DNA of 64,000 nt, from contig JAAEAF010014365.1 in assembly GCA_011037195.1 (NCBI GenBank), positions 210,478-274,477 of the forward strand, in the 5' to 3' direction. Positions 1-64,000 of the stretch are shown in pieces. Origin of the DNA: Triatoma infestans (Eukaryota > Arthropoda > Insecta > Hemiptera > Reduviidae). The notes beneath the pieces are model-generated. The model had not been told where the DNA came from, did no database searches, and saw only the letters and a program-made list of their open reading frames with translations. The stretch's first letter is position 1, and every line of letters starts with the position of its first letter. Both the position numbers and the translations under genes were made by a program.

Positions 1-1
1 T

Positions 2-1593
2 TTTCAAAAACTACTAAATGAGACCAATATTGCAGTCGATAGAAGCATTGAAGTACCGCCAGATGAGGACGTTGAACCTCCATCAAGGGAAGAGTTTGAT
101 GATGTCTTAGAGGCCATGAAAAGTAATAAAGCCCCAGGAGAAGATGGTATTACTGCTGAGATGTTGAAAAGTGGAGGAGAGCGCTTAAGAGAAGAGCTGT
201 ATAAGTTGGTTTTAGAAGTGTGGCTCAAAGAGGAGATGCCAGACGATTGGAAGAGTGCTTTGATCTGTCCCTTGCACAAGAAGGGAAGTAAGTTGAAATG
301 CACGAACTACAGCGGTATAGCTCTTCTTATTTCGGCATATAAAGTATTAGCAGTGCTGATTACCAAAAGAATCTCCGATAGAGCTGAAGACATCTTAGGG
401 GACTACGAGTGTGGTTTTCGTAAGGGAAGATCTACGACCGATCAGATTTTTTCAATGAGGATGTTGATGGACAAATTTTATGAAAATAATATTGACCTCC
501 ATCAAATTTATGTGGATTTTAAGATGGCGTATGACAGAGTCTCCCGATAGGACTTGTTAGTTGTATGAGGGAACTCCAGATACCAGCCAAGCTGATCAGA
601 CTGGTAAAAATGGCCTTGACCAGAACCACGGCAAAGGTAGTCATTCAGAATACTCTGTCGCGGGGGTTCCCTGTAAATGTGGGGCTGAGGCAGTGAGATC
701 CGATGTCCCCCGTTCTCTTTAATTTAATTCTGGAAGTGGCTGTCCGTAATATAACCGAGAATCCCGGGGTAGCATTTATAACCGCCTATCACAGCTTTTT
801 GCTTATGCCGATGATGTAGTAATTGTTGCAAGATCGGCAGCTGCATAAAAAATGCTTTGGGGGAATTAGAGGAAGGAGCCGCAAAATATGGTCTAGAAAT
901 AAATGAGGAAAAGACTAAATATATGGTGACCACTAGAAGATTGAGGAGATTCGGCGACTTACAGGTTGCTGAACATCGCTTTAAGGCTGCAAAAGATTTC
1001 AAGTATCTAGGCAGCTTACTAACGTACAAAAACGACGTAAGCCTGGATATTAAGAGTAGAATAAGCGCTGGAAATAGATGTTATGCAGCCTTGTTGCCGA
1101 CACTCCGAAATAAATGCATATCAAGGCAGGCAAAAGTCATCATTTATAGGACGATCCTCAGACCAGTAGTTTTGTATGGTTCCGAAACCTGGACCCTAAG
1201 GAAGGCGGATGAAAGAAAGGTAAATACCTGGGAAAGGAAGGTGTTACGGACGATATATGGGCCCATCCAGGAAAATGGAGTTTACCGAATAAGGAGGAAT
1301 AAAGAACTAAAAGAGCTTTACAGGGAGGAGGATCTTGTGGCCACAGCAAAGACAGGCAGACTGCGCTGGTTGGGGCATCTGCACAGGATGGATGCCAGTC
1401 GGGGGGCAAAGAAGCTCTATGAAGGGCATCCCGGAGGATAAGACCGCGGGGCAGGCCCCGTTTAAAATGGCTAAAGGATGTAGAAGAGGATCTGGGGAAG
1501 ATGGAGGTAAGGCAATGGAGAAGGAAAGTGGATGACAGAGACGCCTGGCAGCAAATTCTTCTGGCGAAGGCCAAGGTTCTTCAAGGACCGTAG
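2..1593 (+). pseudogene. LINE reverse transcriptase ORF, 3' part, frame-broken
   Basis: This is the 3' portion of a non-LTR retrotransposon polymerase, entering from the left edge. Reading is open from base 2 to 550 and gives the fingers and first palm: a KAPGEDGI segment, then FRKGRSTTDQIF, then VDFKMAYD with the first catalytic Asp. A stop at 548 and frame changes follow. The second catalytic block, AYADDVVIVA, is present at about 801-830 in a different frame. Reading resumes at 857-1441 with the thumb and C-terminus (GLEINEEKTKYM, DFKYLGS, LYGSETWTLRK, RLRWLGHLHRM). After another frame change, 1444-1590 encodes the tail (RGRPRLKWLKDVEEDL) and stops at 1591-1593. The domain order is typical of an arthropod endonuclease-reverse transcriptase LINE. 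The clade is uncertain. It is inactive as it stands. Confidence 0.88.
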
Positions 1594-3254
1594 AGCCAAT
1601 GGAAGAAGAAGATATAATATTATAGATATGAAATAAAGTATAAATAAATTAAGTAATTCACTGGTTATTTTATTCACATGTCATTCACGAGAATGTAAAC
1701 ATTCACCACATTTGCTTATTGTACCTATTGTACAGTTGCAAATAAATTATGAAGGAGGATGGTTATCAATGTCGGCCAAGGTCATTCGGAAATTATTTTT
1801 TCGCATCATAATACACAATACAAGGTAGTAGGTGACCTTCCTTTAAACTATTTGTGGAATTAAATTATTATTCCTCGTGAAATGTGTTAAGGTTGCCAAT
1901 CAAAGCTAATTTAAATTCGAAAGCCAAATTTAATAGTTAATAATAAGGGGTGGCAAATAAAAAACTCTAAATATTCATTCCTCAGGTTTAGATCATTTCT
2001 CTATAGAGGATGACTGTAGGTAGTATCTATGACAGAAAGAAATTCGTATGATGGCCACCTCTTTTGGACCAATCGCCAAATAGCAACAATGTGATTTTTC
2101 TTTTAGGCAAAACTACTTTATTTTTCTACCTACTGTTGAGTGGAGAAATTAGTTATGGGGATAATTTAATAAATCTGGGGGTAGTAGGGAAATTATTTAC
2201 CCTTTTAAGTGAATATTTTGGCAGCTTAGTATCTCTATTATCATCATTTAACCTCCATTTAAAGTTAAAAACACTTGTTTTCTTAATAATAATTAGTATT
2301 TTATAAAGTAAAGTTTAATTTTGCTTCTTAGTTCTTCTGAACGCCACTAGATAGCAGAAGCTGCCGGATTCCACTAGGAAAAAAAATAGTTGGTTGAGAA
2401 TACTCTGTCGTCTTGCGTAATAAATAGCGGGGTTTTAATTATATAGGTTAGTAGGCGCGGCAAGAGAGCATATGTATGCGGGAACGGATCAGCTGTTGAA
2501 ACATATTCAAGATTCAATAGCAATAGCAGAAATTCCCTTAGGAATAATAAAGAACATGAGAGAAAAAAATAAAAAAATAAAAATAAATGGAAAAGTGAAG
2601 CTTTGGAGGTGGCCAATAACTTTTCCAAAATGTAATGCCTGTCTCAATCAATCAGTGTTGGAGGCTGTGAGATAGGAGAAGGTAAGCCGAGAAGGCAGGA
2701 CAGAGGTTACCCGGGTGAGAGAGAGTGAACAGAGAACAAAGGTGGTACGCCTTACTCTTCGGAGGATTGGGCCCATAATTCTCATTTATTACAAATTAGA
2801 GGAGAATTAAGTGCAGGAGATCGGCAGTGTAATCCATCCTGGAGTATTGGAGGATTGGAAGGAGAGCCACAGCAGGGATTCGCCGTATCTGCCAGCAGGA
2901 CGACCACGTGGTGAAGTGTTCGAGTGGAAAACTGTAAATAAAAACTTTATTATTCTTATCTTTTTTTTTTTTTGGTTGCGTGGATTGACGTTATTTTAAG
3001 TTTTTCTATTATTTTTATTCTTTTTAATTTTCTGTATAATTTCCCTACAAGGTACCTTTTCTTTTCTTTATTTTTGTAATTTGTATATAGTTTTTCTTTA
3101 ATGAAAATAGAAAATTTGCAGTTTTCTTTTCTTATTTAATTTTCATTTTCTTTATTAACCCGCAAACTTGTAGAGGAGCAAGTATTGCCCGTATGATTGA
3201 AATCAGACCTCAAGGTCAATGTAATACGCAAGGCGAGACGAGGTAAGTAAAATA
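1594..3254. other. Gene-free stretch after the LINE
   Basis: AT-rich sequence with AATAAA-like motifs near 1631-1645 that may belong to the LINE 3' end. The short ORFs here show no recognisable motif. A less AT-rich block at about 2640-2940 does not resemble any element I can name. Confidence 0.5.
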
Positions 3255-3255
3255 A

Positions 3256-3257
<2 letters not shown>

Positions 3258-3290
<33 letters not shown>
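3258..3290. repeat. (AAT)n tail of a minus-strand LINE
   Basis: About eleven AAT units. On the minus strand this lies just after an AATAAAGTG motif at the 3' end of the 3587-4330 LINE fragment. It therefore reads as the element's 3' microsatellite tail, like the (TTA)n tail of the related element ending at 14279. Confidence 0.8.
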
Positions 3291-3291
<1 letters not shown>

Positions 3292-3586
3292 GCACTTTAT
3301 TGACACAAATGATACAAATGATATAATAAACAAGTTACTTTTTAGACATGGATAACAATCCGTCAGCCAGAGTCTCAGACAAGATTATAAATTAACAAGA
3401 CAAATAAATCACATTATTTTTTCGTTTTAAAGAGAAAAAGAAAATAAAGAACTCCATTAATTATTATTTACTAATAAAATAAGATCAATAAAATGAAAAT
3501 AAAAATAAATTACGATACAATTAATTAATAAGGCATGAATTGACTACAATAACTGAGATGAAATTGTAAATTAAATAAAAGTGTAA

Positions 3587-4330
3587 CTAAAAATTAAATT
3601 CTTGAATTAACTCATATCGGTACCTCCAAGCATGCCGAGCATAATAAATGAGACAACGACAGTCAGTGCCGTTCAGGAAGGTTACAAGTTCAGACCTTGT
3701 TAATCTGGAAACTCCCACATAAAGAACCCGAAGTTCAGACAAAATGGAACACTCGGCCATAAAATGGAACAAATCCTCAACTTTTCTAGAGTTACACAGG
3801 GAGCAAATTTCAATTTCTCTTTCAAGCCAGGGTGTATGATTCAGATATAGCAGCTCACCGCGCAATTTAAAAAGCCACCGCAGTTCAATTAAGGAAAAGC
3901 CAGAAGATTGATCCCTCAACAGGCTACACATGCTGAAATCATGATCCAATTCCTTATATAAGAGGAAATGAGCAGAGACTGTAGACCTCAACACACACTC
4001 CCCCCGATGAGCCGCTTTTATTCTATTAACCAAAGCCAAAAGCTGGTTTTTCCACTCTGATATAGAGTCAATGGAACTATCAAACTGACAAGAGTATTTC
4101 TGAGCAAGATCAATCCAACTCTTAAACCAAGATGTTTTCTTTTTAATTATCTCCAACGCAGTTATTCTTGGGAGGCGGTGTGAAGGGAGGTTGAAAACTT
4201 TTAAACAGTATTTAAAATGCAGTTTAAGTGTATAGACCATCAAAAGGTCAACCCCAGTCTCAATATACACCATAAGAGAAATACAGTAAATTACATAATA
4301 AAAAGCTAGAACATTTAACGATTAAAAAAT
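3587..4330 (-). pseudogene. LINE ORF2 C-terminal fragment (zinc-knuckle end)
   Basis: A 5'-truncated C-terminus of a LINE ORF2 on the minus strand. The open frame runs from about 4330, with its first Met codon at 4273, to a stop at 3587. Near residues 155-175 of the 228-residue frame is ICSLCN followed by FHFMAEC, a Cys-x2-Cys...His-x4-Cys arrangement typical of LINE ORF2 C-termini. The protein ends RYRYELIQEFNF, almost the same as the end of the fragment at 13687-13942, so both belong to one family. The 3' flank to 3258 shares the CTGACGGAT region with that element and ends in (AAT)n. No catalytic domain remains. Confidence 0.75.
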
Positions 4331-4331
4331 A

Positions 4332-5216
4332 TTAAAAAGATTTGATTCCGTTAAGGAAGAATAGAGAGTTGAATGTTAGAGGAAGTTGTTGTTTGGTTAT
4401 AGAATATGATACCGTGGTATAAATATGGTATAAATTTAATAGTTGGGAAGTATGAGGAATGGTAGAAGTGATAAACCAATCAATAAGTAATTATAAGAAA
4501 ACAAATAAATGAATAGAAATGAACTAAAAAATGAGTGGACGGTGTAGAAAGTGGTGTGTAATTTAGTTGGGGGGGCGGGAACTTTTTTAAGGAAGCGAAA
4601 AAGCGGTGTTGTAAGAAGAGGTAATGATGTCCTTTTTTTGTAGTTGATGGAGTTAGGATTCAGATTAATGTGGATGGATTCAGAAGGAAGTCGCTTTAGT
4701 TGGTTAGGACAGAAGTATTTCGGAAATCAATGGAATGGGCACGTTTTGTGAGGGCGGTAATATCAGTTTTTTGTTAGCTATGTCCTGTTCATGTTGTTTA
4801 AGTCACTTTTGTAGGTGTTGTTTTTGATTCACCAGTATAACATGCGTTAAGTTTGGAGCTGTGCAAAGTATGCTGTAAACAGATTCGTCTTCAATGGGGT
4901 CTTTGAGTTTAGAGTAACGTACGCTGAGTTTGTTGGAGGAGTACGGACCAGACCTGAGATTGGGAATGCTAAACTTTAAAAATATGAATAATTTTGTATG
5001 AGATGGAATTGTGCAGATGAAAGAAAGGGAATATGGGATGGCTCAGTATGGAATGGTACATGGTTTTTAAAAGGTTTTTTTTTTTTTAGTTTACGGAATG
5101 TTTTGAGGATGAGATGATTTGGATTCTGGGAAAATTGATTTTTTTTTGAGTTCTGGGAAAACTGTTAAAGTTTTTCCTCTGGGGTATCATTTCAGTAAAT
5201 GTGTAGTTCTGATTCT
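4332..5216. other. Gene-free stretch
   Basis: AT-rich DNA with short G and T runs. No open frame or repeat boundary was recognised. Part of it could be upstream sequence of the minus-strand LINE, but no coding similarity is visible. Confidence 0.4.
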
Positions 5217-5220
5217 GGGG

Positions 5221-5374
5221 CGGTTGTTGGTGTAGTGATTATGAGCATGGTCTTGTAACTGGGAGATTCCCAGTTCGAGTCCCAGTTCTGTATTTTGCTG
5301 AAATCAGATCTCAGTTTTGGATCTGATGGATTTTGCTGAAACTTTCGTGTCGGCTAATATTAAAAAAAAAAAAA
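5221..5374 (+). mobile_element. tRNA-derived SINE copy with poly(A)
   Basis: The head reads GTTGGTGTAGTGATTATGAG, a box A-like start, and about 45 bases later AGTTCGAGTCCCAG, a good box B. These are the internal RNA polymerase III promoter elements of a tRNA. The anticodon stem does not pair well, so this is not a functional tRNA. A ~75-base body and an A-run at 5362-5374 follow, then (CA)n. A close relative of the head is at 25152-25230. Confidence 0.65.
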
Positions 5375-5402
5375 CAAACACACACACACACACACACACA
5401 AA
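5375..5402. repeat. (CA)n microsatellite
   Basis: About twelve CA units directly after the SINE poly(A), probably grown from its tail. Confidence 0.85.
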
Positions 5403-6048
5403 TACATATATATGTCAAGAGAAAGTGAAAATGCAATTTTCACCTGTTGACAAGAGACTAAATGGAATCTAGAAAATGAATTGTCATAAACATTTTTAAA
5501 AAAGTTCACCATTTTAATGTTGTATACTGTTATATTTAAAATGACATGACATGAAGTTAACTAACTAAGACATAACTTAGTAAAGTGAAGAAATTACTGA
5601 GTACTAGCGACATATTTACCTTGTCGCTTTTCCCTTTATATAAATTGCTTGTATGTGCAAGTATGTCCATTATTGTTATAAAGATAATGAATTTGAAAGC
5701 TGAAAATTTCTTGTTGAATCACTATCTTGGAAAAATTTTCACAGCAAATTATTATTATTATAAAAAAACTTTTTGACATTATTTTTCTAGCTAAAGATTC
5801 CAGCTAATCACTGTCGAGAGTCATTTCAGCCTGAATCATTTTTACACTAAAGTTAGGATTCTTGTCATGAGAAAAACACTATTTGGATTGTTGTATTGTT
5901 TATAACAATATTATTGATCCAAGGTAACTATTTCAAGATGGGTGAAATGTCTTTATATACCAAACTGGTAGATGCAGATTTAACCTGAAGAATCAATGAC
6001 CGTTGAAACACCAAAAAATCATGCACATACAAGATCAATCACAGTGGA
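5403..6048. other. Gene-free stretch
   Basis: AT-rich sequence; the only ORF (5585-5776) has no motif and reads as chance. Nothing else recognised up to the LTR at 6054. Confidence 0.45.
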
Positions 6049-6053
6049 CCCCT

Positions 6054-6428
6054 TGTAATGGAATCCGAATCATTAAAGATTCATAGGATCCGAAGAGCGG
6101 AGAAGCCCACATTAAATGAATCAAAAGTTAGTTACTCCTCACCTAAGCCAGACTAGGGAGGAAGAGTTCGATCCATATAAATAAAGCGACAGTAGAACAG
6201 TTCTACACAGTTTACGATAGTTTTACAAGAGATCATCTAGTTAGAAACCTATCTACTTACCTTCTTATTACTAGCCAGTCTGTCTCTTTATTCTTTTCTC
6301 TCGCTTCCTAACTTCTATTCTGTTGTAAAGTCCTAGCAGTTTTGTGTGTTCTATTCATTATACAGTGTTCAGCATATCATCTAGTTTCATTCCCTCTAAT
6401 TCTCTCTCTCTTTCTCACATCCATTATA
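6054..6428 (+). mobile_element. Solo LTR, TGTAATGG family, with 5-bp duplication
   Basis: A 375-bp solo LTR starting TGTAATGG and ending CCATTATA. It is flanked on both sides by CCCCT (6049-6053 and 6429-6433), a clean 5-bp target duplication. It carries a TATA-like ATAAATA near 6178 and shares its full length with 33028-33396 (+), 11445-12228 (-) and 60130-60546 (-). The TATA motif downstream of the start, and the single LTR without internal sequence, fit a promoter-bearing LTR left by recombination between two LTRs. The parent family is unknown. Confidence 0.8.
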
Positions 6429-6433
6429 CCCCT

Positions 6434-9300
6434 GTAGCATGAAAAGAGTGCTTTATCTTATATGCCATTTTTCAATGGCCTCATAAACAGTTCAGATCAG
6501 TTGGTCCTTACCATTGACTTTGTGGATTCCAGGACCATCATTGCCTCTTCGCCCATAGATGGAATAAAATGGGATAAGAGGGGGGGGAAGGAATTTGTTT
6601 AACACCTGATATCCTACCAAGAAGGTAGGTGGGCTGCAGTTATGATGTTTTTTTTCTCTTTCTTGGGAAAAAGGTACTCACAATCCAGAGAATCCCCCAG
6701 TGCGAAATTTGAGGGTCCATTGAAGAGAATAGGATGAGCATTGGAATAGGAAAGAATAGGTGAGTTGTCACGTGCAGATGGTCCTTTAATCTCCTCTTAC
6801 GACATCCTGGTTGGGAACCGGCCTATTCTAAGATCCGGACCTGTAAGGGCAGATGGCTCTACTAAGTAGATAACATAGAAGAGTTCTAAATATATTTTTA
6901 TAAAAATACCAGTTTTGAAGTAATTAACCGGAAGTGCATTTTTGCAGAATGGATTTGTTGTCAGTTTTTGTTATTTTCTCGAAATAAATGGTCAATAGAT
7001 TTTCGTTAAATTTAATGTATATGTTACCTTCAAAATATGAATCTCAGGTATTGTATAGAATACCCAGGCTTTTCATACATTACCTGAAAACCTGAAGCAA
7101 TGTGTAAAATTTATCCCAATTTCGTACTTTGCAAAGAAACCGGCGAAGCAGGCAAAGTAACCTTTCCAGTACAGCTAGAGCGATTACATTATTTTCGTGA
7201 GGTTATGTGTTCAGACTTGAAGTATCAAGCATTTTTGTGTATTCTGTCTGCATCATTTTTAAAAATATATATGACTCTGACCAAACACATCATCGTAAAT
7301 CGTAAATTCCCATCATCCGCCATTCTTTAAGCCTCGTAAACTGGCGGAAATAAGCCATCTTGAGGTAGATCGCAAAACTTCTTTCTCTTCCCACATCTCG
7401 CTAGTAGGCGGATTCTCTCGTAGATTGCGATAGCGAAGCGACGACAGAGTCTAATAATAGACTGGTTTGGAAGCGACAGAGCGATGTCGTCTCTTCCCGC
7501 TGCTTAAAAATCTTGCTATGTAAGCTTCATAAATATACATCAGATCGAATCCGTTCTTTCGTTGTTTTGTCACTTGTCTAGTGTAGGAGTAATTCATTTA
7601 AATATACCTATGAACGAAGGAAAAATCAACGAAGCCAGTGACCACATACAGAGGGACTACATGTGACATAGTTTATTTACAATACTGGTTAAGTTTTTAG
7701 CATTTAGCGGAATCGAGAATGGTCAGAAACTGAGGAACACAGTATGCGGTCGGAGCGGTTTATTTTGGGTCCCTTGGTTCTCCCTCCGTGATTGCTTGCT
7801 CTTACTTGGCCGCAGCAGCAGCTATGGAAGGGAGGATGAGAGGACATGCGGCTGAGTGGTCAAGATGGATGGAGTCGAGAAGAATACCACAGACGCAAGA
7901 TGATCAAAAAAATAAGCCGGTTTAAGTAAAATTATGTTAATTATGGTAATGAAGAAGCAAATTTAATTTATTTTCTAATTGAAAACAAAACTAACAAAAC
8001 TTAAATCCTCTTAATATGCACCATTTAGTTGCATTGATTAATATTATTTATATAAAAGAGTTTATAGATCTTGAAAGAAAATATATGTGATATCTGAATC
8101 ATTGCAAAAGGCCACAAATAGTAGTATTCCTTCGGTAAAATTTAGCAGCAATAACTAGGCCATAATTATATATGGCCATTACTAGATTATAGTTTTCAAG
8201 TCTTTCCATACTTTGCCTAAGACGACATAGATATTCTATAGAATGCCTAGGTAATGTTTAGAATACCTAGCCGAAGTATGAAATAAAAAGGATATTTCTT
8301 ACTTTGCGGCTAATCCGGGAAGCTAAGAAGGCGGTGGTGACTTTTCATATCTATTACGCCACTTCGGTGCGGTAAAATTCCCGAATTTGAAGAACATTTG
8401 CGAATCACTAGTTTATAAACTTCAATAAGAGAGAGAGAGAGAGACATGTGAGTGTTTCACACAAGAAATTTTGTCCAAGAATGAAAATAAAAAGAAGATA
8501 AGTGACTAAAATTGGAAACTAGGCCAGCGGACCTGGTTATGTGTCGGCATTGTCTTTGATATAATTTAACATTTACTTTATGGAAATAATTTGGTTCAAA
8601 GTTTTGAGTCCGTCAGTGGTGGTGATTGAGTTAGTCATATATATATAAATAATGACTATGTATCCCGTTATGTTTAACCAATATAACAGTGAGAAGTGAA
8701 AATAATATTTGATATATAAATATAGTTTAACAGTGATATACTAATAACTTGTACATGTATTATAGGAATGTTGGAATGCGACTAGACATCCTTTAGACCG
8801 CTTGTTGTACACCTGTTCCTCCTACTTCTACATCACAATATATGTTTCTTTGTATATGTGAAAAGTTCCCCATGAATGGATATAAGAGAAAGTGCCCAGG
8901 GACGAAGGGGGCCACTCCTTAATGCCAACTTCAGCTTTCAGCTTTCTCCCTACAGCTTCATCCTCCTTTTATTTTTATTAAGAAAAAAAAAAAAATTAAT
9001 AAATAAAAATAAAAGATATATTTTTATTTATTTAATATTTAAGTTCTTCTTTCTCTTACGCTGTAAAAGGGTAGTATTACGATCACGTCAAATTTAAAAA
9101 AAAAAAAATTTTTTTTGTTTACTAGAAATTATTGTTTTGAAATCTCTCTCTTTTCTGTTTGTATGTATGGTTTCAAAACATAAATTTGATATTACCCTTT
9201 GGGTTACTTTTTTTCTCTTCCATTTAAATGGTTGTGATTCCCGAATTTTCTTCAAACTTATAGTGTTTAGTAAATGTTTAATTATCTTTTAATGTTATTA
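6434..9300. other. Long gene-free interval
   Basis: No convincing gene. A moderately GC-richer block at about 6440-6860 and another at 7330-7560 look unlike the surrounding AT-rich DNA but match nothing I recognise. At 8428-8470 there is GAGTGTTTCACAC, the end motif of the ~1-kb family described below, and at about 9050-9095 a short piece of that family's 5' part. ORFs at 7100 and 8876 lack motifs. Confidence 0.45.
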
Positions 9301-9880
9301 GATCAATGGTAGAATCTAAACTTAATAAATATTATTTGTTGGGTATATGTGTTGAAGGGGTGGGTGTATATTGTAAGAGCGGTATTAAAATGGCATGTGT
9401 ATGTGTGTGTATGTATGTTTTAGAGAAAAGAGAATTATTAAGAAATAAGTGTTTAAAAATAAATATATTATTTCTAAATGAATTTAAATATTTCACAATA
9501 ATAAGTTTATAAATAAATATATAGAAACTCTTGCACTTAAATATAACTCTTAAACACAATTATTCAAATTGAACACCTTGATTGGCACACTGAATTTAAA
9601 ATGAGAGAGTGACATTCTGAATGCGACGAATGTTGCTGGTTGAATCCTGAAATAATGCTCCTTCTTGGTAGTTAAAAACCTGCCCTTTATATATATATGA
9701 TTTCTAGAAGGGGTTAAAAGATAAAGAGAGACCGAGTTCTCCGACCACTCTTGTAACGGTGTCTTGTACCTGCATTTTGAACCTTTGCCAGCCAACGTAC
9801 AAATTACCTTTTAAAACTGATATTTACGGTTTTATTTACTGATAAAACTGACTTTATTTAAAGTATAAAATATATTTTCA

Positions 9881-9893
9881 ATTATTTCTGTTT
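9881..9893. repeat. Target duplication, left, of the jockey insertion
   Basis: ATTATTTCTGTTT, repeated exactly at 10691-10703 after the poly(A). Confidence 0.85.
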
Positions 9894-10690
9894 GTACATT
9901 TTACTCTAAAAAAGACGGAAGATATACCTGTGAAATATGATAACGAACCATTACCGTTAAGTAACTCAGTAAAATATTAGGGATGCACTTGGACAAACGA
10001 CTAACTTGGGCAACACATGTAAACACTAAAAGGCTTGAACTTAATTTACGTTTCAAACAGTTATACAGATTACTAAAGACAAAATCCACATTCAACATAA
10101 ACAACAAAAACTCCTAATTTACAATACTCTATTGAAACCAATTTGGACAAACGGACTTCAGCTTTGGGGAGCGGCTAAACAGACACATTTGAAAAAAATT
10201 CAGACATTCCAATCTCGCACACTGCGGACTATACTTTCATCTCCTTTCTATGTTACAAACGAAACAATACATAAAGACACAAACACTGAAACAGTACAAC
10301 ATGCAGCACATCGACTAAGTATCATGTCAAACTGAACGGTCATACAAATCTTCTCATCAACAATTTACAAACAGCTCTAGTTCCAGAAAGAAGACTAAAA
10401 CGGAGATGGCCACAAGACTTGTTACATCCACCGTAGACAAACTTCTTACTGACTGACAGACCTCACTGAACGACATTATGAACTAGCATAATTACATTCA
10501 CACCCATACATTCATTTCACTTCACATTTCATTTATTCACTCCATAAACAAATCACTCCAAGCGGGCCATCATTGGATGGGGTACCTGCACACGTTCTAC
10601 ACGTCAGTACATTGCCTTACAGACAACAGCATTACAGACAAAACACATTTTGTGTTGGTACTGTATTACAATTAAATAAAAAAAAAAAAA
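9894..10690 (+). pseudogene. Jockey-like LINE, 5'-truncated, with poly(A)
   Basis: The 3' end of a jockey-like ORF2, frame-broken. Recognisable pieces are LGMHLDKRLTWATHV (about 9979-10020), then LKPIWTNGLQLWG (from 10132), then FQSRTLRTILSSPFYV, the usual order of the thumb and C-terminal region of jockey-clade polymerases. A basic RLKRRWPQDLL tail follows in another frame. The element ends in an A-run at 10678-10690. It is flanked by ATTATTTCTGTTT at 9881-9893 and 10691-10703, a 13-bp target duplication, so it landed in a pre-existing LTR. All reverse transcriptase catalytic residues are missing. Confidence 0.85.
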
Positions 10691-10930
10691 ATTATTTCTG
10701 TTTTTTCCGTTCGCTTCTTCCAATACAAAAACGACTTTTTTTACTTTTTCTTATTTTGTTTTAATCTAGAATAAAAGTTAGTTAATTGCTTTCAAGTATA
10801 TAGGCTGTGAAGTATACATTATTTTTAGGATCAGATAATGAATATGATGACATAGCACACCACCGCTGCCAACTACCCCACAAACCTTTTTTTTTTCTTT
10901 TTTTTTTCTTTTTACAAATTTTACATTTTT

Positions 10931-11400
10931 TTTTAAGTCTTAGTCTCAGAATTCGGACTTAAAATTAGTTTTTCCGGAAAAATGTTTCCAAAATAAAAGT
11001 GATAGGTTCATAACTGTAAAATACGCATTCCAAGTTATAGAAAATTAGTGGTAACTTTTTCAAGAAAATTCTGTAAAATCCTATATTTTAAAATCGCATT
11101 TCCTTCAAATTTATCGATTTTCTTCAAATTTGGAATTCCTAGCCAAGCAAATTTAATATATTTATTACTTTTAATATATCCATGGGTGGTAAAAACTATA
11201 GATTATACGTAATAGCGTGTCACTTTAAAGGAAAACTTAACGTTGCTTAACCCCTTCCCACCTAAAACAAATTTTTCTTGGAAAAATGTTATACAATAAA
11301 AGTGATAGGCATTTATATGTGTAGATAGTATACCAAGTTTAACCAAAATCGTTGACTTTTTTTTTTAAAAACAAACGGGGAAAATTGAGACAAACTTCCT
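10931..11400 (-). mobile_element. Degenerate piece of the ~1-kb T-ended family
   Basis: Phrases such as AAAAGTGATAGGCATTTATA and ACCAAAATCGTTGACTTTTTT match the repeated body of the family at 33800, 49968 and 56004 in diverged form. Boundaries are lost. Confidence 0.45.
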
Positions 11401-11444
11401 GGTTTTGTATTGTGGCTGATTCTTCGTGCAGGATCTAAAAGGAG

Positions 11445-12228
11445 TGTGAAATGGATGTGAGATGGAGAGAGAGAATTAGAGAGAATGTATTTTAGAGAAA
11501 CAAATTAGATGATATGCTGAACACTGTATAATGGAATAGGACACACAAACTGCAAGGACTTTATAGTAAAATAGAAGTTTGGTAGCGAGAGAAATATAAA
11601 GAGACAGACTGGCTGAGTAATAAGAAGGTAGATAGGTTGCTGACTGGTTGTAAACTATCCTGAACTGTTCTGCTGTTGCTCTATTTATATAAATCGAACT
11701 CTCCCTTCTTAGTCTGGCCTAGATGTGGAGTAACCAAGTTTTATTGATTTAATATCAGCTTCTTCGCTCTTCGAATCTATGAATCTTTAATGATTCGGAT
11801 CCTATTACATCATCCCTTCTCCGGAAGAAATTTTTCATATGTAAAAAATTTGAGCGAGCTGCTGGCTGATGTATGTTTGTAGCACATCTGATGTTACTAC
11901 GAGTTTTATTGTGGAGAGAATGAATGTTAGAGAAATAAACTAGATGATATGCTGAACACTGTATAATAAATAGAACACACAAACTGCAAGGACTTTACAG
12001 TCAAAATTATGACTTAGGTAATGAGAGAAATATAGAGAGACAGACTGGCTGAGTAATAAGAAGGTAGATAGGTGGCTGACTGATATGTGCTGTCCCACTA
12101 TTTATATGAATCGAACTCTTCTTTCCTAGTCTGGTCTAAGCGGGGAGTAACCAACGTTTTATTCATTTAATGTCTACTTCTTTACCCTTCGGATCCTATG
12201 ATTCGTTAATGATTCGGATCCCATTACA
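11445..12228 (-). mobile_element. TRIM-like element: two LTRs with a ~100-bp core
   Basis: Two direct LTR copies of the TGTAATGG family lie head to tail on the minus strand. The first starts at 12228 and runs to about 11910; the second starts at 11809 and ends near 11445. Only about 100 bp separates them. Just before the second LTR is a purine-rich CCGGAGAAGGGA (11824-11813 on the minus strand), a plausible polypurine tract. This is the layout of a terminal-repeat retrotransposon in miniature. No clear primer site or target duplication was found. Each LTR keeps the ATATAAAT TATA-like motif and the TACAGTGTTCAGCATA block. Confidence 0.65.
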
Positions 12229-12903
12229 AGAGTTACCTAAACGGGATTTCATGTATGCGGTTATCTTATGATTTTGGAGTTATTTTGTTCGTACAAACTA
12301 CACATACGCCTAAACAAATATTTTTTTTTGCAACTGAAATAAAGACTTTATTTCAAAAAAAAATTTGAACGATCATAATATTTCAGAGACTTGCACAGAG
12401 CAAATGTTGTTTTCACACTGACTGGTGTCTTTAACGTATTTAAAACATAAACTCTTAAACTAGGTCAAAAGGGGTATGGTCAGCTGGGTGGGGAAACACA
12501 TGTTTGGGTTGTTAAAGGGCAAATTTTTCTTACAATGGAAACAACACGTGGGGGTCTAATTTTTAAACTCTGTTTTTTTAGCTCTGATCGTAATATTTCT
12601 TTTTGTAGCATTGAAAAAATATAAATTATGCTAGCGGGAGTTCCTTTTTTTTGTTATAAATTTTTATGGAAGTTATTCGACAGAAGCTGCATGACAATAA
12701 GCCATTATAAAACTATGTGAAGTTAAGTTAATGAGCGTTACAAGATCATCCGTAAGCGAAGTATGGGCTACCCCATTTCTTCCAGGCATTTTGAATTCAA
12801 TATCTAGGGAGCCACAATAGATCTTTTAGCTCTATATGTATTTTAGCTTTTAACCATTACCAATCTTTCTGAAAGACTTGGGCATAAATCAATCCTTGCT
12901 AGA
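12229..12903. other. Gene-free stretch
   Basis: A short piece near 12390-12425 (ACTTGCACAGAGCAAAT) matches the flank of the hammerhead units at 20946 and 59262. Nothing else recognised. Confidence 0.4.
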
Positions 12904-12917
12904 TAGTGTCCTAATTT
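12904..12917. repeat. Target duplication, left, of the short LINE
   Basis: TAGTGTCCTAATTT, repeated exactly at 14280-14293. Confidence 0.93.
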
Positions 12918-13441
12918 TTTTTTGGTTGATGTGTAGCTGTCGTACAGTACAGACCTGTTAATTTTGCTCTGTGATTTTTATCATTTTTAATACGGTTCTA
13001 GAAGTCTTTTTGGTTCTGTTTTTTGCGGAAGTGGGCTGCAATACATACTTTTTAATTGTGTGAAGTTTCGAGGGTTTTTATCGAGTGGTTTTTTCCACAA
13101 TTAACGATTTATTGCTAAAAATTAACAAGAATACTACGCTACTTCGATATTAAACTTTTGGACTTTGAGGGAGGGGAACATCTTACTCGCCTGCTAGTAA
13201 ACAAGATGGGTCATCTGACTGAGTGAGTGCACATACTGTCTCTGTCTCTTTTTAATGTTTCTTCTTCACTGTTACCATCAGCTGATCACTGTTTATTTTT
13301 CTATAAAGAGCTTACAATTTTTGCAACTGTTTCAGTTTATTCTTATTTTATTTACTTATCTATTTCTTCATTTCTTTTTTCTGAATTTCATTCATTTATT
13401 TTCATCATTGTTATTGCAAAACCAGTTATTGTTATTCATGG

Positions 13442-13684
13442 AATGCCTCCAAAAATAGATAATTCCTCAATAACTGGTTCACAAAATAACCCAAAACGAG
13501 TTAGAAGTTCACCAGAGTTGCAGTTAAGTAAAAATAAGAGAAAGAATATGGCTTCTGCTATATCTTTGGATGATCTTAATGCATTAAAATCTGATTTAAC
13601 TAAGGCTATTATGCAAAACATGAATGATTTATTTGACGTCAAACTCTCTAATTTAGCGACAAAAGAGGATTTACCCCTGGGCTG
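13442..13684 (+). CDS. LINE ORF1 N-terminal fragment
   Basis: An 80-residue frame beginning MPPKIDNSSITG at the first ATG with a sensible context. The frame is open further upstream, but that part is T-rich leader. The product is basic and polar (KRVRSSPELQLSKNKRKN) and then turns helical and possibly coiled-coil (DDLNALKSDLTKAIMQNMND), as at the start of many LINE ORF1 proteins. A stop follows at the deletion junction. Identification rests on position inside the element and on composition, not on a domain, so it is tentative. It could be translated as a short peptide. Confidence 0.5.
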
Positions 13685-13686
13685 AG

Positions 13687-13942
13687 GGGCTGAGCGAGAG
13701 ATAGAACTCTGTTCACTGTGTAATCGTAGAGCCAACTGTGTAAACTATATCCTCATATAGTGCACTTTCTTGCAGAATGTCCTATATTAGCGGAGTTTCG
13801 CTTGCTCTACTTAGGTGTGAAGACTCTTTCGCTACAGTCCCTTAGGTGCCTTCTGAATTCACTGAATTGTAAGAGGTTAATTAAATACGTACGCTCTGCA
13901 TGGTTTTATAGATATGAATTAGTTCAAGAGTTCAATTTTTAG
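13687..13942 (+). pseudogene. LINE ORF2 C-terminal fragment
   Basis: Directly after the junction comes EIELCSLCN in one frame, then MHFLAECPILAEFR in another (13760 on), ending SAWFYRYELVQEFNF at 13942. Cys-x2-Cys and His-x4-Cys are both present, as in the homologue at 3587-4330, but a frameshift separates them. No catalytic function can remain. Confidence 0.75.
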
Positions 13943-14279
13943 ACAGATTAATTGCAACAAAAAGAGTACTATTGCAGTTTGTTTATTTTTATAATGTTTA
14001 GTGCATAGCTCGTTCTGCTTCTCAATCTTGCATAATCATATCATTCTTTCCATGTTCTACTCAATTATATTTACATCGAAACCAAGAAAGAAATTAATTT
14101 CTTCTATTTTATATTAATTTTTCTTAGTTGCCTTTTGTATTTTTACTTTTGATGCTGAAAATTGATCGCATCAACCTCCGGCTGACGGATACTTATCCAA
14201 GCCGTATATACTTTTCTTTTATTAACAGTTGTATATTTGATTGTTTTTTGTATTTTTGAATAAAGTATATTATTATTAT

Positions 14280-14293
14280 TAGTGTCCTAATTT
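14280..14293. repeat. Target duplication, right, of the short LINE
   Basis: Second exact copy of TAGTGTCCTAATTT, just after the (TTA)n tail. Confidence 0.93.
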
Positions 14294-15050
14294 ACTAAGA
14301 ATATTTGAAAGTCTAAAATTCCATCTGTCTTTCAGATTAAAGTGTATTAACTGTTGCAGAGAATCCTCCTCGATTATTACTGTGCATCCTCTTTATATTT
14401 TTCCCAAACTTTTTGTCACTATAGGTTTCCGATGTTTTTTCTTCTTTTTTTTTTTTGCAGAGCCACCTGCCCATGCCCTTTATACCTGTAAAGGGACAGA
14501 TGTTCACTATTAACAAACAAAGTTTTACTTGAAATTCAACACCTATAGTTGTTTATGTAATATTTCTCTACAATATTTTATTTCTTTGAAAACATCTACA
14601 ATCCTGAGCTAGTCTTACAACAAATCTCGGTCTAACACATTCAATTTTTCTATTATTCAATTTTCACAATTTTAATTTACAAATTCGGAATTTTACTAAA
14701 CACTTAGTTGTACCTTTATATTAAATATTTACATGGAACTATACGTATATTATACTGATTATATATAATGAAATAACACTATAGATATGGGTCTAAGTCA
14801 CGGATTAGCCAGACTTACTTTATAATCAGTTTCTTGGGCAAAATTAAATCACATAAAAATGATAGCCTATGTATATTCTGCATAAAATGTTGATGTTTTT
14901 TAATAAAACTATATCAGTAATTTTAAATGTTTTAACTTCCCGAATTTCTATCAACTAGCAGTATTTTTAGCACTGCTAGCGAGTATGGTATAACTGAACG
15001 AGAGTTGTAAAGAACTTTGGATTAAATTGGTTCTTAATTTACATGAATAT
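14294..15050. other. Gene-free stretch
   Basis: AT-rich; no frame or repeat edge recognised before the element starting near 15051. Confidence 0.45.
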
Positions 15051-16050
15051 AAAAAAAAAATCTGGTGAGTTTTCAAAATTATAATTGACAAATTTTATTT
15101 AGTGTACACAAATTTAATGAAATTCTTCGAAAAGTGAAAAAACTGTTCAGTAAAAGCGCACTTCCTGTTTACTAATTTTTCTTGAACTCGGAATTTTGGC
15201 CATCTATTTATTTCTAATTAATTTTTTTTTTTTTTTTTTTTTTTTGGTTGATAGAATTTGTATAATCAAATATGATAGCACTTTAGAGGAAAACATATCC
15301 CCACCACTCCCCTAAAAGTGCCTTTAAATGAATTTTCTCAGAGGCATAAGGTTTTAAATAAAAGTTGTAGATCTTTGTATGTTTAGTTTATATAGGAAGT
15401 TTCAAGGAAATCGTCGGAGACATTTTTGAGAAAATTGCAAAAATGTGGAAAAAAACATTTAGTAAAGTGGTAATGTAAACGCACTTCCGGTTATCCGATT
15501 TTTTTTCAAACTCGGAATTCATCAACATATTTAATTCTAATTAACATTAGTTAGATGGCAGAATTGTCTAATAAACTGAAATAGCACTTTAAAGGAAAAC
15601 CTAACCGCATCCCTCCCCCAATAGTGCCCTTAAATGAATATGCCCAGAGAAATATTTTAAATAAAAGTTGTAGCTTTTTGTATCTGTAGTTGATATACTA
15701 TGTTTGAAGAAAATCGTCGGAGCCATTTTTGAGAAAATCACAAAAAAGTAAAAAAAAGTAAAAAAAAAAAAAAAAAAAAAACAACTAGTAAAGAGGTACT
15801 TCCGGTTGAGGAATTTTGACGTATAACGTAATTTCAGATCCCATGGTGATACCTAAACAGAATATCAAGTTTCAACTTTCTACAGTTTTCGTTTTTCAGC
15901 TATGCTGCTCACATAACACACACACACACACAGCATTTGCTAAAAACCACTTTTTTTGGACTCGGGGGACCTCAAAACGGATATTTCCGGTGAAAACTCG
16001 ATATCGAAAATTTGACACGATTACTTACTAAGAGTAAGAGGAAGTAAACA
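15051..16050 (-). mobile_element. ~1-kb T-ended family (HINE-like), 3' hairpin deleted
   Basis: Near full-length minus-strand copy. Its 5' end is the TACTTCCTCTTACT block at about 16049-16026, followed on the minus strand by the CACCGGAAATATCCG block. It carries both ~300-bp body units (CTTCCGG blocks near 15486 and 15796) and ends at AAAAATCTGGTGAG near 15060. The set-back inverted repeat and most of the 3' hairpin are missing compared with the copy at 49968-50971. A long T-run (15222-15245) has expanded inside it. The Gag-only LTR element sits 11 bp beyond its 5' end. Confidence 0.75.
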
Positions 16051-16060
16051 ATGTGAAAAG

Positions 16061-16614
16061 TGTAGTGGAAGGACAAAATCGAAAAATAATAGTTTAAAGT
16101 TTCTGAATATTTTATAGTATCCAAAATTGTATTTTTGTTAATATTTTATAATTATTTTAGTGCTGTGAATTTACCTTCAGAAAGTGTGTATTTTAGAAAC
16201 AGGTATATTAAATCTGTCATTGCTATTAAGAAAACAAAGACACTAAATTCCGTTAGGCCAAACCTTTGTAAGAAAATTCCCCCGCGAGAGAGAGAGAGAG
16301 CAATTCCAAAGAATAGAGTCTGCCATAGCTTTCAAATAGTTCAGTTTAAAAGGAGAGTCTCACATCAACCTTCAAACAGGACGCTTCAGGAATCGCTCTC
16401 TAAATATCAGTGCCAGTTTCACAATAAATTAAATAAGTTTATAATAATCAATTAACTTGTAGTTATTATTTGAAAGATTATATTTATTATATAAAACAGT
16501 AGTTTCTTAATTACTCTTAATTCTTATAATCTATTTCGAACAAACACACAAGCCCCTTTCGCTAAAAACGCTACGCCAAAACCAACTACTACAAACATCA
16601 CCAATTACATTACA
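16061..16614 (+). repeat. Left LTR of the Gag-only element
   Basis: 554 bp from TGTAGTGG to ATTACA. It has a short GA run at about 16287-16302 and the TATCAGTGCCAG and CGCTACGCC blocks shared with the right LTR. It lacks a ~45-bp duplicated segment present in the right LTR. Confidence 0.9.
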
Positions 16615-16615
16615 T

Positions 16616-16633
16616 TGGTGCCAGCTGTTTGGG
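16616..16633 (+). other. Primer-binding site
   Basis: TGGTGCCAGCTGTTTGGG begins one base after the left LTR. It starts TGG, as expected for pairing with the CCA end of a tRNA. Which tRNA primes it was not determined. Confidence 0.7.
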
Positions 16634-16863
16634 ATATTTTCAACAAGAATCCACAAATTTACAAGTACGTAAAATTTCCAATTTAATAATTAAACTAATT
16701 ATCCATCAGATAATTTTATTAACTTTTAAATTAGTTTCTCAGCGGAAGTATCTAAATATTTCCCATAATTGAATTTTTATTGAATTTCATTTTTGTAATT
16801 TGAAAAATTTTAGTTTTTGAAATTTTGTATTTGCATTATCCCTTGTGAATTTTGATTTCCAAA

Positions 16864-18066
16864 ATGTATAAAATTAACGGACAAAACATGAAAATCGACG
16901 CCGCTGTAGAGTATTTGCTTGCTCAGCAACAATTAGCCAATCCTCCCACCCCCAGCAATCAACCAGCTAGTTCTTTAAGAAATTTACAATTAATTAATAG
17001 TTTACCTACTTTCGATGGCGAAAATTCAGCCAAAGTGTCCGATTTCCTAGACCAAATTAGCCATTGTGCTAGTCTTTCTGGCTGGGACGACGCTGCCAAA
17101 TTAGAAATATTAGCACTTAGACTCTCAGGGTCTGCAAAAATCTTTTACGACACCCAGAAAGCGGAATTACAACGCCAGGGTACAACTATAACGTATCCTC
17201 TAATTTCAGAGCGACTTCTAGCCCGATTTCGTAAGGAAAAAACACCCTTAGTCCTCTTACAACAGATGACTAATATTCAGTCCTTGCCCACTGAGTCTCC
17301 TGAAACATTCGCGGATAGGATTAGACATATCCAATCCGCCATTCATTTAAAAGCTCAAGCCAACCCACTCGAGGCCTTACAAACAATTTTAGATAAACTG
17401 GCCACTGATGCATTCCTGAAATCACTTCCTCAACCGCTTCGTAATGAGGTGCGAACGAAGCTTCCTCAAAAATTAGATGAAGCACTTTCCTATGCCAATG
17501 CCCTAAAAGAAGTTCAGGCTTCTGAAACAAACCCCACAGTTTTCGCTATCACTTCGAAAACTTCTAATCGCACACCCATATCTCTTTGTCGTTTCTGTGG
17601 ACAAATGCATTTCCACAGAGAATGCCCGCATCGTAATAAAAGTCAAAAGCCACCATTAAAACCAACTAGAGTTTTTAATCTAATAAAGAACAGGCCATGC
17701 CGCCACTGTTCCGGTCCACATTTTGACGTGGACTGCACCAACAAATTCAGACCAAAACCTCGTACTAACTTTGGCAAAATGCCTAATAATTTTAATATAC
17801 CAAAAAATTTCAATCGCAGGATATATAGTAATAATTGCTATAATAATAATAATAATAGTAGTCAATATTATACTAACAATAATAATCCTCGAGTTAATTC
17901 AAATAATTCACGATTTAACTCTTATTCAGATAGACCCCAGTATAGTCATAATAATAATGGTTACGAAACTAGCAATCACCTCCAAAATAGGCCCACTTGC
18001 CAATATTGTTCAACATTTGGACATACAGCTCGTAATTGTTTCCAAATACAGCCCAAAACGAGTTAG
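16864..18066 (+). CDS. gag: Retrotransposon Gag with three zinc knuckles
   Basis: A 400-residue Gag-type protein that would form the particle packaging element RNA. I start it at the ATG at 16864 (MYKINGQNMKID); upstream in-frame sequence has no ATG. Residues ~55-210 match the retrotransposon Gag core: FDGENSAKVSDFLDQI, LRLSGSAKIFYD, then a long helical stretch with FADRIRHIQSAI. The C-terminal third carries three Cys/His knuckles: CRFCGQMHFHREC, CRHCSGPHFDVDC and CQYCSTFGHTARNC. The last is the classic C-x2-C-x4-H-x4-C; the first two are C-x2-C-x3-H-x4-C. Between the second and third is an Asn-rich low-complexity linker with basic residues. There is no stop, frameshift or downstream pol. The intact frame suggests recent mobility. 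Confidence 0.93.
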   Translation: MYKINGQNMKIDAAVEYLLAQQQLANPPTPSNQPASSLRNLQLINSLPTFDGENSAKVSDFLDQISHCASLSGWDDAAKLEILALRLSGSAKIFYDTQKAELQRQGTTITYPLISERLLARFRKEKTPLVLLQQMTNIQSLPTESPETFADRIRHIQSAIHLKAQANPLEALQTILDKLATDAFLKSLPQPLRNEVRTKLPQKLDEALSYANALKEVQASETNPTVFAITSKTSNRTPISLCRFCGQMHFHRECPHRNKSQKPPLKPTRVFNLIKNRPCRHCSGPHFDVDCTNKFRPKPRTNFGKMPNNFNIPKNFNRRIYSNNCYNNNNNSSQYYTNNNNPRVNSNNSRFNSYSDRPQYSHNNNGYETSNHLQNRPTCQYCSTFGHTARNCFQIQPKTS

Positions 18067-19732
18067 CCCTCAGTCGCTTTCTCGAAAACCTGATATGACT
18101 ATGGCGCAATCATAGCTGCTTCCATCAGTCCTGTCTAACTAGGTAATACCTAACTATGGCATCACGTCCCTTCATTTGCATGCGGACAATGTCAAAAATT
18201 CCAAATTTTCTGGCGAATTCATACTTTCGCAATTAAAAGGCAATTTCCAATGAATACTTGTAAAAACATTCTTACAGGGCAATCATTAATTTGCGCACCG
18301 TATCTAACACTTAAATTCAACATTCAATTTTTAACTAGTACTCAAACGCATCAATTTAGTACTAATCGCTATGTTCACTAAAATCCCTAGTAACTAGCCA
18401 CAAAATTTCTGTGTCACCTCGCGCACACAATACATAACACTTGAAATAACATATCTCTTGAGATAATTATCAATCTATCATGCTTCTTAACTTTACATAC
18501 TACACCACATGTAAATGTTATATGTAAGAATAAATGCATCAGGTTTATATCTAATTAAGTTGTTGCAATAATGACATATTATTTTTGTTTCAGCACTGAA
18601 AACTATCGTACTTCGAGTCATAAAATTATTCCGGCTTTAATATTTGTAATTACTGCATTATATATTTTAAATAATAATTGTAATTTATTTTATGTTGCAG
18701 AAATCAAGACGACCACGTGAATTTTGTTTAGTATTTTTATATATTAATATTGATTTTTTTTTATTGTATTGCCTAATTAATTAATTTTTTTTCAGTTCGC
18801 CTTAAAAGGAAATTAAATAATTTGTATTATTCTTGTACTTGTTTATCATTTGTATTTTAATGTTATTTTTAATGTTATTGTTAACTTAAGGTATCTAGAA
18901 AACACAGCAAAGCTGAAGAGCTGATGAACATACAGTCGGCTTCACCCTTGTGCATACTCCCTCAAGATATATATTCATCTTTACTTTTTAGCTTTAATAA
19001 TTTTTACACTAATATTTGTTGAAATTTAAATTTGTTTAACCTCTCTTTTACAGATCCAAGAATCTTCGTCGACTGCACCATTGCATGAGCACGAATGTTA
19101 TTGCATGCGCATGAATTTGATTGCATGAAAACTGCATGATTAACTTTAAGAAATTGAAATTAACAATAATGTATTATGTATAACTCTGTATGATTATTTT
19201 CAGAAACACAAGATTTCTACAAAAGGAAAAGATCTTCATCTTCTCATACCCTTTGCTATTATCCTCACATCCTTGCGCATCCCTGCACGCTTATTAAATA
19301 TATATATTTTTTTTATTTGCGTATTTTGTGTATTTTTTTATTTGTTAATTATTTTTGAAATACTTAAGAGTTTTTTTTTGTCCATATAGAGTTAATTCAA
19401 GAAACTACATACACACCTACAGTACCGACTTGTCTACCCATTGCCAGTCACTTCTTCATCCGCAACACTCTCACTCGCCAAGCAGTGTTCGCTGTTCACC
19501 TATCAGCCTACCACCACAGCAACGTTCACCCACTCACGCAGCGTTCGCTTGAGAATACATTCAAACACGACGCAACGCTCACACCTTCAAGCAGCGTTAG
19601 CCGCAGAAGAAGATGACTGCACCCCACAACACACGGCCACCTTGCAGACGTTACACACACGCCTCTCGATAACTTCCAAGCCTCTACAACTCCAGATTAT
19701 CTCCCAAATTTTTCGTGCCGAAAAATTTCTCC
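18067..19732 (+). other. Non-coding internal region of the Gag-only element
   Basis: About 1.7 kb where pol would be expected. The short ORFs (for example 19355-19552 and 19441-19746) show no DTG/DSG, YxDD or integrase zinc motif. A small cluster of TTGCATG repeats lies near 19080-19135. It may hold packaging or RNA-structure signals, but nothing specific can be shown. Confidence 0.7.
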
Positions 19733-19743
19733 AGGAGGGGGGA
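19733..19743 (+). other. Polypurine tract
   Basis: AGGAGGGGGGA, three bases before the right LTR. This is the expected plus-strand primer position. Confidence 0.85.
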
Positions 19744-19746
19744 TAA

Positions 19747-20348
19747 TGTAGTGGAAGGACAAAATCGAAAAATAATAGTTTAAAGTTTCTGAATATTTAT
19801 AGTATCCAAAATTGTATTTTTGTTAATATTTTATAATTATTTTAGTGCTGTGAATTTACCTTCAAAAAGTGTGTATTTTAGAACCAGGTATATTAAATCT
19901 GTCATTGCTATTGAGAAAACAAAGACACTAAATTCCGTTAGGCCAAACCTTTGTAAGAAAATTCCCCCACTAGAGAGAGAGAGCAATTCCAAAGAATAGA
20001 TTCTAACATTAGTTTTAAAATGAAAAGAGTAGAGAGTCTTAACTCTACCTTCAGACAGGACGCTTCAGGAATCGCTCTCTAAATATCAGTGCCAGTATCA
20101 ATTTTTAAGAGACTCGTTCTAGCTACCAAAGTGAAAACATCAGTGCCAGTTTCACAATATATTTAAATAAGCTTATAATAATCAATTAACTTGTAGTTAT
20201 TATTTGAAAGATTATATTTATTATATAAAACAGTAGTTTCTTAATTACTCTTAATTCTTATAATCTATTTCGAACAAACACACAAGCCCCTTTCGCTAAA
20301 AACGCTACGCCAAAACCAACTACTACAAACATCACCAATAACATTACA
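19747..20348 (+). repeat. Right LTR of the Gag-only element
   Basis: 602 bp, same ends as the left LTR, nearly identical over most of its length, with an extra ~45-bp segment around 20097-20145 that repeats a CAGTGCCAGT phrase. Confidence 0.9.
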
Positions 20349-20846
20349 AAAGGTATAAATATCGAGAATGTATTTTAAATTCAAGTCAAATACCTTTCTC
20401 AATAACCTGTGCCGTTTGATATAACCTCAAATATATCTGGGATTTGTTTTGATCTTGTTTTCGCGTATTGCCGCTAGATGTCGGGCTTATTAGAGTTGTA
20501 TAATGTTGCTTTTACACACTAGTGAGAAAAAAGTAGAAATTTAGCCACCGATTTTTAGTGAAATAATTGGTAACATTATTCAACAATTATAGAAAATTGG
20601 ATTTTAGGTTGTTTTGAAGAATCTATGATGTTGCATTTCAGTAAACCGGGAGTGCGCTTTTTACTGAACAGTTTTTTCAGTTTTTTACGATTTTCTTAAA
20701 AAAAAAAAAAAAAAAAAAAACCGTCGGGGTGTCATACTAACTGTACATGCAGAGACCTGTCACTTATGCCTGAAACTATTTCCCGAAATCATTTAAGGGA
20801 GGAGGAGGTAATGCTTTCTAAAAAAAAGAAGTCGTTATAAAGCATC
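20349..20846. other. Degenerate repeat DNA
   Basis: Phrases such as AACCGGGAGTGCGCTTTTTA and an A-run at about 20700-20720 show diverged pieces of the ~1-kb T-ended family, split from the copy left of the LTR element. No gene. Confidence 0.5.
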
Positions 20847-20975
20847 AGAGACATTTTCCGTGGTAGCCTGCTTCATTTTGTGGTCATCGACCGGTTTCGG
20901 GCGTTCGCCCATCTTCAGGATGCGTTTGTCAGACAGTGTGATAACACGGACTTGCACAGAGCAAATTCAGTTTAC
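20847..20975 (-). mobile_element. Penelope-like terminus fragment with hammerhead motif
   Basis: A single partial copy of the ~200-bp unit that forms the array at 40554-41468: ATCAGAGACATTTTCCGTGG, the hammerhead core, then GACTTGCACAGAGCAAA. Orientation is minus with respect to the ribozyme. Confidence 0.65.
20882..20924 (-). ncRNA. Hammerhead ribozyme-like motif
   Basis: Read on the minus strand: CATC, CTGAAGA, T, GGGC-GAAC-GCCC, GAA, ACCGGT, C, GATG. All core bases of the 41352-41394 copy are kept. Confidence 0.65.
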
Positions 20976-21067
20976 ACACTCGTTTTATAAAGTTTAGAGA
21001 TTTCCCACTCATGTAGATTGAAAACAACCAAACATCTAGTGAGAATTATATGTGAAGCGAATTTAAA

Positions 21068-21428
21068 AAAACCCTATGGAGCAACAGCCCATGAAGGGCC
21101 AAAGCTTGCCAGACGGCGACTTGAATAAGGAGGCGTATGATAAGCATACCGCATTTCCAACGCCGTTTAGTTCCGGCTTTCGCTACCTAGGGCGCTACTT
21201 ACTGTAGTTTACCACTATTTATCATGTAGGCAAGGCTAAGTGACCATAGGCACCGGTTTTGGCGCTATGCGCTAAGTACGGTGGTTAAAAGAGTGTGCGC
21301 TAATTTTGAATTTTATAGCTTACCACTTTTTATCATGATGCTGGTTCAACATCGACTTTCCCTTCACCAGAATCAAACTCTGAATTCTCGCACCAAAGGC
21401 GAATGCGCTAGCCACTAGACTAACGCTT
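21068..21428 (-). mobile_element. tRNA-Gln-derived SINE
   Basis: On the minus strand the head (about 21427-21350) reads TTAGTCTAGTGGCTAGCGC (box A), an anticodon arm with a 5-bp stem and loop CTTTGGT (anticodon TTG, Gln), then GAGTTTGATTCTG (box B, slightly decayed). A ~230-bp body follows, then a tail block GTCGCCGTCTGGCAAGCTTT at about 21120-21100 and a T-rich end. The same tail block and a TTG anticodon arm recur at 35163-35410. The acceptor stem does not pair, so this is a SINE, not a tRNA gene. Confidence 0.7.
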
Positions 21429-22624
21429 GAGGACATGAAGCGAATTGGCCAGTTATATATATTTAAATTGTAGTGAGAGAAAATCATGTGAGTGTTTCAT
21501 ATCATATTTTGTTTACACTCATATCAATTAAGAACCAATTTAATACGGTTGTAAAAAAAAAAAAAAAAATATTCAGTGAGTCAATAATATCTGAACCGTA
21601 CAGTGTAAACATTACATTACGATTTATTACTGTTTAATAAATAATATTGAAATAAAAACATTGTTTAATATTGATGAACTTCTACTTTATTTGAATATTT
21701 TTATATATTATATTTGGGAAAATTTACCAAACCTTAAAATTTGTTTAATTTAAAGTTGGCATCACTGTTGCTTATTTTATTTTAATCAAGACATTAAACG
21801 AACAACAACACTGTAGCTAGAGATTATTCAACTGTTGTAAAAAAAAAAAAAAACATTTTCTACGTAGTAATGAGCTTCAGAATATTCTATTTTCTATGAA
21901 ACAAGTTTTAAGTTTCGAATATTTTAACATGAAACGCTACGCTTCTTTTTTTTTTTTTATAGCTTAAAGAGAAAGTAGAATTTTTAAAAAGTAGTTTCAT
22001 ATTTTTGGTATTTCTAAAATTTAATTAATAAAACTTGAATGGTAAAAATTCTATTTGTTTCTCATATTTAATATACTATTAATTCTCTTATAGTAATGTT
22101 ACCGTACCAAAATATGTATTTCTATTGTGTCCGACCAATATATATACAATCATACAGACGGAATGTATAATTAGTTTTGTAGCCAGTCCAATGAAAGAAA
22201 GACTATAAGTGTCAATAACCTCAAAAGAAGTCAGTCGTTGAAATGAAAAAAGCACAGAACTTAATTCTAAATCATTCAGTTTCTTTCAGTAATTAGTTTT
22301 GTGTTACATTTTTATTTTGTAATTAATATTGGACAATAGATTTTTTTTTTTTTTTTTTAGTTATAGCCAGATAATCATAAAAAAGAAAAGCTACTTGTGT
22401 TATTATACTTTAATTATTCCTTTAGTTATTGCTTGGGGTGAAACTGTTTTCTTTGCTTTAAGTGCAGTTTTATTTTTCTTTTATTGCTAAAATAAGTATC
22501 GCATCGAATTTTCGAAATTGTGTTTTCACCGGAAATATTAACTTTGTAATTTCTCTGAATTCGAAAAAAAAAAATCGTGTGTGCAACACTCACAGGACTT
22601 CCTTTTTCTTGGCGCACACTCTGG
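21429..22624. other. Gene-free stretch
   Basis: AT-rich with several A or T runs. A short piece near 22490-22600 (TTTTCACCGGAAATATTAAC) belongs to the ~1-kb T-ended family. No gene recognised. Confidence 0.45.
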
Positions 22625-22880
22625 CTATTGTAAAACAAATTATGGAATAATACTCGTTGAATACTTTGGAATAGACTCATGAAATAATGCTTCTTGATAG
22701 TTAAAACCTGCCCTTTTTATATATATGATTTCTAGAAGGGGTTAAAAGACAGAGAGTGGCCGAGTTCTCCGACCTCTCTTGTAACCGTGTCTTCTACCTG
22801 GATTTTGACTTTTTGCCAGCCAACGTTCAAATTTTGCCTTTCCTAATATTTTTAAAATAAATTTAATAAAACATAATTTC
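22625..22880 (-). mobile_element. LTR fragment with the TTCTAGAA/TATA module
   Basis: On the minus strand: GGTAGAAGACACGGTTAC, GAACTCGGCCACTCTCTGTC, CCCCTTCTAGAAATC, ATATATATAAAAAGGGCAGG. This is the same promoter-like module as in the LTRs at 9365-10727 and 37840-39110. The ends are lost. Confidence 0.65.
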
Positions 22881-22910
22881 TTGCATCAATTCGAGTTTCC
22901 GGGTGACATT

Positions 22911-22962
22911 GCTAGAAATCGACATTTTGCCCATATTGCAAGGAGCTTCTCCAGGGTCGTTA
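22911..22962 (-). ncRNA. Hammerhead-like motif, second family
   Basis: Minus strand: CCCTGGAGA, a stem II of AGCTCC...ATGGGC, then AAAATGTCGATTTC. The core has lost A6 and G12, so it is a decayed relative of the motif at 47523-47567. Confidence 0.4.
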
Positions 22963-22999
22963 CACCTTGGAAACTAATGGAGTTCTATTTCGTTGCTCC

Positions 23000-23353
23000 A
23001 AAGATCAATTCTTCTAATATAAATTAATGTTGTAGGTGATAGAATTATACATTGTACTACAGTAGTACTTTAGAGGAAACTGAATGTTACTGTCCCCAAG
23101 TATTCCGCCAAAATTTTTTTTTTCCTTTGAATCTATTTAATATAAAAGTGATAGGTATATATGTGTATAGATAATATATGAAGTTTATAGAAAAACATTG
23201 GAGTCTTTTTCAAGAAAAAACTGTAAAAATATTTTGCAAGTCGCACTTTCGGTTGAATTTTACCCAAAACCTAAACGGAATAATACTAAGTTTATGCTTT
23301 CTGCGATATTTCCATTTTGAGATATTTTGTTACATACACACACACACACACAC
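23000..23353 (+). mobile_element. Degenerate piece of the ~1-kb T-ended family with (CA)n
   Basis: AAAAGTGATAGGTATATATG and CCAAAACCTAAACGGAATA phrases, followed by a CA microsatellite at about 23334-23353. Confidence 0.45.
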
Positions 23354-23636
23354 ACAACACCGCTCGTGCAGCAAAGGGTAGTTGATCTCATTTGGTTGGG
23401 ATGTATTAAACTACCCCTTCACAGCCCCGATTTCGCACCTACCCCCTATCTTCTCTTCACTAAATTGAAGGAACATCTGGGTGGAAAACACTTTTCCGAA
23501 GACGACGAGGTGAAAATAGAAGTGGAATAAGTGGCTAAAAGCCGTGACGGAAGATCTCTATGACACAGGAATGATAAAACTAGTCGTACCATTGACAAAA
23601 TGTATTGAAGTAAATGGTGATTATGTGGAAAAATAA
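23354..23636 (+). pseudogene. Mariner transposase C-terminal fragment
   Basis: The end of a mariner-type DDE transposase. HNTARAAKG at 23354 corresponds to the HDNARPH block with the second catalytic Asp, here changed. Then, in the next frame, comes LPLHSPDFAPTPYLLFTKLK, the YSPDLAPSDYHLF block with the third catalytic Asp, followed by EHLGGKHFSEDDEVK. After a frameshift near 23530 it continues WLKAVTEDLYDTGMIKLV...CIEVNGDYVEK and stops at about 23636, the natural mariner C-terminus. The N-terminal DNA-binding half and terminal repeats are absent. Two frame changes show it is dead. Confidence 0.88.
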
Positions 23637-23730
23637 TGTAACCATACCTATATACTATAATCCCTGTAATTTTCATTAAAATATATGCATTTTTGTATTT
23701 TTAGAAATCTTGCAATATTACTTTCCAGAT

Positions 23731-24225
23731 GGGTTTGATGATGGACAGAAATGGTTTGGTTTGAATGAACAACTAGATAAGGCTGAACAATGTATAATGT
23801 TAAAAGTGACACTGACTGCCTGGGACTTTACACTAAAATGGTATAGAGTATGGTAGAATGGTAAAGAGTAGGGTAAATGACACGTTGTGGCTGGCGAGCC
23901 CTCTGTTGTATATCTATCTCCCGTCGCTGTATTTATGCAGTTTTCCCACTCTTATCCGAGAGAGTGGTCCTGTCATTTTTGCCTCTCTTTCTCTGCTATG
24001 GATCCTATTACATAAATACAGCGACGGGAGATAAATATACAACAGAGTTCATTCGCCAGTCACAACGTGTCATTTACCTTACCCTTTACACCACTCTACC
24101 ATACTCTACCGTTTTAGTGTAAAGTCCAGGCAGTCAATGTCACTTTTAACATTATACAGCATTCAGCCTTATCTAGTTGTTCATTCAAACAAACCATTTC
24201 TCTCCATCATCAAACCCATTATACA
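23731..24225. mobile_element. Head-to-head palindromic LTR pair
   Basis: Arms of about 210 bp (23731-23940 and 24012-24225) are inverted copies of each other; the outer ends read GGGTTTGATGATGG and CCATCATCAAACCCATTATA. The arm resembles the 3' part of the TGTAATGG LTR family: ATAAATACAGCGACGG, AAAGTCCAGGCAGTC, TATACAGCATTCAGCC. The ~70-bp centre includes GGATCCTATTACAT, the reverse complement of that family's LTR start. Confidence 0.7.
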
Positions 24226-24239
24226 GATAACCGTCATAC

Positions 24240-24796
24240 TTGTTCCCGCATCACCTTTATATTTATGTTAGAATAAATGGTTAAAATTTGAACTGGGTGG
24301 AGTAGTGTGAACGTTTCACACCAGATTTTTTTTTTTGTTTACAAACAACCTCACACCCCGCTAAAACATTTTTCATTATTCAGGACATGGGAAAAATTTT
24401 GAAAATTTAATATGATTGCAGTATTTCCTCTTAAAGTAGTAAGAGAAATTAAAAATGAAAAGTTCTAAAGATTATCATGTTGTCTACGATGAATTAAAAA
24501 TAGATAATAATGAATGAAATGATATAAAGGAGGTGAAATATTTACCATCACTAACTTACTAACTAACACACTAGCAGCAATACGAACATTGATTGGCTTA
24601 CAGTATATTCATATTTATTGACCCACTTTTTGAAGCATCTAAAAATTCCCTACTTTCAATATCTCTCATTCTTCCATTTATAATAATTATAGATTGCCAT
24701 TTGATATTTTACCCCAATTTTTCCTAGCAATCTGTTTTCAAAAATCTCTCCTTTTATAGTGGATATATTTTTTCAAAATGTTCTCTTAATTCAATT
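24240..24796. other. Gene-free stretch
   Basis: AT-rich, with a GTGTGAACGTTTCACACCAG motif at about 24306-24325, an old 3' end of the ~1-kb T-ended family. No gene. Confidence 0.45.
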
Positions 24797-25151
24797 TTTT
24801 ACTTTCTCTTACTCTCATGGTATGAGAAAATATTGTGACCGTGCCAAATTTTCGAAATCGAGTTTTTATCGGAATATAATAAAATAAAATTTTATCGGCT
24901 TTTGAGATCCTTTGAGTACGAAAAATAATGTTTTTAGCGAATCGTCTATGCTTGTGAGTGTGCGTTTGTGTGAATTATCTCAAAAACGTTAAGTCGCAGG
25001 AAGTTGAAACTTGATAGGCTGGTACTTGTCCCCCCCTTCCCCAACTACCTCTATATTTATGTTAGGACAAATGAGCAAAATTTGAAGTTTACAGAAAATT
25101 TGTCATTTTATATATAATTGTATTAACAGGAGTTAAAGAAAGCCGTTTGAA
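24797..25151 (+). mobile_element. ~1-kb T-ended family, internally deleted
   Basis: Starts with ACTTTCTCTTACT at 24801, followed by the CACGG/TTTTCGAAATCGAG block and AACTTGATAGGCTGG, then jumps to AATTTGTCATTTTATA and GGAGTTAAAGAAAGCCG near the 3' end. Both body units are deleted. The 3' hairpin is cut where the tRNA-like sequence begins. Confidence 0.6.
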
Positions 25152-25230
25152 TGTTTGTTGGTGTAGTGGTTATGAGCATGGACTTGTAAGTGGGAGGTCC
25201 CCAGTTCGAGTCCTGCGTAAAACAGCTAAA
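25152..25230 (+). mobile_element. tRNA-like SINE head
   Basis: GTTGGTGTAGTGGTTATGAG (box A-like) and CCAGTTCGAGTCC (box B) about 45 bases apart, nearly the same as at 5221-5290. The anticodon stem does not pair properly. Confidence 0.6.
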
Positions 25231-27439
25231 TTTTATATTCGTTTAAAAAATGTTAATAGTAAAATAGGTGCTTCCGACCCCGTCCACGACACCTAATTTG
25301 ATAGTTGGAAGTTAAGCCCTCCTGAAAAAATAGGCAATTACTTTACTTTTAAACAAGAAGTGATAACAATTGATATTATTATTAATCAAGAAATATTAGG
25401 TTTTATCGCCATGAATAAACCTTAAATCAATTATTCGCTGTTTCAAATAAAAGTATTAGGTATTTTATGTGTGCTGCATAGGTAGGAGAATCAATCCAGC
25501 AAATTTGGCAGACAAAACTAGTCTCAGTATATTCAATACCAACCGCAGCAAGCTCAAACTCATGGTACCAAGCGCACTTCAACTACGCATTACCTCCTCT
25601 GTCATGCCCACCGCAGTGTATTTCCGAATAGCTTGAATTTCGGCCGTCAAATATCCTTCTAGAAGCTGTCTCGAATTCTTAATAAGAGGAGAAACTGGGA
25701 CATAAACCGGAAATTTGAGCTTTTTGTAGAAGATGCCAGATAAACATTATAAACATTTAACAAGCTAACAAGTCTTGAGATCAATCTTGAAAGGCTAGCC
25801 ATATTAGCTAATCCATCGTTAGAACAAGCAAGAGTTCTATAACCAGCCACATCACGATCATCATCACTCTACGTTCGGTCTCTCTGTCATCAATTTATAC
25901 TTTTCTTTTCACAGAGTATAAAAGTGGGTGAAGAGCATTTTTAGAGTACATATAATGAGTTTATGTCTTCATTTACATCACACCCAAATCGCTAAATTCG
26001 GCTACACACATACGTAGGAATTTAATGAAAAGTCTTTGGACTCCTTTTTCGAGAAAATTAGGAAAATTTGCCTTTCTAGTTTAAACGCCATTCTAAGCGG
26101 TTCTTATACTAATTTCAGGGACCGAAGCTCTTTATTGATTAATGCATTTAGGCCCGAAAGGCCTATTGTGCGTGCGATAGTTTTATTCAATTAGATTAAT
26201 GTAATCTCTTTCTACAAGAATATTTACGTATTTGTTTTTTTTTGTTACAGGTATGTATGCATAAGAAAATCACATTATAAACGTAACTAAGGAGATGTCC
26301 TTTCTCAGTTCTAGCCATCGACGGGTAAGTCTTAAGATTCTAAGACAGCCCCCTTATTTTTTCACTCATTTTTTTCACAATAAATTAAGTACGTATAAAG
26401 TTAATATAAAATACAAGGACTCCTTATAGTAAACGATCGGGAAAACTGGACTGAACATTTTTTTAGGGTTCTAGACGCATATCTGTGGGTATCCATCTAC
26501 TTCAAGAGAAGATCCTTCTCTTCAGGAGAACATAGCCAGATCACAGTAAGAGTACGAAGAAAAACACTTTTATTTCTTTAATTTTGCTGGGTAACACTTT
26601 GATGAACACATATCCGTCATGTTTAAGATCAGTGAACGTAATTATTCAGTTAGTTTTAAGATAAATATCTTTTAATTATATTATTGCTGTTATTATTGAA
26701 TTAAACATATAATATGATAGTTGCTACAATATATTTATGTGTTATCGACCGTGTAATACATCATATCCTCACCTTAGTTAGATATGCATGTATATATTAT
26801 ATACGTATGTGTGAGTGTAGAGTGCCAATCCAGGTATATCTTCAAGGTTTATCTGATTGTTTCATTTGTGCAATAGATCGTTTCTAAACGATAATATTTT
26901 TAATCTCTCTCCCAGTATTTCTTCATACATTAGTTTTCTTAATTACTTTAATTACTCAACAATATTATTAAAATAAAAGTAAATCTAGTGTGAAACACTC
27001 ACACGAATTTCTCCTATTGCTACTAACACAAATTAAATCTTTATAATTGTTGTGTTTACAGAGTTATATTTGGGCTTGTCACAGAGTGAATAGGGGTAAT
27101 TGGGGTGGCAGTGCTCTCTGTCTCAATCTTCAAAGCTTGTAGCGGTAGATTTGACTTTGGTTACTAAGTTCGATTAGGAGTATAAAGTTTTTAAATAAAG
27201 GAATACAAAATTTTAATTTTTGAAAGCATTACAGCATTCGCTAGTAACATTTTTCGTACTAAGGCTCCTCAAAACAAAAGCAAAATGCTGAAGGCCACGT
27301 GCCTTACGGGCGCTCATATGACATCAGAATTATTAATATTTAAAACCATTATTATTATTATCATCAACGAGAGCCAAAATAGGTCTTATCTCACCCACAA
27401 GAAAAAAAAAACTAACTTCCAGCAATGTGCTGTTCTGAC
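25231..27439. other. Long gene-free interval
   Basis: No supported gene. The minus-strand ORF 25659-25850 has no domain. A block near 25840-25910 (AACCAGCCACATCACGATCA) resembles sequence near 30030-30110 and may be LTR-derived. GTGTGAAACACTCACAC-like sequence near 26990-27004 is another old end of the ~1-kb family. Confidence 0.4.
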
Positions 27440-28300
27440 TGCACTATCTTAAGATATGCGGAACCAAGCGGCGAAACGGGAACACTGACCTAGGTTGTAG
27501 CATCCTTATAATTCTGACACATAGGACTAGATATCCTGCCTATTTTGTATAAATAACTGGCTACCCAAGCGTGTCCAGTCAAAACACCTACCAAGGCTCT
27601 CAATCGTATCCTACTAAAAAAAAAAAATTTACTTTAAGTCCACCTAGGCTTCTTATACCTTTTATGAAATCTTTTATACACCCTACCGTGACACTCTTCA
27701 GTGCTTCTCCAGTTTCCTTTTCCAGAATCTCATTTAAGCCATTTCATCCGCCCTTCTATTGCCCTCTATATAAGGTGTCCATGTTCCTAGAAGAGCTCTG
27801 GGCATTAGTTTTCTTCTACATTCACCCACTGCTGCACGGCTTATTCAAAGACTTTAGTGCAACTTGACCTCTTTAACTTCTCTCTGACATTCTTCCACTA
27901 TACAGCATCATTCAACGATACCAATGATCTCAGCCTGGAAAATAGTGGTCATATCTCTTAAAGCACAGACCTTTCTTTGTTCAGGCCCTGCAGCCAAGCT
28001 TCTACTCTAGACAGACCGGTTTCCTTCTGTCTGGAGCCATCAGAATAACAGTGGCAAATGATGCCACTACTGACCTCCATTTGAGGGGGTCCTTCTTCTT
28101 ACTGCTAATGCTGATCTTATAATCTCTCTTGAAACTTCCACTTCCTGCACGTCTCATAAACTTTAGAGAGAAGATATTGGTTCGCTTGCCTTAACTTGCC
28201 CCTTAATCCTCTCCTGAAATTTCTTGTCCACTCTTGTTTGCATCTCTTCCTAAGGTGATCTTTCATTGCCTCTCCAACAACCGTGTGTTGTAGCGGTTCT
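27440..28300 (-). pseudogene. LINE RNase H-domain remnant
   Basis: Minus strand, in several broken frames. From about 28070 downward one reads SDGSRQKETG, then TTIFQAEIIGIVE, the first strands of the RNase H fold carried by many LINE polymerases. Near 27800 it continues LLGTWTPYIEGNRRADEMA, matching the VPGHxGIxGNExAD block, and near 27600-27560 LRALVGVLTGHAWVAS, the usual post-RNase H segment. Stops and frameshifts are frequent. The family is probably I/LOA/R1-like, but this is not resolvable by eye. Confidence 0.6.
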
Positions 28301-31300
28301 AATTAAAACTAAATATGTCCAACACATCTTCTCCTTATTGTTGTCCACATTTATGACATTATGGTGACGCTACCAGATCCATCATTTTCCATGGTATTCT
28401 CAAGGTTTTGTCTAAAATGTTTAATATGTTTTACATTTTGTTAAATTATTATTACATTATTGTAATTATTATTAATATGTTAAAACAATTTACATTCAGG
28501 TCAGGGAGATGTTTTTTTAATTTTTACTCTTTAGTACCATTAACATTTTTTTCTTTTTAAATATTACTGTTCAGGTATTGATAAATAACTATATTATTTA
28601 AAGGTAATTGATGTTTAATTGTTTAAGAAAATATAGATTATATGTAGTTTTATTTAATGATTTTATGTGCCAAGGTAATTTTTTTTTAAGGTAATATAAT
28701 AATGAAACATTTATAGTAATAAACTTATGAAGTTGACCTATGAGTGGCTGCCTAATGAAATTGTATATTTCATTCTAGATTTTCTGTTTTCTTTTATTTG
28801 AAGCAATAAAATAGTAATTTTATTTACCATTTTTCCTAAAAGGATAAATACAGGGTAATGATTTGCGCTAGACAACTCGTTGTGGGTTGGTAAAGTGCTC
28901 GAGAGTTGGAGCTGCATTGCTTTACTTCCACATGGCATTCGCATCTCCAGGTTTATACATTTAAACTTTGTGGATTACAAGGTGGAGATTTGGCGAAAGA
29001 GTGAGTAAGGCTAATATTTTGATCGCGGAAGCCTTATGCTTGTCTTGTCAGCTGTATCAAACGCTAATATCATACTTTCCAGGAGCGAGGCATTGCTCAC
29101 TCTGTCACGCCTACTGCACTGTAGGACGAATGGGCTATAATTTAGAATTTGTATCTAGCTTTTATCAAGATAGCAAGATGGCTAATTTTCTACCATGAAG
29201 AGAAAAAGCCATTAATCCTTGAGCTTTAGAATTTAGCAAGATTGTAACCAGCAAGACTAGGGAACTTAAAGCTCAAGACCTTGAAGTCTAAACAAGCTAC
29301 CAAGAAGTAAAAATCAGTCAAACATTTGTAAGCTTTGTCTGTGTCAGGATTGGCAGCCCGGTCTTATTTTAGTTTTAGGTTAAGCACTTAATGTGATGGA
29401 GGAATATCGAGTATTCCATGACAATATTTTAATTATACTGCTTTAGTCGTGAAAATATTTATTGGTATGAACGCATTTATTAGGATGTATGTATTTATTA
29501 GGATCTTCGTCTTATAAGCGTGAGCATATTTATTGGGCTGCTTGTATTTATTAGGGTACGAATGTGTTATACGTATGAGTGTATTTATTGAGATGTCTCA
29601 GTTATTAGTTAGTTGAAATTATCATTATGAATGTAGTGTAGTTTGATTTTATTTTAGGGTTAGGCAAACAAGAGATTTGAAAAAAGTTCGGTATCGTCCT
29701 TCTTAAATTTAAAGGTAGAAATATAACAGGAAATTTAGTTGTGACTAGGGTAATGTTTTGATATATTTAACTTATTTGGTGTCAATTAAAGATAAGTATC
29801 AGGTGCGAATGACCTTAGATTTTTGTACCTTAAAAAAAATAAAATTATGTGCTTAATGTGAGTTTACAACACAACTCTCCAAGAACTATTAAAGAAACTG
29901 CTTATAACAAGCAATCGGCTGCCTACCTTAACTCCTCTTCCTCTCTTCCAAAAGTTTTTTTTACACGTTAGACAGTCTTCATCCAGTTAGCCACCCTAGG
30001 TATCCACAGTTTAAATAAACAAGAGTTCTCTAACTAGCCACCTCGCTCTTCAAACATCACATCAGCCATTCTACATCATCAACATCATCACTCATCGCCC
30101 GGTCACTCTCTGTTACTTTTCCTCGCTACTTAGTTTCGTAAATATATAAGTTTATGTATAGTATAAATATTCTATTCGTAATAATCTAAATACTTCATTT
30201 GTTGCGTTCCACTATTTTGAGAGATTAATATCCTCCTCCTATTGTGGGTTCAACGAACCAAGTTATAAAATTTCGTTCAGTTAAAGAATTGTACTGGTAT
30301 CTGCTTAGGTCCAACAGTCCAGTCTGTTAATACCATCATTGCGGTGGATTAGAATACAATTTCCATCAGTGTCAGGATTAATAATGCAATCATCATCATT
30401 ATCAGTAAGATTATTATCAGTGGCAACATCTGACTGAGCCAACTTACAGTAAGATGTAAGCCATTCGTCTCATCTTCCTGAAGGCATAGGGAGCGCATTG
30501 GGCTTAACTGGCGTTGGATATAATCATGCCCTATTATTATGTTGCGGAAGTAATCTATAGCCTCGCTTCTGCTATCCGCTTGCATTAAGGGATTCTCCAC
30601 CAAACTCCACAACTCTCTTCTGCTTTATTTCGCAGAAGGTTTTTAATCCTTCCTCCTTTATAGAAATTCTTTTATTCTATTAATTCTAATAATTCTTTTA
30701 TTCGCGCAGTAGGAAGTTGGTGTAGCGGGTTGCTACAAATAATCTAAGAAATGGAAGAAGAGCGGTAATAGTAAAAAAAAGATTACTATTACGTATTTGG
30801 TTGACGTTGACATTTTGAATGTGGATTTATTTTTCTGAAGGGAATCGAATAGTCTAGTTCTGTATATTGATAGGGTCGTTAATAATTTAATGTGTATTTA
30901 TTTTTATTTGAAATTGACAACTACAAGAACAAAGCTCCTGCCCCAAATAAATAGTGTGACAAAATGAGACGTCATCACTCCGTGGTGGCTGTCCAGGTAT
31001 ATTATTTATTTACTGACCTCCATCGTAGTCGAGGGAATCGCACGGCCAGCGCCGTGAATTTAATCTAAGGTCGGGTTATCTAACACAGAATTTGAGTCTA
31101 AGGGTTATCTGGAAGGGACAGAGGTTATAAAGGGATAGCATGCCTAGAAAGAGGAGAATGCAATTTTTTGTACCTAGTTGAGATTAAGTCTTTGATAAAT
31201 GGTATCGTTAAATCAGAATGGATGGTTCTATTGGAGACATAGTATGAAACATTAGTTATTCGGGGTAGAATTTTGGACGGTAAGAATTGAAGGCGATAGA

Positions 31301-31649
31301 TATTAGGTTGCTTGGCTGATTACCATAATTCGAGCCCGTAAGTCCAGATAAGTTTCACAAGTGCATTGCATTTTAGAACTTAGTTGTTTAATATTAACTT
31401 TGATCGTCTGTCAGGTAGGCGTGCAGGTTTTCAGTTATTTTCTTTTAAGTCTTGTATGCGGAATCTAAGGCAGTTGCTTCCGTCAAGAGAGAGAGACCAA
31501 GATATCGTACAGTATCTGTGTAAAGAAGTGTAGTCAGGATATAAGTATAAAGGCGGACAAATAGTTCGTCTGAGAATGAATGGCTCTATTTTGATATTTT
31601 TGAAACATAAGAGTATTTAATTTAAGATGTGGGTGGGTCCGCAATACTG
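28301..31649. other. Long gene-free interval
   Basis: AT-rich with no supported gene. ORFs at 28738-28944 (-), 28968-29198 (+) and 30349-30612 (-) have no recognisable domain. A CATCATC-rich block with TCACTCTCTGTTA at 30030-30130 may be an LTR leader. Confidence 0.4.
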
Positions 31650-31945
31650 GATAATATCTGGTATTTTATCCGTCGTTGCATGCATACTGATTTTGTTCCT
31701 GACTGGTTTCGGGTTTTCATTCACCGTCAGAGTACATTCACCAAGTTCGTGTAGGGAGTTCACTTCAATCTGATGTTTCTGTTACACTCACACTTATTGA
31801 TTGTATATCAATAACAGAATCATCACGTTGAAATGAACTTTCTACACGATCTTGGTGAATTTGCTCTGGCGATGGATGAAAATCCAAAAACGGTCAGTAA
31901 CAAAATCAATATGCATGCTGCGACGGATAAAATACCAGATATTTA
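31650..31945. mobile_element. Inverted pair of hammerhead-bearing Penelope-like termini
   Basis: Two arms of about 140 bp, outer ends AATATCTGGTATTTTATCC and its inverse at 31945. Each arm holds a hammerhead-like core at mirrored positions. The spacer is about 30 bp around 31785-31810. No reverse transcriptase lies between them, so this is a terminus-only remnant or a small non-autonomous element. Confidence 0.6.
31693..31736 (-). ncRNA. Hammerhead-like motif, third family
   Basis: Minus strand: CTGACGG, a short stem II with loop GAATGAAAA, CCC, GAAACCAGTC. A9 is changed to G; the mirrored copy at 31866-31895 keeps CGA but has lost A6 and G12. Together they imply an ancestral CTGACGA...GAAACCGGTC core. 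Confidence 0.45.
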
Positions 31946-33022
31946 ATTTAATTTTTTTTTTTTTTGCGGGGGCAATGAACCCGTATTATGCGCTATGACG
32001 CATCATTTATGAATGCATGATTAACCATTAAGAGACAAAAAGTATAAATGTAAATAGAAAAACAAATATCCAATATAGATATATAAAAAATTGAAATATA
32101 TAAACATAATCACCAGGCATTCCAGATTTAAATTTGTTGATTGTTCAGAGTATTTAGTTTGATTAATGTTAGACGTTTACAGCTTGAGTTAGAAATTGCG
32201 GAAATTTGGATGACCTTTTATGAATTCATTTTAAGCAGGAAATAAGTACGGTAAGACTTAACGCACGAAATCAGTGCATTATATTTAAATAATAATATTT
32301 ATAAAACTTTACTAATAAAAAAAAAATGGAAAGTATGGGGAACAATATGAAATTAAAATAAAATATCTTAACATTAATACCGTTATAATATTGAAATAGT
32401 CCAGTTATAATATTTATTAAACGCACATATACTAATGTATATATAAAATAAAAAAAACTCAGTGTTAAATTAAAATGACTCAATAACACAACAGGTCAGG
32501 ATACAGGGTTCAAGGTGGGATACCACATTCAGACCACTTTATACCATACACATGATAACCGGTTCAAATAGTGACGTTGTTACAACCATGCTAACCGGTT
32601 AGTTTCCAATTCTTTACTTCTTTTATATATATCTGCTTTACCACATTGTCTGCTAACAAACAGAAACATTAATGGAAAAAAAAAATTAAAAAAAGTATAT
32701 GTTCGTTTAAGATTTTCTTTGTTACAAAAATCTTAGTACTTTCGTTTTAGTGTTGGTAAGGAGAAAGAATTGCTGCTATCGTGGCCAATGATTAATTAAA
32801 AATAATTATTACTAGAGTGTAATTACCCGGTACGTATTCCAAAAGATAGCTGTTTCTTCGATCATCTATAGCACAGAATTTCATAAACTTTTTCTGGATA
32901 AATGTTTCAAATAAAAGTGATAGGCATTTATATCTGTAACTGGTTTTAAGAAAGTTAATTATTGGAGCTGTTTTTGAGGAAAATTAAAAAAAAATCTGTA
33001 AATTACTTCAGATGATAGCTAA
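31946..33022. other. Gene-free stretch
   Basis: AT-rich; ORF 32271-32489 (-) is low complexity. AAAAGTGATAGGCATTTATA near 32915 is a trace of the ~1-kb family. Confidence 0.45.
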
Positions 33023-33027
33023 ACGGA

Positions 33028-33396
33028 TGTAATAGGATCCGAATCATTAGAGATTCATAGGATCCGAAGAGCGGAGAAGCAGACATTAAATGAATAAAAC
33101 GTTGGTTACTTCCCCCCACCTAGGCCAGTCTAAGAAGGGAGAGTTCGATTCATATAAATAGAGCGACAGCAATATAGTTCAGGACAGTTTTACGACAATT
33201 TCTACAACAGTATATCCAGTCAGCAACCTATCTACTACTACCTTCTTATTACTCAGCCAGTCTGTCTCTTTATTATTCTCCAAACTAACTTCTTCTCAAC
33301 TGAAAAGTCCTTGCTTTTTTTTGTGTTTCTATTCTATTTTACAGTGTTCAGCATAATAATCTAGTTTATTTCTCTCTCATTCTCACATCAATTATA
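33028..33396 (+). mobile_element. Solo LTR, TGTAATGG family
   Basis: 369 bp, TGTAATAGG to CAATTATA, collinear with 6054-6428, including CATATAAATAGAGCGACAGC and TACAGTGTTCAGCATA. Flanks ACGGA and TGGAA do not give a clean duplication; one mismatch is possible at 4 bp. Confidence 0.72.
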
Positions 33397-33799
33397 TGGA
33401 ATATCACCGTTTTTAATGAACATAACAGAATTCAGAAGAAAATAGGGCTTCTTCACGCTTTTGGTCTATTGCAGTATATTCAAACTTATATATAACTTGC
33501 GGCACTTAAATTACGATCATCAAAATAAGAGAATATCTTTTTAATTAATTTATTAACACAAATAGAATCAAACCGTCATTACAACCAAAAATATACCACA
33601 AAACAATTTATTATAATTGGAAGCATCATAATGATAACAATTAAAATTTTTATTCTTATTCCTTTTGGTATATAATTTCACAATCAGTGCGATATCTGGA
33701 GGCTGATGTTTTTTCTTAAAGATATCTTCTTTACCATGTCGTATTTTGGACAAGCATAAACTTGAATCTTCTTTCAAGGATTCTAGCCGAGATCGTTTT
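33397..33799. other. Gene-free stretch
   Basis: AT-rich; ORF 33568-33777 (-) is lysine/asparagine-rich chance coding. Nothing recognised. Confidence 0.45.
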
Positions 33800-33931
33800 T
33801 TTTACTTTCTCTTACTCCTAGTAAGAGTAAGTATTGTAATCGTGTGAAATTTTCGATATCGAGTTTTCACCGGAAATATCCATTTTGAGAGGTCCCACGA
33901 GTCCAAAAAAGTGGTTTTTAAGCAAGTGGTG

Positions 33932-33970
<39 letters not shown>

Positions 33971-34812
33971 ATGTGAACAGCATAACTCAAAAACGAAAAA
34001 CCGTAGAAAGTTGAAACTTGATATTCCGTTTAGGTATGACCATGGGATCGGATGGTGCATTATATGTCAAAATTCGTCAACCGGAAGTACCACTTTACGA
34101 GTTTTTTTTTTTTACGTTTTTGCGATTTTCTCAAAAATGGCTACGACGATTTTCTTTAAATTTGGTATATCAACTACACATACAAAGAGCTACAACTTTT
34201 ACTTGTAACACTTCTCCGGGAAAATTCATTTAAGGGCACTTCTGGAGGACGGGGTGGGGTTAGGTTTTCATCTTAACTGTTATTTCAGTTTATTAGACAA
34301 TTCTGTCATGTAAATAATGTTAATTAGAATTAAATAATTAAATGTGTTGTTGAAATTCCAAGTTTGAAAAAAATCGGATAACTGGAAGTGTGTTAATTTT
34401 AACACTTTACTAAATGATTTTTTTCACTTTTTCGCGATTTTCAACATAAATGGCTCCGACGAAACTTCGTATATAAACTAAACATGCAAAGATCTACATC
34501 TTTTATTTAAAACATTTCTCTGGGAAAATTCAGTTAAGGGCACTTTTAGGAGAGGGGTGGGGTTAAAGATTCCTCTAAAATGACATCATAGTTGATTATA
34601 CAGTTCTATCATCCAAACAAAATTAATTAGAAATAAATAGATGGCCAAAATTCCAAGTTTTAAGATGATTAGTAAACCGAAAGTGTGCTTTCACTGCATA
34701 GTTTTTCGACGAATTTCATTAAATTTGGTACACAAACTATAACATTTGTTAATTATAATTTTGAGAACAGGAGTAAGAGAAAGTTGTATGAGTGTTTCAC
34801 ACCAGATTTTTT
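33800..34812 (+). mobile_element. ~1-kb T-ended family (HINE-like), full copy
   Basis: Begins with ACTTTCTCTTACTCC at 33804-33818, which opens a hairpin (CTCTTACT-CCT-AGTAAGAG). Then come the TCACCGGAAATATCC block, a TG/TATG microsatellite (33929-33972), TTGAAACTTGATATTCCG, two body units each with a CAAAGA-CTACA-TTTTA-TT core and a GGGGTGGGGTTA block, and finally GGAGTAAGAGAAAGT at 34770-34784, the exact inverse of the start. A 3' hairpin (34786-34802, one mismatch) and CCAGATTTTTT end it. Confidence 0.85.
33929..33972. repeat. (TG)n/(TATG)n microsatellite inside the element
   Basis: GTGTGTGT then TATGTATG repeats, at the same place where other copies have shorter TG/CA runs. Confidence 0.85.
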
Positions 34813-35160
34813 ATTTTTATTTTTGCACGAATTATGTGTGCTTGACCATTAGTCTATATCTGGTTTTTGTTTTGTAATAAATTTATTTTACTGAAAACCC
34901 TTTCAAATTCAGCATTTGAATGCCTTTAATTAGTATTTTCATTATTATACATCGATTATAAATCGTTGTTCATAAACAGATCCTTGCCAAATCGCGCCTT
35001 CTATTTTCGGGCCACGAAACATTATTTTTCAAAGCGCACTTTATTAAGCGCAAAGCGCAAAATGTACTAACATAATCAATAAAGTATTTATTTGATATAC
35101 ATACTTTATTATGCTTTATACTGATTTCCAAAAGAATTTAATTAATGACCATAAAAATTT
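34813..35160. other. Gene-free stretch
   Basis: AT-rich; nothing recognised. Confidence 0.45.
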
Positions 35161-35162
35161 TT

Positions 35163-35410
35163 TTTTATCGCTATCGCACTCGCCTTTGTTGCGAGGATTG
35201 ATGGGTTCGATTCCTGTGAGGCCCAAGACAATGTGAATCAATTGTCGGAGAAAAAGTGAGGTGCCAGAGTTTATAGTGAAACTTTTGGGTAGCGAAGACA
35301 AGGATTAAAACGGCGATGGGACGGATCCATGGCAAGATTATCACCCCCCCAATAGAAATCGCCATCTGGCAAGCCTTGCACTTCGAGGGCTTGAAAATTG
35401 GGTTCGATAA
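35163..35410 (+). mobile_element. tRNA-Gln-derived SINE
   Basis: ACTCGCCTTTGTTGCGAGG forms a 5-bp anticodon stem with loop CTTTGTT (anticodon TTG), followed by GATGGGTTCGATTCCTGT (box B). The tail block at 35360-35400 (ATCGCCATCTGGCAAGCCTT) matches the tail of the minus-strand SINE at 21068-21428. Box A is eroded. Confidence 0.65.
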
Positions 35411-35893
35411 TTTTTCTTTAAACTGGATATACTCACTCCACATTTATATAGAGCTCACATTCACTCCACATTGAATATTCCGCCATCTTTGAAATATTAA
35501 AAACAAAACTTAGTTCACGTTCTGAAGAAAATTTCGGTAATTCAAAGTGTAAGTAACTGATTCAAATCAGATTATACCTAAAAATCATCAAATGGTTGAA
35601 TACTTTATGTAAAAAATATAATCTGTGAAATACTGTCGGGAAATTGTATAAAGAAATAGAGAGTTTGGAAGTGGAAAATTAAAAGCTGGAATGATACTCT
35701 ATATATACATGAGTAAATTAAATGGATAAAACGATTGTTGACAGTAATTATAATTTAAAGAGAAACTTCATGACGATATCTTTCTATCAATTAGTATGGA
35801 GAATCTTTTCACTTTCTTTTTTGTGTAAAGTTTTTAGTTTATTTACCTGTTTTATAGCCAATAGTAGTCATAAACAAATAAGTCCTCCTGTAT

Positions 35894-35934
<41 letters not shown>

Positions 35935-36079
35935 GTCTGTTCGAACCAAATCCTTAAAAACGAAAACTCGCAGAATGCACAGCAACAAACAATGGATTTT
36001 GCTTTATAACCGCTGCTTTATAAACATTTAAGTGACCGACACAAACACTTACATACCTATATATAATAATCAGTGATTT
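35411..36079. other. Gene-free stretch with (TG)n
   Basis: AT-rich. A TG microsatellite lies at about 35897-35933. ORF 35722-36009 is partly translated microsatellite. Confidence 0.5.
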
Positions 36080-37305
36080 TTGCTTTCTCTTAAGTCTGTA
36101 AAGAGGAAGTAATGTATGCGTGTCTAATTTTCAAAATACGTGTTTTGAGATCCTCTGAGTCTAAAAAAGTAATTTTTACTTCCTCTTATTAAAGGAAGTA
36201 AAAGGAAGTATTACGATCGTGCCAGATTCTCGAAATTAAATTTTCACCGGAAATAGACGTTTTAAGGTCTCTTGGAGTCCAAAAAACTGGTTTTTAGAAA
36301 ATGGTCTGTTTGTGGGTATGGCGCCCTCGTATGTTTCAATGTATGTGAAAAGAATATTTCATAAACAAAAAGTTGCAGGAAGCTGAAACATGATATTCCG
36401 TTTAGAGAATAAACCACCGCATCATACACGAAAATTTCTAGCAGTCCATCAACCGGAAATGCCAGTTTATTAAATGTTTCTTTCCTTATTTTTTTTTCAG
36501 TTTTTTGTGGTTTTTCTCTTAAAAGGCACCAACGATTTTCTTTAAACATTGATATATCAACTACACATACAAAGAGCTACAACTTTTATTTGAAATGTTT
36601 CTCCGGGAAAATTCATTTACGGGCATTTTTAGGGCAGTGATGGGGTTATGGTTTCCTCTAAAGTGCTATTTCACTAAAGTTTATTAGACAATTCTATCAT
36701 CTAAATAATATTAATTAAAAATAAATATGCTATATGATATTAATATGAAATTCCGTGATTGTAGAAAATCGGATGACCGGAAGTGCGAATTTACTGAAAG
36801 TAGCATTTCAGTTGGAGCCGTTTTAGAGAAAATAGTTTTCTACTATTTTCTCTAAAACGGCTCCAACTGATTTTTCTACCAGCTGATATCCAACGAAGTT
36901 TTTATTTATCCTTAAACTTGGGATATCAACTATACATGTAAAGAACTACAACTTTTATTTGAAACATTTCTCCGGGAAAATTCATTTAAGGGGACTTTTT
37001 TGGCGATGGGGTGGGGTTATGTTGTCCTCTATAGTGCTGTTTCAGTTCCAACAATTTGCTATACAATTCTGTCAACTAAATAATATTAATTAGAATTATA
37101 TAAGTAATGCCAAAATTCGTGGTTTGAAGAAAATCGGTAGAGAGCGGAAGTGCGACTTTACTTGAATAGGTTTGCAGTATTTTGTGATTTTTTTCGCATA
37201 AAAATGCCGACAGTTTTAAACACTAATAAGAATTGTAAGGGTGAAGAAAATTTGTCATTTCGCAGTTAGAGAAAGTCGTGTGAGTGTTCACACCAGATTT
37301 TTTTT
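36080..37305 (+). mobile_element. ~1-kb T-ended family, rearranged subfamily copy
   Basis: Starts GCTTTCTCTTAAG, restarts at about 36178 with TTACTTCCTCTTATT (a partial duplication of the 5' end), has two body units, and ends with AGAGAAAGTCGTGTGAGTGTT and CACACCAGATTTTTT. It lacks the full set-back inverted repeat. It contains the perfect palindrome at 36808-36870. The 3' ~130 bp matches 45341-45465 better than the other copies, defining a subfamily. Confidence 0.72.
36808..36870. repeat. Perfect 28-bp-arm hairpin
   Basis: Arms 36808-36835 and 36843-36870 are exact reverse complements around TTTTCTA. The arm includes GGAGCCGTTTTAGAGAAAAT, a decayed form of the body-unit phrase, so it arose by local inversion-duplication at the boundary between body units. 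Confidence 0.92.
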
Positions 37306-37682
37306 TATTTTTATTTATTTACCTGTTTGTTCTAAAAAGCTTTGTAATAAAATAAAGTTTTTATTTGTCCATCTTATAAATTTTGATAGGTTTCTAACGA
37401 ACATTTTCAATTTCATATGATCTAGTCTAAAATCCATAATGTAATATTTTTAATCATAACGTTCACAACGGACTGCACATCCCTTTGGCCCGTGGCATTT
37501 AGAAAGAAAGATGTCTCCATACTTTTCTTGTAACCTACTTGACAATGATATTCCTCACTGAAGCGGAAATGGTTTAGAGTGATTCACCCGGATGATTACT
37601 AACAAGCAAAGCTTAACAGTTACACTTACATAACTCAACTAAAATAATTTTTTTTGAATCATCTCAAATTACGTCAGGATGT
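37306..37682. other. Gene-free stretch
   Basis: AT-rich; no gene or repeat edge recognised. Confidence 0.4.
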
Positions 37683-37839
37683 CTATGGAAGAGCGTAGGC
37701 TATTTCCCTTTAAGGTTATGGTCGCCGATTTGTCCTGACTGTTGTGTATCTTAGATGGGTCTGAATCTCTATTCTAGACCAGGTTTTTTTATTGTTTTTG
37801 TTTGGGGTAGCTATATGGGGCCAGTGGAGCTTTGGGTAG
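37683..37839 (+). mobile_element. 3' end of an RNase H-type LINE
   Basis: Begins in a GRAE-R-LF coding remnant (GGAAGAGCGTAGGCTATTTC) and continues through non-coding TTAGATGGGT, TTCTAGACCAGG and GGTAGCTATATGGG, collinear with 48805-48980 downstream of the better-preserved LINE copy. Confidence 0.6.
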
Positions 37840-39110
37840 TGTAGTGGAAGAAACAAATGGAAAAACAGAAATAATGGGAAATATATTTTATAATTTTAAT
37901 TAAAATCAGTTTTTAAAAGGAAATTTGTACGATGGCTGGCAGAAGGGTCAAAATGCAGGTACAAGACACCGTTACAAGAGAGGTCGGAGAACTCGGCCAC
38001 ACTTTGTCTTTTAACCCCTTTTAGAAATCATATATAAAGGGGCAGATTTTAACTATCAAGACGAGCATTATTGTTTGATCAGTCTATTCCAAAGCATTCA
38101 ACGAGTATCATTCCTATAATTCATCTTACAACAGTTAATGTGCCAAGAAGTGTTTAAGTTTCACGTTTGAGTTTAAATCAAGCTAGCACAATATTGCACA
38201 ATATTTAAGTGCAAGAATTATTCACATTATTCAATAATTTAAATATAGTCAAATTATTCAAACACTAAAACATCTTTTACCAAACAGTTTCCCCCAAACC
38301 TTTCTTTTACAGACTATAACTAGAGAAATGATTAAAATCAGTGCTAGATCTCAGTGGAGTCGCTATTCCCAAAATGACGAGTATCATTCCATAATTCGTC
38401 TTACAAAGGGTCAAAATGAAGGTACAAGACACCGTTACAAGAGAGGTCGGAGAACTCGGCCACACTTTGTCTTTTAACCCCTTCTAGAAATCATATATAA
38501 GGGGCAGGTTTTAACTATCAAGACGAGCATTATTTTTTGATCAGTCTATTCCAAAGCATTCAACGAGTATCATTCCTATAATTCGTCTTAAAACAGTTAA
38601 TGTGCCAAGAAGTGTTTAAGTTTCACGTTTGAGTTTAAATCAAGCTAGCACAATATTGCACAATATTTAAGTGCAAGAATTATTCACATTATTCAATAAT
38701 TTAAATATAGTCAAATTATTCAAACAGTAAAACATCTTTTACCAAACAGTTTCCCCCAAACCTTTCTTTTACAGACAATAAACTAGAGAAATGGAAGAGC
38801 GTAGGAACAGTCAGAGTGTGCCAAAAAGTGTTTAAAGTTTAACATTTGTATTTAAAATCATTCTAGCTACAAGTATCATTCAGTGCAAGAGTTTTTGTAT
38901 ATTTATAATCCTTTTACAATTTTTATTACAATTAACTTGTAATTGTTATTCATATTATTCAATAATTCAAATATAGTCAAATTATTTATTGTAAGCAGTG
39001 ATGCCAGCTCCTTCATTATATCTAAAACATATCTCTCTTTAAAACATATACACAAGCGCCCTTTCAATACCGCTCGTGTTTCACACTATTATACACACAC
39101 ACTAGATCCA
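37840..39110 (+). mobile_element. LTR with internally duplicated promoter-like module
   Basis: Starts TGTAGTGGAAGAAAC and ends near 39110 after AATACCGCTCGTG. A ~390-bp segment is present twice, at about 37945-38336 and 38408-38793. Each copy has GGTACAAGACACCGTTAC, GAACTCGGCCACACTTTGTC, CCCCTT-TAGAAATC, ATATATAA and GGGCAG. It is related to the LTRs at 9365-10727, 22625-22880 and, more distantly, 16061-16614. No internal coding region or target duplication was found. Confidence 0.65.
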
Positions 39111-40187
39111 CGTAAACAGATTATTGGAACGAAGGGCTTGGTTCTTCCCCACAGAGCCCCCCCAATAAACCCTACCAAAAATATGGTTTTGAATTTAGTT
39201 TTTTCTCCAAGCGAATTGTGTATATCGGTTTCGGAGAAAGATACTGTTCATTATTATATACTTTACGTCAGTTCTTTTCTGTTTTTCTAGTTTATTAGAC
39301 AAGGTGCGAGGCTTCCCCTTCAGCGCAGACTTTTAGCAGGTTGCATCTTTCACGTATGCCTTGAGCCGGGCCCTGGCGCCAATCATTATTACATTAGGTG
39401 CGCTCACCTTAAAAATATTAATGGAACTGAATATTAAACATTCCAAGTTTAAGGAAATTCATCAATAAAAATGCGGCAAGAGAAAGTCATGTAAGCGGTT
39501 GCCTTCCTAATTTTTTTTTTTTTTCAAACAATTTTATACTTCCGGTGGAATACCTCTACTTTATTTCACTGGTGAACTACTTTCAAACACTTATCGGATG
39601 TTGATAAGTTTTAATTGGGACAAAAAAGCGGATCGTATAATACCGGACATGTACTTCTAATTCTGTGCTTTGTGTCACTACCAGTATTAAATAAAATGCG
39701 GGCACTTTTCCCTCTTTTTTTTTTTTTGTTTTGTTTTGTTTTGTTAATCTTCCTGTTTGGTATGCTACTTTATAACTGCATGTTCCATCCGGTCCAATTG
39801 CTTTTTTTTTATAATTACCTTTGGATTATTAAAATCATTTCTAAAATTATTAATAATTAGGAGCATTTTGCAATTTTTTTTTTTTTTTTTTTTAATAACG
39901 TGTAATTATTTTACGAGTACATTCAATTTTTTGTTTTTATTTTTATTCATAGATTTTCCATCATTCTTTTGAATTTTGGAGATGATATTGATTAGATGGA
40001 TCATGTATTATTTTATATCAATCATGCTAGCAGTATTAAAATTGCCCTAACTTAAATATAGAAGTAATGGGGAGAGACATATCTATCCAGGTAGGTAAAT
40101 AGAGTGAGCGGTTTCTGGTGCAGGTGTACCTCTATAGCCGTTGCTAGAATTGCTGAACCATCAGCACTGAGGACGTTCTGGATGAAG
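39111..40187. other. Gene-free stretch
   Basis: AT-rich with T-runs; the 39615-39972 ORFs are low-complexity. 40160-40191 (ATCAGCACTGAGGACGTTCT) is a piece of the repeat also found at 42298-42330. Confidence 0.45.
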
Positions 40188-40592
40188 CTTATATAGTGGA
40201 AGGACGAAATGGAAAAATAATAGTTTTGGAAAATAGTTTAGTAAAATAATTTTGTGAAAATTAGCAATGGGGATAGAGCCAGGTACTACAATGCAAACCA
40301 AGAGACAAAGGGCAAGAAACAGTTAGGGTAAAACAATAAAACTCCCACCAGACATACCAGCATTATTTGAGAAGATTTGAACAATTAGAAGGCATTCCTT
40401 CAGAAGAGTCTGAACAGACATTCAAGCCAGAACACTTTCGCTTCAGAAATCGCTCTCTTAAACTCAGTGCCAGTGATAGTGATTTGCCTTTATTCTAGAT
40501 AAACATCTGATTTATTAAGATATAGTTGTGATATTGTAAAGTACTTAAATTTGCATCAGAGACATTTTCCGTGGTAGCCTGCTTCATTTTGT

Positions 40593-40635
40593 GGTCATCG
40601 ACCGGTTTCGGGCGTTCGCCCATCTTCAGGATGCG
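40593..40635 (-). ncRNA. Hammerhead-like motif, array unit 1
   Basis: Same core as at 41352-41394, read on the minus strand; all conserved core bases kept. Confidence 0.7.
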
Positions 40636-40789
40636 TTTTTCAGACAGTGTGCCAACACAGACTCGTACAGAGACTTAGTTTCACACTCTTAAAATACTTA
40701 GCCTCACTGGCTCCATATTTGTTGTGTGGTTGTTCCGCAGAGCTGGAAAGCATCAGAGACATTTTCCGTGGTAGCCTGCTTCATTTTGT

Positions 40790-40832
40790 GGTCATCGACC
40801 GGTTTCGGGCGTTCGCCCATCTTCAGGATGCG
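40790..40832 (-). ncRNA. Hammerhead-like motif, array unit 2
   Basis: Identical core to unit 1, 197 bp further on. Confidence 0.7.
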
Positions 40833-40990
40833 TTTTTTCGACAATGTGACAACACAGACTCGCACAGGACAACTGAGTTTCACACTCTTAAAATACTTAG
40901 CCTCACTGGCTCCATATTTGTTGTGGTGGTTGGTTCCGCAGAGCTGGAAAGCATCAGAGACATTTTCCGTGGTAGCCTGCTTCATTTTGT

Positions 40991-41033
40991 GGTCATCGAC
41001 CGGTTTCGGGCGTTCGCCCATCTTCAGGATGCG
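40991..41033 (-). ncRNA. Hammerhead-like motif, array unit 3
   Basis: Identical core, 201 bp after unit 2. Confidence 0.7.
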
Positions 41034-41191
41034 TTTTTTAGACAATGTGACAACACAGACTCGCACAGGACAAACTTAGTTTCACACTCTTAAAATACTT
41101 AGCCTCACTGGCTCCATATTTGTTGTGTGGTTGGTTCCGCAGAGCTGGAAAGCATCAGAGACATTTTCCGTGGTAGCCTGCTTCATTTTGT

Positions 41192-41234
41192 GGTCATCGA
41201 CCGGTTTCGGGCGTTCGCCCATCTTCAGGATGCG
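41192..41234 (-). ncRNA. Hammerhead-like motif, array unit 4
   Basis: Identical core, 201 bp after unit 3. Confidence 0.7.
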
Positions 41235-41351
41235 TTTTTAGACAGTGTGACAACACGACTCGCACAGAGCAAACTTATTTCACCTAAGTTTGCTAGAGTG
41301 TGAAACTAAGTTTGCTCTGTGCGAGTCTGTGTTGTCACACTGACTAAAAAA

Positions 41352-41394
41352 CGCATCCTGAAGATGGGCGAACGCCCGAAACCGGTCGATGACC
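41352..41394 (+). ncRNA. Hammerhead-like motif, inverted unit 5
   Basis: Plus strand. Stem I CATC (41354-41357) pairs with GATG (41388-41391). Core CTGAAGA is 41358-41364. One extra U (41365) precedes stem II, GGGC-GAAC-GCCC (41366-41377). GAA follows at 41378-41380, then a minimal stem III ACCGGT (41381-41386) and C at 41387, the predicted cleavage base (GUC). The 2-bp stem III and the extra U differ from the canonical fold; short stem III forms are known from Penelope-like elements and animal satellites. Confidence 0.72.
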
Positions 41395-41689
41395 ACAAAA
41401 TGAAGCAGGCTACCACGGAAAATGTCTCTGATGCTTTCCAGCTCTGTGGAACCAACCACCACAACAAATACTTAAATTTGCTTAGAGAATAATATATTAA
41501 TTTTAAAAACAGTGGTGCTCTCTTGATTATTACTAATACTTCTCTCTTAAACATATATACTCACACGCCCTTTTACTAAACCGCTCGTGCTACGCCAACT
41601 ACTACTACAAACATACAACAACACAACACATCAAGAACATTTCACTTACTTCCTAGGCTCATACAAATCCTCTCTAAATTGCACCCCAG

Positions 41690-41800
41690 ATAAAGGGAAT
41701 TCCTTTCTCCATTTGCTTTCAAGGTATAACGGGAGAAGCTTATTGCAATATGGGTGAAGCGTCGGTTTCTAGCAAACCACTGACACAGTCTTAACCTGGA
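41690..41800 (+). mobile_element. Penelope-like terminus fragment, second hammerhead family
   Basis: CTTTCAAGGTATAACGGGAG, AAGCTTATTGCAATATGGGT, GAAGCGTCGGTTTCTAG, CCACTGACACAGTC. It matches 47505-47595 and, inverted, 46880-46985. The core is decayed (GGAGA for CTGAAGA; GAAG for GAAA). Confidence 0.5.
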
Positions 41801-41939
41801 AACTTGAGTGTTTTTTCATGAAAATGGGCGCTGAAATCTAAAATATCACAAACAAACAAACAAAAAATTCCTTTTCTTTTTGTGGATTTTATTTTTTTAG
41901 CGAAGTAAATTAAAACAAAAACCAAACATCTGAGTTCAT

Positions 41940-42306
41940 ATGGGAATTTTTGGGAATGAGGAGGTGGATAGGTTTGCTAAATTAGGCGCCTCCCTTCCTT
42001 TCATTGGTCCCGAGCTTGCTGTTGGCGTGTCTTCTGGCATATGTCTGTTAGGCTTCCAGTCATGGACAGCTTTACAGCATTTATTGATGAAGCACAGTTG
42101 GTTGTCAGCAGTCAAAGATGCTTATCGGGGATCCGGACAAGGCTATTAGTGAGATGTTGATGTGTTTTTCACGCAGCTCTCTCAGGTATCTGGTTGGATC
42201 GCTTACTGGACATTGTGGTTTAAGGAGACATCTCTATGTACTGGGGCTCCTGCCGGATCCATTTTGTAGAGTCTGTGAGACAGAAGTGCTGAATCTTCAG
42301 CACTGA
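41940..42306 (+). pseudogene. LINE RNase H C-terminus and Cys motif
   Basis: MGIFGNEEVDRFAKLGASLP corresponds to the last RNase H block (HxGIxGNExAD) with its final catalytic Asp. After about 50 residues a frameshift near 42115 leads into a second frame, MLIGDPDKAISEML, then LVGSLTGHCGLRRHLYVLGL and FCRVCETEV, the GLLTGH and Cys-x2-Cys region that follows RNase H in I/R1/LOA-type LINEs. It is truncated at 42306, where a repeat (CAGCACTGAGAACGTTCTGG) begins. The copy at 47736-48842 extends it on the 3' side. Confidence 0.75.
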
Positions 42307-42918
42307 GAACGTTCTGGATGAAGCTTACTTTCTAGGCTCTTACAAATCCTCTCTAAATTTTTTGAACCAGATCTGTACAGCCCATGATCATTACAGAGCA
42401 TTCCCTCTCTACTTCATTAATTTCAGAAGTGGCAGCAGCTTTTTTTTAAGTAGTGACGCAAAATCGCTCTAATTTCTAAATTCAATTAGGTCATTTCTTA
42501 AATCGCTCACAAATCGCATAGGTCTTTGCACAAGCTAATATAAACATAAACTGAAAGTAAAACGGGTACATAAAATAAGAAAATTTTGGTAAACATGTTT
42601 AGTAAAGTACTGTTAAGGATTAGGTGAAAATAAGCGCACATACTTTTGTTTACAGCCCAGTAAAATATATGGTTCTACCACTTATATAATATCAATGTAC
42701 GAGATTAGAAGCATTATTAGAATTCAAAATTTGAAGAAAGTCGGTTAACTGAAAGAACGTTGGGTTTTCAGTTTTTTGGAATTTTGTCGAAAACAGTTTA
42801 TCTCGTTTTTATTTTACGTTTTCCCTTAAACGTTGTTTGCTAACTGCACAAATGTAAACGGATCACTTTGATTTTAAACACTTTTCCAACTAAAAAAAAG
42901 AAATTTTAGTTGTACAGA
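42307..42918. other. Gene-free stretch
   Basis: The first ~70 bp duplicate the flanks of the LTR at 40192-41644. The rest is AT-rich with faint ~1-kb-family phrases near 42730-42880. Confidence 0.45.
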
Positions 42919-42923
42919 CCTGA

Positions 42924-43760
42924 CTGACCGCTACTTCAGGGTCAGCTTATAGATCATCCTTCTCTAATTTCCTTCCTATATCTGCTGGTGTTCCCCAAGG
43001 AAGTATACTTGAATCCATCCTTCACTCCATTTATACAACTGATATGCCAACTATGCCACATACCTCCACTCTCTACACATTCACTGATGATACCGCCATT
43101 CTTGCTACACATAAGGATTCCGTAATAGTAACTCGCAATCTACAGGCGCATCTGAATTCACTCGACAAATGGTTCAACAAATGGGGAATCAAAATCAGTG
43201 CTGAAAAAAGCCAAACCATTTCCTTCACTCTCCAACGGCTCACCACTGCTCCAGTTTATTATGACAGTGTCGCCTTACCTCCAACATACATAAAAAGTTC
43301 GCTACTTAGGACTATACTTGGACCGACGCCTCACCTGGATTCCACATATCAGACTCAAACGACAGGCACTATTTCAACGTTACAAAATGCTGATGCGATT
43401 ACTTGACAAACGATCTAACCTAACACTTACTAACAAACTTTTAATCTACAAAGCCATACTTAAACCTATTTGGGCTTACGGCGCAAAACTGTGGCGTTCA
43501 ACCAAACGATCTAATTATAATCGTATCCAAACATTCCCCAATCCAAATCCTCCCCAAAATCATTTCAGCTCCTTTCTTTGTCTCCAATCATACACTCCAT
43601 ACAGACTTAAATATACCATACGTCCGTCAAGAAATCCTATTCCGTTACAACAAATTTCACAACAGTTTATCATCTCACGTCAATCCTCTTTTCCGTGCAC
43701 TTGCATCCCTAACTAACCGTATAAATTCAAAACGAAGACTAAAACTTCAGTGGCCTCGTG
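42924..43760 (+). pseudogene. Jockey-like LINE ORF2 fragment with RT active site
   Basis: From 42924 the frame reads AYRSSFSNFLPISAGVPQGS (the GVPQGS block), TLYTFTDDTAILAT (FADD active site with one change, both Asp kept), then LDKWFNKWGIKISAEKSQ. A frameshift near 43310 moves to YLGLYLDRRLTWIPHI, LIYKAILKPIWAYGAKLW and IQTFPNP, the thumb and C-terminal region. It is 5'-truncated and frame-broken. An A-run ends the element at 43911. Flanks GTTGTACAGA (42909-42918) and GTTGTGCAGA (43913-43922) may be a target duplication with one mismatch. It is closer to the fragment at 9894-10690 than to the other LINEs here. Confidence 0.87.
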
Positions 43761-43922
43761 ATCTACTACTTACTGAATAACTCGGAGTTTCACTACTGAG
43801 TGACTTCTCCGCTCCTGTTTCTATGAATTCTCCACAATTAACAAATTTACTATTGTTAAGCTTTATAACAGGTGTAAATATCAATTTTTTTTTTTTTTAA
43901 AAAAAAAAAAAGGTTGTGCAGA

Positions 43923-44337
43923 ATTTCTGGCGTTAAATTTCAAATGGCAGTTGATTCAATTATTGGTACGTTCTACTGGGCCAGAATACAATCACTTCAC
44001 TGCCTGTCAAGATTAATATGTAGGTACTTACCCCTCCCCCAAACCACCACCGCTTTATGTTAGGATAAATACGATTTAAAGGAAATTCATCACTATTTAT
44101 ATAATTCTTTATAAAAAAGGTTTCAATTTTATATATTAATATTATCTTTGAAAATTAATAAATCTTTAAGATGTTGACATTATGCCCTAATCATAGAGTG
44201 ATTTGAACGATCGTGCAGGTGGGAATTATAAATTATAAATATAAAAAAATCTGCTACACATTAGTATTATTGATGTTTAAAATTTAGTATTAAACTTTTT
44301 AAATTTAGGCACTCATATTGATATAAATTAGAAACAA
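43923..44337. other. Gene-free stretch
   Basis: AT-rich; CTACCCC-type and AAGATCAA phrases suggest old copies of the ~1-kb family. No gene. Confidence 0.4.
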
Positions 44338-45340
44338 AAAAAAAAATCTGTTATGAAACACTCACACAACATTCTTTTACTCCCAGTTCTCAAAATTATA
44401 ATTGACAAATTTTATAGTTTGTGTACCAAATTTAATGAAATAACGTCAAAAACTGAAAAAACTGTTCAGTAAAAGCGCACTTCCGGTTTACTAATTTTCT
44501 TAAAGCTCGGAATTTTAGCCATCTATTTATTTCTAATTAATTTTGTTTGGATGATAGAATTGTATAATCAACTATTAATAGCACTTTAGAGAAAAACATA
44601 CCCTCTCCCTTCCTCCAAAAGTGCCCTTAAATGAATGATCTCAGAGAAATGTTTTATATAAAAGTTGTAGATCTTTGCAGGTTTAGTTTATATACGATGT
44701 TTCAAGAAAATCAATGGAACTATTTTTGAGAAAATCGCGAAAAAGTAAAAAAAAAATCATTTAGTAAAGTGGTAAAGTAAACGCACTTCCGGTTATGCGA
44801 TTCATTTCAAACTTAGAATTTCAAGAACATATTTAATTCTAATTAACATTATTTAGATGACAGAATTGTCTAATAAACTGAAATAGCACTTTAGATGAAA
44901 ACCTAACCCCACCCCTCCCGCAGAAGTGCCCTTAAATGAATTTTCCTGGAGAAATGTTTCAAATAAAAGTTGTAGCTCTTTGTATGTGTAGTTGATCTAC
45001 CAAGTTTGAAGAAAATCGTTGGAGCCATTTTTAAAAAAATCGCAAAAAAGTAAAAAGAAAAAAACTAGTAAAGTGGTACTTCCGGTTGAGAAATTTTGAC
45101 GTATAACGAACTGTCAGATCACATGGTGATACCTAAACGGAATATCAAGTTTAAACCTTCTACGGTTTTTCGTTTTTGAGTATGCTGTTCACATACATAC
45201 ATACATACATACACAGAGACCATTGCTAAAAACCACTTTTTTGGACATTTAAGCGGATATTTCCGGTGAAAACTCGATATCGAAAATTTGACACGATTAC
45301 TATACTTCCTCTTACTAGGAGTAAGAAGAAAGTAAAAATT
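44338..45340 (-). mobile_element. ~1-kb T-ended family (HINE-like), full copy
   Basis: Minus strand: 5' end at about 45337 (TTACTTTCTTCTTACTCC), GGAAATATCCGC block, CATACATACATACA run at 45192-45214 in place of TG repeats, two body units, 3' hairpin region and AGATTTTTTTTTT at about 44338. It is nested within an older copy whose 3' end follows at 45341-45465. Confidence 0.82.
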
Positions 45341-45465
45341 TAATAATAAAAATTGTAAGGTCGAAGAAAATTCTTTTGTAATAAAAACTACGTAAACTAC
45401 AGTCGTAAAGAGAAAGTCGTGTGAGTGTTTCACACCAGATTTTTTTTTTTTTTTGTACCAAACTC
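45341..45465 (+). mobile_element. 3' end of an older copy of the ~1-kb family
   Basis: AAAATTGTAAGGTCGAAGAA, AGAGAAAGTCGTGTGAG, TGTTTCACACCAGATTTTTT: the last ~120 bp of the subfamily at 36080-37305. Confidence 0.7.
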
Positions 45466-46127
45466 TACGTGTGAGAAACCGTGAGTAAATGTAATATTTT
45501 GTTTGAGCTACCTGAATTTTGTTAATTTTTGAGATATTTGGTTTACTCATACATAAAGGCCGTGCCCTAAAAAAGTGGGTGGGTGGGGGGCTCAAAAAAT
45601 GTATTTCCGGTCAAAATAGCTACGATCGCAGTGTACTTCCTTTTTTTTTTTTTTTATAGCACATTCATTTTTAAGAGAAAGTAAAAATTGTTAATTTTGT
45701 AAATAATTTGTTTCCATTTCTTATAATTATGGTGTATTAATTAATCTAAAATGTAACTAGATCATTATTTAATCTTAGACGTACGTCTAAAGTTTAATCA
45801 CTTAATGAATTAATTAAATCGAAAGAATAGTAATAATAGTAAATATTGGAATGTAGTGCTTGCGTTGGTGGTCATAATGTCTACGTTTCTCCTTGACCTT
45901 TCTCTCCTGTCATCAACTAACTCGCTCTTTTCTTCTGGTTGAAGAATTCACTAGTTACGTAATGAAATTTTATAAGAATCAAGGATTATTTTTTATTGGT
46001 TAGATAATGTTATTCTTTGCATAAAAATATGCATTATAAATTAGTCTATATTAAAAAAAAAAAATTTTTATTCATTCGTCTTTGTTCTCATATTCTAGTA
46101 AATTTCTTCATTAAAATCTATATTTTA
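45466..46127. other. Gene-free stretch
   Basis: AT-rich; no gene recognised. Confidence 0.4.
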
Positions 46128-46394
46128 CTTTCTCTTGCTGCTCTTACAGCAGTAAGAGAAAGTATTCTGATCGTGTATCAAGTTTTCCCCGGATATACAC
46201 GTTTTGAGATCCCCTGAGTTCCGAAAAAGTACTTTTTAGAAGTTGGTTTTATGTGAATATTGGTATATCAGCATAACTCAAACACGCAAAATCATAGAAA
46301 GTAAAAACTGGGTATTTCGTTTGGGTTCTACCAGCAGAACTAACGATAAGGTGTTGGTCAAAATAGGTCATCTGATCACTTTATTGAATGATTG

Positions 46395-46580
46395 TTTTAC
46401 TTCAGAGCATCAGAGTTATTTTCCGTGTGATAGCTTGTTTTTTTTTTTTTTTTATGGTTATCGATCGGTTTCGGGCGTTCGCCTATCATCAGGATGTTTT
46501 TGTCAAAACAGTGTGATGATCTTGGTTATCATGGAAAATATCTCTGATTGTTTTCAGCTCTGCGGAACCAATCATAAAGT
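46395..46580. mobile_element. Collapsed inverted Penelope-like pair
   Basis: Left arm CATCAGAGTTATTTTCCGTG with hammerhead; right arm GGAAAATATCTCTGATTG and CTCTGCGGAACCAATC is the inverse of the array-unit start. The right arm has lost its ribozyme. Confidence 0.6.
46456..46496 (-). ncRNA. Hammerhead-like motif (CTGATGA variant)
   Basis: Minus strand: CATC, CTGATGA, TAGGC-GAAC-GCCC, GAAACCGATC, GATA. It has the canonical U at position 7. Confidence 0.62.
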
Positions 46581-46740
46581 TGTTTTACTTGTTGACGATT
46601 TTCTCGTGAACAGCTCCAAAGATATTCTTTTTTACAACTTAATGATATCAACTATACATACAAAGTTCTACAACTTTTATTCGAAATATTTTTTCCCAAT
46701 AAAATTCTTTTTAGTGGGGTTGGGGAGGTGGTTACGCTAA

Positions 46741-47887
46741 AAGATCAAGTTTATACTTGTTTGCCTAAAGGGCGCCCTCTTTTTCAAGCACCTGTAAAAT
46801 TGGTTTAAACTTAAAATCACGATCATAAATCCTTCCATAATGCCCCCATTTCTATTAAAAAATACTTGAGCTTCCTAGTTGAGATCGTGTCGGTGGATTT
46901 TCTAGAAAACCGTTGTTTCGCCCATATTGCAATGAGCCTCTTCAGGATCGTTACACCTTGAATGCTAATGCAGCAAATGGCTAATAGAGCTAATGGAAAT
47001 TTCATATTTGCTGCCCCACATTAGTTTTCATTGTGGTCCCTTCTGCATCTCTTTTAATTGAGACATTTTTCTAATGTATAATCGATTTTTGGACGATACT
47101 GGAGGAGCTGCCTCATTAGGCTTTTCTGAAAAGTAATTTAATTTACAGTTCTACCCACCCCCAAATGCTTAATAGACATCAAAAGCGTTGTAAGCGTTGT
47201 TTAAAGTTTGAAGAAAATTAAAACGGAAGTGCAATTTCACGGAATAGTTTTTGGAATTTATGGAATTTCCATGAAATTGGGTCCAATGATTTTCTTTAAA
47301 CACGGAATACGGTTAATGATCATTGAGGTTTCCATGGGTATTTTCACGAAAAACATTTGAGTTTCCTCGTTGAAACTGCGTCAGTGATCCATATTGCGAT
47401 GAACCTCTTCAGGGTCATTATACACTGAATACTAATGGAGCAATGAACCTTAGTAGAGAAGGGGCGTAGCATGAAAGGACCCAACAAGATTCATTGCTCC
47501 ATTTGCTTTCAAGGTATATCGGCCCTCGAAGAATCTCATTGAATATGGGCGAAACCTCGGTTTCTAGCCAGCCATTGACACGGTCTTAACCTGGGAAACA
47601 TGAGTGTTTTTTTCATGAAAATGGGCACGAAAACCTAAAATATCATAAACAAATAAAAAAAATTCCTTTTCTTTTTGTGGTTTTTAATTTTTTAGACGAC
47701 GTAAATTAAAACAAAAACCAAACATCTGAGTTCGTATGGGAATTTTTGGGAATGAGGAAGTGGATAGGTATGCCAAATTAGGCGCATGTCTTCCTTTCAT
47801 TGGTTCTGAGCCTGCTGTTGGCATGTTTTCTGGCACATGTCTGTCAGGCTTCCATTAATGGACAGCTTTACAGCATTCATCCTTATG
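46741..47887. mobile_element. Cluster of second-family hammerhead termini
   Basis: Minus-oriented motif at about 46903-46952, another at 47370-47418, and a plus-oriented one at 47523-47567. The last two sit in an inverted pair of about 125-bp arms (47325-47440 and 47490-47615) joined by TCCATTTGCTTTCAAGG. From 47600 a ~130-bp spacer leads into the RNase H remnant at 47736, exactly as at 41800-41940. Confidence 0.55.
47523..47567 (+). ncRNA. Hammerhead-like motif, second family
   Basis: CCTCGAAGA (one change from CCTGAAGA), long stem II ATCTCATT...AATATGGGC, GAAACCTCGG. Relatives at 46903-46952 and 22911-22962 keep CTGAAGA or GTC, so the ancestral motif was probably complete. Confidence 0.45.
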
Positions 47888-48525
47888 TTTTTTTGGTGTT
47901 CGTTACGACCGCGGTATTCAATATTGTAAATTGGATGTTGAGGTTCGATCCTACAAAAGAACTCTTTTTAAATTTCTACCGACGTTTCTGCAAATTTATT
48001 GCCTTCTTCAGGGTCTGTACAAAGGTTTTAATACAAATCAATAAAAAATAGAAACAACATAAAATATAAACTTTAAATAAATATTTTCAAAATAAGTTTT
48101 TTTTTTAAATAAACTAAATAAAAAGTATGATATATATAGCACATTTAAATTTATTATAAACTATTGTTGTAGAACAGATCAATATTAAACTAAATCACAA
48201 GTATTAAAACTTTGATAATATGTGGCATATATAAGAGTAAAGTATGGAAATAACTAAGGAAATGTAGTTACAAAAATTTTCAGTTAGAATTACAGTAGTA
48301 ATTACTCTCGTTTAACCTGTGCCATACCATCATCAAGTGTTATGGACATTGGATGGTTCACGGTTTATAAAGGGCTAGGAGAGCGGATGGGAAAACCGTG
48401 TCTTAGTCTATATCAGTGTTACCATGTCCCCTCAAGTAGGTAATAAATTTGCCGAAACGTCTGTATAAATTTAAAAAGAGTTCTTTTGTATGGCCGAACC
48501 TCAACATCCAATTTACAGGATTCAT
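47888..48525. mobile_element. Penelope-like terminus pair with 10-bp duplication
   Basis: Flanked by CATCCTTATG (47878-47887 and 48526-48535). Inverted arms of about 100 bp: TAAATTGGATGTTGAGGTTC near the left end and the inverse near the right end. Each arm carries a hammerhead-like core. The ~430 bp between them is AT-rich without coding capacity. Confidence 0.75.
47976..48017 (-). ncRNA. Hammerhead-like motif, fourth family
   Basis: Minus strand: ACC, CTGAAGA, A, GGCAA-TAAA-TTTGC, A, GAAACGTC, GGT. The mirrored plus-strand copy at 48430-48467 keeps GAAACGTC but has CTCAAGT. Confidence 0.6.
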
Positions 48526-48990
48526 CATCCTTATGGATGAGCAGAGTTGGTTGACGGCAGTCCAATATGATGCTCATCGGAGGTCCGGACAGGGCTATTA
48601 GTAAGAAGTCGATGTGTATTTCACGGTGCTCTCTCATGCATCTGGTTGGATCTTTTACTGGACATTCTGCTTCAAGGAGATACCTGTACGTGATTGGGCT
48701 CATGCTGGATCCATTTGTTAAGTCTGTGAGACAGAGGAGGAAACACCCATCCATCTTTATGACAGATTGCCTGGGCTGTGAGGAAATTTGGTTCAGAACC
48801 TTTGGTCGGGCGGAAGAGCTTAGGCTATTTTCTCCCCGTTAAGGTGATTATCCGATTTGTTCGGACTGTGGTGAATCTTAGATGGTTAGCCCCGTATCTG
48901 GATTTTTTTGTTCTAGACCTGGTTTGTTGTGGTTTTTCTTGAGGTAGCTATATGGGAGCCCAGTGTGGTTTTGAATAGCGTAGGGTTTGG

Positions 48991-49967
48991 CCCCTCCCCA
49001 CAGACAAATAATAATAAATATTTGAATAAATTAAAAAAAAAATCTCTAAAAGAAAAGGGACAGAATTTTTTGGTTTTTCTACCCCCAATTTCACTTAACA
49101 TTTTTATTTAGTGCGATATCCAATATTCTTCCACATGGCATACATATCAACAGAATGAGGATTGAAATCCTAAATTTATATCAAATCTAAAGGAATGTGG
49201 TTCTCTCAAGGAGAAATTTTTTTTTTTTTAATTTATTTTACTTTAATCATGTTTATATTTAATGTTTACTTAAGTCGGTTAATGATACCCATTTTAATAA
49301 GTAAACAATAAAGAAAATATGATAAGAATGTAAAAAGATAAAATGCCAACATTTATGTTTATTTATTGCTATTTAATTTGCGTAAAATTTTATCTAGAAA
49401 TCTTTTGTTAAATAAATAAATAAATAAATAAATAACAGTTTGTATATGGTAAAAACCAGTCGAGTTTCTTTCTTAGTTATCTTTTTACAATTAATCAACA
49501 ATTCCTTTAAAGAAAAAGAAAAGAAAAAAATTAACTTTAACAAAACATATGTTTCTAATGTTCATACAAAAGTGGTTGTTTTAGCAAGCGCCATTTTGAG
49601 AGCCAATGCAACCTTCTTTTGTTTTAACTGATAAAAAAGAAGAAATCTGCTATAAAATACTCACACATCTTTCTCTTAATAGAATTTCCACCAATTTGTG
49701 ATTTTTACTGAAGTTAACTAATTTTAATATTAAACAACTAGGAGAATCTAAAGTAAAAACTAGAGTTGATGGAAGCGTGACCTCCTGCTGTACCAGAATC
49801 CCTAAAGTACACTTACTCGTAACAATGTTTTTAAAACAAAGGTGATGATAATAAACCCCGATAAATAGAAAATTAATATAATTCCAAAGACCGATAAACA
49901 AAGGACAAAAATTGTTTTTACCAAAGGTGATTTTGGAGTAAGTATATCAGGTTTAAAAAAGAACAAA
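48991..49967. other. Gene-free stretch
   Basis: AT-rich. (AAAT)n at 49409-49434. ACTCACACATCTTTCTCTTA at 49661-49680 is an old 3' end of the ~1-kb family. No gene. Confidence 0.45.
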
Positions 49968-50971
49968 AAAATCTGGTGTGAAACACTCACACAACTTTCT
50001 CTTATTCCAGTTTTCAAAATTATAATTGACAAATTTTATAGCTAGTGTAACAAATTTAATGAAATTCGTCAAAAACTGAAAAAAAAAAAAAAACTGTTCA
50101 GAAAAAACGCACTTCCGGTTAACTAACTTTCTTGAAATTCGGAATTTTGGCCATCTATTTATTTCTAATTAATTTGGTTTGGATGATAGAATTGTATAAT
50201 CAACTAGGATAGCACTTTAGAGAAAAACATAATCCCTTCCCCTCCCTAAAAGTACCTTTAAATGAATTTTCCCAGAGAAATGTTTTAAATAAAAGTTGTA
50301 CATCTTTGTATGCGTAGTTTATTTACGAAGTTTCAAGAAAATCGCCGGAGACATTTTTGAGAAAATCGCGAAAAAGTGAAAAAAAATCATTTAGTAAAGT
50401 GGTAAAGTAAACGCTCTTTCGGTCATCAGATTTTTATCAAACTCGGAATTTCTACAACACACCTAATTTTAATTAACATTATTTAGATGACAGAATTGTT
50501 TAATAAACTGAAATAGCACTTTAGAGGAAACCGTAACCCCACTCCTCCCCCAAAAGAACCATTAAATGCATTTTTTCGGAGAAATGTTTCAAATAAAAGA
50601 TGTAGCTCTTTGTGTGTGTAGTTGATGTAGCACGTTTCAAGAAAATCGTTATAGCTATTTTTGAGAAAATCGCAAAAAAGTAAAAAAAAAAAACAACTAG
50701 TAAAGAGGTACTTCCGGTTGAGGAATTTTGACGTATAACGTACTGTCGGATCCCATGGTGATACCTAAACGGAATATCAAGTTTGAACATTCTACGGTTT
50801 TTCATTTTTGAGCTATGCTGTTCACATAATACATACACACACACCATTTGCTAAAAACCACTTTTTTTGACTCAGAGGACCTCAAAACGGATATTTCCGG
50901 TGAAAACTCGATATCGAAAATTTGACACGATTACAATACTTCCTCTTTACTAGGAGTAAGAGAAAGTAAAA
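49968..50971 (-). mobile_element. ~1-kb T-ended family (HINE-like), full copy
   Basis: Minus strand. 5' ACTTTCTCTTACTCC at 50967-50953; set-back inverse at 49994-50008 (one mismatch); perfect 3' hairpin GTGTGA-GTGTT-TCACAC at 49992-49976; T-run end near 49968. Both body units and both GGGG-GG-TTA blocks are present. Confidence 0.87.
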
Positions 50972-51097
50972 AATTAAAAATCGCCAAAAAACTGAAGAAA
51001 AATAAATGACATTCACTAAAGCCGCATTTCCGCTGAACCGATTTTCTTCTAAATACATTTAACTCATATTAACATTCTGTAGAAGTTAAAAAACTGT
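50972..51097. other. Degenerate spacer
   Basis: Traces of the ~1-kb family (CCGCATTTCCGCTGAACCGA). No gene. Confidence 0.4.
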
Positions 51098-51300
51098 TAG
51101 TACAATGGTGCCCAAACTGCGGCACAACACACGACTTTAAAAATAAATAAATAAATAAATAATTTTCTAATGTTTTTTTATTGAGATATATTTGAGATAC
51201 TTTTGTCTCCATGGAGGGAAAGGCTCGAGGATTGGTTTTATTAACGTTTTCAACAATACGATACACGCTCTTCAGTTTAAAATCTGCTGCAGTTCAAATA
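51098..51300. mobile_element. Possible hAT-like end
   Basis: CAATGGTGCCCAAACTGCGG resembles the CAG-GGT-CCAAACTGCGGC termini of many hAT transposons. An (AAAT)n run (51141-51161) and a short minus-strand ORF follow, but no second terminus or transposase motif was found. Confidence 0.3.
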
Positions 51301-52314
51301 TAGTGCTGCAATCTGTCATTCAATTTAAAGACTGGACTTTTTTATAAATCCCATCTTCCCCAGAGATAGCGCTCGCCTCACAATCCTGCCCTCTTTTTTT
51401 GTTTTGGCAGCATCAAAATTTTAATTCAGAAACAAAATTCTATAGAAACCAAACTTCTGGTTATCTGTATCGAGGTCCCGTCGAAGTTATCTAAACGGAA
51501 GTTTCTAGTTAGGGCTTTCGGTATTTTTTCGTTTTAGAATTATTGTTTACATATGGAGCGCAAGAAAGAAAGAGAGATATTTGTTAAAAATACCATTTTG
51601 GTGTTCAGGAAACCTCAAAAAAACCCATATTCCAAATTATAGTAATACTTTCTCTTGCTGTAGTGCAGTTATAGAATGTAAAAATAGTAACCTGATTACA
51701 TTAAACATAAAATATAACCTTACATTTCCTAGTAATTTTAAACTAGTAACCTTCTTATATCATTATAGTAGAATTTATTATACAGTTTTTATTTTCCTAA
51801 GAGTTCTTTATAACTTTAATAGTAAAATATGTCATAAGTCGGTTCTCTATTGCAGTCATATACGTTTAACACGAAAACGCTTAACATGATAAATCTGTTA
51901 ACACGAAATCATACTGCGGTCCCAACGAAATACTATGTAATTCATTCATTTTCTTTTTTTTTCTTTTAACTCGAAAAGTTTTCGGTTCTCGGACGTACAA
52001 AATATACTTGTTTTTCTGCAGTCGCATCGTCACCCAGATTTTTTTTAGAACAAAATAAACTATGGCAGCCACTGTTGCTAAGTTACCTACATCCTACGTC
52101 TTTGGGTAGTTTGCGGCACTGCCACTGTTAACACATTTCAATCTACTGTCAGTTAGTTTTCAAATTCGGCTGTGTCGAAGTCGGTGAATCTCCGCATCAG
52201 AAATGCATAACATCATGAAAAGTATACGCGGTTATTTAGATGCGCATACGAATGGCAATACTTCGGGATATGGTTTGCCACTTCATTTGGAACAAACAAT
52301 TTATATATATGTGG
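51301..52314. other. Gene-free stretch
   Basis: AT-rich; ORFs 51581-51889 and 51881-52072 lack motifs. CTTTCTCTTGCTGTAGTGCA at 51650 may be a ~1-kb-family 5' end. No gene. Confidence 0.4.
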
Positions 52315-54422
52315 ATATATGTGGTATTGTGTAGGGGCAACATATATTGTCCAACACATCATATTAGATAAATAATTAGGGTGTAACAGCAACCTCTGGC
52401 AATACTTCGGGATATGGTTTGTCACTTTATTTGGAACACAAAATTTCTAATAAACCATGGTCCGATTCGTTCGCCTTCAAAAGTTATTCTTCATTTTGGA
52501 AAATTTTCAATTTTCATACTTTTTCTCATAAAATTGATTATATCTCAAAAAGTTTTTCACATAAATCATATTCAATTACACCTTTAGAAAAGGCATTAAA
52601 TTCCCTATAAGAAACAGAAGTTTCATTTTAATTGAATTAATTATAAGGTTTTTCAGAGACTTTAAACTTAACTCTACAGCTCTTCGACTGTTAAATATCA
52701 CTTTTCAATAGTATTTTCTTATAAATTTCTTTAAGGCTAGCGTACGGTCCGGTTACAGAAAAAATATCTACATTTCACCAGCTTTCCAACGATAATAATA
52801 TCATGGGGTTTCTTTCTTGTTTTCTTAAAGAAAATGCGAAATAAATGTAAAAAACCACAAAATGAAAATTGAGAGCTGTTACAAAAATGTCACAAGATTA
52901 ATTAATGATCCTGGAATGAACTTTGGAATTGTTATCTCACGATAGAAATCCGTCTAATTCTAATAATCAGAAACATTTAGTCGTGATTTAGCTGGTCATA
53001 CATTCAAAATGCCAGAGTTCTTTGTCATAGAATAGCGAGATATGGTTTTTATTTATGGGTTTTGTAACGGCAGCGCGGAAGCTGCAGCTGAGTATACTAG
53101 CCGCCTGCCTAACAGGAAACCATATAAGCAGCGTATTAAAGATAGGGGAAACCGGTTCTGTGAGAATAAACTACCGAGGAAACTTGATCGTTCTTACGAA
53201 AATTCATGTTCAGTTCTTGAATGTGTTTGATGACGATTCTACCCTTAGCACACGCAGAGTGGCATTGTCGCTAGGTTTGTCACATCAGACGGTGCACAGG
53301 TATCTTCGAGGGGACGATAGATATCTGTATCATGTGCAGCAAGTACAGTATTTGCTAGAACGTGATTACGCCTGTCGTACTCAATTTTGTATTTGGCTGC
53401 TACAACAAACAGCCCAGAATCGTCGTTTCCCCCAAAACATTTTGTGGACCGATGAGGCGACGTTTACTCGAAATGGTTCTTTAAACACCCGCAACATGCA
53501 CTAATGGAGTACGAGAATCCCCGGGCAACCAGAACGTCGTCAGAACGATCGGTTTCCTCGATAGTTTATTCTCACAGAATCGGTTTCCCCTAGTTTTTAA
53601 TACGCTGCTTATATGGTTTCCTGTTAGGCCAACGGCTAGCATACCCAGCGGCAGCTTCCGCGCTGCCGTTACAAAACCCACAAATAAAAACCATATCTCG
53701 CTATTCTATGACAAAGAAATCTGGCATTTTGAATGTATGACCAGCTAAATCACGACTAAATGTTTCAGTTTATTAGAATTAGACGAATTTCTATCGTGAG
53801 ATAAGAATTCCAAAGTTCATTACAGGATTATTAATTAATCTTGTGATATTTTTGTAACAACTCTCAATTTTCATTTTGTGTTTTTTTTACATTTATTTCG
53901 CATTTTCTTTATGAAAACAATAAAGAAACCCCATGATATTATTATCGTTGGAAAGCTGGTGAAATGCAGATATTTTTTCTGTAACCGAACCGGACGCTAG
54001 CCTTAAAGAAATTTATAAGAAAATACTATTGAAAAGTGGTTTTTAACAGTCGAAGCGCTGTAGAGTTGAGTTTAATGTCTCTGAAAAACCTTATAATTAA
54101 TTCAATTAAAATAAAACTTCTGTTTCTTATAGGAAATTTAATGCTCTTTCCAAAGGTGTAATTGAATATGATTTATGTGAAAAACTTTTTGAGATATAAT
54201 CAATTTTATGAGAAAAAGTAGGAAAATTGAAAATTTTAGAAAATGAAGAATAACTTTTGAAGGCGAACGAAACGGACCATGGTTTATTAGAAATTTTGTG
54301 TTCCAAATAAAGTGACAAACCATATCCCGAAGTATTGCCAGAGGTTGCTGTTACACCCTAATTATTTATCTAATATGATGTGTTGGACAATATATGTTGC
54401 CCCTACACAATACCACATATAT
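52315..54422. mobile_element. 2.1-kb palindromic DDE transposon derivative
   Basis: Two inverted arms of about 884 bp (52315-53198 and 53539-54422), outer ends ATATATGTGGTATTGTGTAG and its inverse, around a ~340-bp single-copy centre. The arms differ by scattered substitutions and small indels. The centre and the adjacent left arm encode the N-terminal half of a DDE transposase; the right arm repeats only its first ~45 codons, inverted. TA at the ends would fit Tc1/mariner-type insertion, but the AT-rich flanks make this weak evidence. Confidence 0.8.
53042..53545 (+). pseudogene. DDE transposase, N-terminal half (DEATF type)
   Basis: Begins VFIYGFCNGSAEAAAEYTSR in one frame (53042 on), a Tc1/mariner-like N-terminal helix region. 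After a frameshift near 53170 it reads STLSTRRVALSLGLSHQTVH, a second helix-turn-helix, then YHVQQVQYLLERDYACRTQF and LWTDEATFTRNGSLNTRN. In the DEATF block the Asp of WTDE is the first catalytic residue of the DDE triad. A stop at 53502 and a frameshift are followed by ENPRATRT, and coding ends where the right arm begins. The second and third catalytic residues are absent, so it cannot be active. The family is the Tc1/mariner-related group common in insects with FNSRNSH-type motifs; exact placement is uncertain. Confidence 0.82.
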
Positions 54423-54783
54423 TTGAAATTCGATGTTTGAAATTTAAGAGAATCTAAATTTAAAAACGATTTTTTTGGAGCAAAGTACAACCTCATCGTT
54501 CCCCCATAAACCCAGCTCAAATGAATTTTCTCGTGAAAAGTGATAGGTCTCTTTATGTATATTTAGTATAACCAAGTTTAATGAAATCCGTTGGTGAAGA
54601 TCAATGGAAAAAATATCGCAGTAAGCTGAAAAAAAAAAACTGTTCAATAAAGTTGTACTTTCGGTTATCCATTTTTGTCTTAAAACTCGCTATTCTGGCA
54701 ATAAATTTAATTCTAAATTACATTATGTGATGATAGTATCGAATAATAGACTAAAACAGCACTTTAGGGTAAAGCATAACCCC
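54423..54783 (+). mobile_element. Degenerate body unit of the ~1-kb family
   Basis: AAAAGTGATAGGTCTCTTTA, GTTGTACTTTCGGTTATCC, AGCACTTTAGGGTAAAGCA. It continues at 55511 after the Penelope-like block. Confidence 0.5.
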
Positions 54784-55510
54784 ATATGTTTATGTCAGAG
54801 ATATTTTCCGTGATAACCTGCTTCTTTTTGTGGTCATCGACCGGTTTCGGGCGTGTTCGCTCATCATCAGGATGCTTTTTGTCAAACAGTGTGGTATCAT
54901 ACATTTGCCCAGAGCAAATTTGTGTGCAGTATTTCTACAAATATTGTAAAGGAATAAACACTCTTTTGTTGAGGAAATTTATCCCAACAAGAGTAGTCAG
55001 CTTCATGTTGCAAGGATCAACGTTTTCAGGCTGCTTTCTCTACTTGAAAAACTACTGGAAAAGCTATCTAGAAGCGCATTATTTCTTCCGTCACGCCCGC
55101 CCCTACCAAACCGCTTTAAAAATGTTTGTGAGCTGTGCATAGAATCCTGGACAATTGTTGGAAGGCTTGTTTCCAGACTGGCAGTTTCCTTCTTGAGAGT
55201 GTATATAGTCATATTGCATGTTAATTTTTAATTCTTGATAGTTAATTTCAGACTGACTTCAACTCTAAAAATTGGTGATCTTAAACACGATTTTTGGTAG
55301 CTCTTGGAAGGTAGCTATGCATAGCTTTTGCTGGGAACTTAATAATAGAAGGTCCTGTTCAGTACGGGTGGGTGTGATGGAAGAAGTGTTGCGCGTGGAA
55401 CAGCGCTGAAAAGGTTGACGTCTACAACATGAAGCTGACTACTCTTGTTGGGATGAATTTCCTCAACAGAAGAATGTATAAACTATTACAATATTTTTTA
55501 TAGAAATATT
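54784..55510. mobile_element. Penelope-like block with inverted arms
   Basis: It starts with the array-unit-like GTCAGAGATATTTTCCGTGA and a hammerhead core, then a ~100-bp segment (54927-55027: GTTGAGGAAATTTATCCCAA, GAGTAGTCAGCTTCATGTTG) that recurs inverted at 55406-55509. The ~380-bp spacer has no coding motif; ORFs at 54786-55142 are chance. Confidence 0.6.
54832..54875 (-). ncRNA. Hammerhead-like motif (CTGATGA variant)
   Basis: Minus strand: GCATC, CTGATGA, TGAGCGAACACGCCC, GAAACCGGTC, GATG. Stem II has a 2-base insertion but the core is complete. Confidence 0.65.
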
Positions 55511-56003
55511 CCACATAAATTACATCTAAAACAATCAGAAATTAGATTAAAACGTTTTTGCAAAATGTTTCGAAGTTTCCTCCAAGTACGAAAAAAATAT
55601 GTTTTTTAGCGTGTGGTCTTCCTAGATGGTTGAATTAAATATCACAAAAACGAACAAATTTCATGAAGCTCAAACTTGTTACACTACAAGGTTTTATCAC
55701 AAGTTTTTCCAGTAGGCTTTTTTCAGTTTTGTCGTGATTTTTCTCGTAAATGGCTCCTTCATGATTTTCTTCAAAATCCATAAAATATCTACATTATTTT
55801 TATGAAACATTTTAATGGGAAAAATCGATTTTTTTGTGGGAAGTTCTGAAGGAAAAGTAGTTTTAAAAAGCTTTCCGCTAACAGTACAATGTATAGTTTC
55901 CATCACCTTGTTTAATATTAATAATATACATAGAAACATTGATAGCATTGCAAATTTGAAGGAAATCTGTCAACCGGTAAGTTCGGCGTCTTTTTAGTAT
56001 AGA
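55511..56003 (+). mobile_element. Degenerate piece of the ~1-kb family
   Basis: Phrases such as TTTTTAGCGTGTGGTCTTCC, AGGCTTTTTTCAGTTTTGTC and ATGGCTCCTTCATGATTTTC. Boundaries lost. Confidence 0.5.
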
Positions 56004-57008
56004 TTTTTACTTTCTCTTACTCCTAGTAAGAGGAAGTATTGTAATCGTGTCAAATTTTCGATATCGAGTTTTCACCGGAAATATCCGTTTTGAGGTCCCC
56101 TGATCCAAAAAAAGTGGTTTTTAGCAAATGGTGTGTGGTCTGTGTGTGTATGTATGTGAACAGCATAGCTCAAAAAAAGAAAAATCGTAGAAAGTAGAAA
56201 CTTGATATTCCGTTTAGGTATCACCATGGGAACTGACAGTACGTTATGTGACAAAATTCCTCAACCGGAAGTACCACATTACTTGTTTGGTTTTTTTTTT
56301 ACTTTTTTACGTTTTTCTCAAAAATGGCTCGTACGATTTTCTTCAAACTTGATATATCAACTACACATAGAAAGAGCTACAACTTTTATTTGAAACATTT
56401 CTCTGGTAAAATTCATTTAAGGGCAGATATGGGGGTGGGGTGGTTTAAGGTTTTCAACTAAAATGCTATTTCGGTTTATCAAACAATTCTATCACCTAAA
56501 TAATGTTAATTAGAATTGAATGTGTTGTTGAAATTTCGAGTTTCAACAAAATCGGATAACCGGAAATGCTTTTACATTACCACTTTAGTAAATGATTTTT
56601 TTCACATTTTCGCGAGTTTCTCAAAAATGTCTTCGACAATTTCCTTGAAACTGTATATATAAACTAAACATACAAAGATCTACAACTTTTATTTAAAACA
56701 TTTCTCTACGAAAATTCATTTAAGGGCACTTTTGGAGGAAGGGTGGGGTTATGTTTTTCTCTAATGTGCTATCATAGTTGATTATACAATTCCTTATCAT
56801 CCAAACAAAATTAATTATAAATAAATAGATGGCCAAAATTCCGAGTTTCAAGAAAATTAGGAAACCGGAAGTGCGGTTTTATTGGACAGTTTTTTTCAGT
56901 TTTCGACGAATTTCATTAAATTTGTTACACAAACTATAATATTTGTCAATTATAATTTTGAAAACTGGAGTAAGAGAAAGTTGTGTGAGTGTTTCACACC
57001 AGATTTTT
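56004..57008 (+). mobile_element. ~1-kb T-ended family (HINE-like), reference copy
   Basis: Cleanest copy. ACTTTCTCTTACTCC at 56009-56023 starts an 8-bp-stem hairpin region; the exact inverse GGAGTAAGAGAAAGT is at 56967-56981, set back from the end. A perfect 3' hairpin GTGTGA-GTGTT-TCACAC is at 56983-56999, followed by CAGATTTTTTT. The two body units are offset by about 300 bp (compare 56341 and 56643). No coding capacity. Confidence 0.9.
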
Positions 57009-57715
57009 TTGAGTTTTTGAAAACGACTATAAAGATTTCACTTTTAATTTTGGAATGCTAAATACAGAGATAAATACCTATCACTTTTATTTATAACAAT
57101 TTGCCCCCCAAGAAAATTATGTTTAGGTAGGTTATTATTATATTCGTTCATATAATTCATTAACGTATAATGAAACATGAGTAAAATGACAGCTTCGAGG
57201 TTTACAAGAAAGTTAATCAACACTGATACATACCTACATTTGGAGGAATACAATCTTTATGTTATTTTGATTATTAGATTTAAATAAAAAAAATTTTAAA
57301 ATCTACAGATATTTGATTCGATTAGATAATAAACATCTCATTTGCAGTCCAGCCTTATACCATTAGTCAGATTATATTGTCTGAAATAAAAACACCCCAG
57401 GGGGGACAGAGCTTGCTGGCTGGCCCAGTTCTCAAAAGAGATATTCAATTATATATATTTCACATTGCACAGTTTCAAGGTTGATCAAAGTGGATATAAA
57501 AGAAACATCTTTGGTGGCGGCACGTTCAATAATTTTCTTTTAAAATGTTACGTGACAATGGGTCTCTCACTATTATTTTGTTTTTATATAAATATATATA
57601 CATTTCTGTGGAGATATTCATGGCCTTGATTCTATAACTCTGTTGAGAATATTGTTCTAACAAGATATATTTTCAAATTTATATAATCTGTTGTTAACAA
57701 TAAATAACGGTTAAT
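57009..57715. other. Gene-free stretch
   Basis: AT-rich; no gene or repeat edge recognised. Confidence 0.45.
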
Positions 57716-58725
57716 TTTTACTTTCTCTTACTCCTAGTAAAAGGAAGTATTGTAATCGTGTCAAATTTTCAATGCTGAGTTTTCACTGGAAATATCCTTT
57801 TTGAGGTGCCCTGAGTCCAAAAAAAGTGGTTTTTAGCAAATGGTCTATGTGTGGGTGTCTGTATGTATGAATATGAACAGCATAGCTCAAAAACGAAAAA
57901 TCGTAGAAAGTTCGAACTTTATATTCTGTTTAGTTATCACTAAGGGATCCGACAGTGGGTCATCTGTCAAAATTCCTCAACCGCAAGTACCACTTTACTA
58001 GTTGGGTTTTTTACGTTTTTGCGATTTTCTCAAGAATGGCTTCAACGATTTTCTTCAAACTTGATATATGAAGTACACATACTAACAGCTACAACTTTTA
58101 TTTGAAACATTTCTCCGGGAAAATTCATTTAAGGGCACTTCTGGGTGAGGGGTGGGGTTAGGTTATTATCTAAGTACTATTCCAGTTTATTAGACAATTC
58201 TGCCATCTAAATAATGTTAATTAGAATTGAATATGTTGTTGAAATTCCGAGTTTGAAAAAAATCGGATAACCGGAAGTGCATTTTTTACTTTACCACTTT
58301 ACTAAATGATTTTTTTTCACTTTTTCGCGATTTTCCCAAAAATGGCTCCGATGATCTTCTTGAAACTTTTAATATAAACTAAACATGCAATGATCTATAT
58401 CATTTATTTAAAACATTTCTCTGGGAAAATTCATTTAAGGGCACTTTTAGGGGAGGGGTAGGGTTACAGCTTCCTCTAAAGTGCTATCATAGTTGATTAT
58501 ACAATTCTATCATCCAAACAAAATTAATTAGAAATAAATAGATTGCTAAAATTCCGAGTTTCAAGAAAATTAGTAAACATGAAGTGCGCTTTTACTGAAC
58601 AGTTTTTCAGTTTTCGACGAATTTCGTTAAATTTGGTACTCAAACTATAAAATTTGTCAATTATAATTTTGAGAACTGGAGTAAGAGAAAGTTGTGTGAG
58701 TGTTTCACACCAGATTTTTTTTTCT
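57716..58725 (+). mobile_element. ~1-kb T-ended family (HINE-like), full copy
   Basis: Same layout as 56004-57008: start 57720-57734, set-back inverse 58678-58692, perfect hairpin 58694-58710, then CAGATTTTTTTTT. The (TG)n site is a short GTGTGGGTGTCTG. Confidence 0.88.
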
Positions 58726-59055
58726 TTTATGTTAAAGCTTAAAACGAAAAAAGTTTGGAGCGGCAGTTTAAATTTAAACCAAACTCAGGGGTTCATCAAA
58801 ATTCCTTTAAAACTTGTTCTGATACGTTTATATCTTTACGAATAGCGTTCCAACTTTAAACAAAATCATTGGAGCCGATTTCAGAAAAAAATCGATGAAA
58901 AAACAACAGAAAAATGCACTTTCGGAGCAACAAAATTAAGCTTTCCCCTACATCCCAGCTTTTCAAAAACATTAGCCGATGAATATTTTTAAAATCACTG
59001 AATCTTTTTTTAAATTGTGGTCCTCGGAGTCCGGGTAAAAGATTATTAAATATTG

Positions 59056-59090
<35 letters not shown>

Positions 59091-59138
59091 GTCAGTATAA
59101 ATTAAAAAACGGAAAATCGTAGAAAGCTGAAACTTGAT

Positions 59139-59388
59139 TGTTCATGTTGGTTGGTTCCGCAGAGCTGGAAAGCAACACAGACATTTTCCGTGATAGCCTG
59201 CCTCTTTTTTGGGCGTTCGCCCATCTTCAGGATGCGTTTGTCACACAGTGTGATAACACAGACTTGCACAGAGCAAATTCAGTTTACATAGTGAGTGTAA
59301 ACGCATCCTGAAGATGGGCGAACGCCCGAAACCGGTCGATGACCACAAAAAGAAGCAGGCTATCACGGAAAATAATCTCTGATGCTGT
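59139..59388. mobile_element. 250-bp palindromic Penelope-like insertion, 8-bp duplication
   Basis: Flanked by AACTTGAT at 59131-59138 and 59389-59396; other family copies have a single AACTTGATATTCCG here. The left arm (minus) has lost the stem III/GAAA part of its ribozyme; the right arm (plus) is intact. The outer left end extends through GGTTCCGCAGAGCTGGAAAG. Confidence 0.8.
59302..59344 (+). ncRNA. Hammerhead-like motif, intact
   Basis: Same 43 bases as the inverted array unit at 41352-41394, with complete core and GATG/CATC stem I. Confidence 0.7.
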
Positions 59389-59460
59389 AACTTGATATTT
59401 CGTTTAGACACTAGCTGGGTAATGCAATAATAAAGTTTGGTCAAAATCGTTTAATCGGAA

Positions 59461-60129
59461 ATACCACTTTACCCGTACAGTTTTTCTCGATTTTCTACAC
59501 ACACAAAAAAATGGGTCCAACGGTTTTCTTTTAAACTTGATATATCTCTATACTAATCATGAAAAAAGCTACGAAGTTTTATTTTCAACCTTTTTTCAGG
59601 TAAATGGGGTCTGGAGGGGTGGCGAGGCGATGGACGTTATGCTTTCTTCTAAAGTGCCATTTTAATATATTATACCGTTCTATTGTCTATATGTAATTGT
59701 AGGGAGTGGATGATTATTGTGACATGAGCGCTTTTAAAGTTATAGTTTTAAGAAATTAAAGCAATAGGGGCTAGAATTTAACACGCTTAAAGATAACTAA
59801 GTTAATGACTAGTTAGAAATTTATACACAATTATTATGAGCTAAACTAAATATTAAACCAGGATAGATAAAAAGGGATAGAATGACAGTATAGAACACTT
59901 CTTGAAAATAACGATGTGATGCGTTACAGACTTCTTGAGGAACTGTATCTGTATGATCCTAACCTTTCCACCCTTGGTCTCTTTTGTCTATACTAGCTTC
60001 GCCATATACCCTCGGTATCTTTACAGTAGAGTTGGCATAGTCTTTTAACGATTTCTCATCCTTTTTACCAGCCAACTGTCCAGTTTTTATTCTAAACTGA
60101 TTTTTTAAAATATATTTAAAATTTGAATA
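59461..60129. other. Mostly unassigned; LTR fragment at the end
   Basis: No gene. 60060-60129 (-) reads CAGTTTAGAATAAAAACTGG and AGTTGGCTGGTAAAAAGG, a fragment of the TGTAGTGGAAG LTR group. Confidence 0.45.
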
Positions 60130-60546
60130 TATAATGGAGAGAATTAGAGAGAGAATTAGAGAGAACGAATTTAGGAATGAGGTTAGAAATAAACTAGATC
60201 ATATGCTGAACACTGTATAATAAATAGAACACACAAACTAAAGAACTGTACAGTTTAATAGAAGTTAGGTAGCGAGAATGATAAAGAGACAGACTGGCTC
60301 AGTAAATAGAAAGAAAGTAGATAGGTTGCTAACTGGATGTACTATGGTAAAAACTGCCTTAAAAAACAGTCTTAAACTGTTCCGCTGTAGCTCTATTTAT
60401 ACGTATTAATCGTATTAATCGAACTCTTCCTTCTTAGTTTGGCCTAGGTGGCGAGTAACTAACTTTTGATTCATTTAATGTCTGCTTCTTCGCTCTTCGG
60501 TTCCTATGAATCTTTAATGATTTGGATCCCACTGGATCCCATTACA
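60130..60546 (-). mobile_element. Solo LTR, TGTAATGG family
   Basis: Minus strand from TGTAATGGGATCC at 60546 to CCATTATA at 60130. Contains the start motif GGATCC twice (small duplication near 60525-60545) and an ATTAATCG duplication. No target duplication seen. Confidence 0.72.
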
Positions 60547-61640
60547 CCTGCTTCTTACTTTCATCACAATATTATATTAATAAGAATTTAATGGGTTGCT
60601 AAAATTATAAATTGAAAAATAATCGGTTTGCTGGAAATACACACCCTTTTTATCTAATTATTTTCCAGAGACACATATTATGTACATTTTCATTTTTATG
60701 TGAACTTAGTAATTAGGTTACTTGAATAAATAAATGAATGAATCAATCAGAAGTAAGATGTAAATTGTGGTATGAAAAATCGTGTGAATGAAATTTTATG
60801 AGTGTTTATTTGGAAATCTTTCCTTTCATCTGTTATTTTTATTTGGTATGTCCAGATATTTGTAAAAGAAAGGTTTATTTTGAAAAATTCACAGTCGATA
60901 GCAGAATTTCAGTCTGAGTTAAATTATTTATTTTTAAATTGAATTATTATCTTTTGTTTTGATTTAATTTTTATTTTGATATTAAATTATCTTTTGCCGT
61001 TTGTTTAGTTTATCACAATGAAATGTGTGGATTCCAGGTAGAAACATTTATTTAATAGGATTATATTACTAAATAGAAGGAATAAATACCAAGAAATCAT
61101 AACTTGAATGATACTTTCCTTTTTGCTGGGAAAAATCATTGTGTTACAATAAAATTGTTTGTATCCTGTAAATAGGTACAATGTTTCTTCATATTTTGAT
61201 AGTAGCCTTTATAGAGTTGAAGTATTATTTATTTATTTAACCTTGAATTATTTGATCATATTTGATAAGTTTAATAAACTGTTGTCCTCAAAATATAATG
61301 CTATTGTAATGGACCATTCGGGAAAATATGTAGATATCACATTAAATTTCGGTGAAATACATGTTTGGGGTTCCCTCAATACGAAAAAAATGTTTTTAAT
61401 GGATTGTGTGCGTGTGTGTGTGTGTGAGTGTGTGAATGTGAATATCTCAAATTCACAGATATCTAAAACTTGATATTCCGTTTCGTTTAGGTACTACCAC
61501 CGCATCAGACACGAAGATTTCGGGCAAAATCCATATCAGCGGAAAGTGCTGCCACTTTACTGAATTTTTTTTGGAATAGATTTTTTAGTTTTATGGGGGG
61601 GGGGATTTTCTCAAAAACGGCAACAATTTTCTTTGAACTT
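60547..61640. other. Gene-free stretch
   Basis: AT-rich. 61330-61640 carries ~1-kb-family phrases (AACTTGATATTCCGTTTCG, a TG-rich run near 61408-61440, GATTTTCTCAAAAACGG). No gene. Confidence 0.5.
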
Positions 61641-61759
61641 GAAAGGCTTGCTGCTGAGATTGGATTCTGTGGGGGTTTGTGTCCAGCCTACGCCACCGCG
61701 ACACGAATGGTTAGATTTTGTACCAACAAGTTAGAGTCCTGTTTGTTTAGATGAATCCT

Positions 61760-62600
61760 GAGAGACTCTTACACGTAACTTGCAGGTGTCGGCATCTCCC
61801 CTCCAAAGAGGCGAAACCTTAGCCATACAAGCCCCTCCTCACATTACCACAGCACGTGTATTGCTGTTTTTTCTTCTTCCTGACAAAACCTGCACAGGCT
61901 ATCCAGTGCATGTGCTTGTTAAGTCTACATGTTGTTGTGAGGGAATGGAAAAAGGCGGAACTGTTCCCGAAGGCAAACCAGCCAACTTCCTCCCACAAAA
62001 CAGATCATTGGGACTCTACCATCATCACTGCGAATCCTCGACCACCACGAAACCTTTCCGCAACTAGTGAGCGCGGAGACAGAACTCCGCCGGGCTGACT
62101 CACGATCCCATGGTACCATTTCGTAGAGGGAACAAGTCCCCTACTTAAAGGCCAGAATGGTCACTGGCCGGGGCATGAATAAGAAACTCCTGAACCTGCA
62201 CTACGGTTTTACCACATCCTCCTGACACCAGCTTGTTAAGTCTGCAGTGGCCAGACACCTTATGGCCGCACGGTCTTGTTGGAGTAATTCTGCAGTAAAC
62301 CTTTCGCATAGACTTTTTCGCCCGCCTTAGGCCTGGAGATTTAATCCCAGCATTTCCTGTGATTGTACGTCGGCTGCGTTGCTGAAGTACTTTGCAATGC
62401 CGCAGAAACTTTCAGGTCCAATGAAGGTTCCCTCGAATGTCCGGATACCCAAGCTAGAAAAACCTCGTTTTGGCTGCTAATTTCCATGATTATACCTAGG
62501 CAATCAATCCTACTCCAGCCTCTAGCTGACCTGATACGAGGTAATTGCTCGCTAAGCCTTCTAAGTAAATGACGACTCTAAAGTTTTGTACTACTCGTCA
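61760..62600 (-). pseudogene. RNase H-type LINE C-terminal region, rearranged
   Basis: The least AT-rich block in the window. On the minus strand one reads YCRITPTRPCGHKVSGHCRL near 62300-62220 and, near 61930-61850, RLNKHMHW then CRFCQEEEKTAIHVLW. These match the (T)GHCxL and Cys-x2-Cys...His segments that follow RNase H in I/R1/LOA-type LINEs. The RLNK segment occurs twice, so the ~300 bp between is an internal duplication or insertion. Frames are broken throughout. Composition suggests a different and perhaps younger family than the 41.9 and 47.7 kb copies. Confidence 0.6.
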
Positions 62601-64000
62601 TTAATACGTCAGCGCGTATTAGTAAAGGTAATGATTGTAACCAGCTCTGCCTGAAGCTGTATAGATGGATTATGTATCACTTTTATTTGTAAAATTTTTC
62701 TGAATAAATTGATTTTAGTGGGGGTATTGGAGGTCTATCAGTTAGTTTAAAATTTAAATTTGCAGCATAGTGCGCTCTCTACATAAGGCCGCCTCAGGTA
62801 TACAAGTAAAATTCTGACCGTCATTTTTATAGCCAGCCCAACTAAACCTGGTAATGATTTAATTTAAAAAAAAAGAATTCTTTATTAAATTGCATTAATT
62901 AGTATAAGAGAGTGTTTCACACCATATTTTTAAGTTTAATAAGAAAAAAAAAAAATCAATCAAAAATTGAAGTGCCATATCCTTTCAATTTATTTTCTTC
63001 TATCTGACACTGCAAACACAATTACTACCTATTTTAATTAATTATATAAAATGGTAAACCGTTTAACCAGATTAAAACGGTGAACTGTTTTTAACACAAA
63101 AGAACCAATCCACTTATAGAGAGAGCCATATGTTTATCTCTATAAACTGTTTAGAAAATAATACTTCATTGTGGACGATTGCGAAATCTAGCGGCATTTT
63201 GATATACTAGAATTTTTTTTTTTTTAAAGGTATATTATTTATTTTTACTTTGTGGTTTATTTGATTTTTTTCTTATTTTTCTTGCGAAATTTTTATTTTT
63301 TTTATAATGCAATAGCGAAACTTATTTGATTCGTCAGAATCAATCAACCGGTTATGTGACTTTATTAGTGATGGTTATTTTCATGATTTTTTTTTTTATT
63401 TCTTTAAACTGTGCTTTTAACATTCTCTTTTTTTTTTTATCAAACAATTTTACACGAATATGATTTTTTTTTGGTGGTTTCCTTCAATGTTCAGCCTTCC
63501 TTTTTTTAAGTTCCATTTCAGTGCAATATAAGTTTCACATCATTATAGTATATTAAATTCATTTCTAAAAATTATAAGTGTGAACAGAATTGGTAAACCA
63601 GTACTCAGTACTTTTCAGTATAGGTTTTTTTTTCTGATTTTTTTTTTTTTTAGCGAAAACCAATAATTGTAATATGAGAAAGGCCGTGTGAATTGGTTCA
63701 CACTAGAATATTTTTTCGCCAATCAAATTTGAGTAGCGTTGCGGCGGGACGGACCATAGAGAGAAAAATCTATTTATTGTGACTAAAAATGATGGAAATC
63801 CACGTGTTTTTTTTTTTTTTTTTATTGATGATATTAAAAATTCAACCATTTAATAAAAATAATGTAGAATGTGGGAAAATATTTCTACAGTCTCTCATCA
63901 TTTAATTTTTTTTTTGTAAAGTTTAACCTATATATAAAACCTATATACTGTAATGTGTAGACCTTTGGAAGAAATATAAATTATTTTAGAATTAAGAGAA
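62601..64000. other. Gene-free AT-rich end of the window
   Basis: T-runs and old ends of the ~1-kb family (GAGTGTTTCACACCATATTT at 62910, GTGTGAATTGGTTCACAC at 63685-63702). No gene. Confidence 0.5.

Follow-up and report, generated by a model that had tools for sequence, protein, structure and literature searches.

A tandem array of hammerhead-like units in Triatoma infestans is probably an internally deleted Penelope-like element inserted from linear RNAs

A block of short ribozyme units in a 64,000-nucleotide stretch of the Triatoma infestans genome (the window) was found to share its ends, its promoter end and its ribozyme with coding Penelope-like elements (PLEs) of the same genome. Judged by these features, the array is a non-autonomous, internally deleted PLE, and we estimate the probability at roughly 80% that it was inserted in trans from linear RNAs with template jumping. 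One genome thus ties a retrozyme-like array to a PLE through shared ends, which offers an origin for tandem ribozyme repeats without the need of a circular RNA. Insertion ends cluster at predicted cap sites and at the predicted cut of the hammerhead, and counting them could test ribozyme use and array origin in any PLE-bearing genome.

Results and Discussion

Structure of the array and its target duplication

The sequence-only reading had described four head-to-tail units of about 200 bp followed by an inverted fifth, and this layout was confirmed at 40553-41470, flanked by 13-bp direct repeats. The repeat, TACTTAAATTTGC, is exact at 40543-40555 and 41469-41481 and frames the whole block as a target-site duplication (TSD); the last bases of the left copy overlap the end of the element by microhomology. 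As a chance control, an exact repeat of at least 12 was seen in 0.5% of 400 random position pairs, while a looser TSD score of at least 9 was reached by 14 of 1500 such pairs. The direct units lie on the minus strand across 40553-41283 with spacings of 197, 201 and 201 (unit 1, 40553-40731; unit 2, 40732-40932; unit 3, 40933-41133; unit 4, 41134-41283). Between the two arms is an 11-nt filler, CTAAGTTTGCT (41284-41294), which resembles unit sequence, and the plus-strand inverted arm (41295-41470) matches the complement of a direct unit at 97% across 176 nt.

Positions within the element are numbered in RNA sense, which is the minus strand for the four direct units, with the A of the hammerhead ATG as +1 and the preceding base as 0. 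On this scale, the left insertion edge in unit 1 is at about +71 and is a no-tail end, whereas the inverted arm begins at the predicted cap site after a G and has a tail end at about +106. Unit 4 is incomplete, its truncated end lying some 3 nt from the predicted transcript start. The array therefore has the form of a PLE insertion, with two outward arms, one without a tail near +69 and the other with a tail of about 37 nt, and a TSD.

The hammerhead motif

A core of 30 bases (CTGAAGA-T-GGGC-GAAC-GCCC-GAA-ACCGGT-C) is identical in all five units, as had been noticed at first sight; four copies read on the minus strand and the fifth on the plus strand. From stem I to stem I, the motif occupies 40596-40633 in unit 1, 40793-40830, 40994-41031 and 41195-41232 in the other direct units (all minus strand), and 41354-41391 (plus strand) in the inverted unit, where the predicted cut falls between 41387 and 41388. 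Every one of what we take to be the hammerhead core positions is present, together with three stems. Stem III is a loop-less palindrome, ACC/GGU (ACCGGU), and so a full stem III requires two copies; an extra U precedes stem II. The cut is predicted after C17, which is C24 (+24) in our numbering. Minimal PLE hammerhead variants studied by Luense and colleagues in 2017, whose stem III is likewise loop-less and palindromic, reportedly cleave as dimers.

From its sequence, and without a match to an Rfam model, the array motif is assigned to the minimal type I hammerheads. The comparison with Rfam models that the sequence-only reading had proposed did not return it: Rfam 15 gives no hammerhead in the window, neither at the gathering score nor up to E = 10. 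This silence is weak evidence because another PLE-like motif in the window is likewise without an Rfam match. Single-strand folding of the unit and the dimer gave a minimum-energy fold without the double hammerhead, a structure that the program used cannot draw. The core is no better conserved in the fetched copies than the sequence just downstream (2.3% for both, compared to 11.5% upstream). A miRNA-like Rfam match over the inverted joint was rejected, being only the long palindrome. An exact search for the core in the viral contigs of IMG/VR gave 0 matches. A looser PLE-hammerhead pattern was found in one IMG/VR 'viral' contig (L009:3734-3763), which is perhaps eukaryotic contamination, and an Rfam scan of this contig found no hammerhead.

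Coding relatives in the same genome

The window's own 941-Mb assembly was searched with the unit, which gave 1405 first-look candidates, and 40 of these were scored (59 matches). Thirty-nine other loci were fetched along with that of the window, and then 15 longer stretches around some of them. The earlier suggestion that a Penelope-type enzyme inserted a ribozyme element with no protein of its own is supported by the finding of coding PLE copies with the same ends in this genome. One of them, L056, is a two-armed insertion with a span of 2416 and a TSD; within its body lie the coding sequences of a reverse transcriptase (YVDD) and of a GIY-YIG endonuclease. The Pfam matches of L056 to RVT_1 and GIY-YIG both score below the cut-off, and its protein has 44% identity with a PLE protein of Rhagoletis. 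A second copy, L051, has 1252 bp in common with L056 at 97%, up to the no-tail end. Over the shared ends, the inverted arm of the array is 98% and unit 1 is 96% identical to L051.

Each array unit corresponds to the start of the PLE: it runs from the promoter end through the hammerhead, which spans the start codon, to codon 44, and the remainder is deleted. The PLE ORF that begins at the hammerhead ATG (MGERPKPVDDHK... / MGERPKPVDDHKMKQATTENVSDAFQLCGTNHHNKYGASEAKYFNNFYN...) is open for 278 and 290 aa in two of the five copies tried. The array unit encodes residues 1-44 to ..KYF and then passes through a deletion junction straight to the transcript start, which is why we read it as an internally deleted PLE. 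When the window copy was tested for coding capacity of its own, these first 44 residues were all that was found, and the array would therefore be non-autonomous. The junction was also used as a query (64 nt over the unit junction; 185 candidates, 40 scored). Among these 40, it matched the array itself, a diverged second array (C1795), a partial copy (C966) and 35 other loci, and the 35 match exactly over the first 45 bases only. The linker between units is PLE ORF sequence from beyond the tail: 24 of 25 inspected loci continue as PLE ORF, and the remaining one, L076, has its own junction.

These features resemble the GIY-YIG PLEs of the Penelope/Poseidon type. The known Penelope form has a pLTR and an inverted pLTR, an optional tail of about 31-40 bp on one arm and a TSD (PMC3846280), and our family shares these features. 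In the Anolis PLE, the ORF starts at stem II and the hammerhead cut is at +26 (PMC11167929); here the hammerhead is also at the ORF start, with a predicted cut at +24. The family ORF has both the reverse transcriptase and the GIY-YIG domain. Unlike the GIY-YIG PLEs, the window array has lost almost the whole ORF and contains four direct units. Another difference is that, in this family, the 5' ends of insertions allow the predicted cap sites and the hammerhead cut to be recognised.

Two-armed insertions and their tails

Many family insertions in the fetched loci consist of two arms that stand head to head, with their 3' ends outward, between TSDs. Arms were accepted only with a 3' end at +62 to +78 or +88 to +116, and 15 short loci, which had been fetched a second time at greater length, do not enter the arm analyses. 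Overlapping loci (L001-L008, L049 and L065-L067) and L009 were left out of the conservation and arm-end counts. The count of tails was limited to pairs with a TSD score of at least 9, and in all 36 of them a no-tail end at +67 to +75 is combined with a tail end at +95 to +111. The order is tail/no-tail in 20 pairs and no-tail/tail in 16, and the window array is no-tail/tail. The first 39 loci were chosen by a query containing the tail and, therefore, tail counts in them are biased. Loci sampled by a pattern inside +25 to +55, and thus not chosen for the tail, gave mixed pairs in 9 of 9 cases with both ends visible. Among pairs without a clear TSD, L020 and L024 are tail/tail, L013 ends at +81/+106 and L068 at +74/+70.

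The window contains four further insertions of the ribozyme family besides the array, and its three inverted-pair insertions are all of the one-tail-one-none kind. One pair, at 46406-46574, is no-tail/tail with the TSD TTGTTTTACTT, and another, at 59134-59386, is tail/no-tail with the TSD GCTGAAACTTGAT/GCTGTAACTTGAT. Two older copies on the minus strand are single-armed and without a tail: that at 20839-20980 has the TSD TTATAAAG and a G before the cap site, while that at 54795-54921 has a CTGATGA core, and a TSD was looked for around it and none was found. The insertions at 46 kb, 54 kb and 59 kb are in or beside sequence related to a repeat of about 1 kb.

The one-tail-one-none rule suggests that the two target strands are handled differently. 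In the Anolis PLE in vitro, both target strands are cut and extended (Frangieh et al., PMC11167929), and reverse transcription starts at two internal sites, which define the tail (PMC11167929). Another explanation for inverted arms is self-priming of one cDNA by fold-back, as is proposed for the Adineta Penelopes (PMC3846280), and palindrome-rich head-to-head joints do occur. We consider it unlikely for this family, since the arms of one insertion often begin at different places, a tail is present on just one of the two arms in all 36 pairs with a clear TSD, and a few pairs have arms with differing subfamily variants (for example L036, where the fetched stretch ends at the TSD). When arms were compared within insertions, most differences were private and uninformative save in these few loci. 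Separate priming on the two target strands is the reading that we carry forward.

Arm starts at predicted cap sites

Among 114 arms from the fetched loci and the window, 29 start at A(-66), from 22 sources, and eight at A(-70). A G stands immediately before the start in 36 of these 37 arms (28 of 29 at -66, 8 of 8 at -70), whereas read-through PLE copies have T and C at those two positions, not G (TCAGTTAGTGTG). The chance of a G before A(-66) is roughly 1/3, because T before A(-66) is excluded by the rule for calling arm ends. The cap-type G was also seen on the inverted arm of the array and at its unit junctions. TCAGTT at the predicted start fits the arthropod initiator. The extra G looks like the mark of a copied cap, and the cap would then be the source of this base. 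A literature search, with subscription papers mostly outside its scope, returned no title on a cap-derived base in PLE insertions, nor one on PLE insertion ends at a hammerhead cut.

Arm starts at the predicted hammerhead cut

Three arms in two loci, among the 114, start exactly at +25, which is the first base after the predicted hammerhead cut. The genome was searched with a pattern of +25 to +55 preceded by four bases all unlike the element, and 95 matches with 44 distinct upstream 4-mers were obtained; given this number of 4-mers, some of the matches may be copies or haplotigs of one event. The same search at control positions gave raw counts of 49 (+27), 30 (+35), 23 (+20), 17 (+24) and 24 (+23). 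After indel and duplication variants were removed by eye at +27, +35 and +20, 22, 16 and 16 were left, respectively. The +27 pattern has 29 exact bases and the other patterns 31. Scaled for base composition, the value at +25 is 245, compared to 52-71 at +27, +35 and +20. From these three controls, 24 (cleaned) or 46 (raw) matches were expected at +25, for a Poisson P of about 1e-27 or 1e-10.

All 18 of the +25 matches that were fetched are arms running from +25 to a normal 3' end, and both 3' ends are visible in nine of these loci. The partner arms, which are not themselves matches, start at 25, 33, 25, 26, 25, 38, 56, 64 and -70, so that three of the nine pairs have a second +25 start. L104 was left out of this partner-arm count because both of its arms are among the 95 matches. 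Both arms start at +25, with a TSD, in L095, L098, L102 and L104. Some +25 ends and cap ends are joined to pieces of PLE ORF (L081, L084, L082 and L100), as would be expected if the enzyme jumps between RNAs at the template end. Some arms are joined through filler, such as the roughly 190 bp between the two +25 arms of L104. The arms of L111 are joined by a short rearranged piece and those of L101 by what is, by eye, antisense PLE sequence.

The excess at +25 suggests that the ribozyme probably cuts in vivo and that cleaved RNAs serve as templates. One alternative is that the +25 ends are stops of the reverse transcriptase at RNA structure; reverse transcriptases do pause at stems, and cleavage here is predicted. 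However, a halt before stem III would keep C24, and the +24 count of 17 is about the 16 expected by spill-over from +25 ends that happen to follow a C. There is also no comparable excess at +23, +24 or +27. A stop before stem I would fall near +29, between the counted positions +27 and +35. On the counts obtained, pausing is an improbable source of these ends, and cutting by the ribozyme itself is the reading that we prefer. With dozens of copies starting at the predicted cut, the ribozyme would appear to be active in the animal's germ line. The Anolis hammerhead is dispensable in vitro, and no RNA-seq ends were found at its cut (Frangieh et al., PMC11167929). We would give somewhat better than even odds to the broader proposal that insertions keep a single-nucleotide footprint of cleavage, with the ribozyme cutting in the germ line, the 5'-OH product being a normal template for two-armed insertion, and retrozyme-like arrays arising, without a circle, by jumps of the PLE reverse transcriptase from one capped RNA to another.

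Unit haplotypes and the origin of the array

The five array units carry three haplotypes. Unit 1 has two markers in common with 10 and 13 fetched loci, many of which bear the ORF. The common haplotype, whose two markers occur in 41 and 48 loci, is complete in unit 4; the inverted arm keeps its first marker and differs by a single base in the second. Two further markers are common to units 2 and 3, of which one is absent from every other fetched locus and the other is present in three more. A junction pattern search of the genome gave five exact matches in all, a count that altered copies would escape, and among these the array's own junction occurs only in the array, three times over and identical. 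Other junctions of the unit type were found in C1795, C239, C7450 and L025, and those of C1795, C239 and L025 have the cap-type G as well. With three identical junctions and no other exact match, one jump followed by later expansion fits better than three jumps.

The block had been thought to have integrated as a multimer and not grown in place, a claim that held in part. At least two units were probably present from the start, because units 1 and 4 differ in haplotype and both haplotypes are found elsewhere. Some later expansion inside the block is suggested by the private marker of units 2 and 3 and the array-only junction. These last two observations would also suit a young satellite, in which unequal crossing-over enlarged an insertion of one or two units at its site, and we treat it as a possible but less likely account. 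Against it, the unit 1 and unit 4 haplotypes occur separately elsewhere, and the cap-type G of the junction is also seen at the other junctions (C1795, C239 and L025); reverse transcription was therefore the probable origin of at least the first junction.

The other part of the original proposal, copying from a circular RNA, did not gain support, as many arms start at predicted cap sites or the hammerhead cut and the units are of three haplotypes. According to Cervera and de la Pena 2020 (PMC7229834), animal non-LTR retrozymes are protein-less tandem units of about 170-400 nt with a type I hammerhead and long TSDs. Our array is like them in its short protein-less tandem units, its type I hammerhead and its TSD, and the unit of about 201 bp, the low GC and the co-existing PLEs also match that description. 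A strict retrozyme cycle, in which a tandem transcript is cut to monomers and circularised and the circle is copied repeatedly into a multimer that integrates, would further agree with the +25 ends, which suggest that cut RNA exists. Still, such a cycle seems improbable to us, since repeated copying of one circle would not be expected to leave three haplotypes in five units. Nor are the arm starts spread evenly round a circle: they are concentrated at +25 and at predicted cap sites, where an extra G precedes them, and the left arm of the array stops within about 3 nt of the cap site. The array also differs from these retrozymes in that its units, not being identical, give no sign of a circular template, and its hammerhead is of the minimal kind with a loop-less stem III. 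Moreover, its ends, promoter end and ribozyme are common to a PLE of the same genome and, thus, a likely mobiliser can be named. The haplotype pattern fits neither one circle copied four times nor the duplication of a single unit, and we favour a jump from one RNA to another during insertion, after which the inner units multiplied to some extent.

A model for insertion

The element RNA would start at a Pol II initiator, and the start codon of its ORF would lie within a minimal type I hammerhead. Further along, at about +69 and +106, would be the two sites where the enzyme begins reverse transcription. The reverse transcriptase and the GIY-YIG endonuclease may be supplied in trans by a coding PLE of the same genome, and this enzyme would cut AT-rich DNA with a stagger of about 12-13 bp. 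One cDNA would be primed by each target 3' end, one starting near +69 and the other near +106, and the two cDNAs would extend toward each other and be joined head to head. The templates would be linear RNAs, either capped or the 3' product of hammerhead cleavage. Head-to-tail units could result when the enzyme reaches the capped 5' end of one RNA and switches, near +135, to a second PLE RNA. Two units or more were probably present in the initial insertion, and the inner ones may have multiplied later.

Other repeats in the window

A second PLE-like family is present at 47888-48520, with the core CTGAAGAAGGC..GCAGAAACGTC at 48011 on the minus strand and a partner near 48430 on the plus strand. 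By eye, this inverted pair has tail/no-tail ends; it is flanked by CATCCTTATG and sits inside a copy of another repeat (a homologue of 41699-42284). A third repeat, at 41699-42084, 46842-46976 and 47489-47880, has a hammerhead-like core (CTGAAGAGGCTCATTGCAATATGGGCGAAAC..) with an ATG at stem II and resembles a PLE 5' end. The repeat of about 1 kb was found at 15068-16052, 33799-34823, 44328-45347, 49953-50981, 56004-57024 and 57714-58733. Its copies are 78-87% identical and have an internal duplication of about 305 bp, and an extra copy near 36171-37318 is about 68% identical. Two ORFs belong to other retroelements: that at 16849-18066 is gag-like, with no Pfam match, and that at 42924-43406 encodes a non-LTR reverse transcriptase (RVT_1).
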